Assembly: GCA_003223245.1 (NCBI GenBank)
Contig: QHYI01000136.1
Location: forward strand, 1-55,758
Direction: 5' to 3'
Source: Acidobacteriota bacterium
Lineage (GTDB): Bacteria; Acidobacteriota; Terriglobia; Acidiferrales; UBA7541
DNA length: 55,758 bases
In this document: in pieces, positions 1 to 55,758 of the stretch
Position numbering within the stretch: the first letter of the stretch is position 1
How the letters are laid out: every line of letters begins with the position of its first letter
Program-made: the position numbers and the translations under genes
The notes under the pieces: model-generated
Told to the model about the DNA's origin: nothing
Databases searched by the model: none
Seen by the model: only the letters and a program-made list of their open reading frames with translations

Positions 1-1182
1 AAGGAGAAATTCGAGCGCAGCAAGCCGCACGTGAACATCGGGACGATCGGGCACATCGATCATGGCAAGACGACGTTGACGGCCGCGATCACCAAGGTGC
101 TTTCGAAGCACAACCCCAAGGTGCAGTTTCGCGCGTTTGACACCATTGACAACGCGCCGGAAGAGCGCGAGCGCGGGATCACCATCGCGGTGTCGCACGT
201 GGAGTACGAGACGGCCAACCGGCACTACGCGCACATGGATTGCCCGGGGCACGCGGACTACATCAAGAACATGATCACCGGGGCGGCGCAGATGGACGGC
301 GCGATTCTGGTGGTGGCCGCGACCGACGGTCCGATGCCGCAGACGCGCGAGCACATTCTGCTGGCCCGGCAGGTGGGCGTGCCGGCGATCGTGGTTTTTT
401 TGAACAAGTGCGACATGGTGGAAGACAAAGAACTGCTTGAACTGGTGGAATTGGAAGTGCGCGAACTGTTGAAGAGCTACCAGTTCCCCGGGGACAAAAT
501 CGCGGTGATCAAAGGTTCCGCTTTAATGGCGCTGAACGGCGACGCCAAGTGGGAAAAGACCATCGACGAATTGATGGACGCGGTGGACAAGAACGTGCCG
601 TTGCCGGTGCGCGACGTGGACAAGCCGTTTGCCATGCCGATTGAAGACATTTTTTCGATCAGCGGGCGCGGCACGGTGGTAACCGGCAGAGTCGAGCGCG
701 GCAAGGTAAAAGTGGGCGAGGAAGTGGAGATCGTGGGCTTCCGTCCGACGCAGAAGAAAGTGGTGACGGGCGTGGAGATGTTCCGCAAGCTGCTGGACGA
801 AGGGATTGCGGGCGACAACGTGGGCTTGCTGCTGCGCGGCACGGAAAAGGACGATGTGGAGCGCGGGCAGGTGGTGTGCAAGCCGGGGTCGATCACGCCG
901 CACACGAAGTTCAAGGCGGAAGCGTACATTTTGACGAAGGAAGAGGGCGGGCGGCACACGCCGTTTTTCACCGGCTACCGGCCGCAGTTTTACTTTCGCA
1001 CGACCGACGTGACCGGGGACGTGAAGCTGTCGCAGGGCGTGGAGATGGTCATGCCGGGCGACAACGTGAGCTGCGAAGTCAGCTTGATCACGCCGGTGGC
1101 TTTGGAGAAGGGCTTGCGCTTCGCCATTCGCGAAGGCGGCCACACCGTCGGCGCTGGCGCGGTCACCGAAATCCTCGAGTAG
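1..1182 (+). CDS. tuf: Elongation factor Tu, 5' end cut by window
   Basis: EF-Tu is the GTPase that delivers aminoacyl-tRNA to the ribosomal A site. The frame is open from base 1, and the first visible residues ([10 protein letters not shown]) match the family from residue 3, so only about two codons are missing. Visible G-domain motifs are GHIDHGKT (visible residues 17-24), a switch I ending in ERERGIT, DCPGH, NKCD and GSAL. Domains 2 and 3 are complete and the C-terminus ends VTEILE as usual. About 393 residues are visible. It lies 15 bp before rpsJ, the common str-S10 junction. GHIDHGKT instead of the commoner GHVDHGKT is a conservative change. Confidence 0.98.
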
Positions 1183-1197
1183 GTTTGGAAAATTTAA

Positions 1198-1527
1198 ATG
1201 AGACAAGGCGACAAAATTCGCATTCGATTGAAAGCTTACGACCACCGCATCCTGGACCAATCCACGCGGGAAATCGTGGAGACCGCCAAGCGCACGGGCG
1301 CGGACGTGGCCGGACCGATTCCTCTGCCCACCTCGATCAACCGCTGGACGGTGTTGCGGTCGCCGCACGTGGACAAGAAATCGCGCGAGCAGTTTGAGAT
1401 GCGCACGCACAAGCGGCTGATCGACATTCTCGAGCCCACGCCGGATACGGTGGACGCGCTGATGAAGCTGGATTTGCCGCCGGGCGTGGACGTGGAGATC
1501 AAGGCTTTCGGTCACGCAGTGAAATGA
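1198..1527 (+). CDS. rpsJ: 30S ribosomal protein S10 (NusE)
   Basis: S10 belongs to the 30S head and in the family also pairs with NusB during transcription antitermination. The 109 residues cover the whole family, with the [20 protein letters not shown] loop clearly recognisable. ATG at 1198 follows a purine-rich stretch 15 bp after tuf. It is the first gene of the S10 set and is followed by rplC after 68 bp. Confidence 0.97.
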
Positions 1528-1595
1528 AAGAAAGAAACCTGAAGTAAGACGCAGCCAATACCTCGAGGCATGCTGCAAAAAGAGAGAAGAGGGCG

Positions 1596-2264
1596 ATGGC
1601 AGTCAACGGAATTATCGGAATCAAGCTGGGCATGACGCAGGTCTTCGCCGAAGACGGCAGCCTGGTAGGCTGCACCGTTTTGCAGGCGGGCCCGTGCGTA
1701 GTGGTACAGCGCCGGACCAAAGACAAGGATGGCTACGAGGCTGCGCAACTGGGGCTCGTGGAATTCGTCAAGCCGCAGCGCGTGAATAAAGCGATGACCG
1801 GGCATTTCAAGAAGGCCAACGTCGCGCCGATGAAAGTGCTGCACGAAGTGGGGCTCGGCGAGTCGCAGGACGAAACCAAAGTTGGCGACCGCGTGCTAGT
1901 AGAAAACTTCAAGCCCGGCGAACTGGTGGACGTAAGCGGCGTCAGCAAGGGCAAGGGTTTTCAAGGCGGCGTGAAGCGCTGGCATTACCGAGGCGGTGAC
2001 AGCACGCACGGTTCGATGTTCCACCGCGCGCCCGGTGGCATCGGGGGCAGTTCGTTTCCATCGCGCGTGTGGCTGAACCAGCACTTTCCCGGTCACATGG
2101 GGCACCAGAGAGTGACGGCCAAGAATTTGAAGGTCGTGAAAGTGGACACCGACGAAAACCTGCTGCTGGTGCGGGGATCGGTGCCCGGGCCGAGCGGGCA
2201 ATACATTTTTATTCGCAAGGCGCCGGCTGCTTTGCGGCCACAAGGTGACAAGAAGGCGAAGTAA
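1596..2264 (+). CDS. rplC: 50S ribosomal protein L3
   Basis: L3 is a primary 23S rRNA binder near the peptidyl-transferase centre. The 222 residues start [13 protein letters not shown], typical of the family N-terminus, and contain the extended central loop ([20 protein letters not shown]) and a [10 protein letters not shown] segment. The ATG follows a GAGGGCG ribosome-binding region. The gene is followed by an 80-bp gap that holds a palindromic repeat. Confidence 0.97.
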
Positions 2265-2276
2265 GCGGTGAGACTT

Positions 2277-2302
2277 TGTAGAGGCCGCCTTCCGAGGCGG
2301 GG
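2277..2302. repeat. TGTAG-type palindrome, copy 1
   Basis: A TGTAG lead is followed by CCGCCT-TCCG-AGGCGG, a perfect 6-bp-arm hairpin between rplC and rplD. No U-run follows, so it is not a typical terminator. It is one of a dispersed family in this window. Confidence 0.6.
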
Positions 2303-2344
2303 TGCTTCGAGAACAAGAACAGTTTGAGGTCAAAAGAGAAGAAC

Positions 2345-3115
2345 ATGCCGGTAGTGGACGTCGTCAATCTGGATGGCAAGAAAGTCGGCCAAGTGGAACT
2401 CGCAGAAGCAGTCTTTGGCGCGAAGGTGAATCCGCACCTGCTGCACGAAGCTTCGCGATGGTATCTGCGCGGGCTGCGCGCGGGCACGCACAAGACCAAG
2501 GACAAGAGCGAAGTGAGCGGCGCGGGCCGCAAGCTCTGGCGGCAAAAGGGCACGGGCCGCGCGCGCATCGGCTCAATCCGTTCGCCGCTCTGGCGGCACG
2601 GCGGAACGGTCCACGGACCGGAGCCGCGGGATTACCGCTACGCGCTGCCGAAGAAGATGTTGCTCGGCGCGCTGCGTTCGGCGCTTTCCGCAAAGCTGGC
2701 GGAGCAAATGCTGACCGTTGTGGATGCCTGGGCGCTTGAATCGCACAAGACGCACAACCTGGTTTCGGCGCTCGAAAAACTAAATCGCACGAAATCGGCG
2801 CTCTTGGTTTCGCACGGCGAGAACCGCAATCTGGAACTGGCGAGCCGCAACATTGCAGGCGTTAAGCTGGCCGCGCCCAATGTGCTGCAGCCCTACGACG
2901 TGTTGAAGCATGACCTGGTGCTGCTCTCGAAAGATGCCGCCACGCGCTTGAACCACTCACTCGATCCGGAGAGCAAGCCCGTGGTTGTGCCGGATGTAGC
3001 CGCGATTGCTCCCGCCGCGAAGCCGGCCAAGAAAGAAGCCGCGCCGAAAGCGGCAACGAAGAAGTTGACAACGAAGAAACCGGCGAAGCCAAAAACCAAG
3101 AAGGGGAAGGGATAA
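2345..3115 (+). CDS. rplD: 50S ribosomal protein L4 with basic C-terminal tail
   Basis: L4 lines the exit tunnel; in proteobacteria it also autoregulates the S10 operon. The start MPVVDVVNLDGKKVG at 2345 is preferred over an in-frame codon 21 bp upstream because it matches the family N-terminus and follows AGAGAAG. The GAGRKLWRQKGTGRARIG loop that reaches into the tunnel is intact. The protein is 256 residues; the last ~40 (Ala/Pro/Lys rich, PAAKPAKKEAAPKAA and on) lie beyond the usual ~205-residue family length. rplW starts 3 bp later. Confidence 0.97.
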   Translation: MPVVDVVNLDGKKVGQVELAEAVFGAKVNPHLLHEASRWYLRGLRAGTHKTKDKSEVSGAGRKLWRQKGTGRARIGSIRSPLWRHGGTVHGPEPRDYRYALPKKMLLGALRSALSAKLAEQMLTVVDAWALESHKTHNLVSALEKLNRTKSALLVSHGENRNLELASRNIAGVKLAAPNVLQPYDVLKHDLVLLSKDAATRLNHSLDPESKPVVVPDVAAIAPAAKPAKKEAAPKAATKKLTTKKPAKPKTKKGKG

Positions 3116-3118
3116 GCC

Positions 3119-3415
3119 ATGGCGGCCCCTCATTATCAAATTATCCGGCGGCCGATCATCACGGAAAAAGGGCTGGGCGTGAAAGAGACGCAGCATACGG
3201 TGGTCTTTGAAGTGGCATCGGCGGCGACAAAAACAGAAATCAAGGAAGCAGTGCAGCAGATTTTCAAAGTAAAAGTGGACCATGTCCGCACCGCGAACTT
3301 TGTCGGCAAAATGCGCCGGCGGGGCCAGAGCGAAGGCTACCGGCGGGACTGGAAGAAGGCTTACGTAAAGCTCGCCGAAGGCGAGAAAATGATTGAGTAC
3401 GCGGAGAACCTGTAA
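3119..3415 (+). CDS. rplW: 50S ribosomal protein L23
   Basis: L23 sits at the tunnel exit and is the docking site for trigger factor and SRP. It has 98 residues with the expected N-terminus ([13 protein letters not shown]) and the [20 protein letters not shown] loop. The ATG lies 3 bp after the rplD stop, so its ribosome-binding site (AAGGGGAAGGG) is inside the rplD tail codons, which suggests coupled translation. Confidence 0.97.
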
Positions 3416-3461
3416 GGCGGGGATCTCGAACAGACAAGGATTCGGAAGGCAAGAGGCAGCG

Positions 3462-4280
3462 ATGGGACTAAAGAGCTTCAACCCATACACGGCGTCGCGG
3501 CGGTTTATCACCGTCGTGGACAAGAGCCACGTCACCAAGCAGCAGCCCGAGAAAGCGCTGCTCGAGCCGAAAAAGCGTTCGGGCGGCCGCAACAATCAGG
3601 GTGAAGTGGTGATTTGGCACCGCGGCGGCGGTCACAAGAAGATGTACCGCAAGGTGGATTTCCGTCGCGACAAAGTGGGCGTGCCCGCAAAAGTGGCGGC
3701 TATCGAGTACGACCCGAACCGCAGCGCGAACCTGGCGCTGCTGCACTACGCCGATGGCGAGAAGCGCTACATCATCCATCCCATCGGGTTGGAAGTCGGC
3801 GCGACAGTTTCCACCGGCGAAGGCGCGGACATTCTTCCCGGCAATGCGCTGCAGTTCAAGCACATTCCGCCGGGCACGATGGTGCACAACCTCGAGTTGT
3901 ATCCGGGGCGCGGCGGGCAGGTGGTTCGTTCGGCGGGCAGCTCCGCACAGTTGTTAAGCAAGGAAGGCGACATCGCGCTGGTGAAACTGCCTTCCGGCGA
4001 AGTTCGCAAATTCTCCGTGGATTGCATGGCCACGATTGGCCAGGTGGGCAATCTCGACCATGAGAACGAAACCTATGGAAAGGCCGGGCGTACACGGTGG
4101 CGCGGCACCCGGCCCACGGTTCGCGGCGTAGCCATGAACCCGGTGGATCATCCGCACGGAGGCGGCGAAGGGCGCGTCAAGGGCAATCATCCCCAGACGC
4201 CCTGGGCGTTCCCGACGCTCGGCAAGAAGACCAGGCACAACAAGCGCACCGACAAGTTTATTGTCGAGCGCCGGAAGTAA
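3462..4280 (+). CDS. rplB: 50S ribosomal protein L2
   Basis: L2 is needed for subunit joining and peptidyl-transferase function. The start [14 protein letters not shown] at 3462 is chosen over an in-frame codon 69 bp upstream, which would overlap rplW and give a non-family N-terminus. It has 272 residues, the family length. The conserved C-terminal segment [13 protein letters not shown] with the functionally important His is intact. Confidence 0.98.
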
Positions 4281-4366
4281 GAAGTAAAAGGACAGAAGTA
4301 AACGACAGCAAGGAACTGAAGCGAAGGACCGGGCGGTGAAGGCAGAGCAGCCCGGTGAGAGCAAAA

Positions 4367-4681
4367 ATGATGCGAGCAACAAGAACACGAACAACGGGAC
4401 GGCGCAGCCGCCCCATCAAGCGTGCGGCAAAGCGCCGCATGGCAAAACTACACAAGCAGGCGCGTCCGGCAGTACGCGTGCCGGTAGCGCCGCCGGAGCC
4501 GGTGCTGTACAAGTTGTGCAAGCCGGGCTGGGCGGTGATCGTGGAACGCATTCCCAATGCGCAGGGCACGCGGTTTGTCTGCCCGTTCTGCCCGAAGTCC
4601 CACCGCGTTCCCGGACCCGTTCGCGGCTTCAAGAAAGTGCGGCGCGCACAGTGGGGCCGCCTGCGGCGAGTGGAGGAATAA
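4367..4681 (+). CDS. Unknown basic small protein with CPFC motif, inserted between rplB and rpsS
   Basis: I do not recognise a family. The 104 residues start [16 protein letters not shown], chosen because GGTGAGAG lies about 8 bp upstream; an internal ATG at 4439 (MAKLHKQ) is the alternative. The first ~40 residues are strongly Arg/Lys rich. The C-terminal half has C51, CPFC (72-75) and H79, a possible three-Cys/one-His zinc site, and ends Arg rich. Codon use (mostly G/C third positions) matches the neighbours, and the stop lies only 7 bp before rpsS, so translation in this operon is plausible. Most bacteria have nothing between rplB and rpsS. A ribosome-associated role is inference from position and charge only. 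Confidence 0.6.
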
Positions 4682-4688
4682 GGAAGCG

Positions 4689-5042
4689 ATGGCACGCTCA
4701 TTGCATAAAGGGCCGTTTGTCGACGGCCACTTGCGCGAAAAGGTGGAAGCGCTGAACACGCGCAATGAAAAAAAGGTGGTGAAGACCTGGTCGCGCCGTT
4801 CGACGATCGTACCGGAGATGATCGGGCACACCATTGCCGTGCACAACGGCAAGAAATTTATTCCGGTTTACGTGACTGAGCAGATGATCGGTCACAAGCT
4901 GGGCGAGTTTTCGCCGACGCGCTCGTTCAAGGGCCACGGCGTGAAAGCGGCGCTCGAAAAGGCCGCGGGCGTGGCGCCCGCTGGGGGCGCTGCTCCAGGG
5001 GCGGCACCCGCGGGAGGCGGCGGGGCGGCGCCGAAGGGATAA
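4689..5042 (+). CDS. rpsS: 30S ribosomal protein S19 with Ala/Gly/Pro tail
   Basis: S19 forms a complex with S13 in the 30S head near the A-site t[18 protein letters not shown] at 4689 is the canonical start, preceded by AGGAAG. The core ends around residue 90 ([17 protein letters not shown]). The remaining ~25 residues are a low-complexity Ala/Gly/Pro run ([17 protein letters not shown]), making the protein 117 residues against a usual ~92. rplV follows after 3 bp. Confidence 0.97.
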
Positions 5043-5045
5043 ACC

Positions 5046-5558
5046 ATGGCAGAAGCGCAGCAAGTAGTTGCGGGGTCGATTGAAGCGCACGCGCTTGCGC
5101 GGCATGTGCGCATGTCACCGCAGAAAGTGCGGCTGGTGATGGACCTGATTCGCGGGCAGAAGGCGCCCGACGCGCTGCAAACGCTGAAATACACGCAGAA
5201 GCGCGCCGCCAAGCACATCGAAAAAGTGCTGCGGAGCGCCATCGCCAACGCGCGGCAGAAAGCGGACGAAGCGGGCGCGCCTCTGGATGAAGACGAATTG
5301 TACGTTGCGAACTGTTTTGTAAATGAAGGTCCGCGCTGGAAGCGGCTGCGTCCCGCGCCGATGGGCCGCGCGTTCCGTTACCAGAAACGCACCGCGCATC
5401 TGTGGGTGGGCGTGGCCGAGCACCACGTAGCAGCGGCGGAGCGCGTGGCTGCCAATGTTGCAGAGGCGGAGGCCAACAAGGGCGTGCGCGGCACGGCGCG
5501 CCGCGTTCGGAAGGCCTTAACCGGAAAGCAAGCGCCGCCAAAGAAGGGAAAGAAGTAG
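5046..5558 (+). CDS. rplV: 50S ribosomal protein L22 with long basic tail
   Basis: L22 spans the large subunit from surface to exit tunnel and is a macrolide-contact protein. The family core is present (HVRMSPQKVRLVMDLIRG, and PRWKRLRPAPMGRA in the beta-hairpin loop). It has 170 residues, about 55 more than the usual ~110; the additional C-terminus is Ala/Glu then Lys/Arg rich. The ATG is 3 bp after rpsS. Confidence 0.96.
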   Translation: MAEAQQVVAGSIEAHALARHVRMSPQKVRLVMDLIRGQKAPDALQTLKYTQKRAAKHIEKVLRSAIANARQKADEAGAPLDEDELYVANCFVNEGPRWKRLRPAPMGRAFRYQKRTAHLWVGVAEHHVAAAERVAANVAEAEANKGVRGTARRVRKALTGKQAPPKKGKK

Positions 5559-5591
5559 CCGGCCGGGCGAGGGCCGCCTGAAGGAAGGGCT

Positions 5592-6269
5592 ATGGGACAG
5601 AAAACGCATCCGTACGGATTCCGGCTCGGCTACAACAAGCCGTTCCGGTCGCGCTGGTACGCCGACAAGGAATACGCCGATTTGTTGCACGAAGACGTGA
5701 AGCTGCGTACCGAACTGAAAGACAAACTGAAGAGCGCCGGCATCAGCTCGATTGACATCGAGCGCGCCGCCAACAAGCTGGTCGTGCGCATTTACACCGC
5801 GCGGCCCGGCATCATCATCGGGCGCAAGGGTGCGGAGATCGACAAGCTCAAGCAAGAGGTACAAAAGCGCACGAAACGCGAAGTGCACATCGACATCCAG
5901 GAAGTGCATCGCCCGGAGCTGGATGCGCAGCTGGTGGCGGAATCGATTGCGCTGCAGCTCGAAAAGCGCGTGGCGTTCCGCCGCGCGATGCGCAAAGCGG
6001 TGGATTCGGCGCTGCGCTTCGGCTGTAAAGGCATCAAGGTTCGCGTGGCGGGCCGGCTGAACGGCGCGGAAATCGCGCGCAAAGAGTGGTACCTGCAGGG
6101 GCGGTTGCCGCTGCAAACACTGCGCGCGGACATTGACTTCGGCTTTGCCCAGGCCTACACGACCTACGGCGTGATTGGCGTGAAGTGCTGGATCTATCAG
6201 GGGGAAAACATTCCGCGGCGCGCATCGAAAGTGCAGGAACCGCGCGAAGCCGCGGCTGCCGCCGACTAA
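5592..6269 (+). CDS. rpsC: 30S ribosomal protein S3
   Basis: S3 lines the mRNA entry channel and has helicase activity together with S4 and S5. The 225 residues start [14 protein letters not shown], contain the KH-domain loop [15 protein letters not shown], and keep the C-terminal domain with [19 protein letters not shown] precedes the ATG. It is followed 37 bp later by rplP. Confidence 0.97.
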
Positions 6270-6306
6270 GGGAGTTTTTTATCACCGAGAACTAGGGGAC
6301 AGAACG

Positions 6307-6723
6307 ATGTTGATGCCGAAAAAAGTGAAGTACCGCAAGCAGATGCGCGGGCGGCGCAGGGGCAAGGCCTGGCGCGGCGGCGATTTGTCGTTTGGCGAAT
6401 ACGGCTTGAAGGCGCTTGAAAATGCGTGGATCACCGACCGGCAGATCGAAGCTTCGCGCGTGGCCATTACGCGCTTCATCAAGCGCGGCGGCAAATTGTG
6501 GATTCGCATTTTTCCGGACAAGCCCTTTACCAAGAAGCCCGCGGAAACCCGCATGGGCAAAGGCAAAGGCGCTCCGGAGCGCTGGGTGTCCGTGGTGAAG
6601 CCGGGACGCATCCTGTTCGAGATGGCGGGAATTGATGAAGCGACGGCACGGGAAGCGCTGGAATTGGCGGCGCACAAACTGCCTATTCCCACGCGATTCG
6701 TCACCCGTTCGGGAGGATTCTAA
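6307..6723 (+). CDS. rplP: 50S ribosomal protein L16
   Basis: L16 helps position A-site tRNA and assemble the central protuberance. The start [15 protein letters not shown] is canonical, and the 138 residues match the family length. GRMGKGKG-type and [10 protein letters not shown] segments are present. The gene ends 2 bp before rpmC, so the two are probably translationally coupled. Confidence 0.97.
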
Positions 6724-6725
6724 GC

Positions 6726-6929
6726 ATGCCACGGCGCATCGAGAAAATCCGCGAAGCCGGCAGGGAAGAGCTCGAAGCGCAGCACAAGGAGTTGACCGAG
6801 CAGATTTTCCGGCTGCGCTTTCAGTTGACCACCGGACAGGCGGAAGCGCTGAAGCGGCTGCGCGAAGCGAAAAAGGATTTGGCGCGGGTGAAGACGCTGT
6901 TGCGGGCTCAGGAATTGAGGAAAGCATAA
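6726..6929 (+). CDS. rpmC: 50S ribosomal protein L29
   Basis: L29 is a small two-helix protein beside L23 at the exit tunnel. It has 67 residues including the family pattern EEL-x(12)[11 protein letters not shown]. It sits 2 bp after rplP, and its stop codon abuts the rpsQ start directly. Confidence 0.95.
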
Positions 6930-7223
6930 ATGGCGACCGAGACAAAAGCGACAACCGCAGGCACTCGCGGCGAGCGCATGGTGCTGACGGGCAAGGTCAC
7001 CAGCGCAAAGATGGAAAAGACCATCGTCGTCGAGATTATTCGGCTGGTGCAGCATCCGAAATACCGCCGCGTGGTGCGCATCGCCAAGAAGTTTTACGCG
7101 CATGACGAAAAGCGCCAGGCCAAGCCCGGCGACACCGTGCGCATTATGGCGTCGCGGCCGATTTCAAAGCTGAAGCGCTGGCGGCTGAAAGAAGTGCTGG
7201 CGTCGCGTGCGTCGGCGAAGTAA
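6930..7223 (+). CDS. rpsQ: 30S ribosomal protein S17
   Basis: S17 is a primary 16S rRNA binder needed for early 30S assembly. The OB-fold core (LTGKVTSAKMEKTIVVEI, then AHDEKRQAKPGDTVRIMASR) is clear in 97 residues. The start ATG immediately follows the rpmC stop with no gap. A short Thr-rich N-terminal extension is present. Confidence 0.96.
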   Translation: MATETKATTAGTRGERMVLTGKVTSAKMEKTIVVEIIRLVQHPKYRRVVRIAKKFYAHDEKRQAKPGDTVRIMASRPISKLKRWRLKEVLASRASAK

Positions 7224-7244
7224 GAGGGACAGGGGAGCAGGCCA

Positions 7245-7613
7245 ATGATTCAGATGCGGACCTGGCTGACGGTGGCGGACAATTCCGGGGCGCGAAAACT
7301 GATGTGTATTTTGCCCATAGGCGGCGATGCCGGATTGCGAGCGGGATTAGGCGACGTGGTCACCGCGTCGGTGAAAGAAGCCACGCCGGAAAGCCAGATC
7401 AAGGAAGGCAAAGTGGTGAAATGCGTGATCGTGCGGATGCGCAAGGAGCAGCGGCGCAAGGACGGCACGTACATCCGGTTTGACGATAACGCCGCAGTGT
7501 TGATCAACGATGCGCTCGAGCCGATTGGCACGCGCGTGTTCGGCCCCGTGGCGCGCGAACTGCGCGAAAAGAAGTTCACAAAAATCGTTTCGCTGGCTCC
7601 GGAGGTTTGGTAG
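7245..7613 (+). CDS. rplN: 50S ribosomal protein L14
   Basis: L14 forms an intersubunit bridge and is the RsfS target site in the family. The 122 residues start [18 protein letters not shown] and contain the basic [19 protein letters not shown] segment. AGGGGAGCAG precedes the ATG. First gene of the spc-type block; rplX follows after 2 bp. Confidence 0.97.
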
Positions 7614-7615
7614 CG

Positions 7616-7969
7616 ATGGCACTCGCGCATGGAAGACCCGAGCGGCACAAGGTTCAGATCCGCAAAGGTGACAACGTCAAGGTGATCGCTGGCAAGGACG
7701 CCGGGAAGAGCGGGCGCATTCTTTGGATCAACGACCGGAAGAACACCGTGGTGGTGGAGCATGTGGGCATTATCAAGCGCCACACGCGCCCCAACCCTTC
7801 GAAGAACGTCAAGGGCGGGATCATCGAAAAGGAAGCGGGCATCAACGTTTCCAACGTGATGGTCATTTGCCCAAGCTGCGGCAAGCACACGCGCGTTGGC
7901 CACACGATTTTGCCGGATGGCTCGAAGCTGCGCAGTTGCCGGCATTGCAAGGCTACTTTGGACAAGTAA
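7616..7969 (+). CDS. rplX: 50S ribosomal protein L24, zinc-ribbon type
   Basis: L24 nucleates large-subunit assembly. ATG 7616 is favoured over an in-frame TTG at 7607 because GGAGG lies 10 bp upstream and the N-terminus then fits. The KOW motif (KVIAGKDAGKSGRIL) and the C-terminal CPSC...CRHC ribbon are present in 117 residues. The paired Cys motifs are known from many bacterial L24 proteins. Confidence 0.96.
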   Translation: MALAHGRPERHKVQIRKGDNVKVIAGKDAGKSGRILWINDRKNTVVVEHVGIIKRHTRPNPSKNVKGGIIEKEAGINVSNVMVICPSCGKHTRVGHTILPDGSKLRSCRHCKATLDK

Positions 7970-7997
7970 CGAGTAAAGGGCGAGGCGGAAGAAGGCG

Positions 7998-8552
7998 ATG
8001 AAAAGCCGTTTGCAGGAAAAATATCGCGGAGAGACGGTGCCGGCGCTGATGAAGCGCTTTGGCTGGAAGAACCGCATGGCCGTTCCGAAGCTCCAGAAAA
8101 TTACGGTCAACATCGGGCTTGGCGAAGCCAGCCAGAACGTGAAGCTGCTGGACACCGCGGCGCAGGAGCTGGGGCAAATCACCGGACAGAAAGCGATCAT
8201 CACGCGGGCGAAGAAATCCATTGCGAACTTTAAAATTCGCAGAGGCATGCCCATCGGCTGCGCTGTCACTTTGCGCGGCGACCGCATGTACGAATTTCTC
8301 GACCGCCTGTGTAACGTGGTGCTGCCGCGCGTGCGCGACTTCCGCGGCTTGCCCTCGAATGCTTTCGACGGCCGCGGGAACTACACGCTGGGGCTGAAAG
8401 ACCAGTTGGTCTTCCCGGAGATCGATTACACCCGCGTCGACAAGATCAAGGGCATGAACATCACCTTGACGACATCGGCGAAAAACGATGAGCAGGGACG
8501 CGAACTGCTGAAAGGCTTGGGCGTTCCCCTGCGCGAAAGAGGGGCAGCTTAA
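7998..8552 (+). CDS. rplE: 50S ribosomal protein L5
   Basis: L5 binds 5S rRNA and contacts P-site tRNA. The 184 residues contain [14 protein letters not shown] and [20 protein letters not shown], both hallmarks of the family. GAAGGCG precedes the ATG. It is 3 bp from rpsN, so coupled translation is likely. Confidence 0.97.
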
Positions 8553-8555
8553 TCC

Positions 8556-8741
8556 ATGGCACGAACAGCAAAAATCGCCAAGACTCGGAAGAAGCCGAAA
8601 TTCAAGGTCCGCATGCGCAACCGCTGTCGCTGCTGTGGCCGCGCGCGCGGCTATATCCGAAAATTTCAGATGTGCCGCATCTGTTTTCGCGGCATGGCGC
8701 TGCGCGGGGAAATTCCCGGAGTGGTGAAAGCGAGTTGGTAG
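8556..8741 (+). CDS. rpsN: 30S ribosomal protein S14, zinc-binding (type Z)
   Basis: S14 is a small late-assembling protein of the 30S head. The 61-residue form carries C24-x2-C27 and C40-x2-C43, so this is the Zn-containing (C+) type, not the longer Cys-free paralog used under zinc starvation in some bacteria. It sits 3 bp after rplE and 36 bp before rpsH. Confidence 0.96.
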
Positions 8742-8777
8742 AAGTCGCCGCGGTAGCGACGCAAGGACAGGAGATAC

Positions 8778-9176
8778 ATGCAGACCGATCCCATTGCCGA
8801 TTTTCTGACGCGCCTCCGCAACGCGGTGGCCGCCAAGCATCAGCGCCTTGACGTTCCCGTTTCGAAGCTCAAGACGGAAATCGCGCGCATCCTCAAGGAA
8901 GAGGGCTACATCTCGACCTACAAGCTCGTGGACGAGAACAAATCGCGCAAAGTGCTGCGCGTCTTCCTGAAGTACACGCCCGACCGCCGCAGCGTCATCA
9001 GCGGTTTGAAGCGCGTTTCCAGGCCCGGCGCGCGCGCTTACTGCGGTGCGACGGAGATCCGCGCGGTGGTCGGCGGACTGGGCATCAGCATTCTGACCAC
9101 GCCGCGAGGCGTGATGAGCGGCCGCACAGCACGCAAGAGCAAAATTGGCGGCGAGATTCTTTGTGAGGTTTGGTAA
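8778..9176 (+). CDS. rpsH: 30S ribosomal protein S8
   Basis: S8 is a primary 16S rRNA binder and the translational repressor of the spc operon in E. coli. The 132 residues start [16 protein letters not shown] and end in the conserved [22 protein letters not shown] block. ACAGGAG precedes the ATG. The following 86 bp contain a degenerate interspersed repeat. Confidence 0.97.
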
Positions 9177-9200
9177 GGAATTATAGGGGCGCCGCCTTAT

Positions 9201-9232
9201 CTCGAGTGAAGCGAAGGGACGCTGCGCCCCAG
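9201..9232. repeat. GCGAAGGGA-type interspersed repeat, degenerate
   Basis: A stretch with TCGAGTGAAGCGAAGGGAC resembles the CCTGAGCGAAGCGAAGGA-type sequences at 15692 and 49050 and is bracketed by GGGGCG (9186) and CGCCCC. It fills the rpsH-rplF gap. Confidence 0.4.
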
Positions 9233-9262
9233 TTAAGCAAGATTGGAACAAGGAAGACACAG

Positions 9263-9814
9263 ATGTCACGGATCGGGAACAAACCAATTGCCGTGCCCTC
9301 GGGCGTGAAAATCGCGCTCCAGGGCGGCAAAGTCGAAGTGCAGGGACCGAAAGGAAAACTTTCGGTGGCCGTGCCGCAAGGCATTACCTTCGAGCAAAAG
9401 GACAGCACGCTCGTGGCCAAGCGCGCTACCGAAGAGCATCGCGCGTTGCACGGCCTGGCTCGCGCGCTGGTGGCGAATGCGGTGCATGGCGTTACCACTG
9501 GTTTCAAAAAGGAACTCGACATTGTTGGTGTCGGTTACCGCGCGGAGTTGAAAGGCAAAACCGTAGCTTTCGCGCTCGGCAAGTCGCATCCGATCGACTT
9601 CCCGATTCCGGAAGGTATTCAAGTGGCCGTGGACAAGCAGACGCACATCATCGTGAGTGGCGCAGACAAAGGCCAGGTCGGGCAAGTCGCCGCCGATATG
9701 CGCGCGCTGCGTCCGCCCGACCCGTACAAGCAGAAAGGCGTGCGCATCACTGGTGAGCGGCTGAAGAAAAAGGCGGGCAAGGCGGGCGCGAAAGCCGGCG
9801 GCGCGGCGGCATAA
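9263..9814 (+). CDS. rplF: 50S ribosomal protein L6
   Basis: L6 lies near the GTPase-associated centre. [15 protein letters not shown] at 9263 is the canonical start; a longer open frame begins within the rpsH stop region but its extra residues are not family-like. The 183 residues contain two L6 repeats, and the signature [14 protein letters not shown] is intact. A Lys/Ala/Gly tail ends the protein. Confidence 0.97.
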
Positions 9815-9821
9815 ACAGGTT

Positions 9822-9847
9822 TGTAGAGACGGGGTTTGCCCCGCTCT
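9822..9847. repeat. TGTAG-type palindrome, copy 2
   Basis: TGTAGAGA is followed by CGGGG-TTTG-CCCCG, a 5-bp perfect hairpin between rplF and rplR, with the same lead and TTTG-type loop as other copies. Confidence 0.6.
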
Positions 9848-9879
9848 GGGAAGCTTTTGGCTTTTGAGGAGAAACAGAA

Positions 9880-10260
9880 GTGGCATCGGCATCAGTCAGA
9901 AAGCTATCGCGGGATTTGCACCGTCAGCGCGTGCACGAGCGCGTGCGCACGCGCGTCGAAGGCACTCCCGAGCGTCCGCGCCTCAGCGTTTACCGTTCTT
10001 TGGGGCACATTTACGCGCAGGTCATCGACGACCGCTCCGGCAAGACGCTGGTTTCCGCGAGCTCCATCGATGCCGAAACGAAAAAGAATTTGAAAGGCGG
10101 CGGCAACGTGGCGGCAGCCAAAGTCATCGGCAAGACCATCGCCGAGCGCGCCAAGGCCGCCGGAGTGAACAAAGTGGTGTTCGACCGCGGCGGGTACAAG
10201 TATCACGGTCGCGTCAAGGCGCTTGCGGATGCGGCGCGGGAAGCGGGGTTACAGTTCTAA
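9880..10260 (+). CDS. rplR: 50S ribosomal protein L18
   Basis: L18 binds 5S rRNA with L5 and L25. The start is GTG at 9880, supported by GAGGAG about 8 bp upstream and by the family-like N-terminus [37 protein letters not shown] and the C-terminal [20 protein letters not shown] are diagnostic. It has 126 residues; rpsE follows after 4 bp. Confidence 0.96.
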
Positions 10261-10264
10261 ACTT

Positions 10265-10843
10265 ATGTCGAAGCAAATTTTGCGAGAAAGCCTAGCCGTT
10301 CGCCGCCTCTTCGAGGTGAACCCTTCCGATTTGAAGGATGACGTGATCGCCATCAACCGCGTCACCAAAGTCGTCAAAGGGGGCAAAAACTTGAGTTTTT
10401 CCGCGCTGGTGGTGGTTGGCGACAGCCACGGCCATGCGGGATTTGGGATGGGCAAAGCGCGCGAAGTGCCCATGGCCATCAAAAAAGGAATCGAACAGGC
10501 TAAGAAAAACCTGATCAAGCTCAATCTCAAGGGTTCCACGATTCCTCACCAGGTTCTGGGGCGCTATGGTTCGGCGCAAGTGCTGCTGAAGCCCGCTTCG
10601 GAAGGTACCGGCGTGATTGCCGGCGGCCCGGTGCGAAAGGTGATGCAGGTGGCGGGAATCACCAATGTGTTGACGAAATCCATTGGCACATCGAACCCGC
10701 ATAACGTGGTCAAAGCGACCTTCGCAGCTCTGCTGGGCCTGAAAGACGCCACGCAAGTGGCCGAGACGCGCTCGAAAACCGTGGAAGAAATCAGCGGCAA
10801 GCCTGCCAAAGAGAAGGCTGCCGTCAGTGAGGGCAACGCATGA
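10265..10843 (+). CDS. rpsE: 30S ribosomal protein S5
   Basis: S5 lies at the mRNA entry site and influences decoding fidelity. ATG 10265 is preferred; an upstream in-frame codon would overlap rplR. The 192 residues contain [20 protein letters not shown] and the [19 protein letters not shown] signature. Its stop overlaps the rpmD start (ATGA). Confidence 0.97.
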
Positions 10844-11064
10844 GCGCGCAAAAGAAAACTGCCGCGACGGGCTCCGGCGCCAAAAGCTCCGGCAACTTGA
10901 AGATCAAGTGGGTGGTCAGTTTTATCGGCTGCACCGACGACATGCGCCAGACCATCCGCGGCCTGGGCCTGCGCAGATTGCATCAAGTGGTGGAGCGCCA
11001 GGACACGCCGGCGGTTCGTGGCATGATTCACAAGGTGCGGCACCTCGTGGAAGTGGTGGAGTAA
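10840..11064 (+). CDS. rpmD: 50S ribosomal protein L30
   Basis: L30 is a small surface protein of the 50S subunit. The core ([42 protein letters not shown]) is preceded by ~20 Ser/Ala/Gly/Lys-rich residues, giving 74 against ~60. It starts within an ATGA overlap with rpsE, indicating translational coupling, and rplO follows after 4 bp. Confidence 0.95.
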
Positions 11065-11068
11065 AGGC

Positions 11069-11596
11069 ATGGTGAAGAAAAAGACCGCAAGCCGTTCACA
11101 CAAGCGCGGCCGGCACAAACCGGCGACCCCGGCGGCGAAAGAGCGCCCTTTGTTCACGCTCTCGAATTTGCATCCGCCGGCCGGCTCGCGCATCCGCAAA
11201 GTGCGCGTGGGGCGCGGCATCGGCTCCAAACTCGGCAAAACCGCGGGCGCGGGCAACAAGGGGCAAAAATCCCGCCGCGGCTACTCGCGGCGCCGCGGGT
11301 ATGAGGGCGGCCAGATGCCCCTGCACCGCCGCATCCCGAAGCGCGGTTTTCACAATCCGTTTGGCGTCACGTATTCTGTGGTGAACTTGGAAGAACTCAA
11401 CGTTTTTCCGGCAGGCGAGACAGTCACGCCGGATTTGCTGCGCGCGCATGGTTTTGTCCGCCGCGCTGCCGACCCGGTCAAGATTCTGGGCGATGGCGAA
11501 TTGAAGAACAAACTGGCCATTCACGCGCACGCTTTCAGCGCATCCGCCAAGGAGAAAATTACCAAGGCGGGCGGCACGTTTGAGGTGGTAGCCTAG
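11069..11596 (+). CDS. rplO: 50S ribosomal protein L15
   Basis: L15 is a late assembly protein of the 50S. The Gly/Arg-rich extended N-terminus ([40 protein letters not shown]) and C-terminal globular part are clear. It has 175 residues, with ~25 additional basic residues at the N-terminus ([17 protein letters not shown]). It leads into secY after 21 bp, as in most spc operons. Confidence 0.96.
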
Positions 11597-11617
11597 GAAA
11601 AGTTGTAGGGTACAGCT

Positions 11618-13012
11618 ATGAACCGGTTTATCGAAGCCATCCGAAACATGTTCCGCATTGAGGACCTGCGGAGCCGCGTGCTGTTCACGCTCGCGCTGCT
11701 GGGGGTGTACCGGATTGGCGCGCACATTCCCACGCCTGGCATCAACGTGTCGGAGTTGGAGCGCATCTTCAATTCGGCGGCGGGCTCGGCATTGGGCCTG
11801 TTCGACTTGTTCAGCGGCGGCAACTTCCGCCAGCTTACGATTTTTGCCTTGGGTATCATGCCCTACATCACCGCCTCCATCATCCTCCAGTTGATGCAAG
11901 TGGTCTTTCCTTACCTCGAGCGGTTGCAGAAAGAGGGCGAACTCGGCCGCCAGAAAATTACGCAGTACACGCGTTATCTCACCATCGCTCTCAGCATCAT
12001 CCAGTCGCTGACGATTGCGGGGACTCTCGAATCGCAGCAGAATCTCGTCTACCACCCCGGTCTTCCTTTCGTCCTGATGACCGTTCTCACGCTGACCACC
12101 GGCTCGGCGTTCATCATGTGGCTGGGCGAGCAGATTAGCGAACGTGGCATTGGCAACGGCATGTCCCTGATTATCTTCGTTGGAATCGTGGTTGGCTTGC
12201 CGAGGGCGGTCAGCGATCTCTATGAAAAGGCGTTCGTGACCCATCAGTGGGGCGGATTCACTCCGATCTACATGATTCTTCTGGTTGTCTTGATGATCGC
12301 AGTGGTGGCGTTCATCGTTTTCGTCGAAGGCGGCCAGCGCCGCATCCCGGTGCAATACGCCAAGCGCGTCGTGGGGCGCCGTGTGATGGGCGGGCAATCT
12401 TCCTATCTGCCGCTGCGCGTCAATTCCGGCGGCGTGATTCCGCCGATTTTTGCCAGTTCCTTGCTCGCTTTTCCGGCAACCGCCGCGATGGCGCTCAAAG
12501 GCAAATACGCTTTTGTGGACAACATCTATTCCTACCTCCGGTGGGGTGAGCCGCTTTACACGTTGCTTTACATCGTGCTGATTATGGTCTTTTGCTTCTT
12601 TTACATCGGCATTGTTTTCAATCCCACGGAGCTTGCCGACAACATGCGCAAGAATGGCGGATTCATCCCCGGAATTCGGCCGGGGCGCACTACCTCCGAG
12701 CATGTCAGCAAGATTCTGAAGCGCCTTACGTTCATTGCCGCAATCTACCTGGCGGCTGTTTGCTTGCTCCCGGAATGGATGATTGGCGGGATTCACCTCG
12801 ACCACCTGGGCTGGGGCCTCGGTGCCTGGTTTGACCGCCACTTCCCAGTCTGGTTCCTGAAAGGCCTGGGCGTGAACTTCTATTTTGGCGGGACGTCGCT
12901 CCTGATCGTCGTCGGCGTGGCCATGGACACGGTGCAGCAACTGGAAGCGCAGTTGGTGATGCGGAATTACGAAGGGTTTGCGCGGAAAGGCCGGTTGCGC
13001 GGTCGCCGCTAG
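11618..13012 (+). CDS. secY: Protein translocase channel subunit SecY
   Basis: SecY is the membrane pore through which SecA pushes unfolded proteins. The 464 residues contain about ten hydrophobic segments. The first is LFTLALLGVYRIGAHIPTPG (about residues 18-37), and GNGMSLIIFVGIVVGLP is the central signature. The cytoplasmic loop with RRIPVQYAKRVVGRR and the C-terminal RNYEGFARKGRLRGRR are intact. The motor secA lies elsewhere in this window at 49200-52172. Confidence 0.97.
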   Translation: MNRFIEAIRNMFRIEDLRSRVLFTLALLGVYRIGAHIPTPGINVSELERIFNSAAGSALGLFDLFSGGNFRQLTIFALGIMPYITASIILQLMQVVFPYLERLQKEGELGRQKITQYTRYLTIALSIIQSLTIAGTLESQQNLVYHPGLPFVLMTVLTLTTGSAFIMWLGEQISERGIGNGMSLIIFVGIVVGLPRAVSDLYEKAFVTHQWGGFTPIYMILLVVLMIAVVAFIVFVEGGQRRIPVQYAKRVVGRRVMGGQSSYLPLRVNSGGVIPPIFASSLLAFPATAAMALKGKYAFVDNIYSYLRWGEPLYTLLYIVLIMVFCFFYIGIVFNPTELADNMRKNGGFIPGIRPGRTTSEHVSKILKRLTFIAAIYLAAVCLLPEWMIGGIHLDHLGWGLGAWFDRHFPVWFLKGLGVNFYFGGTSLLIVVGVAMDTVQQLEAQLVMRNYEGFARKGRLRGRR

Positions 13013-13026
13013 GAGAGACAAGCGGA

Positions 13027-13725
13027 GTGGCGAGCGGAGTGGCTCCGGAGACGCGGGCTTCAGAAAGGCTCGACCGCGCTGTCATTTTTCTTGGGCCCCC
13101 GGGCGCAGGAAAGGGCACGCAGGCAAAGGAACTGGCGAAGCTCTACCGCGTGCCGCACCTGTCGACCGGCGACATGTTTCGCGAGCATGTCAGCCTGGGA
13201 TCGCCGCTCGGCATGCAAGTGAAGCCCACCATGGCGCGCGGCGACTTGGTTCCCGACTCGCTGGTCCTGAAAATGGTCCGGGAGCGCATCGAGCGGCCGG
13301 ATTGTTCGCACGGCTTTGTGTTTGACGGGTTTCCCCGGACCGTCGCGCAGGCGCAGTTCTTGAGCGTGCTGCTGCGGCAGAACGGTTACCGGCCGCCGCT
13401 GGTTGTGCACTTCGCTCTTGACCCGACGCTGGTGCTCAAGCGCATTACCGGTCGGCGTATGTGTAAGCTGGGCGGCGAGATTTATAATATTTACGAACGC
13501 CCGCCAAAGGTAGAAGGCCGCTGCGATAACGATGGTGGGGAGCTGATCCAGCGGCCGGACGACCGGGAAGAGATTGTAGCGCCGAGGCTGGAAGCGTACG
13601 AAAAGCTGACTGAGCCGCTGGTTTCCTATTACCAGAGGCTCGGCCGCCTGCACGACGTGGACGCCTCGAAGAGCATCGACGAAGTGAAGCAGCGCGTGCT
13701 CGAAATTGTGCGCAATTCGCGCTAG
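13027..13725 (+). CDS. adk: Adenylate kinase
   Basis: Catalyses AMP + ATP to 2 ADP. GTG at 13027, preceded by AGGAGAG, gives a 232-residue protein with ~17 residues ahead of the family start. The P-loop GPPGAGKGT is at 23-31, the AMP-binding STGDMFREH follows, and DGFPRT is at 100-105. The LID is the zinc-type shape (C146...C166, D169) but the second ligand of the usual C-x2-C is Gly149. It follows secY by 14 bp, the common secY-adk-map order. Confidence 0.96.
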   Translation: MASGVAPETRASERLDRAVIFLGPPGAGKGTQAKELAKLYRVPHLSTGDMFREHVSLGSPLGMQVKPTMARGDLVPDSLVLKMVRERIERPDCSHGFVFDGFPRTVAQAQFLSVLLRQNGYRPPLVVHFALDPTLVLKRITGRRMCKLGGEIYNIYERPPKVEGRCDNDGGELIQRPDDREEIVAPRLEAYEKLTEPLVSYYQRLGRLHDVDASKSIDEVKQRVLEIVRNSR

Positions 13726-13761
13726 AGCGAATGCGCAAGGGCCGCTGGCAAAAAGGATCGG

Positions 13762-14535
13762 ATGGCGATTCACCTGCGAAGTGCCGAAGAGCTGCAGAAG
13801 ATGCACCGCGCAGGGCTCGTCGTCTATGAGGTTTTGACTGCGCTGCGAAGCGCCGTCAAGCCCGGCATGACCACGATGGACCTCGAGAAGCTGGCCGAGG
13901 AAAAAATCGCGGGAAAGCCGGGGCACGCGGCATTCAAGGGCTACCGCGGGTATCCCTGCGTGCTGTGCACTTCGGTGAACAGCGAGATTGTTCACGGGAT
14001 TCCCTCGCCCAAGCGCAAATTGCGCGAAGGCGACATCGTCTCGCTCGATTTCGGCATGGAAGTGGACGGCTACTACGCGGACTCGGCGGTGACGGTTCCT
14101 CTCGGCAGGATTCGGCCGGAGGTGCAGAAGCTGCTGGAGGTGACCCGCGAAGCGCTGGACCGCGCGATTGATAAGATGCGCGCCGGTAATCGTCTTGGCG
14201 ATGTCGGTCACGCGGTACAGAGTTGGGTCGAAAAGCACGGTTTCTCGGTGGTGCGGGAGTTTGTCGGGCACGGCATCGGCACGAAGATGCACGACGAGCC
14301 CAATCTCCCGAACTACGGCGAAGAAGGGCGCGGCGCGCGGTTGCAGGAAGGTATGGTCATCGCCATCGAGCCGATGGTCAATGCTGGCCGCCCGGAAGTT
14401 CGTATGCGGGATGAGTGGGTCGCGGAAACTGCCGATGGCAGTCCCTCGGCGCACTTCGAGCATACCGTGGCGGTCACTGCCAACGGGCCATGGATTTTGA
14501 CGCGCCCGAAACAAGTGACCGGCCCGTCGTGGTGA
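13762..14535 (+). CDS. map: Methionine aminopeptidase, type I
   Basis: Removes the initiator methionine from nascent proteins. The five metal ligands are visible as D96 (SLDFG), D107 (YYADSAVT), H170 (VGHGIG), E203 (IAIEPM) and E233 (HFEHT), with H79 in the active site. It has 257 residues, the family length for the short bacterial form without N-terminal extension. ATG follows AAAAGGATCGG. The gene sits between adk and infA as in many bacteria. Confidence 0.97.
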   Translation: MAIHLRSAEELQKMHRAGLVVYEVLTALRSAVKPGMTTMDLEKLAEEKIAGKPGHAAFKGYRGYPCVLCTSVNSEIVHGIPSPKRKLREGDIVSLDFGMEVDGYYADSAVTVPLGRIRPEVQKLLEVTREALDRAIDKMRAGNRLGDVGHAVQSWVEKHGFSVVREFVGHGIGTKMHDEPNLPNYGEEGRGARLQEGMVIAIEPMVNAGRPEVRMRDEWVAETADGSPSAHFEHTVAVTANGPWILTRPKQVTGPSW

Positions 14536-14541
14536 TGGTTT

Positions 14542-14568
14542 TGTAGGGACGCGCCCGAGCGCGTCCCC
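14542..14568. repeat. TGTAG-type palindrome, copy 3
   Basis: TGTAG followed by GGGACGCGC-CCGA-GCGCGTCCC, a 9-bp perfect stem directly after map. A second family member starts 1 bp downstream. Confidence 0.65.
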
Positions 14569-14569
14569 A

Positions 14570-14598
14570 TGTAGAGGCCGGTCTCAACCCCGGCTTTG
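14570..14598. repeat. TGTAG-type palindrome, copy 4 (tandem with copy 3)
   Basis: TGTAGA followed by GCCGG-TCTCAAC-CCCGGC, an imperfect hairpin. It is adjacent to copy 3, so the map-infA gap holds two in a row. Confidence 0.55.
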
Positions 14599-14615
14599 GT
14601 GAGCAACAGGAGAAT

Positions 14616-14885
14616 ATGGCGAAGGAGTTCGAGGACAAAAAGAAAGGCGACAAGGGCGACTCGGGAAATCCGAAAGAGGACGCCATTGAAGTCATGGCCA
14701 CGGTCATCGAGCCGCTGCCCAACGCCATGTTCCGCGTCGAGCTGGAGAACAAGCATCAGGTTTTGGCGCACGTTTCTGGCAAGATGCGCAAGAATTTCAT
14801 CCGCATCCTTGCGGGAGACAAAGTGGCTGTCGAGCTTTCGCCGTACGATTTAACGCGTGGCCGCATCGTCTACCGATATAAGTAA
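14616..14885 (+). CDS. infA: Translation initiation factor IF-1
   Basis: IF-1 binds the A site of the 30S subunit during initiation. The S1/OB core ([20 protein letters not shown], then [16 protein letters not shown] and [11 protein letters not shown]) is complete. The 89 residues include ~15 additional charged residues at the N-terminus ([20 protein letters not shown]). ACAGGAGAAT precedes the ATG. Confidence 0.96.
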
Positions 14886-14902
14886 CGGCGGATGGTCGGG
14901 AT

Positions 14903-14931
14903 TGTAGCGGCGGCTTTACGCCGCCGTCTTT
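14903..14931. repeat. TGTAG-type palindrome, copy 5
   Basis: TGTAG then CGGCGGC-TTTAC-GCCGCCG, a 7-bp perfect stem with a TTTA-type loop, in the infA-rpmJ gap; it ends in TCTTT. Confidence 0.65.
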
Positions 14932-15012
14932 AGCAAAAGTTGCAGTGGTGGGTCTTTCGCGGCTTTTGCCTCCCGGTTGCGACCGGGAAGACCGGTGGTT
15001 TCGGGGTTTGTT

Positions 15013-15038
15013 TGTAGGGGCGGGCTTTAGCCTGTCCC
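15013..15038. repeat. TGTAG-type palindrome, copy 6
   Basis: TGTAG then GGGGCGGGC-TTTA-GCCTGTCCC, an imperfect hairpin (two mismatched or wobble positions), just before rpmJ. Confidence 0.6.
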
Positions 15039-15059
15039 TCGGAGCGAGGAGCAGGCAGA

Positions 15060-15173
15060 ATGAAAGTACGGGCATCGGTAAAAAAGATTTGTGACAAATG
15101 CAAGGTAATCCATCGGCGCGGCGTGGTGCGGGTGATTTGCGTCAACCCGAAGCACAAGCAGCGCCAGGGATAG
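15060..15173 (+). CDS. rpmJ: 50S ribosomal protein L36, zinc type
   Basis: L36 is the smallest large-subunit protein. The 37-residue reading frame [20 protein letters not shown]... carries the zinc ligands C11, C14, C27 and H32, so it is the zinc-binding form. GGAGCAGGCAGA precedes the ATG. It lies between infA and rpsM, its standard place. Last residues KHKQRQG match the family. Confidence 0.97.
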
Positions 15174-15188
15174 GGCAGTGGACGGTTA

Positions 15189-15298
15189 TAGGTTCTCAGT
15201 GGTCGGTAAGAGATGCGGAACGCAAAGGAATGCTTTGGAGTTCCGAATCAAGTGTTTTTTACTCCGCTGAGAGCTGAAGACTGAGAACTGGGAGAAGC
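15189..15298. repeat. Degenerate CTCAGT/ACTGAGAACTG repeat region
   Basis: The rpmJ-rpsM gap has GGTTCTCAGTGGTC at its start and GAAGACTGAGAACTGGG at its end, near-inverted copies of one another. Similar sequences occur at 16959 and 39289. Confidence 0.4.
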
Positions 15299-15299
15299 C

Positions 15300-15689
15300 A
15301 TGGCACGCATCGCTGGTGTAGATCTTCCGCCGCAAAAGCGCCTTTGGATCGGGCTGACCTCGATTTACGGCATCGGGCAGGCGCGTGCGCGCAGGCTCGC
15401 GGCAAAAGCTGGCGTGGATCACACAAAAAAGATTCGCGACCTGACGGAAGATGAAATCAATCATATCCGCCAGGCCATCGAGCAGGAAGGCCGCGTTGAA
15501 GGCGATCTCCGCAAGGAGATTCAGATGAACATCCGTCGCCTGATTGAAATTCAGGCGTATCGCGGAATTCGCCACCGCCGCAACCTGCCGGTGCGCGGCC
15601 AGCGCACGCATACCAATGCGCGAACGCGCAAAGGTCCGCGGCGCGGCGCTATCGCGGCGAAGAAGAAGACCGTCGGCAAGAAGGGCTAG
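15300..15689 (+). CDS. rpsM: 30S ribosomal protein S13
   Basis: S13 bridges the subunits and contacts P-site tRNA with its C-terminal tail. [29 protein letters not shown] and [20 protein letters not shown] are diagnostic. It has 129 residues. GGGAGAAGCC precedes the ATG. First gene of the alpha-operon block (rpsM, rpsK, rpsD, rpoA, rplQ). Confidence 0.97.
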
Positions 15690-15691
15690 CT

Positions 15692-15725
15692 TTATCCTGA
15701 GCGGGGCGAAGGAATACTGTGCCCC
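15692..15725. repeat. CCTGAGC...GAAGGAAT interspersed repeat
   Basis: ATCCTGAGCGGGGCGAAGGA lies between rpsM and rpsK. It is of the type found repeatedly in the intergenic DNA of this window (see 44698 and 49050). Confidence 0.5.
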
Positions 15726-15774
15726 GGCGTGGTAAAGTCTTAGATTTCGACATAGTAAGGAAACGGAGCGAATC

Positions 15775-16227
15775 GTGGCAAAGGAACCAAAGAGTGCGGC
15801 ACCGGAAGGCGCGGCGCCGGCAAAACCGGCCGCGGCAAAGCGCAAAAAAGAATTCAAGAAGAAGCGCGAGCGCCGCGTCGTCCCGCACGGCGTTGTGTAC
15901 GTGGCTGCGTCGTTCAACAACACGCAAATCACCATCACCGACCCCGACGGCCGCACCATGTGCTGGTCCTCGGCGGGGTCGATCGGCTTCAAGGGTTCGC
16001 GCAAGGGCACGCCGTACGCCGCGCAGCAAGCTTCGCTGGCCGCCGCGGGCGTCGCGCGCGACCAGTACGGCATGAAGAGCGTGGAAGTGCGCGTGAAAGG
16101 GCCTGGTTCGGGGCGCGAATCCGCTGTGCGCGCGCTAGCCGCGGCGGGGTTACATATTGTGCTGATCCGCGACGTTACCCCGATTCCGCACAACGGCTGC
16201 CGGCCACCCAAGCGCCGCCGCGTCTGA
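15775..16227 (+). CDS. rpsK: 30S ribosomal protein S11
   Basis: S11 forms part of the platform near the mRNA exit. The start is GTG at 15775 after AAGGAAACGGAG. The core [19 protein letters not shown] and the C-terminal [17 protein letters not shown] are canonical. About 30 Ala/Pro/Lys-rich residues precede the core, giving 150 against a usual ~129. Confidence 0.96.
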
Positions 16228-16231
16228 TTTT

Positions 16232-16260
16232 GGTAGCACAGCCACGGTTGGCTGTGCCAC
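16232..16260. repeat. GTAG-type palindrome, copy 7
   Basis: GGTAG lead and CACAGCCA-CGGT-TGGCTGTG, an 8-bp perfect stem, directly after rpsK. Confidence 0.6.
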
Positions 16261-16321
16261 TGCCGCCGGAAGGAATCCGACGACAGGTTTCAGTTTTAGT
16301 TTTGTGAAGGGAGAATAGAAG

Positions 16322-16954
16322 TTGGCAAGACATCGTGATGCTGTCTGCCGCCTGTGCCGCAGGGAAGGGCAGAAGCTGTTTTTGAAAGGCCTGCGCTGCT
16401 TTACGGAGAAGTGCGCCATTGAAAAGCGCAACTTCGTTCCGGGGCAGCACGGGCAATCGCGGCGCGCTAAAGTGGTGGGCTACGGCCTGCAGCTGCGCGA
16501 AAAGCAGAAGGTAAAGCGCACCTACGGGTTGCTCGAGCGCCAGTTCCGCAATTATTTTGAAAAAGCGGTGCACATGAAGGGCCCGTCGGGCGAAAACTTG
16601 ATCATCATGCTCGAACGCCGCCTCGATAACGCGGTCTGGCGTGCCGGCCTGGCAGCCTCGCGCGCGCAGGCGCGGCAGTTGGTGCTCCATGGGCATGTGC
16701 GCGTGAACGGGAAGAAAGTGAACGTTCCTTCCTACCTCGTCAGTGTAGGCGAGGAAATCGCCATCAAAGAAAAGATGCACCAGAACGCCGCGGTGCTCGA
16801 CGCGCGCAACGTGGCGCAAAGCCAGAACGCTGTGCCTTGGCTCGAGCAGCAGCGCGAGCAATTCAAGGCTAAGGTTGTGGCGCTGCCCAAGCGCGAAGAC
16901 GTGCAGACGCCGCCGATCAACGAGCATCTCATCGTCGAGCTGTACTCGAAGTAG
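16322..16954 (+). CDS. rpsD: 30S ribosomal protein S4, zinc-knuckle type
   Basis: S4 nucleates 30S assembly and is the alpha-operon repressor in E. coli. The start is TTG at 16322 after AAGGGAGAATAG; without it the family N-terminus would be lost. C9-x2-C12-x13-C26-x4-C31 is the zinc knuckle of the C+ type. The S4 RNA-binding domain (RRLDNAVWRAGLAASRAQAR) follows. It has 210 residues. Confidence 0.96.
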   Translation: MARHRDAVCRLCRREGQKLFLKGLRCFTEKCAIEKRNFVPGQHGQSRRAKVVGYGLQLREKQKVKRTYGLLERQFRNYFEKAVHMKGPSGENLIIMLERRLDNAVWRAGLAASRAQARQLVLHGHVRVNGKKVNVPSYLVSVGEEIAIKEKMHQNAAVLDARNVAQSQNAVPWLEQQREQFKAKVVALPKREDVQTPPINEHLIVELYSK

Positions 16955-17031
16955 GATTCTGACTACGGAAGACTGAGAACTCAAAAAGGTTTTGGTGGTT
17001 GACGGAGTCGATCACAGAAAGAAGGAACAAG

Positions 17032-18060
<1,029 letters not shown>

Positions 18061-18074
18061 CCGCTTCTGTGATT

Positions 18075-18100
18075 CGTCGCGGCGGGTTTCAGCCCGTCCC
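18075..18100. repeat. GTAG-type palindrome, copy 8 (degenerate lead)
   Basis: CGGCGGG-TTTCAG-CCCGTCC, an imperfect hairpin with the TTTCAG loop seen in other copies, 15 bp after rpoA. Confidence 0.5.
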
Positions 18101-18188
18101 TTCTGCGCTTGAAACGTACCGCCGAGCCTGCTCCTTTGAGGCTTGGGTTTCGCCGTTGAACTTTAAACTTAGAACTAAGGGATCGACC

Positions 18189-18614
18189 ATGCGACATCTG
18201 AACTCCGGATCGAAACTCGGCAAGCAGCCCGACCATCGCCGCGCTGTGCTGCGCAGCCTCGTGACCAATCTCTTCCAGCACGGGCGTATCACCACCACGC
18301 TTACGCGCGCCAAGGCCGCTCGCCCCATGGCTGAAAAAATGATCACTCTCGGCAAGCGCGACACGCTGCAGGCTCGCCGCCAAGCCGCTTCCTATCTCCT
18401 GGTTCCCGCCGTCACGCAAAAGCTCTTCAGCGAAATCGCGCCCAAGTTTGGCGACCGCGCCGGCGGCTACACGCGCATCATCCGCGCCGGCAATCGCGTC
18501 GGCGACAACGCCAAAGTGGCCATCCTCGAAATCATCGGCTACCAGTACAAGGAAAAAGAGAAGAAAGAAAAGCCCAGCCAAAAAAAGGAAGAGCCCACCG
18601 AAGCCGCCAGCTAA
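18189..18614 (+). CDS. rplQ: 50S ribosomal protein L17
   Basis: L17 lies near the tunnel exit. [20 protein letters not shown] at 18189 is the canonical start; an open frame reaching 120 bp upstream encodes nothing family-like. The 141 residues contain [20 protein letters not shown] and the [19 protein letters not shown] signature, then a Lys/Glu-rich tail. It is the last gene of the ribosomal cluster and is followed by a strong hairpin. Confidence 0.97.
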
Positions 18615-18632
18615 GCCTGGTGAGTCCCTACT

Positions 18633-18663
18633 TGTAGGGGCGCAGCATGCTGTGCCCCTTTTT
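18633..18663 (+). terminator. Intrinsic terminator of the ribosomal cluster, formed by a TGTAG palindrome
   Basis: GGGGCGCAG-CATG-CTGTGCCCC gives a 9-bp stem (one G-U pair) followed by five T. It carries the TGTAG lead of the dispersed repeat family, so here a repeat copy looks able to act as a Rho-independent terminator 20-50 bp after rplQ. Confidence 0.75.
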
Positions 18664-18784
18664 AAGGCCCACCCGACTTCTGAACTGCTACTTTTCTTTC
18701 CCAATTTCCATTTTCAATTTTCCATTTTCTGATTGTCGTTGCACAAGCTACCTCGCGCATTGGGTTTCTGCAAACTCCTCTTGC

Positions 18785-18820
18785 TTACCGAGGGGAATCG
18801 GTATACTCTATCCTCGGTAA
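18785..18820 (+). promoter_or_regulatory. Perfect inverted repeat around a -10 box upstream of padR: candidate PadR operator
   Basis: TTACCGAGG (18785-18793) and CCTCGGTAA (18812-18820) are perfect inverted 9-mers with an 18-nt spacer. The spacer contains TATACT (18802-18807), a good -10 element. The layout suggests a promoter for padR and the permease that is occluded when the repeat is bound. PadR proteins typically repress their own operon by binding such dyads; binding here is inference. Confidence 0.55.
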
Positions 18821-18834
18821 TGGGGAAGAAGTGG

Positions 18835-18861
18835 TGTAGCAGCGGCGTTACGCCGCTGCCC
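18835..18861. repeat. TGTAG-type palindrome, copy 10
   Basis: TGTAG then CAGCGGCG-TTA-CGCCGCTG, an 8-bp perfect stem, in the padR leader just before its start codon. Confidence 0.6.
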
Positions 18862-18878
18862 TTTCTTGAGGAACGTGC

Positions 18879-19214
18879 ATGAGCAAACCTTCCGATCTCG
18901 TCCAGGGCACTCTGGACCTTTTGCTTTTGAAAATTCTCGCGCTCGAGCCGCTGAACGGCTTTGCCGTCAGCCAGCGCTTGAAGCAGATTTCCTGCGACGT
19001 CCTCCAGGTCAGCGACGGTTCTCTCTACCCGGCGCTGCACAAGCTCGAGCAAGAAGGCTGGATCACCGCCGAATGGAAACTCAGCGAAAACAATCGCCGC
19101 GCCAAGTTCTATTCGTTAACACGGCTCGGCCGCAGGCAGCTCGAAAAAGAAGCTGGCAATTGGAATCGCCTCTCCTCGGCCATCTCGCATGTCGTGAAGC
19201 TGAAAGAGGCTTGA
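18879..19214 (+). CDS. PadR-family transcriptional regulator
   Basis: A 111-residue winged-helix protein with the PadR layout: VQGTLDLLLLKILALEPLNG, a wing-helix with VSDGSLYPALHKLEQEGWI and NRRAKFYSLTRLGRRQL. It lacks the long C-terminal dimerisation helix of PadR subfamily 1, so it is the short subfamily-2-like form. GAGG lies 7 bp before the ATG. It sits 134 bp upstream of the permease on the same strand; in acidobacteria such PadR genes commonly accompany these permeases. The inducing signal is unknown. Confidence 0.9.
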   Translation: MSKPSDLVQGTLDLLLLKILALEPLNGFAVSQRLKQISCDVLQVSDGSLYPALHKLEQEGWITAEWKLSENNRRAKFYSLTRLGRRQLEKEAGNWNRLSSAISHVVKLKEA

Positions 19215-19239
19215 CCGGTCGCCGGTCGTTATCCGGAAC

Positions 19240-19268
19240 TGTAGAGCTCCGGCCTTCAGGCCTGAGGG
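19240..19268. repeat. TGTAG-type palindrome, copy 11
   Basis: TGTAGAGCTC then CGGCCT-TC-AGGCCTG, an imperfect hairpin between padR and the permease gene. Confidence 0.55.
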
Positions 19269-19348
19269 TCTGCATTTGAGGAAACAAGAACATTTGTCAG
19301 ATTCTTCATCGCTTCGCTCCCGTTGTTCGGTGAATGGTTAGGAGCACC

Positions 19349-22048
19349 ATGCGCATCGAACATTGGCTCTACACCATTCCCCTGAGGCTCCGTTCGCTGT
19401 TCCGCCGCAACCGCGTCGAGCAGGAACTCGCCGAAGAGTTGCAATATCACCTCGCGCGCAAAACTGAAGGATTGCTCGCGCAAGGCATGACGTCGGACGA
19501 CGCCCGCCGCGCTGCTTTGCGCTCGATGGACGGTTTGGAATTGCGCAAAGAACAATGCCGCGACACCCGCGGCGTGAACCTCCTCGAAACTCTGCTCCAG
19601 GACCTCCGCTTCGGCCTCCGCATGCTTCGCAAATCCCCCGGCTTCGCCGCAGCTGCCGTCCTCACGTTGGCTCTTGGCATCGGCGCAAACACGGCAATGT
19701 TTGGCTTAGTGGATTCCGCATTCCTGCGCCGCCTCCCTTATCGCGAACCGCAACGCTTGGTTCATATCTGGACCCTCGAAAACGACGACACTCATACCCC
19801 CACCCCGGCGCAGTATCAGGCAGTCCGTGACGAGAGCAAATCTTTTGAGCAAGTCGCCGCGCAAGGATGGGCGGATTATCTTTACGGCGCCGATGGCTCA
19901 CTCTCCGAAAATTTGCGGGGGGCGCTTGTCACTCCAAACTGGTTTTTGACGCTCGGCGTGCGGCCGCTGTTGGGCCGCAACTTTCGAGACGAGGAACAGC
20001 GAGTTGGCCAAGACGGCGTCGTGATCCTTTCGTATGACTTCTGGCAAAACCGATTTCACGCCGACCCAAGCATCATCGGGCAACAGATTGTTCTGAATCG
20101 CCGGCCGGTTACCGTGGTTGGTGTGCTGCCGATATGGAGCTCTTCGAAATACGGTCCCAAAATCTTTGCCCCCCTGGTCCTGAACTCTTATGCAAACCAA
20201 GGAGACGAGCGGGCTGGAAAGGTGAGAGTCGAGATCATCGCGCGCTTGAAGCCAGACGTGACACTAAGCCAGTCGCGTTCGGAGGTGGAAGTCATAGGCG
20301 ATCAGTTTAGGAATCCCAGTGCTCTGGCTGATCGAAGCCAGCGACTGGTGGTGGAAGACTTTGCAGAAATGTTCCGCCATCCCCCGCCGACCGTACAAAA
20401 CGCCCAACGCGGCTTGTGGATGACCGCAGTCTCTGCGGGAATTGTGCTCTTGATCGCGTGCGCCAATGTGGGAAGCCTGCTCCTTGCCCGGGGCGTGAAA
20501 CGCCACAGGGAGGTTGCCGTGCGCACGGCCCTCGGCTCTTCGCGCGGACGAATGATCCGCCAGCTTTTGACCGAGAGCACGTTGCTGTTCCTTTTCGGCG
20601 GGGTGGTAGCCCTCATCCTGACGCGATGGTGCGCGCAAATCATCACCAAACTAGCGTCCGATATGCTCTCAGGCGCATACCTACAAATGAATGTGCGTGT
20701 TTTCATCGTCAGTTTGGTGGTGTCGCTTCTGGCCGCTCTGGCTTTCGGGATGATTCCTGCGCTGCATGGATCGCGGGTGAATCTCAATGAAAGTTTGAAA
20801 GATGCGACCCCCAATGCGCCGGGCGGGTCGCCCTCGCGGCGTTTGCGAAATGGTCTGGTCGCGGGCCAGGTTGCGCTGGGCATGGTGCTGCTCGTAGCTT
20901 TCGGCTTGCTGCTGCGCAGCTATCTGCATGTCGAAACCTCTCGATTAGGCTATGACCCACACAACGTTCTCACGGTCGCTACTCGCTTCCCGTTTACGCG
21001 CTACACCGCCCCAGCGGACCGCGCTCGCCTCATGCACGAGGCGGCGGAGCGCCTGCGCCAGCTCCCCGGTGTCGAGTCCGTGGGCATCGCGGACTCGCTC
21101 CCGATGAACGGTGCGGACAGTGCGCAGCTGAGAATCGAAGCTCCCACTCCCAAAGTGCCACCGGTTCAGGAAGAAATCTGGTTCGTCTCCGTGGGCCCGG
21201 AATATTTCTCTACTCTCAAGGTGCCGATGCTTTCCGGCCGTTCGTTCGACGAGCGAAATGGCCAGGCGAGCAGCTCGGTAGCCATCGTCAATGAGACTTT
21301 CGCGCGACACTTTTTCCCTGGATCCAATCCAATCGGCTATCACATTGCTTTTGCGGATTCCCCCACGACGGAGAGGGAAATTGTGGGTGTCGTCTCCGAC
21401 TTCCGCCAGCGCAATCCCGAAGAGGATTTGCGGCCGCTCGTTTACTTCCCAATCGCGCAAACCGCGCCGCCGCGATGGAGCATGGCGATCCGGGTTCGGT
21501 CCGCGGGTGACCTGATAAATGTCGCCTCGCGCATCAACAATTGGCTGCAGCCCGTGGATCCCCAGCTTTATTGGGAATTGGGCAGCCTCGAGGCGGAGAT
21601 TCACGATTCTGAGTCGCTCACTCTCCGTCGGCCGGTTATCACCCTGCTGGCTTCCTTCGGCAGCTTAGCCCTGATCCTGGTCATCGTCGGCGTTTTTGGA
21701 GTTACGTCGTATTCTGTCGCTGAGCGCACGCGAGAAATCGGGATTCGCACCGCTCTCGGTGCCGGCCACCTGAAAATTGTGGGCTTGGTGTTGCGCGAAT
21801 CGCTGCTAGTCGCGTGTGCCGGCCTGGTTGTCGGTTCGCTCGGCGCGTTTGCAATCACACGCTTTTTCCCCACGGCGGGCATCGGCTGGAGCGGCTCGGG
21901 AATTTTTCTTTACGGTGTCTCTCGGACGGACAGCCTGACCTATGGATTGGCAGCCGCCCTGCTCGTAAGTGTCGTGCTTGCCGCCACTTGGGCGCCCGCC
22001 GGCCGCGCCTCACGGGTCGACCCCATGGTCGCCCTCCGCCATGAGTAG
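19349..22048 (+). CDS. FtsX/MacB-like permease of the acidobacterial duplicated orphan permease (ADOP) type
   Basis: An 899-residue membrane protein with no ATPase partner nearby. ATG 19349 is chosen because TAGGAG lies 5-10 bp upstream; an ATG 15 bp earlier is possible. Order: a ~70-residue helical prefix (VEQELAEELQYHLARKTEGL, a typical ADOP prefix), a first transmembrane helix (about 100-122), a large periplasmic MacB-like domain, three helices of a first FtsX domain (about 350-470), one helix and a second periplasmic domain, then a second FtsX domain near the C-terminus with SYSVAERTREIGIRTALGA. About eight membrane segments in all. The family is expanded in acidobacteria; the substrate is unknown. 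Control by the adjacent PadR is inferred. Confidence 0.92.
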   Translation: MRIEHWLYTIPLRLRSLFRRNRVEQELAEELQYHLARKTEGLLAQGMTSDDARRAALRSMDGLELRKEQCRDTRGVNLLETLLQDLRFGLRMLRKSPGFAAAAVLTLALGIGANTAMFGLVDSAFLRRLPYREPQRLVHIWTLENDDTHTPTPAQYQAVRDESKSFEQVAAQGWADYLYGADGSLSENLRGALVTPNWFLTLGVRPLLGRNFRDEEQRVGQDGVVILSYDFWQNRFHADPSIIGQQIVLNRRPVTVVGVLPIWSSSKYGPKIFAPLVLNSYANQGDERAGKVRVEIIARLKPDVTLSQSRSEVEVIGDQFRNPSALADRSQRLVVEDFAEMFRHPPPTVQNAQRGLWMTAVSAGIVLLIACANVGSLLLARGVKRHREVAVRTALGSSRGRMIRQLLTESTLLFLFGGVVALILTRWCAQIITKLASDMLSGAYLQMNVRVFIVSLVVSLLAALAFGMIPALHGSRVNLNESLKDATPNAPGGSPSRRLRNGLVAGQVALGMVLLVAFGLLLRSYLHVETSRLGYDPHNVLTVATRFPFTRYTAPADRARLMHEAAERLRQLPGVESVGIADSLPMNGADSAQLRIEAPTPKVPPVQEEIWFVSVGPEYFSTLKVPMLSGRSFDERNGQASSSVAIVNETFARHFFPGSNPIGYHIAFADSPTTEREIVGVVSDFRQRNPEEDLRPLVYFPIAQTAPPRWSMAIRVRSAGDLINVASRINNWLQPVDPQLYWELGSLEAEIHDSESLTLRRPVITLLASFGSLALILVIVGVFGVTSYSVAERTREIGIRTALGAGHLKIVGLVLRESLLVACAGLVVGSLGAFAITRFFPTAGIGWSGSGIFLYGVSRTDSLTYGLAAALLVSVVLAATWAPAGRASRVDPMVALRHE

Positions 22049-22167
22049 CGGCGCAGGGAATCGCATCGGGCTTGCCCCGAGCTTCAACAGACGCAGCCCC
22101 GTGCGGGGATTATTCGCGGTTGCAATCAATTTGGGTACGAAAAAAAGTGGAGGGAGGGGGCCCGGCC

Positions 22168-23007
22168 ATGACCGCCGCCACCCGCCCCAACGACAAAGAG
22201 AAGGTCCGCGAGCACTACGACCGCATGAGCCCCTACTACCATTCGCTGTGGGGCGAGCACATTCATCATGGCTACTGGATTCGCGGTGACGAATCCAAAG
22301 AAACCGCGCAAGTTCAGCTTATCGAGCATTTGGCCGAGTCCGCCGGGATCCCGCCCGCCGCCAGGATTCTCGACGTGGGCTGCGGTTTTGGCGCCAGCAG
22401 CATTTTTCTCGCGCAGAAATACGCGGCGGAAGCCATTGGCATCACCATTTCTCAAGTGCAAGTGGAAATGGCCAACCAAGCAGCGGCCGAAGTCGGGGTC
22501 AACGCGAAATTCCTCCTCATGGACGCCGAGGCCATGACGTTCGAGCATCCCTTCGACGTCGTGTGGTCCGTGGAATCCATTTCGCATTACCAAGACATCC
22601 CCCAATTCTTTGCCTCGGCCGCAAAGCTCCTAAAACCTGGAGGAACCCTGGCCATTACCGACTGGTTCAAGAAAAAGAACCTGACGCCGCGCGAACACAA
22701 GAAGTTCCTTCACTCCATCGAAGACGGCATGATGGTGGAACTGCAAAGCATGGAAGACTACCGAACGCACATACGTGCGGCTGGGCTCGAGGTGACACGG
22801 GGCGAAGTCCTGAACAAAAATTGCGCCAAGACCTGGGACTTTTGCCTCGACATCATCAAGGACAAAACATTGTGGGGATTAGCCGCGCAAAATGGAGCGG
22901 CCTTCGTGCGTTTTCTCCGCGCCTTCAAGGACATGCGCGCCGGCTTCGCCTCCGGCAACTTCATCTACGGCTTACTCGTCGCCAAAAAAGGATTGTCGCA
23001 AACGTGA
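22168..23007 (+). CDS. SAM-dependent methyltransferase, tocopherol/small-molecule O-, N- or C-methyltransferase-like
   Basis: A 279-residue class I methyltransferase. ATG 22168 follows GGGAGGGGG; a TTG further upstream gives non-family residues. The SAM motif I is ILDVGCGFGASS, motif II region has FDVVWSVESISHY and the post-III KLLKPGGTLAITDW. The N-terminal VREHYDRMSPYYHSLWGEHI and HHGYW resemble gamma-tocopherol, MPBQ and sarcosine/dimethylglycine methyltransferases, which share this opening. The true substrate cannot be read from the sequence. It starts 119 bp after the permease and is convergent with the next gene. Confidence 0.85.
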   Translation: MTAATRPNDKEKVREHYDRMSPYYHSLWGEHIHHGYWIRGDESKETAQVQLIEHLAESAGIPPAARILDVGCGFGASSIFLAQKYAAEAIGITISQVQVEMANQAAAEVGVNAKFLLMDAEAMTFEHPFDVVWSVESISHYQDIPQFFASAAKLLKPGGTLAITDWFKKKNLTPREHKKFLHSIEDGMMVELQSMEDYRTHIRAAGLEVTRGEVLNKNCAKTWDFCLDIIKDKTLWGLAAQNGAAFVRFLRAFKDMRAGFASGNFIYGLLVAKKGLSQT

Positions 23008-23035
23008 TCTCGCCGAAAGCAACTGCTTCTCTTAA

Positions 23036-23063
23036 TGTAGCGCCGCGCTTCAGCGCGGCATCC
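23036..23063. repeat. TGTAG-type palindrome, copy 12
   Basis: TGTAG then CGCCGCGC-TTCA-GCGCGGC, a 7-bp perfect stem in the convergent gap between the methyltransferase and the phosphatase, where it could end both transcripts although no U-run follows. Confidence 0.6.
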
Positions 23064-23104
23064 GACTCTGCCTGCGGTTGGGCGACGTTGCACAAGGCCA
23101 GGGG

Positions 23105-24412
23105 CTAGGTAGACTTGGCGACAATCAGCGTGATGTCGTCGTACTGCTCGCCGGGACTGAACTGGCGCACTTCATCAACAACCGCTGCGAGGAGGTCCTT
23201 GGAAGACAAACCGCGGTGGCGGCACAAGGTCGCGGCAAGGCGCTCTTCGCCAAATTCGTCGCCCGCATCGTTGAACGATTCGGTGATGCCATCCGTATAC
23301 AAAGCGAGGATATCGCCGGGAGAGATTGGCGTTTCACTGATCGCGCAATCCCATTTCTTGAACACGCCAAGAACTGTGGCCGTGGATTCAAGCCGCTCGA
23401 GGGAATCATCCCGGCGAAGCACAAGCGCGGCAAGGTGGCCGCAATTCGCGTAACGCAAGCGCCGCTTGGCATCGTCGTATTCGGCGAAAAACAGCGTGGC
23501 GAACGCGCCATCCGTCGTGTTTTCGCAAAAAAGCTGATTTACCGAGCGCAACAGGCGTTGCGGCTGATCCACGGCGACGGCGCACTGGCTCCGAAGATTG
23601 GCTTGCAGGTTGGCCATCAATAGCGCGGCGGCGATGCCTTTCCCGGAAATGTCGCCAATCACGAAGCCGAGCCGCTCGCTGCCCAAGTCGAGGAAATCGT
23701 AGTAATCGCCGCCGACCTGGCGAGCCTGACGACAAATTCCGGCATACTCCAAAGTTTTGAGCGGCGGAAGCGTTTGGGGAAACAGTCGAGCCTGCACTTG
23801 CTTTGCGATGTCCAGTTCCTGCGCGGCGCGCCGCTCGGCTTCCAGTCTCTCCGCGATAGCGCGGCGCTGGGCTTCTACGGCGTGCGTCACTTCGTCGAAG
23901 CTGACAAGTGAGAACGAATTGCCGTCGGGATCCTTGAAGCGCGTGAAGACGCCGCCCCAGATGGGCGTGTGCTCTCCTGATGGCGCCGCCGGATCTGCGC
24001 AATTTGCGTTGCGCACCTGTACCGGATATTTGAGACGTTTGAGGCGGGGCGCAAAGTTGAAGCGCACGCCGCGCTTGCTCCATTCACGGAATTTGGCAAG
24101 TACATCTTCGGTGACAAACGTGACTTGCGTGGGCCGCCCGATGAGCTTGTGCTGCTCGGACTCGGGCTCAGGCGCAGCAAGCGTGAGGTTGGCCGAGCCG
24201 TCGGGAGGCGCAACGGTTACGAAACGGCGGCCGGCAAATTCCTGGTGGCGCGCGTCGAAGACCAGCTGAAAGCCAAGCTGGTCCACGTAGAAATTAAGGC
24301 TGCGATCCAGATTGCGGACGAAGATCGTGACGGACTGAAGGCGCAAATAGGGATCTTTGCGATCCAGGCGAACCGTGGCGCCATCAGCCCATTCGTTAGG
24401 CGAGCTAGCCAT
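23105..24412 (-). CDS. VOC-domain / PPM (SpoIIE-RsbU type) serine phosphatase fusion
   Basis: A 435-residue two-domain protein. Residues ~25-172 form a glyoxalase/VOC-like fold (SVTIFVRNLDRSLNFYVDQL ... FKDPDGNSFSLV). Residues 173-210 are a Glu/Arg/Ala-rich helix. From 211 on there is a SpoIIE/RsbU phosphatase with VGGDYYDF (233-240), GDISGKGIAAALLMA, LYTDGITES and the terminal YDDITLIV, which supply the metal-binding aspartates. RsbU-like enzymes dephosphorylate anti-sigma antagonists; a VOC module as sensor domain is unusual and would suggest a small-molecule or metal input. The gene is divergent from the CRP-family gene, across the operator at 24540. A -10-like TATAAT ends 8 bp before the ATG. 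Confidence 0.88.
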   Translation of the reverse strand: MASSPNEWADGATVRLDRKDPYLRLQSVTIFVRNLDRSLNFYVDQLGFQLVFDARHQEFAGRRFVTVAPPDGSANLTLAAPEPESEQHKLIGRPTQVTFVTEDVLAKFREWSKRGVRFNFAPRLKRLKYPVQVRNANCADPAAPSGEHTPIWGGVFTRFKDPDGNSFSLVSFDEVTHAVEAQRRAIAERLEAERRAAQELDIAKQVQARLFPQTLPPLKTLEYAGICRQARQVGGDYYDFLDLGSERLGFVIGDISGKGIAAALLMANLQANLRSQCAVAVDQPQRLLRSVNQLFCENTTDGAFATLFFAEYDDAKRRLRYANCGHLAALVLRRDDSLERLESTATVLGVFKKWDCAISETPISPGDILALYTDGITESFNDAGDEFGEERLAATLCRHRGLSSKDLLAAVVDEVRQFSPGEQYDDITLIVAKST

Positions 24413-24753
24413 GGGCCAGCATTATATGCCGGGGAGAGAGCAAGCCGCGAGGCGGCGAAATGGGCATCCGAGCAACGGGCATGGGGCCAGATGGGAGCGG
24501 AAGGCCGTGTAGGGGAGCTATTTTCTGTCACAAAGCCCAGTGATGTAGATCACGCACAGGTGTGCGAAATGGCGCACCGGGAACCAGGTTGGCAATGTCG
24601 CAATAAGCGGCTAGACTTGATTACGGCATATTTAAGTTGTTGTTTTTGTTTAACTTATGAGGTATGCGACGGATGGGACGTTTTGCTGAACATCGGCCCT
24701 TGGGTTGCCTTTCCTTCGTTGTGTTCAAGGTACAGTCATCGAAGGAGACGATC
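24413..24753. promoter_or_regulatory. Divergent control region between the phosphatase and the CRP-family regulator
   Basis: This 341-bp stretch has no gene. It holds TATAAT on the minus strand at 24421-24426, very close to the phosphatase start, the CRP-type dyad at 24540-24553, and an AT-rich run (24615-24660) before the regulator. I see no convincing -35/-10 pair for the regulator. Confidence 0.5.
24540..24553. promoter_or_regulatory. Candidate CRP-type operator GTGA-N6-TCAC
   Basis: GTGATGTAGATCAC is a dyad with arms GTGAT/ATCAC. Spacing is GTGA-6-TCAC, exactly that of CRP-family sites. The regulator encoded 200 bp away has the recognition-helix residues (Arg, Glu, Arg in SRETVTR) that read GTGA in E. 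coli CRP. Autoregulation and control of the divergent phosphatase are inferred. Confidence 0.6.
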
Positions 24754-25539
24754 ATGGCAACTCCAGTGATAGCGACTGGGACAGCAGTTCCACGCTTGCA
24801 GGTTTGGGCCAATCGCCCCAAGAAACCAACCGCGGCCTCCAGTTTACAGATTCTTGAGCGGAGCGCGCGAAGCGAACCGAGCAGCGACTTTTATGGGGGG
24901 CTTTCTGAGGCGACCGCGAAGGCATTGCAAAAGGTCGAACACACCGCAAGCTTTCCCGCCGGCGCGATTATTTTTATGGAAGGCCAGCCGGCGCGGGGCC
25001 TCTACATTTTGCGGCAAGGGCGCGTGAAACTGTTGACCACCAACAGCGACGGGCGAACACTCATTCTGAAAATTGCCAAGCCCGGCGAAGAGTTAGGCTT
25101 AAATTCAGTCATCACCGGCAAGCCTTACGACCTCACAGCGGAGATTCTGCAGCCCGCCGAATTGGCCTTCCTCGAGCGCGCGGATTTTTTGAAGTGCATC
25201 ACCGAGCACGGCGATGCCTGCTTGCACTTTGCGAGTCACCTGAGCCGCGATTGCCATGCCGCTTATGACCTGGTGCGTTTGATTGGCTTGAGCCAGTCGG
25301 TTCCGGAACGCCTAGCGCGGTTCCTGCTAGATTGGTCCTCGAACGGGTCGGTGATGGACGGCGTCGTGCGGGTGAAACTGGCGCTAACGCACGAAGAAAT
25401 AGCGCAACTGATTGGTGCATCGCGCGAAACAGTGACGCGCACTCTGAGCGAATTCAAGAGACAACGAACGATCGAACTGAACGGCTCGACGTTGGTGCTG
25501 AGAAACAAGCCAGCGCTCGAAAACCTGGTCGCTGCCTGA
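24754..25539 (+). CDS. CRP/FNR-family transcriptional regulator
   Basis: A 261-residue protein: ~48 unconserved residues, a cyclic-nucleotide-binding-like beta-barrel (about 60-145), a dimer helix, and a C-terminal winged helix with LTHEEIAQLIGASRETVTRT (211-230). ATG 24754 is supported by GAAGGAG upstream. R224, E225 and R229 match the CRP DNA-reading residues. The barrel has GEELGL but lacks the following R-S-A cAMP pocket, and there is no FNR Cys cluster, so the ligand is unlikely to be cAMP in the E. coli manner and not an Fe-S cluster. It is convergent with the kinase gene after 28 bp. Confidence 0.92.
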   Translation: MATPVIATGTAVPRLQVWANRPKKPTAASSLQILERSARSEPSSDFYGGLSEATAKALQKVEHTASFPAGAIIFMEGQPARGLYILRQGRVKLLTTNSDGRTLILKIAKPGEELGLNSVITGKPYDLTAEILQPAELAFLERADFLKCITEHGDACLHFASHLSRDCHAAYDLVRLIGLSQSVPERLARFLLDWSSNGSVMDGVVRVKLALTHEEIAQLIGASRETVTRTLSEFKRQRTIELNGSTLVLRNKPALENLVAA

Positions 25540-25567
25540 CGCGACAAACCCGCAGAGAAAGGTCGCG

Positions 25568-27307
25568 TCAAGACCGTACGCCTGGATTCAAGGTATGGCG
25601 AACTTTGCGGGACAGCGCGTCGCGGGAAAAGGGCTTTTCGATGAAGGCGGAATCTTCCGCGCGAAAGGCGTGCTCCGAAAGAATTCCGTTGGTATAGCCC
25701 GACATATAAATAACCTTCATTTCTGGACGCTTCGCCAGAAGCTGCTCCGCGAGTTCACGGCCATTCATATCGGGCATGACCACATCGGTGAGAAGCAAAT
25801 GGATGGGTTCGTGATGACTTTCCTCGACGCGAAGGGCTTCCCGGGGGTTGGAAGCCAGCAGAACTTTATAGCCGTCGTCCACCAGGAAATCCCTGGTAAC
25901 TTTCGCGAGAAGCTTGGAGTCCTCCACGAGCAGGATAGTTTCCGCGGCGGCCGATTTCCTCTCCTCGATTGTCTTCGCGCGAGCAGAATCCGACGCTTGG
26001 ATGACGCGCGGGAGGTAGATTTTGAAAGTCGTGCCCAATCCTGGCTCGCTGTACACCCAAATGTGGCCACCGCCTTGCCGGACAATCCCGTAGACCGTAG
26101 CGAGGCCGAGCCCGGAGCCGCGGCCCTTTTCTTTCGTGGTAAAGAAAGGCTCGAAGATGCGGCTGACGGTTTCGCGATCCATGCCGCTGCCGCTATCCGT
26201 TACGGTCAATTGCACATACGGTCCGGGCCGTACGTCGACGTGCTCCTTCGCAAACGAATCACCCAATTCGACGTTCGAGGTTTCGATTTTCAGCCGCCCG
26301 CCGGCGGTCATGGCATCGCGGGCGTTGGCGACAAGATTCAAGATGATCTGGGCCAACTGGCTGCGGTCGATTTTGATCGCCCCCACCTGCCCCAGTACCA
26401 TTTCGAAATGGATACTCTCCCGGATGATGCGCTTGAGCAGTGGCTGAAGGTCCTCGAGCGCAACATTTAAATCCAGGACCTGAGGCTCGGAAACTTGTTG
26501 GCGGCTGAGTGCGAGCAACTGGCGAGTGACCGAGGCAGCCTCTTCCCCCGCCATTTTGATTTCCTTGATTCGTTCGCTCAGACTTTCGTCCAAAGCCGCG
26601 TTTTGAAGGAGCAGTTCGCTGTTTGCAAGGATCACGCCGAGCAGATTGTTGAAGTCATGAGCGATGCCCCCGGCCAGGCGGCCGATGGCTTCCATTTTTT
26701 CCGTTTCGAGAAGCTGTTCCTCAAGGCGCTGGGAGCGAGCCTGTTCATCGTCGCGCTGGCGCTGAGCAAGTTCACGGCGGGCAATTTCGGCTTGCAAGGT
26801 CTGATTGGATTCGAGGAGTTCGGCAGTGCGCTCGCGGACGCGAGCTTCAAGAAGATCCCGGCCATCCGCCAGTTCTTTTTGCGCTTGTTTCTGCAGAGTA
26901 ATGTCGCGGATGGCGCTGAACACGAGGATACCGTCTTTGCTTTTGAACGGACTCAGGCTGATTTCGACGGGGAATTCGGTACCGTCCCTGCGGCAGCCGA
27001 AAAGCTCCATTCCGGAGCCCATCATGCGGAGACGCGCGGTTTGCGCATACTGTTCGCGATGCCCGAGGTGGTTCCCGCGAAAGCGGTCCGGCATGAGTTT
27101 TTCCACCGGCTGCCCGAGGAGTTCCTCCCGCTTGTAGCCAAAGAGTTTTTCGGTCTGGGCATTGACGAGCGTGATGTTGCCCGACGCGTCCACGATGATC
27201 ATGGCGTCTGGAGCAGACTCGAGCAGGGCGCGAAACTTGTCTTCGGTCCAAATGAGTTTGCCCGGATGAGCAGTCTTGGATTGACGGTGCAGGCGGTAGG
27301 CGGCCAT
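25568..27307 (-). CDS. Hybrid sensor histidine kinase (PAS - HisKA - HATPase - receiver)
   Basis: About 579 residues, soluble, without membrane segments. Order: PAS (about 22-140, ALLESAPDAMIIVDASGNIT), a coiled coil (145-205), a phosphoacceptor domain with LAGGIAHDFNN (His about 217), an ATPase domain with NLVANARDAM, DSGSGM and GRGSGLGLATV, then a receiver with LLLTDVVMPDMNG (Asp about 508) and FIEKPFS. The ATG at 27307 is chosen; a TTG 21 bp upstream extends the frame. No separate response regulator lies nearby, so the output partner is unknown. Confidence 0.92.
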   Translation of the reverse strand: MAAYRLHRQSKTAHPGKLIWTEDKFRALLESAPDAMIIVDASGNITLVNAQTEKLFGYKREELLGQPVEKLMPDRFRGNHLGHREQYAQTARLRMMGSGMELFGCRRDGTEFPVEISLSPFKSKDGILVFSAIRDITLQKQAQKELADGRDLLEARVRERTAELLESNQTLQAEIARRELAQRQRDDEQARSQRLEEQLLETEKMEAIGRLAGGIAHDFNNLLGVILANSELLLQNAALDESLSERIKEIKMAGEEAASVTRQLLALSRQQVSEPQVLDLNVALEDLQPLLKRIIRESIHFEMVLGQVGAIKIDRSQLAQIILNLVANARDAMTAGGRLKIETSNVELGDSFAKEHVDVRPGPYVQLTVTDSGSGMDRETVSRIFEPFFTTKEKGRGSGLGLATVYGIVRQGGGHIWVYSEPGLGTTFKIYLPRVIQASDSARAKTIEERKSAAAETILLVEDSKLLAKVTRDFLVDDGYKVLLASNPREALRVEESHHEPIHLLLTDVVMPDMNGRELAEQLLAKRPEMKVIYMSGYTNGILSEHAFRAEDSAFIEKPFSRDALSRKVRHTLNPGVRS

Positions 27308-27492
27308 GGCGGGTCCGTGATTTCCCAAAAGTTATTCTAAGGGGCTGTTGACAGCTCGTCAATGTGAGGCGCGGCAAAGACCGTCGCATTCCCGGCTTAA
27401 GACGGTTTTTCCTTTTCTCGTAATGGATTTGGAGGTATCAAGGATGCAAGGTCTTTGCTGTGAGTTTGCCCGCTGCTGTCAGGGAGCGCTTT

Positions 27493-28623
27493 ATGGAAAG
27501 AAATGTTCGCGAGCTTCTGGATTTGTACAACCCGCAAGATCCGCTGGAGCGCGCGTGGACGATTCCCGCGCCGTGGTATTTCGACCAGCGAATGGCGGAA
27601 CTGGAACAACAAAGCGTGTTCGGCAGAACGTGGCAGGCTGTTGGCCGAACAGACCAGGTGCAGAAGAAGGGAGATTTTTTCACCACGGGCTTGGCGGGCG
27701 AGCCGCTTGTGGTGTCGCGGGGTGAAGACGATGTTTTGCGTGCTTTTTACAACGTATGCCGGCACCATGCAGCGACGGTGGTGACCGAAGCGCAAGGCTC
27801 GGCAAAACAGTTTCGCTGCCCGTATCACGGCTGGACGTACGGGATCGACGGCAGGCTGAAAGGCATGGTGGAGTTCGAGGGAGTATGCAACTTTGACCGC
27901 GCAAAAAACGGGCTGGTGCCGGTAAAAGTGGATACCTGGGAAAAGTTTGTGTTCGTGAATTTGGATGGACCGGTATCGCCGCTCCACGACTTTCTCGGGA
28001 AGGTTTCCGGAATTGTTGCGCCGCTACAATTGTCGAAAAGAATGAAATTTTTCGACCAGCGTGTGTACACGCTGAACTGCAACTGGAAAGTGTACGTGGA
28101 CAATTATTTGGACGGTGGGTACCACGTGCCGCACGCCCACAAGGGGCTGAGCAGCGTCATCGAATACACGAAATACACGATCGAGAATTTCGAACGCGCC
28201 TGCCTGCAATCGAGCCCGCTTTCTTCGGGAAAGAAATCCGAGACTGGCGTTGCGGCGACACGGCAAGGCCGGGCGTTTTATCTGTGGATCTACCCGAACT
28301 TCATGATCAACGCCTACGAAGGCGTGATGGACACGAACCTGGTGCTGCCCCTGGCAGTGGATAAATGCGCGGTGGTATTTGACTACTACTTTGCGGACAT
28401 CAGCAAGCAGCGGCTGAAGCACAATCGCGAGAGCATCAAAGTGAGTGAAAAAGTGCAAGACGAGGACATGGCCATCTGCGATTCCGTACAGCGCGGCCTG
28501 GCTTCGCGGGCGTATGTGGCGGGGCGCCTTTCGATGCGGCGCGAGGCCGGGGAACATTTGTTTCATCGGCTGCTACACGCGGATTTGAGCAGGGCCTTGG
28601 ACCGGCCTGCGGCAGCGGATTAG
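27493..28623 (+). CDS. Rieske non-heme iron oxygenase, choline monooxygenase-like
   Basis: A 376-residue ring-hydroxylase alpha-type protein. The Rieske cluster ligands are C89-x-H91 (VCRHHA) and C109-x2-H112 (CPYHGW). The mononuclear iron site is D207, H211, H216 in DNYLDGGYHVPHAHKGL. That segment together with YPNFMINAYEGVMDTNLVLP and SVQRGLASRAY resembles plant-type choline monooxygenase, which makes betaine aldehyde from choline. ATG 27493 follows CAGGGAG; an in-frame GTG 33 bp upstream is an alternative. No ferredoxin, reductase or aldehyde dehydrogenase gene is beside it, so the substrate is inferred from similarity only. Confidence 0.88.
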   Translation: MERNVRELLDLYNPQDPLERAWTIPAPWYFDQRMAELEQQSVFGRTWQAVGRTDQVQKKGDFFTTGLAGEPLVVSRGEDDVLRAFYNVCRHHAATVVTEAQGSAKQFRCPYHGWTYGIDGRLKGMVEFEGVCNFDRAKNGLVPVKVDTWEKFVFVNLDGPVSPLHDFLGKVSGIVAPLQLSKRMKFFDQRVYTLNCNWKVYVDNYLDGGYHVPHAHKGLSSVIEYTKYTIENFERACLQSSPLSSGKKSETGVAATRQGRAFYLWIYPNFMINAYEGVMDTNLVLPLAVDKCAVVFDYYFADISKQRLKHNRESIKVSEKVQDEDMAICDSVQRGLASRAYVAGRLSMRREAGEHLFHRLLHADLSRALDRPAAAD

Positions 28624-28816
28624 CAAGAAAGCACTGAAAAATTCTGCAGCCGCAGCCACACATTTCCGAGCCACGCGTCTTCGCCAAGAAGTTCCATCGA
28701 ACCGCCTATTTATGGCGCGGAAGGGGTCGGGTCTTCTAGGTGATCGTTCCATTGTCGTCCATCAGGTAAAGACCCGAGGGATTTAAGGGCAACACCGGTG
28801 CTAAATTTACGCCGCG

Positions 28817-29005
28817 ATGCATACGCCACAGGACTGGCAGCTCACCAGGCGCTATCGATGCCCCAACTGCGGCAAGCGTTATGCTGTCGTCGAATGGAAG
28901 CAAAATCCAAAGTGCAGACAGTGCGGCGCGGAGCTTCGCGCCGATGAACTACCAAGCAAGCCAGCCTCAAAACCCGAGACAAAAAGCAACCACAAAATCA
29001 ACTAG
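28817..29005 (+). CDS. Small zinc-ribbon protein, unknown
   Basis: A 62-residue frame with CPNC (residues 15-18) and CRQC (33-36), a likely zinc ribbon, then a polar Lys/Pro/Ser tail. The ribosome-binding site is weak. No family recognised. The gap before it (28624-28816) shows nothing recognisable. Confidence 0.5.
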   Translation: MHTPQDWQLTRRYRCPNCGKRYAVVEWKQNPKCRQCGAELRADELPSKPASKPETKSNHKIN

Positions 29006-29181
29006 TTGTTTGCCGGACCAAACGGAAGAGCGGTATCGCTTAGGCTAGCTTCGTGGGCTGGCAATCCTTCCGGAACACAGCGAGGTTACGGGAAAAGTAA
29101 CCACCGGAAGAAGTGATGTCAGAGGAAGGAACGTGCGCGTGGTATAAAAGCTATCCATCGATCTAGCGGAGGGCCCTCAAA

Positions 29182-29862
29182 ATGGATAAGCCGGCTGAAG
29201 GACAACCAACCATAAAAGAAAAGCGCAGGGGCGTCCGTTTTCCTGTCGTGGTTTTCGTGGAGGCGAAATGGCAGGGGCTCGGCGGGCAGACCGCCCAAGA
29301 AACGGCCCAAGCCATGGAGGTCAGTGCTCTGGGCGGCTTGCTGGACATGAAGACCTTCCCCAGGGTCGGCAGCGAAGTGCAGCTGACCAATCTTCTTTCC
29401 AAACAAACAGCTCGAGCGCGTGTGGTTGGCGCACGTCCTCCCAAGGATGGCGGCGCACTGAGAGTTGCCGTCGAACTTCTGACGCCGAGCGACACTTTTT
29501 GGGGGTTGAATTTCCAGTTAAGGAAGACCAGCGCCGAGCTCGTCCGAATCGAGCAGGAGATTAAATCCGGCGGCATCGATCCTCGCATACTCGAAGAGTT
29601 TCGAGACTCCGTGGACTACGTACGGAAAACCGCCTGGGCGGTTCAGGAATGGCAGGAGCGTCAACTGCAGAAACACGACCCGCAGACGGTGCTGCCGTTG
29701 ATCACGGCGGAACGGATTCGGCGCGCCACGCAGCTGAGCCTCGCCATAAAGACGGACCTGGAAGCTCACCAAGTGACACGGGAAACTACGGGAATGCGCG
29801 AGTTGTGTCAGGCGGTCGAAGGACTGTATCCGCGGGTGGCGGGTTTGTTCCGGGAAGTCTGA
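29182..29862 (+). CDS. PilZ-domain protein with helical C-terminus
   Basis: A 226-residue protein. Residues ~14-115 look like PilZ: basic KEKRRGVRFPV then EVSALGGLLDM and the closing strand VAVELLTPSDTFWGLNF. The c-di-GMP signature RxxxR and (D/N)xSxxG is present with Glu in place of the first Asp/Asn, so binding is possible but not certain. Residues 115-226 are helical and charged. GGAGGG precedes the ATG by 7 bp. It stands alone between the zinc-ribbon gene and the tig promoter. Confidence 0.7.
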   Translation: MDKPAEGQPTIKEKRRGVRFPVVVFVEAKWQGLGGQTAQETAQAMEVSALGGLLDMKTFPRVGSEVQLTNLLSKQTARARVVGARPPKDGGALRVAVELLTPSDTFWGLNFQLRKTSAELVRIEQEIKSGGIDPRILEEFRDSVDYVRKTAWAVQEWQERQLQKHDPQTVLPLITAERIRRATQLSLAIKTDLEAHQVTRETTGMRELCQAVEGLYPRVAGLFREV

Positions 29863-30199
29863 GGAGGGCCGATAGACAGAACAGCCACAGAGGGCTGGCG
29901 CACCAGGCGGAGATTCTGGATAGGGGATACTGCAGCGCGAGAGGATGCGATATTCGCGACTTGCGCCATCACAGAACTGGGTTTTGACTGCATCAAATTG
30001 ACGGTGCCTCAGGCGTGCTCTATACTTAAGATTCTAATTGCAGGATAGTTTCCACCTTCAAGTTCTGAGAAGGAAGTCCTGAGAAGCGTGCCGACGACTG
30101 TACGGACGCGGCTCCCCGAAGCGTATCCAGAGCAAATAGAGCCTGCGCTACTTCGAGCAGGCAAGCCACGACAGGCAGGCAAGAGAAGAGGAAATGGGC
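29863..30199. other. Gene-free leader region upstream of tig
   Basis: No open frame here has coding character. It contains the tig promoter (29998-30026) and a leader of about 165 bp with several short CG-rich repeats (TTCGAGCAGGCAAGCCACGA and nearby AGGCAGGCAAG). No known riboswitch was recognised. Confidence 0.5.
29998..30026 (+). promoter_or_regulatory. Sigma-70-type promoter for tig
   Basis: TTGACG (29998-30003), exactly 17 nt, TATACT (30021-30026). Five of six matches in each box make this the best promoter in the window. It would give a ~165-nt leader ahead of tig. Confidence 0.7.
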
Positions 30200-31501
30200 A
30201 TGGCTGAGGCAAGCTGCCGCCGCGAGCTGGAACTGGAAATTCCCGCCGAAGAAGTGTCCAAGAAGATCGAGAGCGTGGCAAAAGAATTTGCGCGCCTAGC
30301 GACGATTCCAGGGTTCCGCCGCGGGAAGGCGCCGGTTTCGCTGATCCGACGCCGATTTGCGGAGGACATCAAGGGCGAGGTGCTGCAGACGCTGGTGCCC
30401 GAGCGTGTGGAAAAAGCGGTGGCGGAGCAAAAGCTGACACCGGTTTCGCAGCCGAAAGTCGATAAGCTGGACTACAACGAAGGCCAGCCACTGAAGTTTC
30501 GCGCAGTTTTCGAAGTGATGCCGGAATTCGAGTTGGGCAGCTACAAAGGGCTGGAATTGGAAATGCCCGCGATGGACATCACGGAGCAAGACGTAGAGAA
30601 GGCTCTCGAGGAGATGCGCGAGCGGGCAGCCACGTTTGCGCCGGCCGAAGGCCGGGCGATCCAGGATGGGGATTTTGCGCAAGTAAAGCTGCTGGGCTCG
30701 CCGGAGGGCGGAGGGGATCCGCTGAAGGCCGACAGCGTGCTCTGCCACATCGGTGCGGAAGAAACGATGGAGCCTTTCAATACCAATTTGAAGGGCGCGA
30801 ATGTAGGCGAACACAAGAATTTTGACGTGGAATATCCCGCGGATTATCCGGATCCGAAGTTGGCGGGCAAGAAATTTCACTACGCGGTGGAAGTGCTGGG
30901 AATCAAGGTGAAGAAGCTGCCGGAGCTGAACGACGATTTTGCGAAGGATGTGAGCGACGAGAAAACGCTCGAGGAATTGAAGAAAAAAGTTCGCGAAGGG
31001 CTGGAGCACGAGCGCGACCACCGGCACAAGGAATTGCTGCATGAGAAAGTCCTCGCGGAATTGGTGAAGAAGCATGATTTCCCTGTGCCGGAATCCCTGG
31101 TGGAACATCAAATGGACGTGCGGCTGGAGCGCGTGGTGCGCTCGCTGGCGGCGCAAGGGGTGGACCCGCGCGCGGTGAACGTGGATTGGGTGGCGCTGCG
31201 GCGGCGGCAGGAAGACCGCGCCAGAGATGACGTGAAGGCCGAGCTCATCATCGATCAGATAGCGACCAAAGAAAACATTGACGTGAGCGAGGAAGACGTC
31301 ATGCGGGAGCTGGAGCATGTGGCCGCGCATAGTGGCGAATCGGTGGAGGCACTGCGGGCTCGTTTGACAAAGCAAGGAACGCTCGATAGGATGAAAGCCA
31401 AGTTGCGAAGCGACAAGACGCTCGAGTGGATCGAGCAAAGCGCGAACATCAAGACAGTAGCAGCGGCAAGCGCAGCGACCCCGCAGAGCGGGGCAAGGTA
31501 A
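30200..31501 (+). CDS. tig: Trigger factor
   Basis: Ribosome-bound chaperone and prolyl isomerase that docks on L23. About 433 residues. The ribosome-binding signature GFRRGKAP is at 38-45, the FKBP-like domain follows (about 150-245, with VKLLGSPEGG and FDVEYPADYPD), and the C-terminal helical arms complete it. ATG 30200 is preferred because AAGAGG then has good spacing; ATG 30194 is also possible. Followed 32 bp later by clpP, the common tig-clpP-clpX order. Confidence 0.96.
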   Translation: MAEASCRRELELEIPAEEVSKKIESVAKEFARLATIPGFRRGKAPVSLIRRRFAEDIKGEVLQTLVPERVEKAVAEQKLTPVSQPKVDKLDYNEGQPLKFRAVFEVMPEFELGSYKGLELEMPAMDITEQDVEKALEEMRERAATFAPAEGRAIQDGDFAQVKLLGSPEGGGDPLKADSVLCHIGAEETMEPFNTNLKGANVGEHKNFDVEYPADYPDPKLAGKKFHYAVEVLGIKVKKLPELNDDFAKDVSDEKTLEELKKKVREGLEHERDHRHKELLHEKVLAELVKKHDFPVPESLVEHQMDVRLERVVRSLAAQGVDPRAVNVDWVALRRRQEDRARDDVKAELIIDQIATKENIDVSEEDVMRELEHVAAHSGESVEALRARLTKQGTLDRMKAKLRSDKTLEWIEQSANIKTVAAASAATPQSGAR

Positions 31502-31533
31502 AATCTTCCGGCCGGGGCTAGCGGTTTACTTCC

Positions 31534-32154
31534 ATGAAAAAGTTCGACGATTCTGATTACCACGCAACGACTCTCGTACCCATGGTGGTCGAACAGACCA
31601 GCCGCGGGGAGCGGGCGTACGATATTTATTCCCGGCTGCTGAAAGAGCATATTATTTTTATCGGTACGCCGATTGACGATCACGTAGCCAATTTGGCAAC
31701 GGCGCAAATGCTGTTTTTGCAAGCGGAAGATCCGGAGAAGGACATTCAGCTGTACGTTAACTCCCCGGGAGGGTCGATTACCGCGGGCTTCGCGATTTAC
31801 GACACGATGCAGTTCGTGAAGCCGGACGTGGTGACCACCTGCGTGGGCCAAGCGGCCTCGATTGCCGCGGTATTGCTGACCGGAGGCGCTCCGAAGAAGC
31901 GGTTTGCGCTGCCCAACGCGCGCATCCTGATTCACCAGCCATGGCTGTCAGGACTCGGCGGACAGGCGACCGATATCGATATTCACGCGAAAGAAATCCT
32001 GCGCATGCGCACGACCATCAATTCGCTTCTGGCGAAACATACGGGCCAGTCCGTCGAGCGCATCGAGAAGGACGTAGAGCGCGATTACATCATGAACGCG
32101 GAGCAGGCCAAGGAATATGGGATGATCGATGAGATCATCTACAAGCATCGTTAG
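31534..32154 (+). CDS. clpP: ATP-dependent Clp protease proteolytic subunit
   Basis: Forms the degradation chamber for ClpX substrates. The 206 residues show the catalytic Ser in [11 protein letters not shown] (S109), His in ILIHQPW (H134) and the Asp in the KDVERD segment (180-184). [16 protein letters not shown] is typical. ATG 31534 matches the family length; the N-terminal ~15 residues may be a propeptide. clpX follows 162 bp downstream. Confidence 0.97.
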
Positions 32155-32238
32155 CTTTTGAGGCGCGAAGTGCTTTACCGTTCGAAGCACGGGCGGAAGG
32201 CAGGTTCCCAATAGTTGGCACCTTTTCGACTTTCTCTC

Positions 32239-32266
32239 TTGCTCAGGGGACAAATCGGCCTAGAAT
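32239..32266 (+). promoter_or_regulatory. Possible promoter upstream of clpX
   Basis: TTGCTC (32239-32244), 16 nt, TAGAAT (32261-32266). Moderate match, placed 50 bp before the clpX start, so clpX could be transcribed apart from clpP. Confidence 0.35.
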
Positions 32267-32316
32267 AAAGGATAGAGACTCCGAAGAAGCCCAGCGGAGC
32301 TGAGGGCTCCATACCT

Positions 32317-33567
32317 GTGAAAAAATTTAACCCAGATGAGCCATTGCGCTGTTCCTTTTGCCATAAGACCCAGGAGCAGGTCGAAAAGCTGATCAGTTCG
32401 CCTTCGGACTATCCGCGCGCGTATATCTGCAACGAGTGCGTGGGCGTCTGCCAGACGATTCTGGAAGACGAGAAGCGCGAACAGGCCACGGCACCCGCGC
32501 GGCAGCTTCCGCGGCCGCCGGAAATCAAGCGGTTCCTGGATGGCTACGTGATCGGGCAGGACCGCACGAAGAAAAAACTCGCGGTGGCAGTGTACAACCA
32601 CTACAAGCGGATTTTCCTGAACAAGCAGCCGGGCGAAGTGGAGTTGAGCAAATCGAATATTTTACTGATTGGGCCGACAGGCACCGGCAAGACGCTGCTG
32701 GCGCAAACGCTTTCACGCATGCTGGAAGTGCCCTTTGCCATTGTGGATGCGACGACACTGACAGAGGCGGGCTACGTCGGAGAAGACGTCGAAAACATTA
32801 TTTTGAAGCTGTTGCAAGCCGCCGACGGAGATGTGCAGAAGGCGCAGCAAGGCATCATCTACATCGACGAGATCGATAAAATCGCGAAGAAGGATGAGAA
32901 CCCGTCGATTACCCGCGACGTTTCCGGCGAGGGCGTGCAGCAGGCGCTGCTGAAGATTCTGGAGGGCACGGTAGCCAACGTGCCGCCGCAGGGAGGGCGT
33001 AAGCATCCGCATCAGGAATTTACGCCGGTGGACACCACGAATATTCTGTTTATTTGCGGCGGGGCGTTTGTCGGGCTGGAAAAAATTATTGAGCGGCGCA
33101 CGGGCCGCCGCTCGCTCGGTTTCCACACCGATGCTGCGCCTGCGACGCCGCAGCGGCGGAACACCGAGTTGCTTGAACAGGTGCAACCAAGCGATTTGAT
33201 CCGCTATGGGTTGATTCCCGAGTTTGTGGGTCGCCTGCCCGTGGCGGGCGTGATGAACGATTTGGACAAGGCGGCGCTAGTGAAGATTTTGACGGAGCCC
33301 AAGAACGCCCTGCTGAAGCAGTACCAGAGGCTGTTTGAGTTTGAGAACGTGCGCTTGCGATTTACCGAAGAGGGGCTGGAAACTGTGGCAGAGTTAGCAC
33401 TTCAGCGCAAAGTCGGCGCACGCGGCTTGCGCATGATTCTGGAAGACCTCATGCTCGAGCTCATGTACCACCTTCCCATGCAGCGGAAGGTGCGCGAATT
33501 CGTGGTCACTGCGGAAATGGTGCGGACGCGCGAAATCAACTGGAGCTTGCTCGAAAAAGCCGGATGA
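32317..33567 (+). CDS. clpX: ATP-dependent Clp protease ATP-binding subunit ClpX
   Basis: AAA+ unfoldase feeding ClpP. The start is GTG at 32317. The N-terminal zinc domain has C12-x2-C15 and C38-x2-C41. Walker A GPTGTGKT is at 119-126, the pore loop GYVGED follows, then Walker [11 protein letters not shown]. Sensor and arginine-finger regions ([10 protein letters not shown]-type [11 protein letters not shown]) and C-terminal domain are intact. It has 416 residues. Confidence 0.97.
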
Positions 33568-33591
33568 GCCGGCTCGCGCATCAAATTCAGG

Positions 33592-33613
33592 GTACGGCCA
33601 ATCTTCGGCCGTA
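33592..33613. repeat. GTA-lead palindrome upstream of lon
   Basis: TACGGCC-AATCTTC-GGCCGTA is a 7-bp perfect stem in the clpX-lon gap. It resembles the TGTAG family in loop size but lacks its full lead. Confidence 0.45.
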
Positions 33614-33659
33614 TGGAACATAGACCTAAGAGGCAGACGTAAGAGGTTCAGGTGCCCCC

Positions 33660-36068
33660 ATGTTTACACGAGAAAAACAAGAGATGAGGCGCGTACCCAT
33701 GATGCCGGTGCGCGATATGGTCATCTTCCCGCAGCAGATGACGCCGTTCATCGTGGGCCGGGAAGCGAGCGTACGCGCGCTCGAAGAGGCGCTCGCCAGC
33801 GACAAAAAGATTTTCCTTTCCACGCAGCATGATGCTTCGGTGGATGACCCGAAGCCAGAAGAGATTTACGCGGTTGGAACGCTTGCGAATATCGTGCAGA
33901 GCGTGAAACTGCCGGACGGCAATATCAAAGTTCTGGTGGAAGGCGTGGAGCGCGCGCGGGCGCTCTCCATCGCCACGGAAGAGGGATTTTTCCGGGCCAC
34001 GATTCGTCTGCTCGGCCAGCGCATCGAAGATTCGCCGCAGGTCAAGCAGATGGTCGAAAAAGTGACCGGGCTGTACGAGCAATTCATCAAGCTGTCGCAA
34101 AGCCTGAATTACGACACCATGATTGCAGCCGCGCGTGGAGACGACCCGTCGCGCCTGTCGGACACGATTGCGGCGAATCTGCAGCTCCCCGTGGATGAAA
34201 AACAGGATTTGCTCGAAACCGTGGATCCGCTGGAGCGGCTGACCCGCATCGGAGAAATCCTGGAAATCGAGCTTGAGAAGCTGAATGTCGACCGGAACAT
34301 CAATACGCGCGTGAAGCGGCAGATGGAGCGCGCACAAAAAGAGTACTACCTCAACGAAAAGCTGAAGGCCATCCAGAAAGAACTCGGGCGCGGCGAAAAG
34401 AGCGAAACCGACGAGCTGAAGAAGAAAATCGATACGGCCGGCATGCCCAAGGACGTGCATGAGAAGGCGATTCAAGAGCTGAAACGCCTGGAGCTGATGC
34501 CGCCAATGTCCGCGGAATCCACGGTGAGCCGCAATTATCTGGACTGGCTGATTGCTGTGCCTTGGAAGAAGCGGTCCAAGGAGATCCGCGATATCAAAGC
34601 GGCAGAGAAAGTGCTCAACGAAGAGCATTATGGGCTGGAGAAAATCAAGGACCGCATCCTAGAATTCCTTGCAGTACGCCAATTGGTGAAGAATCCGAAG
34701 GGCTCGATCCTTTGCTTTGTGGGGCCGCCGGGCGTGGGAAAAACTTCGCTGGCGATGTCCATTGGCCATGCTACGGGACGCAAGTTCGTGCGCGTTTCGC
34801 TAGGCGGCGTGCGAGATGAAGCGGAAGTTCGCGGCCACCGCCGGACGTACATCGGCGCTCTGCCAGGTCAAATCATCCAGATGATGAAGAAAGCCGGCAC
34901 GGTGAACCCGATTTTCGTGCTGGACGAAGTGGACAAGATGTCCACGGATTTCCGCGGCGATCCGTCTGCGGCATTGATGGAAGTGCTGGACCCCGAACTC
35001 AACCACGCGTTCACGGACCATTATCTGGACGTGGAATACGACCTTTCGAGAGTGATGTTCGTGTGCACGGCGAACGTTCTGCACACGATTCCGCAGCCGC
35101 TGCAGGACCGCATGGAAATCCTGCGGCTGCCCGGCTACACCGAGCAGGAAAAGATGGAAATTGCCACGCGCTTCCTGGTGAAGCGGGCGCGGGAGGCCAC
35201 GGGGCTGACTGAGAAGAACCTCAAGTTCAAAGAAGAAGGATTACTGCACATTATCCGGCATTACACCCATGAAGCCGGAGTGCGCAATCTGGAGCGCGAA
35301 ATTCAGAATATCGCGCGGAAGATGGCGCGCAAAGTCGTAACGGACGGCCCGGAGTCGGCGGTAGAAATTACTCCGGAAAACGTCAAGGATTTCCTCGGCG
35401 TGCTGAAGTACCGCGAATTCTGGCTGGAGAAGCAGAATGAGGTCGGTTTGACCACCGGCCTGGCCTGGACGGAAGTGGGCGGTTCGGTCCTCGCTACAGA
35501 AGCCACATTGATGGAAGGGAAGGGGCGGCTGACGCTGACCGGAAAACTGGGCGACGTGATGCAGGAGTCCGCGCAAGCGGCCATGAGTTACGTGCGCTCG
35601 CGTTCGAATCTGCTGGGCCTGGCGCGAGATTTCTACCGCACCATCGATATTCACGTGCACGTGCCCGAAGGGGCGATTCCCAAGGACGGCCCGTCGGCCG
35701 GCATCACGATTTGCACTTCCATTGTGAGCGCGCTGACGAAAATTCCCGTGCGGTGCGACGTGACCATGACTGGCGAAATCACGCTGCGCGGCAAAGTTTT
35801 GCCCATTGGCGGGGTCAAGGAGAAGCTCCTGGCCGCGCACAGAATGGGCTTGCGTACGGTAGTGCTTCCGAAGGACAATGAGAAGGACCTAGCGGATATC
35901 CCGCAAGAGATTCTCTCCAGTCTCACGATCCATGTTGTCGAGACCATGGATGAAGTGCTGCAGATTGCGCTGGAGCGGCCCATCGTGCCGCTTGAGCATG
36001 CCGCGGTAGCGCCTGTCGCGCAAACGTTCGGGACCAGCGCCGAGAAAGACAAGAGTTTGACCAACTAA
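33660..36068 (+). CDS. lon: ATP-dependent protease Lon
   Basis: Homohexameric AAA+ serine protease of the cytosol. 802 residues: N-terminal substrate domain ([20 protein letters not shown]), coiled coil, P-loop [10 protein letters not shown], Walker B VLDEVDKM, and protease domain with catalytic S679 in PKDGPSAG and K720 in [15 protein letters not shown] follows GAGGTTCAGG. It closes the tig-clpP-clpX-lon set. The last ~20 residues are low complexity. Confidence 0.98.
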
Positions 36069-36314
36069 GCAGCGTACTCCGGGAAAGGCCATCTCTCAAA
36101 ATCTGCCCGCCATTGTAAACGCGGGAGTGGGAGTGTGAGCTTCGAAGGGGACCGGGAGCTGCTCCGGTTTGGGAAAAGTCCGGTCTGCTCATTTCGGCTG
36201 GTTTCGCGTCTTCGGGTTCAGGACCCAGGAGCGGTCAACCGCCAGTTGGTGCGTCACCTCAAGAACAATCCGGATTCTCAGGGTCAGTAAATTCACAAAA
36301 CACATTAGGGAACT

Positions 36315-37610
36315 ATGCCAAAAGAAACACACGTTGAAGGAAATAAAGAGATGAGTATCAGCCTTGCCGAGTTAAAGGAAAAGAACATCACCGACCTCGC
36401 CAAGATTGCCAAGGAATTGAACATTCCCGGCGCGAGCGGGATGCGCAAGCAGGAACTGATCTTCCAGATTTTGCGCGCGCAAACCGAAAAGAACGGCTTG
36501 ATCTTTTCCGAAGGCGTCTTGGAATGCCTCCCCGACGGATTCGGGTTCCTCCGCGCGCCGGAGTACAACTACCTCCCCGGCCCGGACGATATCTACGTTT
36601 CACCGTCGCAAATCCGCAAGTTCGATCTCCGCACCGGCGACACCGTCTCCGGCCAGGTCCGCCCTCCCAAAGACGGCGAACGCTACTTCGCGCTGATCAA
36701 AGTGGAAGCGGTGAATTTTGAAGATCCCGAAGTCGCGCGAAACAAGATTTTCTTCGATAACCTGACGCCGCTTTATCCGCAAGGCCGTTTGAAAATGGAA
36801 ACGGTCAAGGAAAACATGACGGGACGCGTCCTGGACCTGCTCTGTCCGGTGGGCAAAGGCCAGCGCGGATTGATTAACGCGCCACCACGCACGGGAAAGA
36901 CCATGATGCTGCAGGCCATCGCCAACGCCATCGCCGCCAACCATCCAGAAGTCGCGCTCATCGTGCTGTTGATTGACGAGCGCCCGGAAGAAGTCACGGA
37001 CATGCAGCGCACGGTGAAAGGCGAGGTGATCAGCTCGACGTTTGACGAGCCGCCGCAGCGGCACATCCAGGTGGCAGAAATGGTTTTGGAAAAAGCCAAA
37101 CGCCTGGTGGAGCACAAGCGCGACGTGGTCGTGCTGCTCGATTCCATTACGCGCCTGGCGCGTGCTTACAACGCGGTGACGCCGCCTTCCGGCAAAGTGC
37201 TTTCCGGCGGTATTGACGCCAACGCGCTGCAGCGGCCACGCCGGTTTTTCGCGGCGGCACGCAACGTCGAAGAAGGCGGCTCTCTCACCATCGTTGCGAC
37301 CGCGCTGATTGATACCGGCAGCCGCATGGACGACGTGATTTTCGAAGAGTTCAAAGGCACCGGCAACATGGAAATCTACCTCGACCGGCGCTTGGCGGAT
37401 AAACGCGTGTTCCCGGCGATCGATATTCAGCGTTCGGGCACACGCAAGGACGAATTGCTGCTTCCACCGGAAGAGCTCAGCCGCGTGTGGGTGCTGCGCA
37501 AGGTATTGAGCCCGCTCTCGACCGTGGAGGCGATGGAGCTTCTGCTCAGCAGGTTGACCAAGACCAAATCCAACATGGAATTTCTCAGCTCGATGTCGTC
37601 CCCCGCATAA
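36315..37610 (+). CDS. rho: Transcription termination factor Rho
   Basis: Hexameric RNA helicase ending transcription. The 431 residues have the N-terminal helical domain (13-60), the RNA-binding cold-shock-like domain (about 64-130, [20 protein letters not shown]), the P-loop APPRTGKT (189-196), [12 protein letters not shown] and [17 protein letters not shown] precedes ATG 36315; ATG 36351 has an equally good site and would remove 12 residues. It is convergent with cmk across 26 bp with no hairpin between. Confidence 0.97.
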
Positions 37611-37636
37611 ACCAGGCACACCTCAACGCTTGCAGG

Positions 37637-38368
37637 TCAAACTTTAGTTTTAGTTCGAGTGGATGCAGTGGCCTCTTTTTGGTGTTCGTGCGCGAGCATC
37701 ACGATGAGGCGGGCGGTTTCTTCGATGCCCATGGCGGTGTTGTCAATGAGCACCGCATCTTTTGCGCGCACGAGCGGCGAAACTTTCCTTTCGCGGTCAC
37801 GGCGGTCGCGCTCATGCACTTCGTCGAGAACTTCCGCAAGCGTGAAGGCTTCCCCTTTTTCTTGATGTTCTTTCCAGCGGCGCTCGGCGCGGACTTCGGG
37901 GGAAGCGTCGAGAAAAATCTTCAACTCGGCATTAGGAAAAACGACGGTGCCGATGTCGCGCCCCTCCATGACTACGCCGCCGCCCGCGCCGGCGCGTTGC
38001 TGTTCGGCGACAAGCACGCGGCGCACGGCGGCAATCGTAGCGAGCCTCGAAGCCGCCTGAGCGACTTCCGCGGTGCGTATTTCGCGCGTCACCTCCTTGC
38101 CATCGAGGAAAACCCGGTTTTTTGCGCCGACTGCCTCGCACTCTGGCGTAGGCGGCTTCAGTTCGATGTGTGTTTCTTTTGCCAGGGCTGCGAGCTGAGA
38201 CTCGTTGCTTAGAGCAACTTTTCGTTCGAGCGCTTTCCGCGCCAGGGCGCGGTACATCGCGCCGCTGTCGAGGTAGGAGTATCCGAGTAGCGCGGCAACG
38301 CCGCGCGCCACGCTGCTCTTGCCCGAACCCGCTGGACCATCAATCGTGATTGTGAGTTGTCCGGACAT
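37637..38368 (-). CDS. cmk: Cytidylate kinase
   Basis: Phosphorylates CMP and dCMP. The P-loop GPAGSGKSS is at 11-19 after MSGQLTITID, DSGAMYRA and VVMEGRDIGTVVFP follow. It has 243 residues with the start chosen at 38368 because MSGQLTITIDGP matches the family; an in-frame ATG at 38398 would add ten residues. The last gene of the minus-strand hisS-to-cmk group, 145 bp after fabI. Confidence 0.94.
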   Translation of the reverse strand: MSGQLTITIDGPAGSGKSSVARGVAALLGYSYLDSGAMYRALARKALERKVALSNESQLAALAKETHIELKPPTPECEAVGAKNRVFLDGKEVTREIRTAEVAQAASRLATIAAVRRVLVAEQQRAGAGGGVVMEGRDIGTVVFPNAELKIFLDASPEVRAERRWKEHQEKGEAFTLAEVLDEVHERDRRDRERKVSPLVRAKDAVLIDNTAMGIEETARLIVMLAHEHQKEATASTRTKTKV

Positions 38369-38513
38369 TGGGAAATGAGTTTTCAGGACTGGAGTCATTC
38401 CGTTTTCAGTAAAGACAAAGAGAATTGAGTTGAGTTCATCTCGAACCGAAAGCTTACCCTTCATGGTAGCTGCTTTTGCTGAAAACTGAGGACTCCAGAA
38501 CTTAGAACGCTTT

Positions 38514-39278
38514 TCAGAATCCCATGATGTTGTAGCCGCAATCGACGTAAATGGTTTCGCCGGTAATGCCGGAGCCTGCATCGGAAAGCAGAAACGCGGC
38601 CGTGGCGCCGACTTCCCCGGGGTCCACGTTGCGCTTTAGCGGCGCGCGCTCGGTTTGTGTTTTGAGCATTTCGCTGAAATTGGCGATGCCGCGCGCGGCC
38701 AAAGTTTTGATTGGCCCGGCGGAGATCGCATTTACGCGAATCGCTTTCGGTCCCAGATCGTTAGCGAGATACCGAACCGTGGCTTCCAGCGCAGCTTTGG
38801 CGACCCCCATCACGTTATAATTCGGCACCACTTTTTCCGAGCCGTAGTACGTGAGCGTAACGATCCCGCCGCCTTCGGTCATAAGCGGCGCAGAGCCGCG
38901 CGCGACGGCGATTAACGAGTACACGCTGATGTCGTGCGCGATGCGAAATCCTTCGCGCGTGGTCAGCAAAAAGGGATTTTTCAATTCGTCCGGCGGAGCA
39001 AAGCCTACGCTGTGCACGACCCCGTGCACAACGCCATATTTGGACATCAACTCATCGAACAGTCGCACGATTTCGTCATCCTTGGTGAGGTCGCACATGA
39101 AACCGGAGGCTCCCGGTAATTCCGCAATTAGATCCTTCGCCTCGAGCCCGAGGCGCTCGTTCATGTACGTGATGGCAAGCCGCCAGCCTGCCGCATGCAG
39201 CTTTTGCGCGATAGCCCAGGCGATGCTTCGCTTGTTGGCCAAGCCGAAGATCACCGCAGTTTTTTGTGATTCACTCAT
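38514..39278 (-). CDS. fabI: Enoyl-[acyl-carrier-protein] reductase (NADH) FabI
   Basis: Catalyses the last reduction step of fatty acid elongation; the triclosan target. The 254 residues show the NAD-binding GLANKRSIAWAIAQ, catalytic Y154 and K161 in YNVMGVAK (Y-x6-K) with Y144, and VNAISAGPIKTLAARGI. ATG 39278 is unambiguous. It lies between mutL and cmk on the minus strand. Confidence 0.96.
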   Translation of the reverse strand: MSESQKTAVIFGLANKRSIAWAIAQKLHAAGWRLAITYMNERLGLEAKDLIAELPGASGFMCDLTKDDEIVRLFDELMSKYGVVHGVVHSVGFAPPDELKNPFLLTTREGFRIAHDISVYSLIAVARGSAPLMTEGGGIVTLTYYGSEKVVPNYNVMGVAKAALEATVRYLANDLGPKAIRVNAISAGPIKTLAARGIANFSEMLKTQTERAPLKRNVDPGEVGATAAFLLSDAGSGITGETIYVDCGYNIMGF

Positions 39279-39288
39279 TCCTAAGTCC

Positions 39289-39426
39289 CCAGTTCTCAGT
39301 TGTCAGTCTTCAGTTCCTGTTTCCAGTTATTAGGATTTGGTTTTGGGAAATAAAAACAGCTAAAGACTGACTGCAGATGGCCTTGTTTGTTCTTGCTCAC
39401 CACTTGTCACTAGCCACTCGCCACTT
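39289..39426. repeat. Degenerate repeat tracts between mutL and fabI
   Basis: CCCAGTTCTCAGTTGTCAGT (39289 on) is inverse to the ACTGAGAACTG units at 15285 and 16970. CACTTGTCACTAGCCACTCG (39401 on) is a short tandem of CCACTxG units. Neither encodes anything. Confidence 0.45.
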
Positions 39427-39429
39427 CTT

Positions 39430-41415
39430 TCAAATCCGATGAAACGCTCTCTCAATTTCTTTTATGGAATAGCGCAGCACCACCGGGCGTCCGTGGGGGC
39501 AGCTCATCGGGCAATCTGTTTTCGCGAGCGCGTCCAAGAGCCACTCCATTTTCGATGGCTCGAGCGGCATGTTCACCTTGATTGCGGCGTGGCAAGCCGT
39601 CGACGCGGCGATTTTCGCCTGCAACGTCTCAATCGAAATCGCGGCGTTTTCGCGTTCGATGCCGTCAAGAATTTCACAGAGCAGTTTCTCGGCGTCCGGC
39701 GCGCCGACTCCCGCAGGCACCGCCTGAATCGCAACGCTTTTCACCCCCATCAGCTCGACTTCAAAGCCGTTCGCGCCCAGCTCTTTGGCGATTTTTTCAA
39801 ACGTGACGATTTGCCGCGGCGAAAGTTCGATCACCAGTGGTACGAGCATGCGCTGCGCTTCGATTTGTCCGGCGCGCCGCGCTTCGAGATGCTGCTCGAA
39901 AAGCACGCGCTCGTGCGCAACGTGCTGGTCGACAATCCACAGGCCTTCGCCATTTACCGCAACGATGAAACTGGAGTTGACTTGCCCCAGCGGTTTCAAA
40001 TCGGCAATTTGCTCGGGGCGCGGAAGAGTTGCGGGCGCATCCGCGCTCGGGGCGGCCAGATTTGCCGCCCACTTCGGAGTGGCGGCAATTTGCGCAGCAG
40101 CGCTAGCCGCCGCTTCGCCAAACGCGGTGCTCGAACCGAAGGGAATGCGCTGCTCCACCGGCTGCAGCGGCGCATTCGAAAGGTCAAACCCGCCGTCGCG
40201 GCCGACGCCGGAACCCCGGGGGAAGTCCTCCATTGGTGGAATGAAAGCGCGCGGAACGCCTGATCCCTCCGGTGCGGGAGTAATTCCGCCGGGAAGCCCG
40301 CCATTTCCGAAGCCTTGCGCTTGCGGCGGGGCGGCGTTCGTTGCTGCGGCCGTCGCAAAGCTAGCGATCGGCCGCGCGCTCATGAGCGCCTGGCGAATTG
40401 TGTCGCGGGTGAAATCGTGCACAAAATGCGAGCGTCGAAAGCGCACTTCGATTTTTGCGGGATGCACATTGACGTCGACTTCTTCGTAGGGCATTTCGAG
40501 AAACAGCAGCGTTGCCGGGAATACCGTCGGCGGCAGAATGTTGCGATACGCCTCGTGAATCGCATGCAGGATCAACCGGTCGCGCACCAACCGGCGGTTC
40601 ACGAAAACGTAGATGCCGTTGCGGTTCAGGCGCTGCACTTCGGGGCGTGAAGTAAGGCCGGTCACAGTGAGCGACGCTCGCTCTTCTTCCGGATCGAGTT
40701 GCGGCTCAGTGATGGCCGCGCGGAACGGCGCGGAGACGGAAGGAATCTCTACCAACTCATCGAGCGCCTGCCGGCCAAAAAGCTGGTACACGCGGTCGGC
40801 CAGCGTTTCTGCGGGCGCGCAGTTGATGATCTCCTGCGTCGGCGTCGAAAGAATGAACTGCTTGGCGGGATTTGCCAGCGCGTAGTGCGTGACGAGAGAT
40901 GCGATGTGGCCGAGTTCCGTGGTGTCCGACTTCAGGAATTTCCGGCGTGCGGGCACGCAATAAAAAATGTCGGCAACGCTCACCGTGGTTCCGGCAGGAA
41001 GCCCGGCGGGCTTCACGCCAACGAGTTTGCCGCCCGCAAACTCAACGCGCGTGCCTTCACTTTCCGATTCATCGCGCGTTTCAAGGAGCAGCCGCGAAAC
41101 CGCGGCGACCGATGGCAACGCTTCGCCGCGAAAGCCCAGCGTGGCAATGGAAAGCAAATCGTCGGCGGTTTTGAGTTTGCTGGTGGCGTGGCGTTCGAAA
41201 GCCAGCAGCGCGTCGTCGTGCGTCATCCCGTAGCCGTCGTCGGTCATGCGAATCATTCGCTTGCCGCCTTGCTCGACCTCGATGCGAACGGTTTTCGCGC
41301 CCGCGTCGAGCGCGTTTTCGAGCAGCTCCTTCACCACCGACGCCGGCCGCTCGACCACTTCGCCCGCCGCGATCTTGTTCGCTACCGACTCCGGCAATAT
41401 GCGAATGCGTGACAT
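39430..41415 (-). CDS. mutL: DNA mismatch repair protein MutL, endonuclease type
   Basis: Links mismatch recognition by MutS to strand incision. ATG 41415 is chosen, giving MSRIRILPESVANKIAAGEV; 661 residues. The ATPase part has ELLENALDAGA, DDGYGM and GFRGEALPS. A Pro/Gly/Ala-rich linker lies at about 365-455. The C-terminal domain has DQHVAHERVLFE, matching the DQHA-x2-E-x4-E nuclease motif with Val for Ala, and SCPHGRP. So this MutL is predicted to be a nicking enzyme, as in bacteria without MutH. Confidence 0.95.
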   Translation of the reverse strand: MSRIRILPESVANKIAAGEVVERPASVVKELLENALDAGAKTVRIEVEQGGKRMIRMTDDGYGMTHDDALLAFERHATSKLKTADDLLSIATLGFRGEALPSVAAVSRLLLETRDESESEGTRVEFAGGKLVGVKPAGLPAGTTVSVADIFYCVPARRKFLKSDTTELGHIASLVTHYALANPAKQFILSTPTQEIINCAPAETLADRVYQLFGRQALDELVEIPSVSAPFRAAITEPQLDPEEERASLTVTGLTSRPEVQRLNRNGIYVFVNRRLVRDRLILHAIHEAYRNILPPTVFPATLLFLEMPYEEVDVNVHPAKIEVRFRRSHFVHDFTRDTIRQALMSARPIASFATAAATNAAPPQAQGFGNGGLPGGITPAPEGSGVPRAFIPPMEDFPRGSGVGRDGGFDLSNAPLQPVEQRIPFGSSTAFGEAAASAAAQIAATPKWAANLAAPSADAPATLPRPEQIADLKPLGQVNSSFIVAVNGEGLWIVDQHVAHERVLFEQHLEARRAGQIEAQRMLVPLVIELSPRQIVTFEKIAKELGANGFEVELMGVKSVAIQAVPAGVGAPDAEKLLCEILDGIERENAAISIETLQAKIAASTACHAAIKVNMPLEPSKMEWLLDALAKTDCPMSCPHGRPVVLRYSIKEIERAFHRI

Positions 41416-41470
41416 CAGCTGGTCCGCCGATTTTTCATCAATTCTGAACCCCGAGTCGCAGACAAGGATA

Positions 41471-43264
41471 TCATTCGGCGGCTTTCTTGACTTCGGGCTT
41501 GATGGCGAGGCCAAGCTCGTCGAGCTGAGCGGGGTCCACTTCACTGGGCGAATCCGCCATCAAATCTTGCGCCGCGGTGGTTTTGGCGAAGGCGATGACT
41601 TCGCGAATGGATTTTTCGCCGCCGAGAAGCATGGCGATGCGATCGACGCCCAGCGCAATGCCCCCATGCGGCGGCGTGCCGTAGGTCAGCGCGTCGAGGA
41701 AAAAACCGAAGCGGCGCCGAAGTTGTTCTTCACTCAGTCCCAGAGCTTTGAACACGCGCTCCTGAATGTCCTGGCGGTGGATGCGGATGCTGCCGGAGCC
41801 GAGTTCATAGCCGTTCAGCACGAGGTCGTAGCCCTTCGAACGCACTTCCCACGGCGCGGACTCCAGTTTTTCCAGGTCCTCATCGACGATGCCGGTGAAG
41901 GGATGCTGCGCGCTGACCCAGGTCTTGTCGGTCTCGCTCCACTCAAAGAGCGGAAAGCCGGTGATCCACAGAAATTTCCATTGCGACTTGTCGATCAGAT
42001 TGAGCGCTTCGCCGAGTTGCAGTCGCAATTGTCCGGCAACGAGCGCGGCGGCTTCTGTCCCTTTGATTTGCTCCTTCGCCGAAACCGCGACGACCAGGTC
42101 GCCGGGCTTGGCCCCGCAAGCCTCGGCGAGCTTCTTCATGTTTTCCGCGCCAATGATTTTGTCAACGGTTGACGACAAACCTTCTGGCGTCACCTTCACG
42201 AAATACGCTCCGCGCGCTTTCAGCGCTTTCGCTTTTTCCGCCAAGTCGTCCAGCTGCTTGCGCGAGTAGCCCGCAGCGCCCGGCGCCGCCAGCGCAAAGA
42301 CGCTGCCTTCAATCTGCAGCTTCTGTTTCGCTTCTTGGGGGAAGCAATGCGTCACTTCGTGCAATTCCATGGAGAAGCGCAGGTCCGGCTTGTCGCTGCC
42401 GTATTTGCGAATTACGTCCTTGTGCAGCATGTGCGGAAACGGAGCAGTCACTTGAATTCCCGCGGCGGCGCAGGCTCGCACCATCACCGTTTCGATGACC
42501 TGAAAAATGTCCTCCTGCCGCGGGAAGGACATCTCTAGGTCAAGCTGCGTGAATTCCGGCTGGCGGTCGGCGCGCAAATCTTCGTCGCGGAAGCACTTCA
42601 CGATCTGGAAGTATTTGTCGAGCCCCGCGATCATCAGGATTTGCTTAAAAATCTGCGGCGATTGCGGCAGCGCGTAAAACTGCCCATGATGAATGCGGCT
42701 CGGCACGAGATAGTCGCGTGCGCCTTCCGGTGTCGAGCGCGTGAGCATGGGCGTTTCCACTTCGAGGAAGCCCAGCTCGTCCATCGTTTTGCGCATTTCC
42801 AGAATGATTTTGTGGCGCAGCGCCAGGTTGCGATGCGGCTTTGGCCGGCGCAAATCGAGATAGCGGAAGCGCAGCCGCGTCTCTTCCGCAGCGTTAATTT
42901 CGTCTTCGATGGCAAACGGCGGCGTCTTGGCGTTGTTCAGGATGTGCAGCTTCGTTGCCACCAACTCGATTTCACCGCTGGCCAATTGGGGATTGGCTTT
43001 CTGCCGCTTGACGACTTGGCCTTCGACCGCCACCACGAATTCGCTGCGCACCTGCTCGGCTTTCGCATGCGCAGCGGCCTGCGTTTCTTTGTTGAACACC
43101 ACCTGCACGATGCCAGTTCGGTCGCGCACGTCGAGAAAAAGCAGATTGCCCAAGTCGCGGCGCCGATGGACCCAGCCCATCACGATGGCGTGGCGGCCCT
43201 CGTCCTTGGCGCGCAGTTCACCGCAGTACTGTGTGCGCTTCAAGTTGCCAAGAAAATCGAGCAC
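41471..43264 (-). CDS. aspS: Aspartate--tRNA ligase
   Basis: Class II synthetase, bacterial type with the GAD insertion. 597 residues from a GTG start at 43264. The OB-fold anticodon domain is N-terminal (HAIVMGWVHRRRDLGNLLFL). Motif 2 region FRDEDLRADRQPEFTQLDLE and motif 3 GIALGVDRIAMLL are intact. Whether it also charges tRNA-Asn is not decided by what I can see. The mutL start follows 55 bp downstream. Confidence 0.96.
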   Translation of the reverse strand: MLDFLGNLKRTQYCGELRAKDEGRHAIVMGWVHRRRDLGNLLFLDVRDRTGIVQVVFNKETQAAAHAKAEQVRSEFVVAVEGQVVKRQKANPQLASGEIELVATKLHILNNAKTPPFAIEDEINAAEETRLRFRYLDLRRPKPHRNLALRHKIILEMRKTMDELGFLEVETPMLTRSTPEGARDYLVPSRIHHGQFYALPQSPQIFKQILMIAGLDKYFQIVKCFRDEDLRADRQPEFTQLDLEMSFPRQEDIFQVIETVMVRACAAAGIQVTAPFPHMLHKDVIRKYGSDKPDLRFSMELHEVTHCFPQEAKQKLQIEGSVFALAAPGAAGYSRKQLDDLAEKAKALKARGAYFVKVTPEGLSSTVDKIIGAENMKKLAEACGAKPGDLVVAVSAKEQIKGTEAAALVAGQLRLQLGEALNLIDKSQWKFLWITGFPLFEWSETDKTWVSAQHPFTGIVDEDLEKLESAPWEVRSKGYDLVLNGYELGSGSIRIHRQDIQERVFKALGLSEEQLRRRFGFFLDALTYGTPPHGGIALGVDRIAMLLGGEKSIREVIAFAKTTAAQDLMADSPSEVDPAQLDELGLAIKPEVKKAAE

Positions 43265-43296
43265 CGCATTATCCTCTCTGGATTCCGATTTCGCGC

Positions 43297-43327
43297 TGTA
43301 GCTCAGCCTTCAGGCCAGGCCTGAGGG
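43297..43327. repeat. TGTAG-type palindrome, copy 13
   Basis: TGTAGCTCAGCCTTC then AGGCCA-GGCCTGAGGG: an imperfect hairpin in the hisS-aspS gap, closely similar to copy 11 at 19240. Confidence 0.55.
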
Positions 43328-43383
43328 TTTTCCTTGGTCACGCAGCGATGAGCAAGCCACCTCACCGCCAAACGCGGCCCCCC

Positions 43384-44676
43384 CTACAAGTTCTTCTTCA
43401 AATACTCCAGCAAATTCCCTTCTGCGAACTTTGCCTGCTCGCCCGTGGCCAGCGTCTTCAGCGTCCATTCGCCGCTCGAGACTTCATTATCGCCGAGAAT
43501 GAGCGCATAACGAGCGCGCAATTTGACGGCCTGGCCGAGCGCCTTGCCGAATTTTTGCTCCACGGGCGGCAGCTCGACGGTGAAGCCTGCAGCGCGCAAA
43601 TTCTTAGCGGCGCGAATCGCCGTCGCGTAAGCTTTCTCGCCCATCCATGCAATGTAAACGTCGCGTCCCTGCGGTGCGGGCGTTTTGCCGGCTTCTTGCA
43701 GCGACAGAATCAGGCGATCCTGGCCGATGGCGAAGCCCGTCGCGCGTGTCGGCGGCCCGCCCAGCAACTCCATCAGCCCGTCATAGCGGCCGCCGCCGCA
43801 CACCGCGTTCTGCGAACCCAATCCCTTGGCAGTGATCTCGAACGTGGTCCGCGAATAGTAGTCCAGCCCGCGCACCAGGCGGAAGTTCTGCGTATAGGCG
43901 ATACCGCGCAAGGCGAGCTGGCGCTTCACCTGGTCGTAATTCTCGCGGCATGTGTCACACAAATGCTGCGAAATTCGAGGCAGCTTCTCGATGACCTCGT
44001 GCTCGCTCTCGAGTTTCGAGTCGAGCACGCGCAGCGGATTCGTTTCCATGCGACGCTGGCTGTCCGGTCCGAGCTTGTCCTTCACTTTCCGGAGTTCTGC
44101 GCGAAGCAGTTCGATGTATTTCGGCCGGCAATTTTTGTCCCCGATGGAGTTGATGTGCAACTGAGTCCCTTCCAGGCCCAGCCGGTCGAAAAGGGTCATC
44201 ACCATTTCGATGAGTTCCGCGTCGATCGCCGGGGAGTCGCTCCCGCCCAGCACTTCCGCGTCAATCTGGTAAAACTGACGATAGCGTCCTTTTTGAGGCC
44301 GCTCGCGGCGAAACATCGGGCCAATGGTGTATAGCTTCACCGGCTGCGGCCATTGCTGCATGTCATTCTCGATATACGCTCGGCACACGGCGGCAGTGGC
44401 TTCAGGTCGGAGGCTTACCGAAGTCTCATTGCGGTCCTCAAACGTGTACATCTCTTTGGAAACGACATCAGTTTCAAGGCCGATCGAGCGCGCAAACAAG
44501 TCCGTTTCTTCAAAGATCGGTAAGCGAATTTCACCGAAGCCGTACAAAGTGAAGACTTCTTGCGCGGTTTGCTCGACGCGACTCCACAGCGTCGTCTCGG
44601 GAGGCAGTAGGTCTCGCGTACCCTTGATGGCTTGGAACTTGCGACGTTCTTCTTTTTTCGCTGCGCCCTCACTCAC
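43384..44676 (-). CDS. hisS: Histidine--tRNA ligase
   Basis: Class II synthetase, 430 residues, GTG start at 44676 with AGGGAG 11 bp upstream. Motif 1 region KGTRDLLPPE, motif 2 FRRERPQKGRYRQFYQ and the histidine-binding LVRGLDYYSRTTFE are clear; GFAIGQDRL is motif 3. It is followed by aspS after 119 bp, the common hisS-aspS order. Confidence 0.96.
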   Translation of the reverse strand: MSEGAAKKEERRKFQAIKGTRDLLPPETTLWSRVEQTAQEVFTLYGFGEIRLPIFEETDLFARSIGLETDVVSKEMYTFEDRNETSVSLRPEATAAVCRAYIENDMQQWPQPVKLYTIGPMFRRERPQKGRYRQFYQIDAEVLGGSDSPAIDAELIEMVMTLFDRLGLEGTQLHINSIGDKNCRPKYIELLRAELRKVKDKLGPDSQRRMETNPLRVLDSKLESEHEVIEKLPRISQHLCDTCRENYDQVKRQLALRGIAYTQNFRLVRGLDYYSRTTFEITAKGLGSQNAVCGGGRYDGLMELLGGPPTRATGFAIGQDRLILSLQEAGKTPAPQGRDVYIAWMGEKAYATAIRAAKNLRAAGFTVELPPVEQKFGKALGQAVKLRARYALILGDNEVSSGEWTLKTLATGEQAKFAEGNLLEYLKKNL

Positions 44677-44697
44677 TAAAAAAGCTCCCTAAAAGCG

Positions 44698-44724
44698 GAT
44701 TCCTTGCCCCGCTCGGAATGACAC
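44698..44724. repeat. GTCATTCCGAGCG-type interspersed repeat, inverted
   Basis: CCCCGCTCGGAATGACAC on the plus strand; the complement reads GTGTCATTCCGAGCGGGG. It matches the copy at 49050, at 12 of the first 13 positions or better. Confidence 0.55.
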
Positions 44725-44748
44725 TTTGTTACTGGAATTTCAATTACA

Positions 44749-44776
44749 GGCCACCAGTCACCAGTCACCAGTCACC
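44749..44776. repeat. CCAGTCA tandem repeat
   Basis: Four near-perfect 7-bp units of CCAGTCA, overlapping the end of the carbonic-anhydrase-like gene. Confidence 0.55.
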
Positions 44777-45297
44777 TCTTGCCGATAAACATTCTTATAC
44801 TCGACGTAGCGCTTGGCGTATGCGTCGATGGTGTGCTTATCGATCTCGCGCAGCGGGCGTTTCACTTTTCCCGGCGAGCCCATCACCAGGCTGCCCGGAG
44901 GAATCACCGTACGTTCCGTGAGCAGTGTTCCTGCCGCCACGATGCTGCCGCTGCCCACCAGCACGCCATTCAAGATGACCGCGCCCATGCCAACCAGGCA
45001 GCGCGACTCGATGGTGCAGCCGTGCAGCGTCACGGAATGCCCGATGGTCACGTCGTCGCCCAAGATCAGCGGATACTCGTCGCGCATCACATGGCAAATC
45101 GAGCCGTCCTGAATATTCGTTCGTGCGCCGATGCGAACGTAGTGCACGTCGCCGCGAATCACCGAGCACGGCCACACGCTCGAATCTTCCCCAATTACTA
45201 CGTCGCCGATGACCACGGCCGCCGGGTCAATGTACGCCGATGCCGCGATTTGCGGGCTTTTGCCGCGATACGGCCGGATGTCAGGCGGTCGAGCCAA
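44758..45297 (-). CDS. Gamma-carbonic anhydrase family protein
   Basis: A left-handed beta-helix protein of 179 residues. Metal ligands of the family are visible as H69 (SICHV), H87 and H92 (GHSVTLHGC). Hexapeptide repeats run from about 25 to 140 and a helix closes the protein. The only usable start is TTG at 45297, with a weak upstream site, so the first residues are uncertain. Many members of this family have low or no carbonic anhydrase activity; the true reaction is not known. The C-terminus ends RQEVTGDW in the CCAGTCA tandem. Confidence 0.85.
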   Translation of the reverse strand: MARPPDIRPYRGKSPQIAASAYIDPAAVVIGDVVIGEDSSVWPCSVIRGDVHYVRIGARTNIQDGSICHVMRDEYPLILGDDVTIGHSVTLHGCTIESRCLVGMGAVILNGVLVGSGSIVAAGTLLTERTVIPPGSLVMGSPGKVKRPLREIDKHTIDAYAKRYVEYKNVYRQEVTGDW

Positions 45298-45517
45298 AGG
45301 AATTCAGAGTCCTCTTTTATGTACAAACGCTTTTCATCGTTATTCCCGGTGCTGCAGCTCAGGCCTTTAGGCCAGAGGAATCTCCGTTCCCGCGAAAGCC
45401 AAGGAAAGCGCGATGCTGCCTGCAAATTTCAAAACCTGCGCCTGCACAAATTCCCTGCACCGTGAATCAAGCCAAGATAACATCCGCACCCTGAACTAAC
45501 AAGAAAGTGCGCCGGCA
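45298..45517. other. Non-coding flank between the carbonic-anhydrase-like gene and the IS element
   Basis: No gene is seen. It contains a degenerate TGTAG-like hairpin (45352-45378, CAGGCCT-TT-AGGCCAG) and ends in the left target duplication (45510-45517) of the inserted element. Confidence 0.5.
45510..45517. repeat. Left target-site duplication CGCCGGCA
   Basis: CGCCGGCA directly abuts the left terminal repeat; an identical octamer follows the right end at 47825-47832. An 8-bp duplication fits IS1-type insertions, which make 8-10 bp duplications. Confidence 0.85.
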
Positions 45518-45535
45518 GGTGGTGTCCTAATTTGA
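45518..45535 (+). repeat. Left terminal inverted repeat
   Basis: 18 bp starting GGTGGTGTCC, one mismatch to the right end. GG at the tip is usual in IS1-family ends. Confidence 0.85.
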
Positions 45536-45560
45536 AGAACTCGCTAAAATTAAGCACACT

Positions 45561-46322
45561 TCATTGGCTCGCAGTCTTTGTTTGCGCTCTCAGTTTGTAT
45601 TCGCCTTGGGGGCCTTCTGGTTTGTGTTCCACAAAGATTACGACCCGGGTAGGGGTCGGGTGTATTCCAAGCAAGTTTTGGTGCTCTGGGGAGATGATTG
45701 CGTCGAACCCACGTGAAGATAGTTCTCCGACCAGAGCAGTTGCAGCTGTACGACTGGGTTCATCGCTGGTGCACCAGACAACTACACCAGTTGGTAAGCG
45801 CGGATTCGTGCCAAGTGGAACCGGCCCCTCGCGCATAACGGTCATCCCTAATGGTTCAGGTACATCCCACTTAGCTGCATGCAGCATCGCTGCAATATCA
45901 GATGCGAAACTCGTGGCCTCTATATCCTGCGTGTTATACGCCACTAATGCTGGTTCCTTGGCGAAGCGAGTCAGGTGCGATGCAGCGCCGGATTGCGCGT
46001 GCGAATCCAGTTTTCTCCATGCCACTTTACTTTCCAATTCAACGCGAGCTAACCGTTCATCTTCTGTGGCTTTCTTTAGATGTGCAGATTCATTTTCTAA
46101 ATTGGCAATTCGTTCGCGTGCGGTTGCTTCTTTAATATCGGATATTTTCTCTTGTACATCCGATAACTCCTTAGCGCGTACGAACGCCAGCCTTTGGCTG
46201 AATACGATGGCACCAGCAGCGACAAATGTGATTAACAGCGCCCATAGAACCGCCGCATTCCAGAAATCAACCTTCGAAGTTAGCTCACTCGCGCGTGATG
46301 CCAAGGATTCTAGTTCCGACAT
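45561..46322 (-). CDS. Cargo protein: one membrane helix, coiled coil, C-terminal domain of unknown function
   Basis: Not recognised. 253 residues from ATG 46322 with AGGGA 6 bp upstream. A single hydrophobic helix at 22-43 (NAAVLWALLITFVAAGAIVF) is followed by a charged coiled coil (about 48-100, KELSDVQEKISDIKEATARE). Residues ~125-235 look globular, alpha/beta, with VVVWCTSDEPSRTAATALVG and TRVVIFVEHKPEGPQG. The shape suggests a membrane-anchored oligomer with a cytosolic domain. It lies inside the IS-like element and is divergent from the transposase, with overlapping -35 boxes. Codons are more A/T rich than host genes. Confidence 0.75.
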   Translation of the reverse strand: MSELESLASRASELTSKVDFWNAAVLWALLITFVAAGAIVFSQRLAFVRAKELSDVQEKISDIKEATARERIANLENESAHLKKATEDERLARVELESKVAWRKLDSHAQSGAASHLTRFAKEPALVAYNTQDIEATSFASDIAAMLHAAKWDVPEPLGMTVMREGPVPLGTNPRLPTGVVVWCTSDEPSRTAATALVGELSSRGFDAIISPEHQNLLGIHPTPTRVVIFVEHKPEGPQGEYKLRAQTKTASQ

Positions 46323-46414
46323 ATTCCCTACCTCTGAAAAAGCAGTGTGGTCGGTTCTACTGCTCTACTACTTTGGGCTTGGAGTATTCCTGTGGCTTAC
46401 TAACCCACGGAAAA

Positions 46415-46442
46415 AGTGTAACACACAAATACTTCTTGACAA
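46415..46442 (-). promoter_or_regulatory. Promoter of the left cargo gene
   Basis: On the minus strand TTGTCA (46442-46437), 16 nt, TACACT (46420-46415). Its -35 box overlaps the -35 box of the transposase promoter on the other strand. Confidence 0.55.
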
Positions 46443-46464
46443 GACCTAATTACTGTAATACATT
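46436..46464 (+). promoter_or_regulatory. Promoter of the transposase
   Basis: TTGACA (46436-46441), 17 nt, TACATT (46459-46464), 22 bp before the transposase ATG. A perfect -35 and a moderate -10. Confidence 0.6.
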
Positions 46465-46486
46465 AATAGTTAGAGGAAGAGCGCAT

Positions 46487-47314
46487 ATGGCGAACGTCTT
46501 AAGCATTGACAAACAAGTTGCGGTAATTAGCGCGTTGGCTGAAGGCTCTGGAATCCGGCAGATTGAGCGCATAACAGGCGTCCATCGCGATACGATCATG
46601 CGGCTTGGCGTTCACATTGGCCAAGGTTGTGCTACTCTGCTGGACCATAAAATGCGCAACCTGTCCTGCCAGCATCTCCAGTTCGATGAAATTTGGGGAT
46701 TCATCGGCAAGAAGGAACGTCACATGCGCCCGGAGGATAACCCTGAACTTGGTGACGCGTGGACGTTTTGCGCGATAGATTCCGAGACAAAGCTAGTGCC
46801 ATCATTCAAAGTGGGAAAGCGTGACCTAATGACAGCCAATGCATTTGTATCTGACGTAGCCTCACGGATGAAGAACCGCGTGCAAATCTCCAGCGATGCC
46901 CTGAGAGCCTACGTGGAGGCAATCGAGGTAGCATTCGGCGCTAACGTTGACTTCGCTCAAATCATCAAGACTTACGTCACGGATGATTCACACCTTCCCG
47001 AGCGGAGGTTCAGTGCACCGGAAATCGTTATCACGGAAAAGAAGTCCGTCACTGGATTCCCCGATATGGCGTTGGCGTCCACTAGCTATGTTGAGCCATT
47101 GAATGGAACGACCCGCCTGCATATGCGTCGTTTGACTCGCCTTACTTATGCATTCAGCAAGAAGCTGGAGAATTTCGAGGCTGCTGTCGCGCTGCACTTC
47201 GCGTACTACAATCTTGTAAAGGGTCATGGAACCTTGCGCTGCACTCCTGCAATGGCAGCGGGTGTTGAGAAGAGTTTTTGGAGCGTTGGCGATCTGATAG
47301 AGGCTGCGGTGTGA
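46487..47314 (+). CDS. IS1-family transposase, single frame
   Basis: A 275-residue DDE-type transposase. ATG 46487 has GAGGAAGAG upstream. The N-terminus has a helix-turn-helix (GSGIRQIERITGVHRDTIMR). LQFDEIWGFIGKKER (D67), FCAIDSETKLVPSF (D98), VQISSDALRAY (D137) and YVEPLNGTTR (E203) supply candidate acidic residues. The C-terminal RLTRLTYAFSKKLENFEAAV and FAYYNLVKGHGTLRCTPAMA are typical of IS1-type proteins. No frameshift site is needed, unlike E. coli IS1. Its stop overlaps the next start (GTGA). Confidence 0.92.
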   Translation: MANVLSIDKQVAVISALAEGSGIRQIERITGVHRDTIMRLGVHIGQGCATLLDHKMRNLSCQHLQFDEIWGFIGKKERHMRPEDNPELGDAWTFCAIDSETKLVPSFKVGKRDLMTANAFVSDVASRMKNRVQISSDALRAYVEAIEVAFGANVDFAQIIKTYVTDDSHLPERRFSAPEIVITEKKSVTGFPDMALASTSYVEPLNGTTRLHMRRLTRLTYAFSKKLENFEAAVALHFAYYNLVKGHGTLRCTPAMAAGVEKSFWSVGDLIEAAV

Positions 47315-47625
47315 ATCAGATTCAAGAACTACGGGAGATAATTCAGCGTTTGCATGGTGCTGACGCTACGCATATTGAGAGCGTGCATGTGAAAGAGACG
47401 TTTCAGGGAAAGACCGTTTGGGAAGGTATCGTGGAAGTTTTCGCATTGCACGGCCATCCGAAGGCTACTAGGGCATACGCTTGGGCGCACGATACGGACG
47501 ACCCGACAAAACCTAGGCGGCATGTCACGGTCTTGCACGTTGAGCCTATCACGTCGGCAGCGGCGGCAGTCAGAGCAGCAATCGTTCAGGAGTTTAGAAG
47601 CCTTGAGCCAACAGAAGAAAGCTAG
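47311..47625 (+). CDS. Cargo protein of 104 residues, unknown
   Basis: Starts with GTG at 47311, overlapping the transposase stop by 4 bp (GTGA), so it is very likely co-translated with it. The N-terminus is VNQIQELREIIQRLHGADAT, followed by TFQGKTVWEGIVEVFALHGH and RAYAWAHDTDDPTK, ending with an acidic tail. It looks like a compact alpha/beta protein. No family recognised. Its 3' end overlaps the following ribbon-helix-helix frame if the TTG start of that gene is used. Confidence 0.75.
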   Translation: MNQIQELREIIQRLHGADATHIESVHVKETFQGKTVWEGIVEVFALHGHPKATRAYAWAHDTDDPTKPRRHVTVLHVEPITSAAAAVRAAIVQEFRSLEPTEES

Positions 47626-47800
47626 GAAAGCGGGACGGCCAAAGCTGCCCAAGGGTAAGGCTATGGGACGCATCGTGCCCGTTCGCTTTGCACCGGACGT
47701 TTTGCGAGTGATGGAAGCAAAGGCAAAGGCGGTGAATCAGAGTCTTTCGGAATGGATACGGAGCACGTTAAATGCCGCACTCAACGGAAAACGACCGTGA
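47603..47800 (+). CDS. Ribbon-helix-helix protein, cargo
   Basis: A 65-residue frame from TTG 47603 (AGGAG about 10 bp upstream), with ATG 47663 as the alternative. The start Lys/Arg-rich segment (KKARKAGRPKLPKGKA) is followed by RIVPVRFAPDVLRVMEAKAK and QSLSEWIRSTLNAAL, the strand-helix-helix pattern of Arc/MetJ-like DNA-binding proteins. It overlaps the preceding gene by 23 bp. A role as regulator of the element's divergent promoters is inference; it could also belong to a toxin-antitoxin-like unit, but no toxin is recognised. Confidence 0.7.
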   Translation: MSQQKKARKAGRPKLPKGKAMGRIVPVRFAPDVLRVMEAKAKAVNQSLSEWIRSTLNAALNGKRP

Positions 47801-47806
47801 GGAAAA

Positions 47807-47824
47807 TCAAATTAGGACACTACC
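47807..47824 (-). repeat. Right terminal inverted repeat
   Basis: 18 bp, read on the complement as GGTAGTGTCC and onward, paired to the left end with one mismatch. Confidence 0.85.
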
Positions 47825-47832
47825 CGCCGGCA
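47825..47832. repeat. Right target-site duplication CGCCGGCA
   Basis: Identical to 45510-45517; confirms a recent and complete insertion. Confidence 0.85.
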
Positions 47833-47840
47833 GGTGCCCG

Positions 47841-48185
47841 TCACTTTCGACTGGCTTCTAGGAGCAGAATGTTGTGCCCTTCCGGATCGTGAAGGGCAGC
47901 CCAATGAGGCTCCGTCCGTACGAACCGATTCGGGCCGATGGCGTTGATTGCCGCTTGCAGATCGGGCACCTCGAAGAAAAGCACCGCCTTATCGCGAGAG
48001 GGGTAGGACTCCGAACCTTTGGTTTCCAGGCAGACAAACCCAGCGCCGAAGTCAAACTTGGCATGGTGACCGGGCTGTTCCTCCGAGATGCGCAGGCCCA
48101 GTAGGTCGAGGTAAAACGTCCTGGCACGCTCTAAATCTTCAAAATAGAGCTCGACGCCCACAAATTGAGCACAAATATCGCTCAT
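47841..48185 (-). CDS. Small VOC (glyoxalase/bleomycin-resistance fold) protein
   Basis: A 114-residue single VOC domain: GVELYFEDLERARTFYLDLL, FFEVPDLQAAINAIG and LHDPEGHNILLLEA. ATG 48185 has AGGAGG directly upstream. Metal-ligand positions (Glu13 at the first strand, Glu110 at the last, His residues between) are compatible with a metal site. The substrate is unknown. It follows mrp by 43 bp on the minus strand, and its stop is 9 bp from the target duplication. Confidence 0.8.
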   Translation of the reverse strand: MSDICAQFVGVELYFEDLERARTFYLDLLGLRISEEQPGHHAKFDFGAGFVCLETKGSESYPSRDKAVLFFEVPDLQAAINAIGPNRFVRTEPHWAALHDPEGHNILLLEASRK

Positions 48186-48228
48186 AGGCCTCCTGGACCG
48201 GCCCAACCGTTCTGAGTGGAAAGCCGCG

Positions 48229-49017
48229 TCAATCGATTTGAACCGAGGGGCCGCTGGCCGTCGCGGCAACTTCTTCCAGGCGTCTCGCCACCGCGCGCGC
48301 CACCGTGTAAAGGCTTTTCGCCCCAGCGCCGTGCTCCCCGAGCGCCGCAACCGGCTTCCCCGTATCGCCGCCAACGCGAATCCGCGGATCAATTTCAATT
48401 TCGCCCAGCACCGGCACACCATACGCAGTCGCCGTTTTCGAGCCTTCGCCGTGGCCGAAGATGTCCACGGGCTTGCCGCAATGCGGGCACACAAACGTAC
48501 TCATGTTTTCGACAACACCCAGCACTTCCACATTCACCTGACGGAACATTTCAATGGCTTTGCGCACGTCCGCGAGCGCTACAATCGATGGCGTAGTGAC
48601 CACCACCGCTCCGGTCACTGCCACGGTCTGAATCAACGTCAACTGCACATCGCCCGTGCCCGGCGGCAGATCGATAATCAGGTAATCCAGCTCGCCCCAT
48701 TCCACGCTGCGCAGAAACTGCGTGATCACGTTGTGCAGCATCGGTCCGCGCCAGATCATCGGCTTGTCGCCCGGATTCAGCAGGCCCATCGAAATCATTT
48801 TCAAGCCCTGCGATTCGACCGGGATGATGTGCCGGTCGGCGGTGGCCTGCGGCTCCTTCGTGGTGCCATGCCCTAGCGTCGCCAGCGCGAGCGCGAGGTT
48901 CACCGCGACGGTGGTTTTGCCTACCCCGCCCTTGCCGCTGGCAATCGCGACAAGGTTTTTCACGCCGGGAATCGGCTGGCGTTCGGGCATCTGCTGCGGT
49001 GCTGGGCCTGGCGGCAT
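48229..49017 (-). CDS. Mrp/NBP35-type Fe-S cluster carrier ATPase, internally deleted
   Basis: A P-loop ATPase of the ApbC/Mrp family that carries Fe-S clusters. Only 262 residues against ~350 in the family. Seen: SGKGGVGKTTVAVNLALA (27-44), WRGPMLHNVITQFL, YLIIDLPPGTGDVQLTLIQT, TTPSIVALADVRKAI and VENMSTFVCPHCGK (CPHC binds the cluster). Missing: the N-terminal FeS-assembly (DUF59) domain and, after LGH (residues 48-50), the segment that normally reads V-G-L-x-DAD-x-YGPx-x-P, which holds the catalytic aspartate of Walker A'. The reading frame stays open, so about 18-20 residues appear to be lost in frame. Activity is doubtful. It starts 182 bp after secA. Confidence 0.85.
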   Translation of the reverse strand: MPPGPAPQQMPERQPIPGVKNLVAIASGKGGVGKTTVAVNLALALATLGHGTTKEPQATADRHIIPVESQGLKMISMGLLNPGDKPMIWRGPMLHNVITQFLRSVEWGELDYLIIDLPPGTGDVQLTLIQTVAVTGAVVVTTPSIVALADVRKAIEMFRQVNVEVLGVVENMSTFVCPHCGKPVDIFGHGEGSKTATAYGVPVLGEIEIDPRIRVGGDTGKPVAALGEHGAGAKSLYTVARAVARRLEEVAATASGPSVQID

Positions 49018-49049
49018 GGTTTACGCTTTTCTCCTCAATACTTAAAGCC

Positions 49050-49200
49050 TTGTCATTCCGAGCGTAGCGAGGAATCGTGCCTTTATCCAACGCGGCGTCC
49101 ACTCGATGGATTCGCCATAACTCATCACGCGATTTTCGAATTTCGATTTCCCAGTTTCGGCTTTCGAATTTCCATTTTCTAATTTCGAATTTCGATTCTT
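49050..49200. repeat. Interspersed repeats between secA and mrp
   Basis: GTCATTCCGAGCGTAGCGAG (49052 on) is the interspersed type noted elsewhere. It is followed by an A/T-rich degenerate tandem of TTTCGAATTTCGATTT-like units (49130-49200) that runs up to the secA stop. Confidence 0.5.
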
Positions 49201-52172
49201 CACGCCCCGTGGCATTTCTTGTATTTTTTACCCGACCCGCACGGGCAAGGATCATTGCGCCCGACTTTCGCGCCCGCGCGCACCGGTTTTGGGGCTTCCG
49301 CCTGCGCCGGACCCGTTTGATACTGCAAATTCTGTTGCTGCCGCTGATGGCGGCGTTCCATTTCCCGCGCAAATCCGGGCAAGTTTTCCGGTGGCTCTTC
49401 GCTTGCACGCGCAGCCGCGCTGGCAACTGCCGCTGCAGCGGCGCTGGGAGGCTGCCGCGGCGGCTCGCGGCGCGGCTCGCGCGCTTGCGCCGGCTCGCCC
49501 TGCTGCAATTGAATGTGGTACAGATAGCGGATCGTCTCGTTGTCGATCCGCGCCATCATGTCTTCGAACAGCACGAACGCTTCCTTCTTGAACTCGACCA
49601 GCGGATCTTTCTGCCCATAGCCGCGCAACCCGATGCCTTCTTTCAAATGGTCGAGCGAGAGCAAGTGGTCCTTCCATTGCGAATCGACCACGTCGAGGAT
49701 GATGCGGCGCTCGAGCCAGCGCATCAGATCGGTCCCGAATTGCTTTTCTTTTTCCTCGTACCGCTTGGTGACCGCCGCCGCCGCAGCGTTCAGAAGTTCA
49801 TCGTGGCCCAGCGAGCCCGAATCTGCGCCGGCCGCCTTCATGTCGAGCCCAAACTGCGCGTTCGCTTCCGCAAGGAACTGCGCGGTGTTCCACTGAGCGG
49901 GATGCTGCTCGCGGGGGCAGTAGGTTTCCACCAGTTCGCGCACCAGGTCTTCCGCAATTTGCAACACGTAATCGCGCTGATCTTTTCCTTCCAGAGCAGA
50001 GCGGCGAATCGCGTAAATCGTCTCGCGCTGCTTATTCATCACATCGTCGTACTCCAGCAAATGTTTGCGGGCTTCAAAATTCTGCGCTTCCACGGATTTC
50101 TGCGCTTCTTCGATGCGTTTCGAAACCATACGCGATTCGATGGGCACGCCTTCGGTCATGCCCAGGCGGTACATCAACTGCTTCACGCGCTCGCCGCCGA
50201 AAATTCGCGCCAAATCGTCTTCGAGCGAAATGAAGAAGCGCGACGAGCCAGGATCGCCCTGGCGGCCGGCGCGCCCGCGCAACTGATTGTCGATGCGCCG
50301 CGCTTCGTGGCGCTCCGTGCCGAGAATGTGCAGCCCGCCGAGCGCCACCACTTCATCGTGTTCCGCTTTGCACTGCGCGGCGAACTGGTCGTACACCGGC
50401 TTCCATTGGTCGGATGGAACCTGGAAGATCTTGCCCTCGTGCTGGAACAACACCATTTGCACGGCGGGTTGCGCACCGTTGCCGTTGGAAGAATCCGCGC
50501 TAATGACCGCGGGCGCTGCTGCGGACGGAATCGCTAGCTTGTTTTTCAGGAAGTGCTCGCGCGTCAGAAATTCCGGATTGCCGCCAAGCAGAATGTCCGT
50601 GCCGCGGCCAGCCATGTTCGTGGCCACGGTGACCGCGCCTTTGCGCCCTGCTTGCGCGACGATGCGCGATTCGCGCTCGTGCTGCTTTGCGTTCAAGACC
50701 TGGTGCGGAATGCCGGCTTTTTTCAGCAGTTCAGAAACGTTTTCTGATTTTTCGATCGAAATCGTGCCCACCAGCACGGGCTGCCCGCGCTCGTGATAAT
50801 GCCGGATGCCATTTGCAAAGGAATTATCTTCCTGGAGGATGCCGTTGACCACCGCGTGAAGCTTTTCTTTTTCCGTGCGATAAATCACGTCGGGAGCTTC
50901 GATGCGGATCAACGGCCGGTTCGTCGGAACCACCGTCACATCCAAGCCGTAAATCTTGTTGAATTCCGGCGCTTCGGTCTCCGCCGTTCCGGTCATGCCC
51001 GAAAGCTTTTTATACATGCGGAAATAATTCTGAAAGGTGATGGTCGCGAGCGTCTGGTTCTCGCGCTCGATCTTCACGTTTTCCTTGGCTTCCACGGCCT
51101 GGTGCAAACCGTCGGACCAGCGGCGCCCAGGCATTTGGCGGCCCGTAAATTCATCGACGATGATGACTTCGCCGTCTTTCACCACATAATCGACATCTTT
51201 CTTGTACAGCGTGTGCGCGCGCAGCGCCTGATAAACGTGGTGAATCGTTTCCATGTGCTGCGGATCGTACAAATTGCCGAGCCCCAGCAGGCGCTCGCAC
51301 TTGCTCACGCCTTCTTCGGTCAGCGTCGCGGTGCGGTGTTTTTCGTCGATGGTGTAGTCAATTTCCTGAATCAGCTTGGGAATGATTTTGTCGATTTTGA
51401 CGTACTTGTCGGTGGACTCTTCGGACGGGCCGGAAATAATCAGCGGCGTGCGCGCCTCGTCGATCAAGATGGAGTCCACCTCGTCGACGATGGCGAAGTG
51501 GTGCCCGCGCTGGACACAGTGACTGAGATCGTACTTCATGTTGTCGCGCAGGTAATCGAACCCGAATTCGTTGTTCGTGCCGTAGGTGATGTCCGCGCCG
51601 TACGCGGCGCGGCGCTGGTCGTCGTCCAAATCGTGCACAATCACGCCAACGGTCAAGCCCAGCGCTTTGTAAAGCGGGCTCATCCATTCCGCGTCGCGCC
51701 GCGCCAGGTAATCATTTACCGTGACGATGTGCACGCCGCACCCGGCCAGCGCATTCAACACCGCAGGGAGCGTGGCGACGAGCGTTTTGCCTTCGCCGGT
51801 TTTCATTTCGGCGATTTTGCCTTCGTGCAGCACGATGCCGCCGATGAGCTGCACATCGAAATGCCGCATGTTCAGGAAGCGGCGGCCCGCTTCGCGCGCC
51901 AGGGCGAACGTGGGCACGATGGCTGGCTCGATGGCCGCCTGCAATTTCTCTTTGTAGGATTTATCTTCGGGATCGGTGTTTTTCAGGCGCTCCTGGACCT
52001 GCTTGCGCAGCTCCGCATAGCGCGTTGTGAGGTCTTCCGCGTTGAGCGCCTGGATTTCCGGCTCGCTCGCGTTGATGGCCGCGATGACCGGTTGCAATTT
52101 TTTGATGTCGCGTTCGTGCTTGGTGCCGATAAACCAAGCGATGACATCATCTAAAAACTTGGTTAAGTCCAT
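49200..52172 (-). CDS. secA: Preprotein translocase ATPase SecA
   Basis: The motor that drives proteins through SecY. 990 residues. Nucleotide-binding motif [17 protein letters not shown] (about 107-123), [40 protein letters not shown] and the second-domain [10 protein letters not shown] are intact. The C-terminus is a Pro/Ala/Glu-rich linker and then [18 protein letters not shown], the zinc-binding SecB-type tail. ATG 52172 is the family start. It is flanked upstream by the long PilZ genes and downstream by mrp. Confidence 0.97.
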
Positions 52173-52283
52173 GAGCGGATCTTGCCGTCTCCTGACGGTC
52201 TTTCAGGGATCGCCGATCTCCGATCGGTTCTCTTAGAGGTACGTCCGCGAAGGCGGTTTTCTTACCTCAAGTGCAATCAGTCT

Positions 52284-52313
52284 ATTCTAACTGGTTGTAC
52301 GCGGAAGCGCCAA
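52284..52313 (-). promoter_or_regulatory. Possible promoter upstream of secA
   Basis: On the minus strand TTGGCG (52313-52308), 18 nt, TAGAAT (52289-52284). Moderate. No other signal was seen in the 257-bp gap. Confidence 0.3.
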
Positions 52314-52429
52314 GAAAGGGGCCAAGGGATGTTGATGAACAAAAGTCGAACGAAGAGAAAATCAAAATGCGCACCGCGAGAACGGTAGGGTGCGGCACCG
52401 GTGCGCCTGGGCCCTAGTTTTCTTGGCTG

Positions 52430-55075
52430 TCATTTAGGGACTTCCGTTTCCGACGCGTGGTGGGAAAGGTGACCGGCGAGGAGGCGGCGGTACTTGCTGC
52501 GCTCTTCGAGGTCCATGTCCACGATTTCGAAGGCCATATCCTCGGCGCGATAATCGCGCATCATGGCGATAGCTTGCATATGACGCATGCCGACTTGCAG
52601 CCGGAGCTGCACGGGCGTTCCAGGCGCCAGGTGGCGGCTGACGGTCGCCAGCCCGCCGCTTAGGCTGGCCGTTTTGATTTCCAGCGAGCAGTTTTCTTTG
52701 AGGTTCATGCTGATGGCCCGCACGGGCTTTTGCAACCTGACTCGTTGGTGCCGCCGTTGGCGCACAAATTGCGATTGCTCGGGCACGTCCAGAGGAGCGA
52801 GCATTAAGTCTTCGCTGTCGATACCGCTCTTGGGCCAGAAATCCCCCGCCCATTCCGGGTCCAACCTTTCGAGGGCCTGCATGGCCGCGATGCGCAGCTC
52901 CTGCGGGTACGCCCAACTGACGATTCTCTTTGTTTCGACAATGCGCTTCAGATTCGTCAGCGTATCCGGGGCGTAGATTCGCCCCAGGGCTTCAATGGCC
53001 TTGACGCGCAAGAATTCCGCGGCCTCGTTCGGCAAATCGCCTTCGCCGATAGTCAGCAATCGGCCGAGCGCTTCTCGGTCGCCCGTCAGGCCCATTTCGT
53101 CGACCACCAGGGGCATAACGAGCGAATCCACATGATCCAGCAATTCCATCAGGATGCGGCATCTTGTTGCCGCGCCGCTGGCAGAAATCTGCCGCACCAC
53201 GCGGTCTTGCGCTGCGCTGGAGAAATCTTTCATGCGGCTGGGCAGAAAGACCATTAAGCATTGCGGATCGAGCCGACTCAGCAGCCCCACCATCTCGGCG
53301 GCTTCCTTCGGCGGTCCGCCGCGTACCGTGCCCCGCACATATTGCACAGCTTCCTCGCCGAGGTCGGCGGCGAAATTCGCTACGTGTTCGGATTCATCGC
53401 GCAAACTGCAGCGGTTGAAGCGTATGGCGAGTTGCTCCATCGTAGTTTGCGGCAACATTTTCAGCATTTTCGTCAGTCCTGCCGCCAGCGGCCGCGCGCG
53501 CAAGGCTTCGTCCACAAATTCCGGTATGCGCTCCTCAATTCCCATCTTGATGCGGAGGCTGCTGGCAATGCCGGGCCTCTGCGCTTCCACACTTGTGAGC
53601 GCATCGAGCGCCTGTTCCATCGCCGGGAAATGGCGGCTGGTTGCTGCTTGCTGGCTCAGCCGGACGAATGCCGCACTCACCAGTCCCTGAATTTCGCCAT
53701 CCTGCTCGACGCTAAGCCGCAGCCCCACGCGCCGTAGCGCCACCTTGAGCAACTCGGGATCAGCATTGGCATAAAACTCCGATAGCTCGGCCAGTCCCAC
53801 GGCGGTTTTCTTGCGCGCTTCCGGATTTTCGCTCTCGATGCAGGTGGCGTAATTTCTCAGAATGTCCACGCCCTCGACAATGTGACCTTTTGTAATTCGC
53901 TCCCTGACGTAGGACTGCACGTTGTGCGGCGGAATGCACCAGGCCTCGTGGGAGAGTAGGATCTGATGCTTTCCGCGCTCCGGAACCGCCGCCCAAAACT
54001 GGCGATCGAGGATTTCGCGGCGCGACTCGAAAAGTATTCCCGCCTCGGTCATTTTGTCCTCATGCTCACCAAGGATTTTGCGAAGATTTTCGACCTCTTG
54101 GTGCAAGCGGTCCAGCATCTGGCGAACCGCGTTGACTTTCACTTCCCCGCGCTCAAAGCGTTCCAGCGCAAAACGGATCGCCAGGTGTTCCGCGAGCTGC
54201 ACGAGGACATATTCATCCGGCTTGGCATTGGGCGCTTGTGCCGCGAGCGTGGTGAGCGCTTGCTGCAGCGCCTCCTGCACTTTGGCTGGCATTTGTGCCA
54301 CCTGCTTTTGCAAATCTCTTGGGCCCGTGCCCCCGCGTCCTTCGCTGACGGTCATGCGCCCTAAATTCCTCACAGCCCCAAGCACATTTAAGATTTCATC
54401 CTCAGGCGGCTTGGCAGCGCTGGATATGCTGGGTGCCGCGGTTGTGCCGGCCCTGCTCGGGTCCTTCTTGTCTCTGGCACGTGGTTCGCTTCCGGCCTCA
54501 GCAGAGCTCTTCGAACCTTGTGCTGCGGCAATCAATTCCAGCAGTGTTTTCGGATCATTGAGCCATTCCTTCACATGTGCTTGATCGTTTCCCAAGGAAG
54601 CTGTGGCCAGTTGCGCCGCAATCGTGGATTCCTTAAGGCGAGAATCCGCAGCTACGAAGAAAATCTCATTGATGCGGATTCCCTGTGCGCCTGCCAGGGC
54701 CGCTTTCAATTCTTGGGCAAGTTCAGAAAGCTTGGTTTTGCCTGTGGGAAACGCCTGCACGAAGCGAGCTAGTTCTTGCTGTGTGACACTCCTGAAGAAC
54801 TGAATGCTCGCGAGCCCTGCCGCGGAGAGCAACTGAGCAAATTGCCTTTCCGTCGCGTCTTCCAGCGCCACACCATCCAGCAGGAGCCGGGAACCTGCTG
54901 CTCCCAACAACAGGCCACCCTCGGGTGGGATAGCCGTCACGAGCTCCTCAAAAGCAATCCAGAGTTGCTGTATTGTTCGAGAATGCTCGAAACCGTACAG
55001 GCGGGCATACCTCAGCAGGATGTTCAAGCTTTTTACGAAGGCGCGCCCTGCTGCTGTCTTCGGATCCGATTTCAT
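52430..55075 (-). CDS. Long helical-repeat protein with C-terminal PilZ domain
   Basis: 881 residues from ATG 55075 (a GTG 102 bp upstream gives a poor N-terminus). Residues 1-170 resemble a region found in such proteins (LNILLRYARLYGFEHSRTIQ, then GGLLLGAAGSRLLLDGVALE). About 190-240 is Ser/Ala/Pro/Lys linker. About 260-760 is helical with HEAT-like repeats (AMEQALDALTSVEA, VKAIEALGRIYAPDTLTNLK, RIAAMQALERLDPEW). Residues ~775-870 are a PilZ domain: RQRRHQRVRL, TASLSGGL and the closing FEIVDMDLEERSKYRRLL. The Asp/Asn of the (D/N)xSxxG signature is Thr, so c-di-GMP binding is uncertain. Function unknown; likely a signalling or assembly scaffold. Confidence 0.82.
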   Translation of the reverse strand: MKSDPKTAAGRAFVKSLNILLRYARLYGFEHSRTIQQLWIAFEELVTAIPPEGGLLLGAAGSRLLLDGVALEDATERQFAQLLSAAGLASIQFFRSVTQQELARFVQAFPTGKTKLSELAQELKAALAGAQGIRINEIFFVAADSRLKESTIAAQLATASLGNDQAHVKEWLNDPKTLLELIAAAQGSKSSAEAGSEPRARDKKDPSRAGTTAAPSISSAAKPPEDEILNVLGAVRNLGRMTVSEGRGGTGPRDLQKQVAQMPAKVQEALQQALTTLAAQAPNAKPDEYVLVQLAEHLAIRFALERFERGEVKVNAVRQMLDRLHQEVENLRKILGEHEDKMTEAGILFESRREILDRQFWAAVPERGKHQILLSHEAWCIPPHNVQSYVRERITKGHIVEGVDILRNYATCIESENPEARKKTAVGLAELSEFYANADPELLKVALRRVGLRLSVEQDGEIQGLVSAAFVRLSQQAATSRHFPAMEQALDALTSVEAQRPGIASSLRIKMGIEERIPEFVDEALRARPLAAGLTKMLKMLPQTTMEQLAIRFNRCSLRDESEHVANFAADLGEEAVQYVRGTVRGGPPKEAAEMVGLLSRLDPQCLMVFLPSRMKDFSSAAQDRVVRQISASGAATRCRILMELLDHVDSLVMPLVVDEMGLTGDREALGRLLTIGEGDLPNEAAEFLRVKAIEALGRIYAPDTLTNLKRIVETKRIVSWAYPQELRIAAMQALERLDPEWAGDFWPKSGIDSEDLMLAPLDVPEQSQFVRQRRHQRVRLQKPVRAISMNLKENCSLEIKTASLSGGLATVSRHLAPGTPVQLRLQVGMRHMQAIAMMRDYRAEDMAFEIVDMDLEERSKYRRLLAGHLSHHASETEVPK

Positions 55076-55284
55076 CGGCTCTGTTGGTTTACGAGACAGG
55101 ACTCCTTGTTTAGTACCGTAGTTCCAGCCGGTGTTTCCTCGCAATGGTACGGCAGTTCCTGGTGTCTCCCACGTCACGAAGCCCTTCGGACGGGCATGGC
55201 CGCTGCCCCAACGAACGGGTTATGCAGGGAGGAACAGGTAGGGAAGGGCGGCCCGTTGGCCGAAAGCTATTGATGGATAAGGAG

Positions 55285-55758
55285 TTACGTCCTCACGACC
55301 GCCACTCGCCCGCGGCGGCGGCTGCGATTGGTGACCTGCGCAATCAGGGGCAAACCACCCAGTTCCAGCAGCAGTTTGCGGAGGCGGTAGCGCTCTTCCA
55401 GATCCATATCCACGAATTCAAAAGCCATTGCCTGCGGGCGCGCTCCGCGCACGAGCGCCTGGGCCTTTATGTGCCGCGAGAACTTCAAGCTCAGCAGCGA
55501 TCCGGGCGCCAGATGGCGCTCTCCAGTGCCGATGCCGCCGCCCATATTCAATTCCGGGATGCTCAATCGGAAGTTTTCTCGCAAATTGGTTGTTACGGCC
55601 ACCAGGTTGCGTGACAGTTTTACGCGGGCATAACGCCTTTGCCGGATCACCGAGGCGTTGGCTTCCGGATCCGCTGGTTCGAGCGTCATTTCCTTGCGGT
55701 CGATCCCGCACGCGGCCACGACTTGCATTCCAACAGCCTTGTCTATATGAAGCAGGGC
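55285..55758 (-). CDS. C-terminal part of a second helical-repeat/PilZ protein, cut by window end
   Basis: The frame is open to the window end, so the N-terminus lies beyond 55758 on the minus strand. The visible 157 residues match the C-terminus of the neighbouring 881-residue protein: HEAT end (ALLHIDKAVGMQ), then ADPEANASVIRQRRYARVKL, NMGGGIGTGERHLAPG and FEFVDMDLEERYRLRKLLLE. PilZ signature positions read RxxxR and N-x-G-x-x-G, again degenerate. The two genes are tandem paralogs 209 bp apart. Confidence 0.8.
   Translation of the reverse strand, partial: ALLHIDKAVGMQVVAACGIDRKEMTLEPADPEANASVIRQRRYARVKLSRNLVAVTTNLRENFRLSIPELNMGGGIGTGERHLAPGSLLSLKFSRHIKAQALVRGARPQAMAFEFVDMDLEERYRLRKLLLELGGLPLIAQVTNRSRRRGRVAVVRT

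Follow-up and report, generated by a model that had tools for sequence, protein, structure and literature searches.

Classical insertion sequences of the IS1 family encode insA and insB', joined by a frameshift, within less than about 1 kb; ends in the family begin with GGT, and insertion duplicates 8-9 bp of target. Some family members carry passenger genes, and an ISMhu11 subgroup exists. An insertion sequence carrying passenger genes between its ends is described as a transporter IS (tIS) (PMC7986276; PMC9330008). Among other mobile elements, V-K CRISPR-associated transposons are reported to encode CvkR, a MerR-type repressor with a conserved palindromic site (PMC9938897), and toxin-antitoxin pairs are reported to be integral to Tn3-family transposons (PMC7157771). 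In the ribbon-helix-helix (RHH) protein RelB, specificity is attributed to alternate β-strand residues: S3, D5 and R7 make base contacts, and TGT[A/C]A is given as the operator core (PMC2812701). Among the open-licence papers listed, no title or abstract opening concerned an insertion sequence repressed by an RHH protein, which is not proof of absence.

Here we analysed a window of 55,758 nucleotides from an Acidobacteriota bacterium. Comparison with related loci suggests that positions 45518-47824 are probably an IS1-family element that carries cargo (a transporter IS), has a core gene of 104 codons and encodes a putative RHH autorepressor of its own. These two genes, in overlapping frames behind the transposase, would be the element's own. 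Sequence comparison makes visible a predicted repressor, its target and the repeated changes of type that the two undergo together.

Anatomy of the IS1-like element

The stretch 45518-47824 (2307 bp) is a complete-looking IS1-type element. Its terminal repeats agree at 17/18 bases, CGCCGGCA stands on either flank in 8/8 agreement as a target duplication, and GC in 500-base windows is 0.45-0.54 within the element versus 0.53-0.63 in the surroundings; the sequence-only reading had called an IS1-like element from these same three properties, all of which were confirmed. With up to three mismatches allowed, the end pattern occurs at only two sites in the window, both of them the element ends, against a chance expectation of 0.02. 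Four open reading frames (ORFs), for the transposase, a membrane protein, a 104-aa protein and an RHH protein, are uninterrupted. The features are as follows.

45510-45517, no strand: left copy of the target-site duplication, CGCCGGCA, 8 bp, same letters as 47825-47832
45518-45535, plus strand: left terminal inverted repeat, GGTGGTGTCCTAATTTGA; consensus of the relatives, GGTAGTGTCCTAATTTGA
45561-46322, minus strand: passenger gene, 253 aa, with an N-terminal membrane-type segment, a long helix (coiled coil) and a C-terminal α/β region
46417-46425, no strand: TGTAACACA, left operator arm, predicted for the RHH protein from co-variation with the RHH strand in relatives
46436-46441, plus strand: -35 hexamer TTGACA of the transposase promoter; CTTGACA is present in 34/81 upstream regions
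46454-46462, no strand: TGTAATACA, right operator arm, predicted from the same co-variation; it shares positions with the -10
46459-46464: -10-like TACATT at 17-bp spacing from the -35, read from the sequence
46487-47314, plus strand: single-frame IS1-like DDE transposase, 275 aa, with a match to NCBIfam transpos_IS1 below its cut-off and with invariant residues
47311-47625, plus strand: element-core accessory gene, 104 aa; its GTG start overlaps the transposase stop; predicted α-β4-α fold, pLDDT 91.4
47603-47800, plus strand: RHH protein, 65 aa, predicted autorepressor; TTG start assumed, internal ATG possible; overlaps the 104-aa gene
47807-47824, minus strand: right terminal inverted repeat, GGTAGTGTCCTAATTTGA
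47825-47832, no strand: right copy of the target-site duplication, CGCCGGCA

The transposase matched NCBIfam transpos_IS1 with an E value of 4.4e-15 and 56.1 bits (cut-off 100) and Pfam DDE_Tnp_IS1 with 22.3 bits (cut-off 24.1). All 18 of the 18 transposases scanned matched the transpos_IS1 model at 1e-5, and 15 of the 18 matched the IS6 model at that threshold too. Residues D67, E68, D98, D137, D155 and E203 are invariant in 81/81 transposase rows. From the anatomy and the relatives, the single-frame IS1-type transposase is indicated to act on the 18-bp ends and to duplicate 8 bp of target. One open frame at 46487-47314 and the length of 2307 bp rule out a classical two-frame IS1. The element shares a probable IS1-type transposase, GGT ends (found in its relatives as well) and the 8-bp duplication with the long, single-frame, ISMhu11-type members; it differs from the IS1 family in having one frame instead of insA/insB, a score below the curated cut-off, and the added 104-aa and RHH genes. 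As in a tIS, its ends enclose a transposase and a passenger gene, but the two extra genes appear to be recurrent parts of the element, not passengers.

The whole element is single-copy in its own genome (6.3 Mb, 237 contigs). Elsewhere in that genome, contig C46 holds a second IS1-like element with its own ends and an 8/8 duplication, and contig C92 a transposase-less element with the same end type.

Related elements in other genomes

Both ends (consensus GGTAGTGTCCTAATTTGA) and a perfect duplication of 8 or 9 bp were located in 58 of 80 related genome loci, which come for the most part from Acidobacteriota and Verrucomicrobiota; the match in the window thus exceeds chance. These elements are 1911-5804 bp long, with a median of about 2.9 kb. 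Ends shared by chance, with no further copies, would have spoken against the first reading; many copies with the same ends were found, in many genomes, and its proposal that the IS1-family element is self-contained and has additional genes is supported. Target duplications in relatives carrying different cargo indicate that such an element may move as one unit. A family-level genome search mostly returned records already in the contig scan and added little independent data; L230, among the later-found loci, is a copy of L144 with a misplaced start. The GGTAGTGTCCTAATTTGA ends define a widespread group of cargo carriers, which annotation may miss because the window transposase falls below the family cut-offs and the 104-aa protein of the window reaches the cut-off of no Pfam family.

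The 104-aa gene

The 104-aa gene accompanies the transposase in 78/80 related loci and lies within the element in every relative locus where both ends were located. Among 347 genomes of the phylum, we found eight strong matches (E < 1e-37), all at loci with a transposase of this type; seven lie between ends with a duplication, and a search for ends around the eighth found none. The dN/dS of the family is 0.04-0.27 in 6/8 relative pairs, namely the unsaturated ones. No confident relative of known function was detected by sequence or fold, no toxin family matched, and searches of phage and plasmid records gave no match. Fold searches returned no clear match with Foldseek against the PDB (best E 0.31), with BFVD (best E 0.12) or with VIA-align (best Z 4.7, rmsd 4.0 over 78 residues), which does not establish a new fold. 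A match to Pfam US10 (E 0.0018, below cut-off; 2/74 members at 0.01) was taken as chance. Given its co-occurrence with the transposase and the lack of a confident relative of known function, we assign the gene to the element, of which it looks like a part and not cargo. A 790-bp element in a viral contig also contains the 104-aa gene, with no RHH or transposase match.

The RHH gene and its predicted operator

The RHH gene recurs in 58/80 related loci and likewise looks like part of the element. The RHH features (a β-strand and two helices, the second of the SxWIR type) are seen at the family level, the window protein alone being below cut-off. At 0.01, 35/37 members matched NikA-like families and 5/37 matched RHH_1, which is counted among the antitoxin families together with TacA1 (6/37) and HicB (3/37); the family profile matched the NikA structure 2ba3 with an E value of 4.4e-5.

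An inverted repeat of the pattern TGTAnnnCA/TGnnnTACA, placed about the -35 and -10 of the transposase promoter, is the candidate operator. Inverted repeats of 10 bp (at least 9/10 matches) occur upstream of the transposase in 32/81 loci versus 6.4% of 1,620 Markov-shuffled sequences. The candidate operator is present in 45/59 RHH-bearing loci, being absent by the rule used from the other 14, versus 1/22 RHH-less loci (Fisher p 3e-9). The arms in the window agree at only 7/9. The end motif CCTAATT was rejected as a shared operator; it is present in the window promoter, but in 4/81 upstream regions against 2.2 expected.

We infer that the RHH protein is a repressor of its own operon, including the transposase, which bears out the earlier suggestion of a likely regulatory gene in the element. 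It would read the two inverted sites, which bracket the -35 and overlap the -10, so that more element product would mean less transposase. Like the RHH autorepressors of the RelB/NikA/AtaR/TacA type, it lies in the operon that it presumably controls, has TGTA-type half-sites overlapping the promoter and would owe its specificity to alternate β-strand residues; it differs in that its arms are 22-28 bp apart and not adjacent, its predicted target is the transposase, and no cognate toxin was seen. With CvkR, as that repressor is described (PMC9938897), it would have in common that a transposon encodes the repressor of its transposition genes and that the site is palindromic and conserved, repression being predicted here; CvkR is unrelated as a protein, comes from a Tn7-like element of larger size, and has one conserved motif where the present elements have switching operator types.

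The 104-aa and RHH genes are small and overlap, and the RHH protein is related to antitoxin families, so that they could also be taken for a toxin-antitoxin pair with a stabilising effect on the element; the RHH protein would then be the antitoxin and repress as antitoxins do, and the pairs reported for Tn3-family transposons (PMC7157771) would be a precedent. We consider this improbable, as the 104-aa gene stands without a detectable RHH gene in 20/78 loci (some on short contigs) and in the viral-contig element, the Verrucomicrobial RHH gene is often apart, divergent and upstream of the transposase, and the 104-aa protein resembles no known toxin by sequence or fold. The constant gene pair with a toxin partner that defines a type II system was not found.

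The membrane/coiled-coil gene and other cargo

A longer ORF (305 aa, 45532-46449, plus strand) overlaps the membrane gene on the opposite strand. Homologues in relatives were found for the minus frame alone, and it alone shows the GC1 > GC2 pattern seen in the remaining element genes, which supports the minus strand as coding. The protein gave no Pfam match at 1e-5 (only weak, sub-cut-off matches at E ≤ 1) and none in viral contigs; its AF2 model was poor (pLDDT 62.5) and was left out of the fold search. Similar membrane proteins lie at the same place in four relatives (L125, L128, L138 and L144, the latter two weak). Relatives outside recognisable elements were found in four genomes, as expected of a passenger.

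The first reading had counted three cargo genes and had asked whether the same cargo occurs outside any element. Proteins related to the membrane gene product do occur outside recognisable elements; the 104-aa and RHH genes recur with the element and look like parts of it, and only the membrane gene varies. On the best reading, the membrane/coiled-coil gene would be an exchangeable passenger on the opposite strand. A constant left-end membrane slot in the Acidobacteriota-type elements was rejected: minus-strand ORFs that reach 120 aa and contain a hydrophobic segment (19-residue mean of 1.5 or more) occur in 29/33, but on the opposite strand in 29/33 too, and codon-position GC favours no strand at the left ends of the clade (17/31).

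The cargo set comprised 102 ORFs from 56 relatives and the window (57 loci), that is, 99 of the 106 cargo ORFs listed plus the window protein and the minus-strand ORFs of L125 and L128. Restriction-modification or toxin/antitoxin families matched a minority of them; the cargo of some relatives includes DNA methylase, Tsp45I, zeta, PemK, PIN, RelA/SpoT, Panacea and IrrE-type genes. In PADLOC, the families among the first 25 of 86 matches of the cargo ORFs were methyltransferases. Such genes lend some appeal to the notion, raised in the sequence-only reading, of a cassette for defence or maintenance; the membrane protein would then be the effector and the RHH protein its regulator. This is unlikely, and nothing pointed to it in the window copy: PADLOC gave no match for the four window proteins (an absence that leaves room for an undescribed system), the membrane protein has no Pfam match, the RHH gene sits behind the transposase, and the predicted operator coincides with the transposase promoter, some 95 bp away from where the membrane gene starts.

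Co-variation of the RHH strand and the operator

Strand and operator were compared in the 50 of 81 rows having both an RHH match and an operator candidate. Strands of the form LR[VI]R[VI]T have TGTACCCCA (CCCC) in both operator arms in 9/9 cases, and other strands in 0/41. This rule was noticed before it was counted, so that the tests of the co-variation draw on the data that first suggested it. On the best transposase tree each trait changes eight times, at least five changes being forced by well supported branches; independent pairs are concordant in 5/5 (sign test on the starred branches alone, p 0.0625). Partial Mantel tests over 38 rows of the Acidobacteriota-type clade, given transposase distance, gave r = 0.70 for operator versus strand (0/5,000 permutations) and, for operator versus the RHH helices, r = 0.23 (5/5,000 permutations). 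L108 (arms match at 2/9), L135 and L141 (no operator candidate) and L124 (no RHH) were left out of this comparison. The strand pattern match misframes L120, L125, L139 and L110, whose strands were taken as aligned.

One example is the pair L118/L121: their transposases share 94% identity, yet both operator arms and the RHH strand are switched. That the three extra genes are chance passengers and the inverted repeat ordinary promoter conservation is thus very improbable, diverse as the cargo of such elements is and although the -35 and -10 constrain part of the repeat, given this joint switch with the transposase unchanged and the 78/80 co-occurrence of the 104-aa gene.

The base-contacting S3, D5 and R7 of RelB correspond to strand positions 1, 3 and 5 of the element RHH. 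Within the Acidobacteriota-type clade, I-P-R goes with TGTA(A/T/G), V-Q-R mostly with TGTACTACA, K-Q-R with TGTACTCCA and x-R-R with TGTACCCCA. The Verrucomicrobial L150, L166 and L184 fall outside the strand pattern: they have Arg at the key position with Ala next, and sites TGTAGCACA in direct, not inverted, order; Arg alone therefore does not dictate CCCC. Further exceptions are L113 and L115 (Gln without C), L154 (Gln, no C) and, among the later-found loci, L212 (Pro, with C in the left arm) and L241 (Gln without C).

Together with the predicted self-encoded repression, this pattern raises the tentative possibility of a phage-like heteroimmunity, in which strand and both arms would switch type jointly and repeatedly, the three DNA-facing residues would form a readable code, and each RHH protein would silence transposases with the matching operator. 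If so, a newly arrived element of another type would escape repression by residents. The elements offer a natural set of repressor/operator pairs for RHH specificity and pose the question whether residents exclude their own kind. Six genomes in the set carry two RHH-bearing elements each; four of these pairs (L121/L125, L118/L264, L156/L166 and L161/L174) are of unlike strand type and two (L119/L129 and L133/L135) are not, a split that decides nothing on heteroimmunity.

Scans of viral contigs for three operator types found 1, 0 and 1 stretches. One of these, an exact CCCC operator, belongs to an unrelated recombinase element and was set aside. Viral contig 3300032895_000009, found later, has the TGTACTCCA operator and the strand SKVQVRL; it resembles L130 (GKIQARL, same operator) and fits the co-variation.

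Anatomy of the element and its relatives

The element occupies 2307 bp. Its ends agree in 17 of their 18 positions, and an 8-bp target duplication, CGCCGGCA, flanks it at both sides. Within the window the end pattern is confined to these two ends, against a chance expectation of 0.02 matches. The features are as follows.

45518-47824: the whole element
45561-46322, minus strand: membrane/coiled-coil gene
46417-46425 and 46454-46462: arms of the predicted operator
46487-47314, plus strand: single-frame IS1-like transposase
47311-47625, plus strand: 104-residue protein gene, starting inside the transposase stop
47603-47800, plus strand: ribbon-helix-helix (RHH) gene, 65 residues, overlapping the preceding gene

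A 305-residue plus-strand ORF overlaps the membrane gene. No ORF similar to it was found among 80 relatives, whereas the minus-strand protein does have similar ones; the minus frame shows GC1 of 0.60 and GC2 of 0.47, as in the element's other genes, a pattern absent from the plus frame.

The NCBIfam IS1 model was the top family for the window transposase (E 4.4e-15, under its cut-off), and the Pfam IS1 model also scored slightly under its cut-off. Every one of 18 aligned related transposases matched the IS1 model at 1e-5; for 15 of them the IS6 model matched as well, its best match being the weaker. Residues D67, E68, D98, D137, D155 and E203 are invariant in 81/81 transposases. Long single-frame IS1 members are present in ISfinder, ISMhu11 among them.

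Of 347 genomes drawn from the phylum, 57 contain a relative of the transposase. Fifty-three loci of this sample, the window among them, were inspected together with long stretches of flanking DNA: both ends and a duplication with at most one mismatch were seen in 37, one has ends and no duplication, and 15 have no ends by the rule used. A scan of named genomes gave 201 loci; among the best 80, both ends and a perfect 8- or 9-bp duplication were found in 58, four have both ends without a duplication, and the other 18, often on short contigs, yielded no ends. The 58 complete elements measure 1911-5804 bp (median ∼2.9 kb). Hosts of the named-genome loci include Acidobacteriota, Verrucomicrobiota, several Deltaproteobacteria, Chloroflexi, Fibrobacteres and a Methylocystis, with the caveat that MAG contigs can be misassigned.

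The element is single-copy in its own genome. Another contig, C46, carries a second IS1-like element (locus L060) of 3172 bp with ends GGTAGTGTCTCAGTTTGA, its own 8/8 duplication and a transposase 44% identical to that of the window. In the wider group of L060, a small protein near one end with a GRLGGLKGGxARAxxLS...ARW motif (family F3) takes the place of the 104-residue protein. Read from sequence, cargo in this group is often toxin-antitoxin-like. A third locus of the same genome, L088 (contig C92, from 39708), contains at 1501-2065 a transposase-less element of ∼565 bp, whose ends (GGTAGGGTCCTAATTTGA at the left) are of the same type as those of the window element and which has a 7/8 duplication. 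Its minus strand, read by eye, seems to encode a glyoxalase/VOC-like protein, and it may be a mobile cassette dependent on an element like that of the window. A gene read as VOC-type also adjoins the right end of the window element (47841-48187, minus strand); by eye it is unlike the one in L088.

The 104-residue protein

Profile searches placed the 104-residue family in 78 of the best 80 of 201 named-genome loci, L124 and L151 being the exceptions. The gene lies inside both ends in every locus where both were located; in some it sits at the far end on the opposite strand. Eight strong matches (E < 1e-37) were found in the 347 phylum genomes, all in loci with this transposase, and seven lie inside ends with a duplication; no ends were found for the eighth, in genome G075. 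Three weaker matches (E 2e-13 to 4e-4) in these genomes were assigned to no element, the strongest having an end-like sequence nearby.

With the protein as query, 17 loci were found on viral contigs, so the frequency of elements lacking the gene cannot be read from them. The gene stands between two recognisable ends in eight (L185, L187, L190, L192, L193, L194, L195 and L200), five of which have identical 8-bp flanks (L185, L190, L192, L194 and L195). At 4692-5481 of L190 lies a 790-bp transposase-less element with an 8/8 duplication, in which the 104-residue gene is the recognisable gene; no transposase or RHH match was found there.

The gene is under selection, with dN/dS of 0.04-0.27 in the six of eight pairs of relatives that are unsaturated (transposase, 0.06-0.14). 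AlphaFold2 predicts an alpha-beta4-alpha fold (pLDDT 91.4); structure and family searches with the protein gave no clear match.

A predicted operator at the transposase promoter

CTTGACA is present upstream of the transposase in 34/81 regions, and a -10-like TACAnT is also common to many relatives. An inverted repeat spans this promoter, with TGTAnnnCA ahead of the -35 and TGnnnTACA across the -10. Repeats of 10 bp with at least 9/10 matching bases occur in 32/81 upstream regions, compared with 6.4% of shuffled ones. The RHH gene was detected by profile searches in 58 of the best 80 of 201 loci, and a candidate operator is present in 45/59 loci with an RHH gene versus 1/22 without. Perfect 10-bp repeats are nonetheless present in some of the 14 RHH loci without a rule-defined operator, L153, L154, L161 and L174 being examples.

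The predicted operator core co-varies with the RHH strand

The core between TGTA and CA varies among elements and tracks the predicted DNA-reading β-strand of the RHH protein. CCCC is found in both arms in 9/9 elements with LR[VI]R[VI]T strands and in 0/41 with other strands, a rule spotted in the data before it was counted. Mapped on the best transposase tree, strand and operator each switch eight times, at least five of these being forced by well supported branches. Where branches are well supported, the independent pairs show a joint change of strand and operator in five out of five (two-sided sign test, 0.0625). L118 and L121 have transposases 94% identical, yet differ in both strand and operator; in these two loci, the operator and the RHH gene flank the transposase gene on opposite sides. 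Across 38 elements, operator distance correlated with strand distance after transposase distance was allowed for (r 0.70, 0/5,000 permutations); the correlation with the RHH helices was r 0.23 (5/5,000 permutations).

Within the 38-element Acidobacteriota-type clade, C at the variable base accompanies Arg at strand position 3 in 9/9 cases, Gln in 4/6 and Pro in 0/21. In RelB, as described in PMC2812701, bases are contacted by strand residues S3, D5 and R7 and the core reads TGT[A/C]A, in agreement with strand positions 1, 3 and 5 of the element RHH.

The code is not universal, because three Verrucomicrobial loci outside that clade (L150, L166 and L184) have Arg at position 3, in LRARV-type or VRARV-type strands, yet carry TGTAGCACA sites in direct order, and L154, also outside, has Gln without C. 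The TGTAGCACA sites sit on both sides of the -35 upstream of the transposase, and these three loci may form a further repressor/site class outside the clade's code. Few loci found later could serve as checks on the rule. On one viral contig, a TGTACTCCA operator goes together with the strand SKVQVRL, which is what locus L130 would lead one to expect; L237 agrees, L241 disagrees and L212 agrees in one arm only. L264, with Val, has the same operator as L137, with Ala.

We propose that the transposase operon in elements of the window's type would be repressed by the product of its last gene, which would keep transposition low and self-limited. The 104-residue protein would serve the element, in transposition or its control, and the membrane gene would be freight. 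The anatomy, the recurrence, the selection acting on the 104-residue gene and the co-variation are observed; DNA binding, repression, mobility and the part played by the 104-residue protein are deduced from them. The term tIS covers insertion sequences that carry passengers (PMC7986276, PMC9330008), and CvkR, as described in PMC9938897, is a precedent for a transposon-borne repressor. The open-licence literature searched gave no account of an insertion sequence controlled by an RHH repressor, nor of switching of the operator of such a repressor.

Membrane gene and other cargo

The window membrane protein had no match in Pfam. Proteins like it lie within the elements of four relatives (L125 and L128; weakly, L138 and L144) and outside recognisable elements in four genomes, viewed with 1.5-kb flanks. 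In a cargo set of 102 ORFs from 56 relatives and the window, Pfam identified P63C (four), DNA methylase, NYN and YdaS (two each), and single cases of Tsp45I, Panacea, zeta, PemK, PIN, RelA/SpoT, IrrE and others. The methylases are of the N6_N4 type and Tsp45I is a restriction enzyme. In the L163 element (2496-6825), one ORF reads by eye as a DNA methylase and its neighbour as a restriction enzyme, likely a restriction-modification pair within an IS1-type element.
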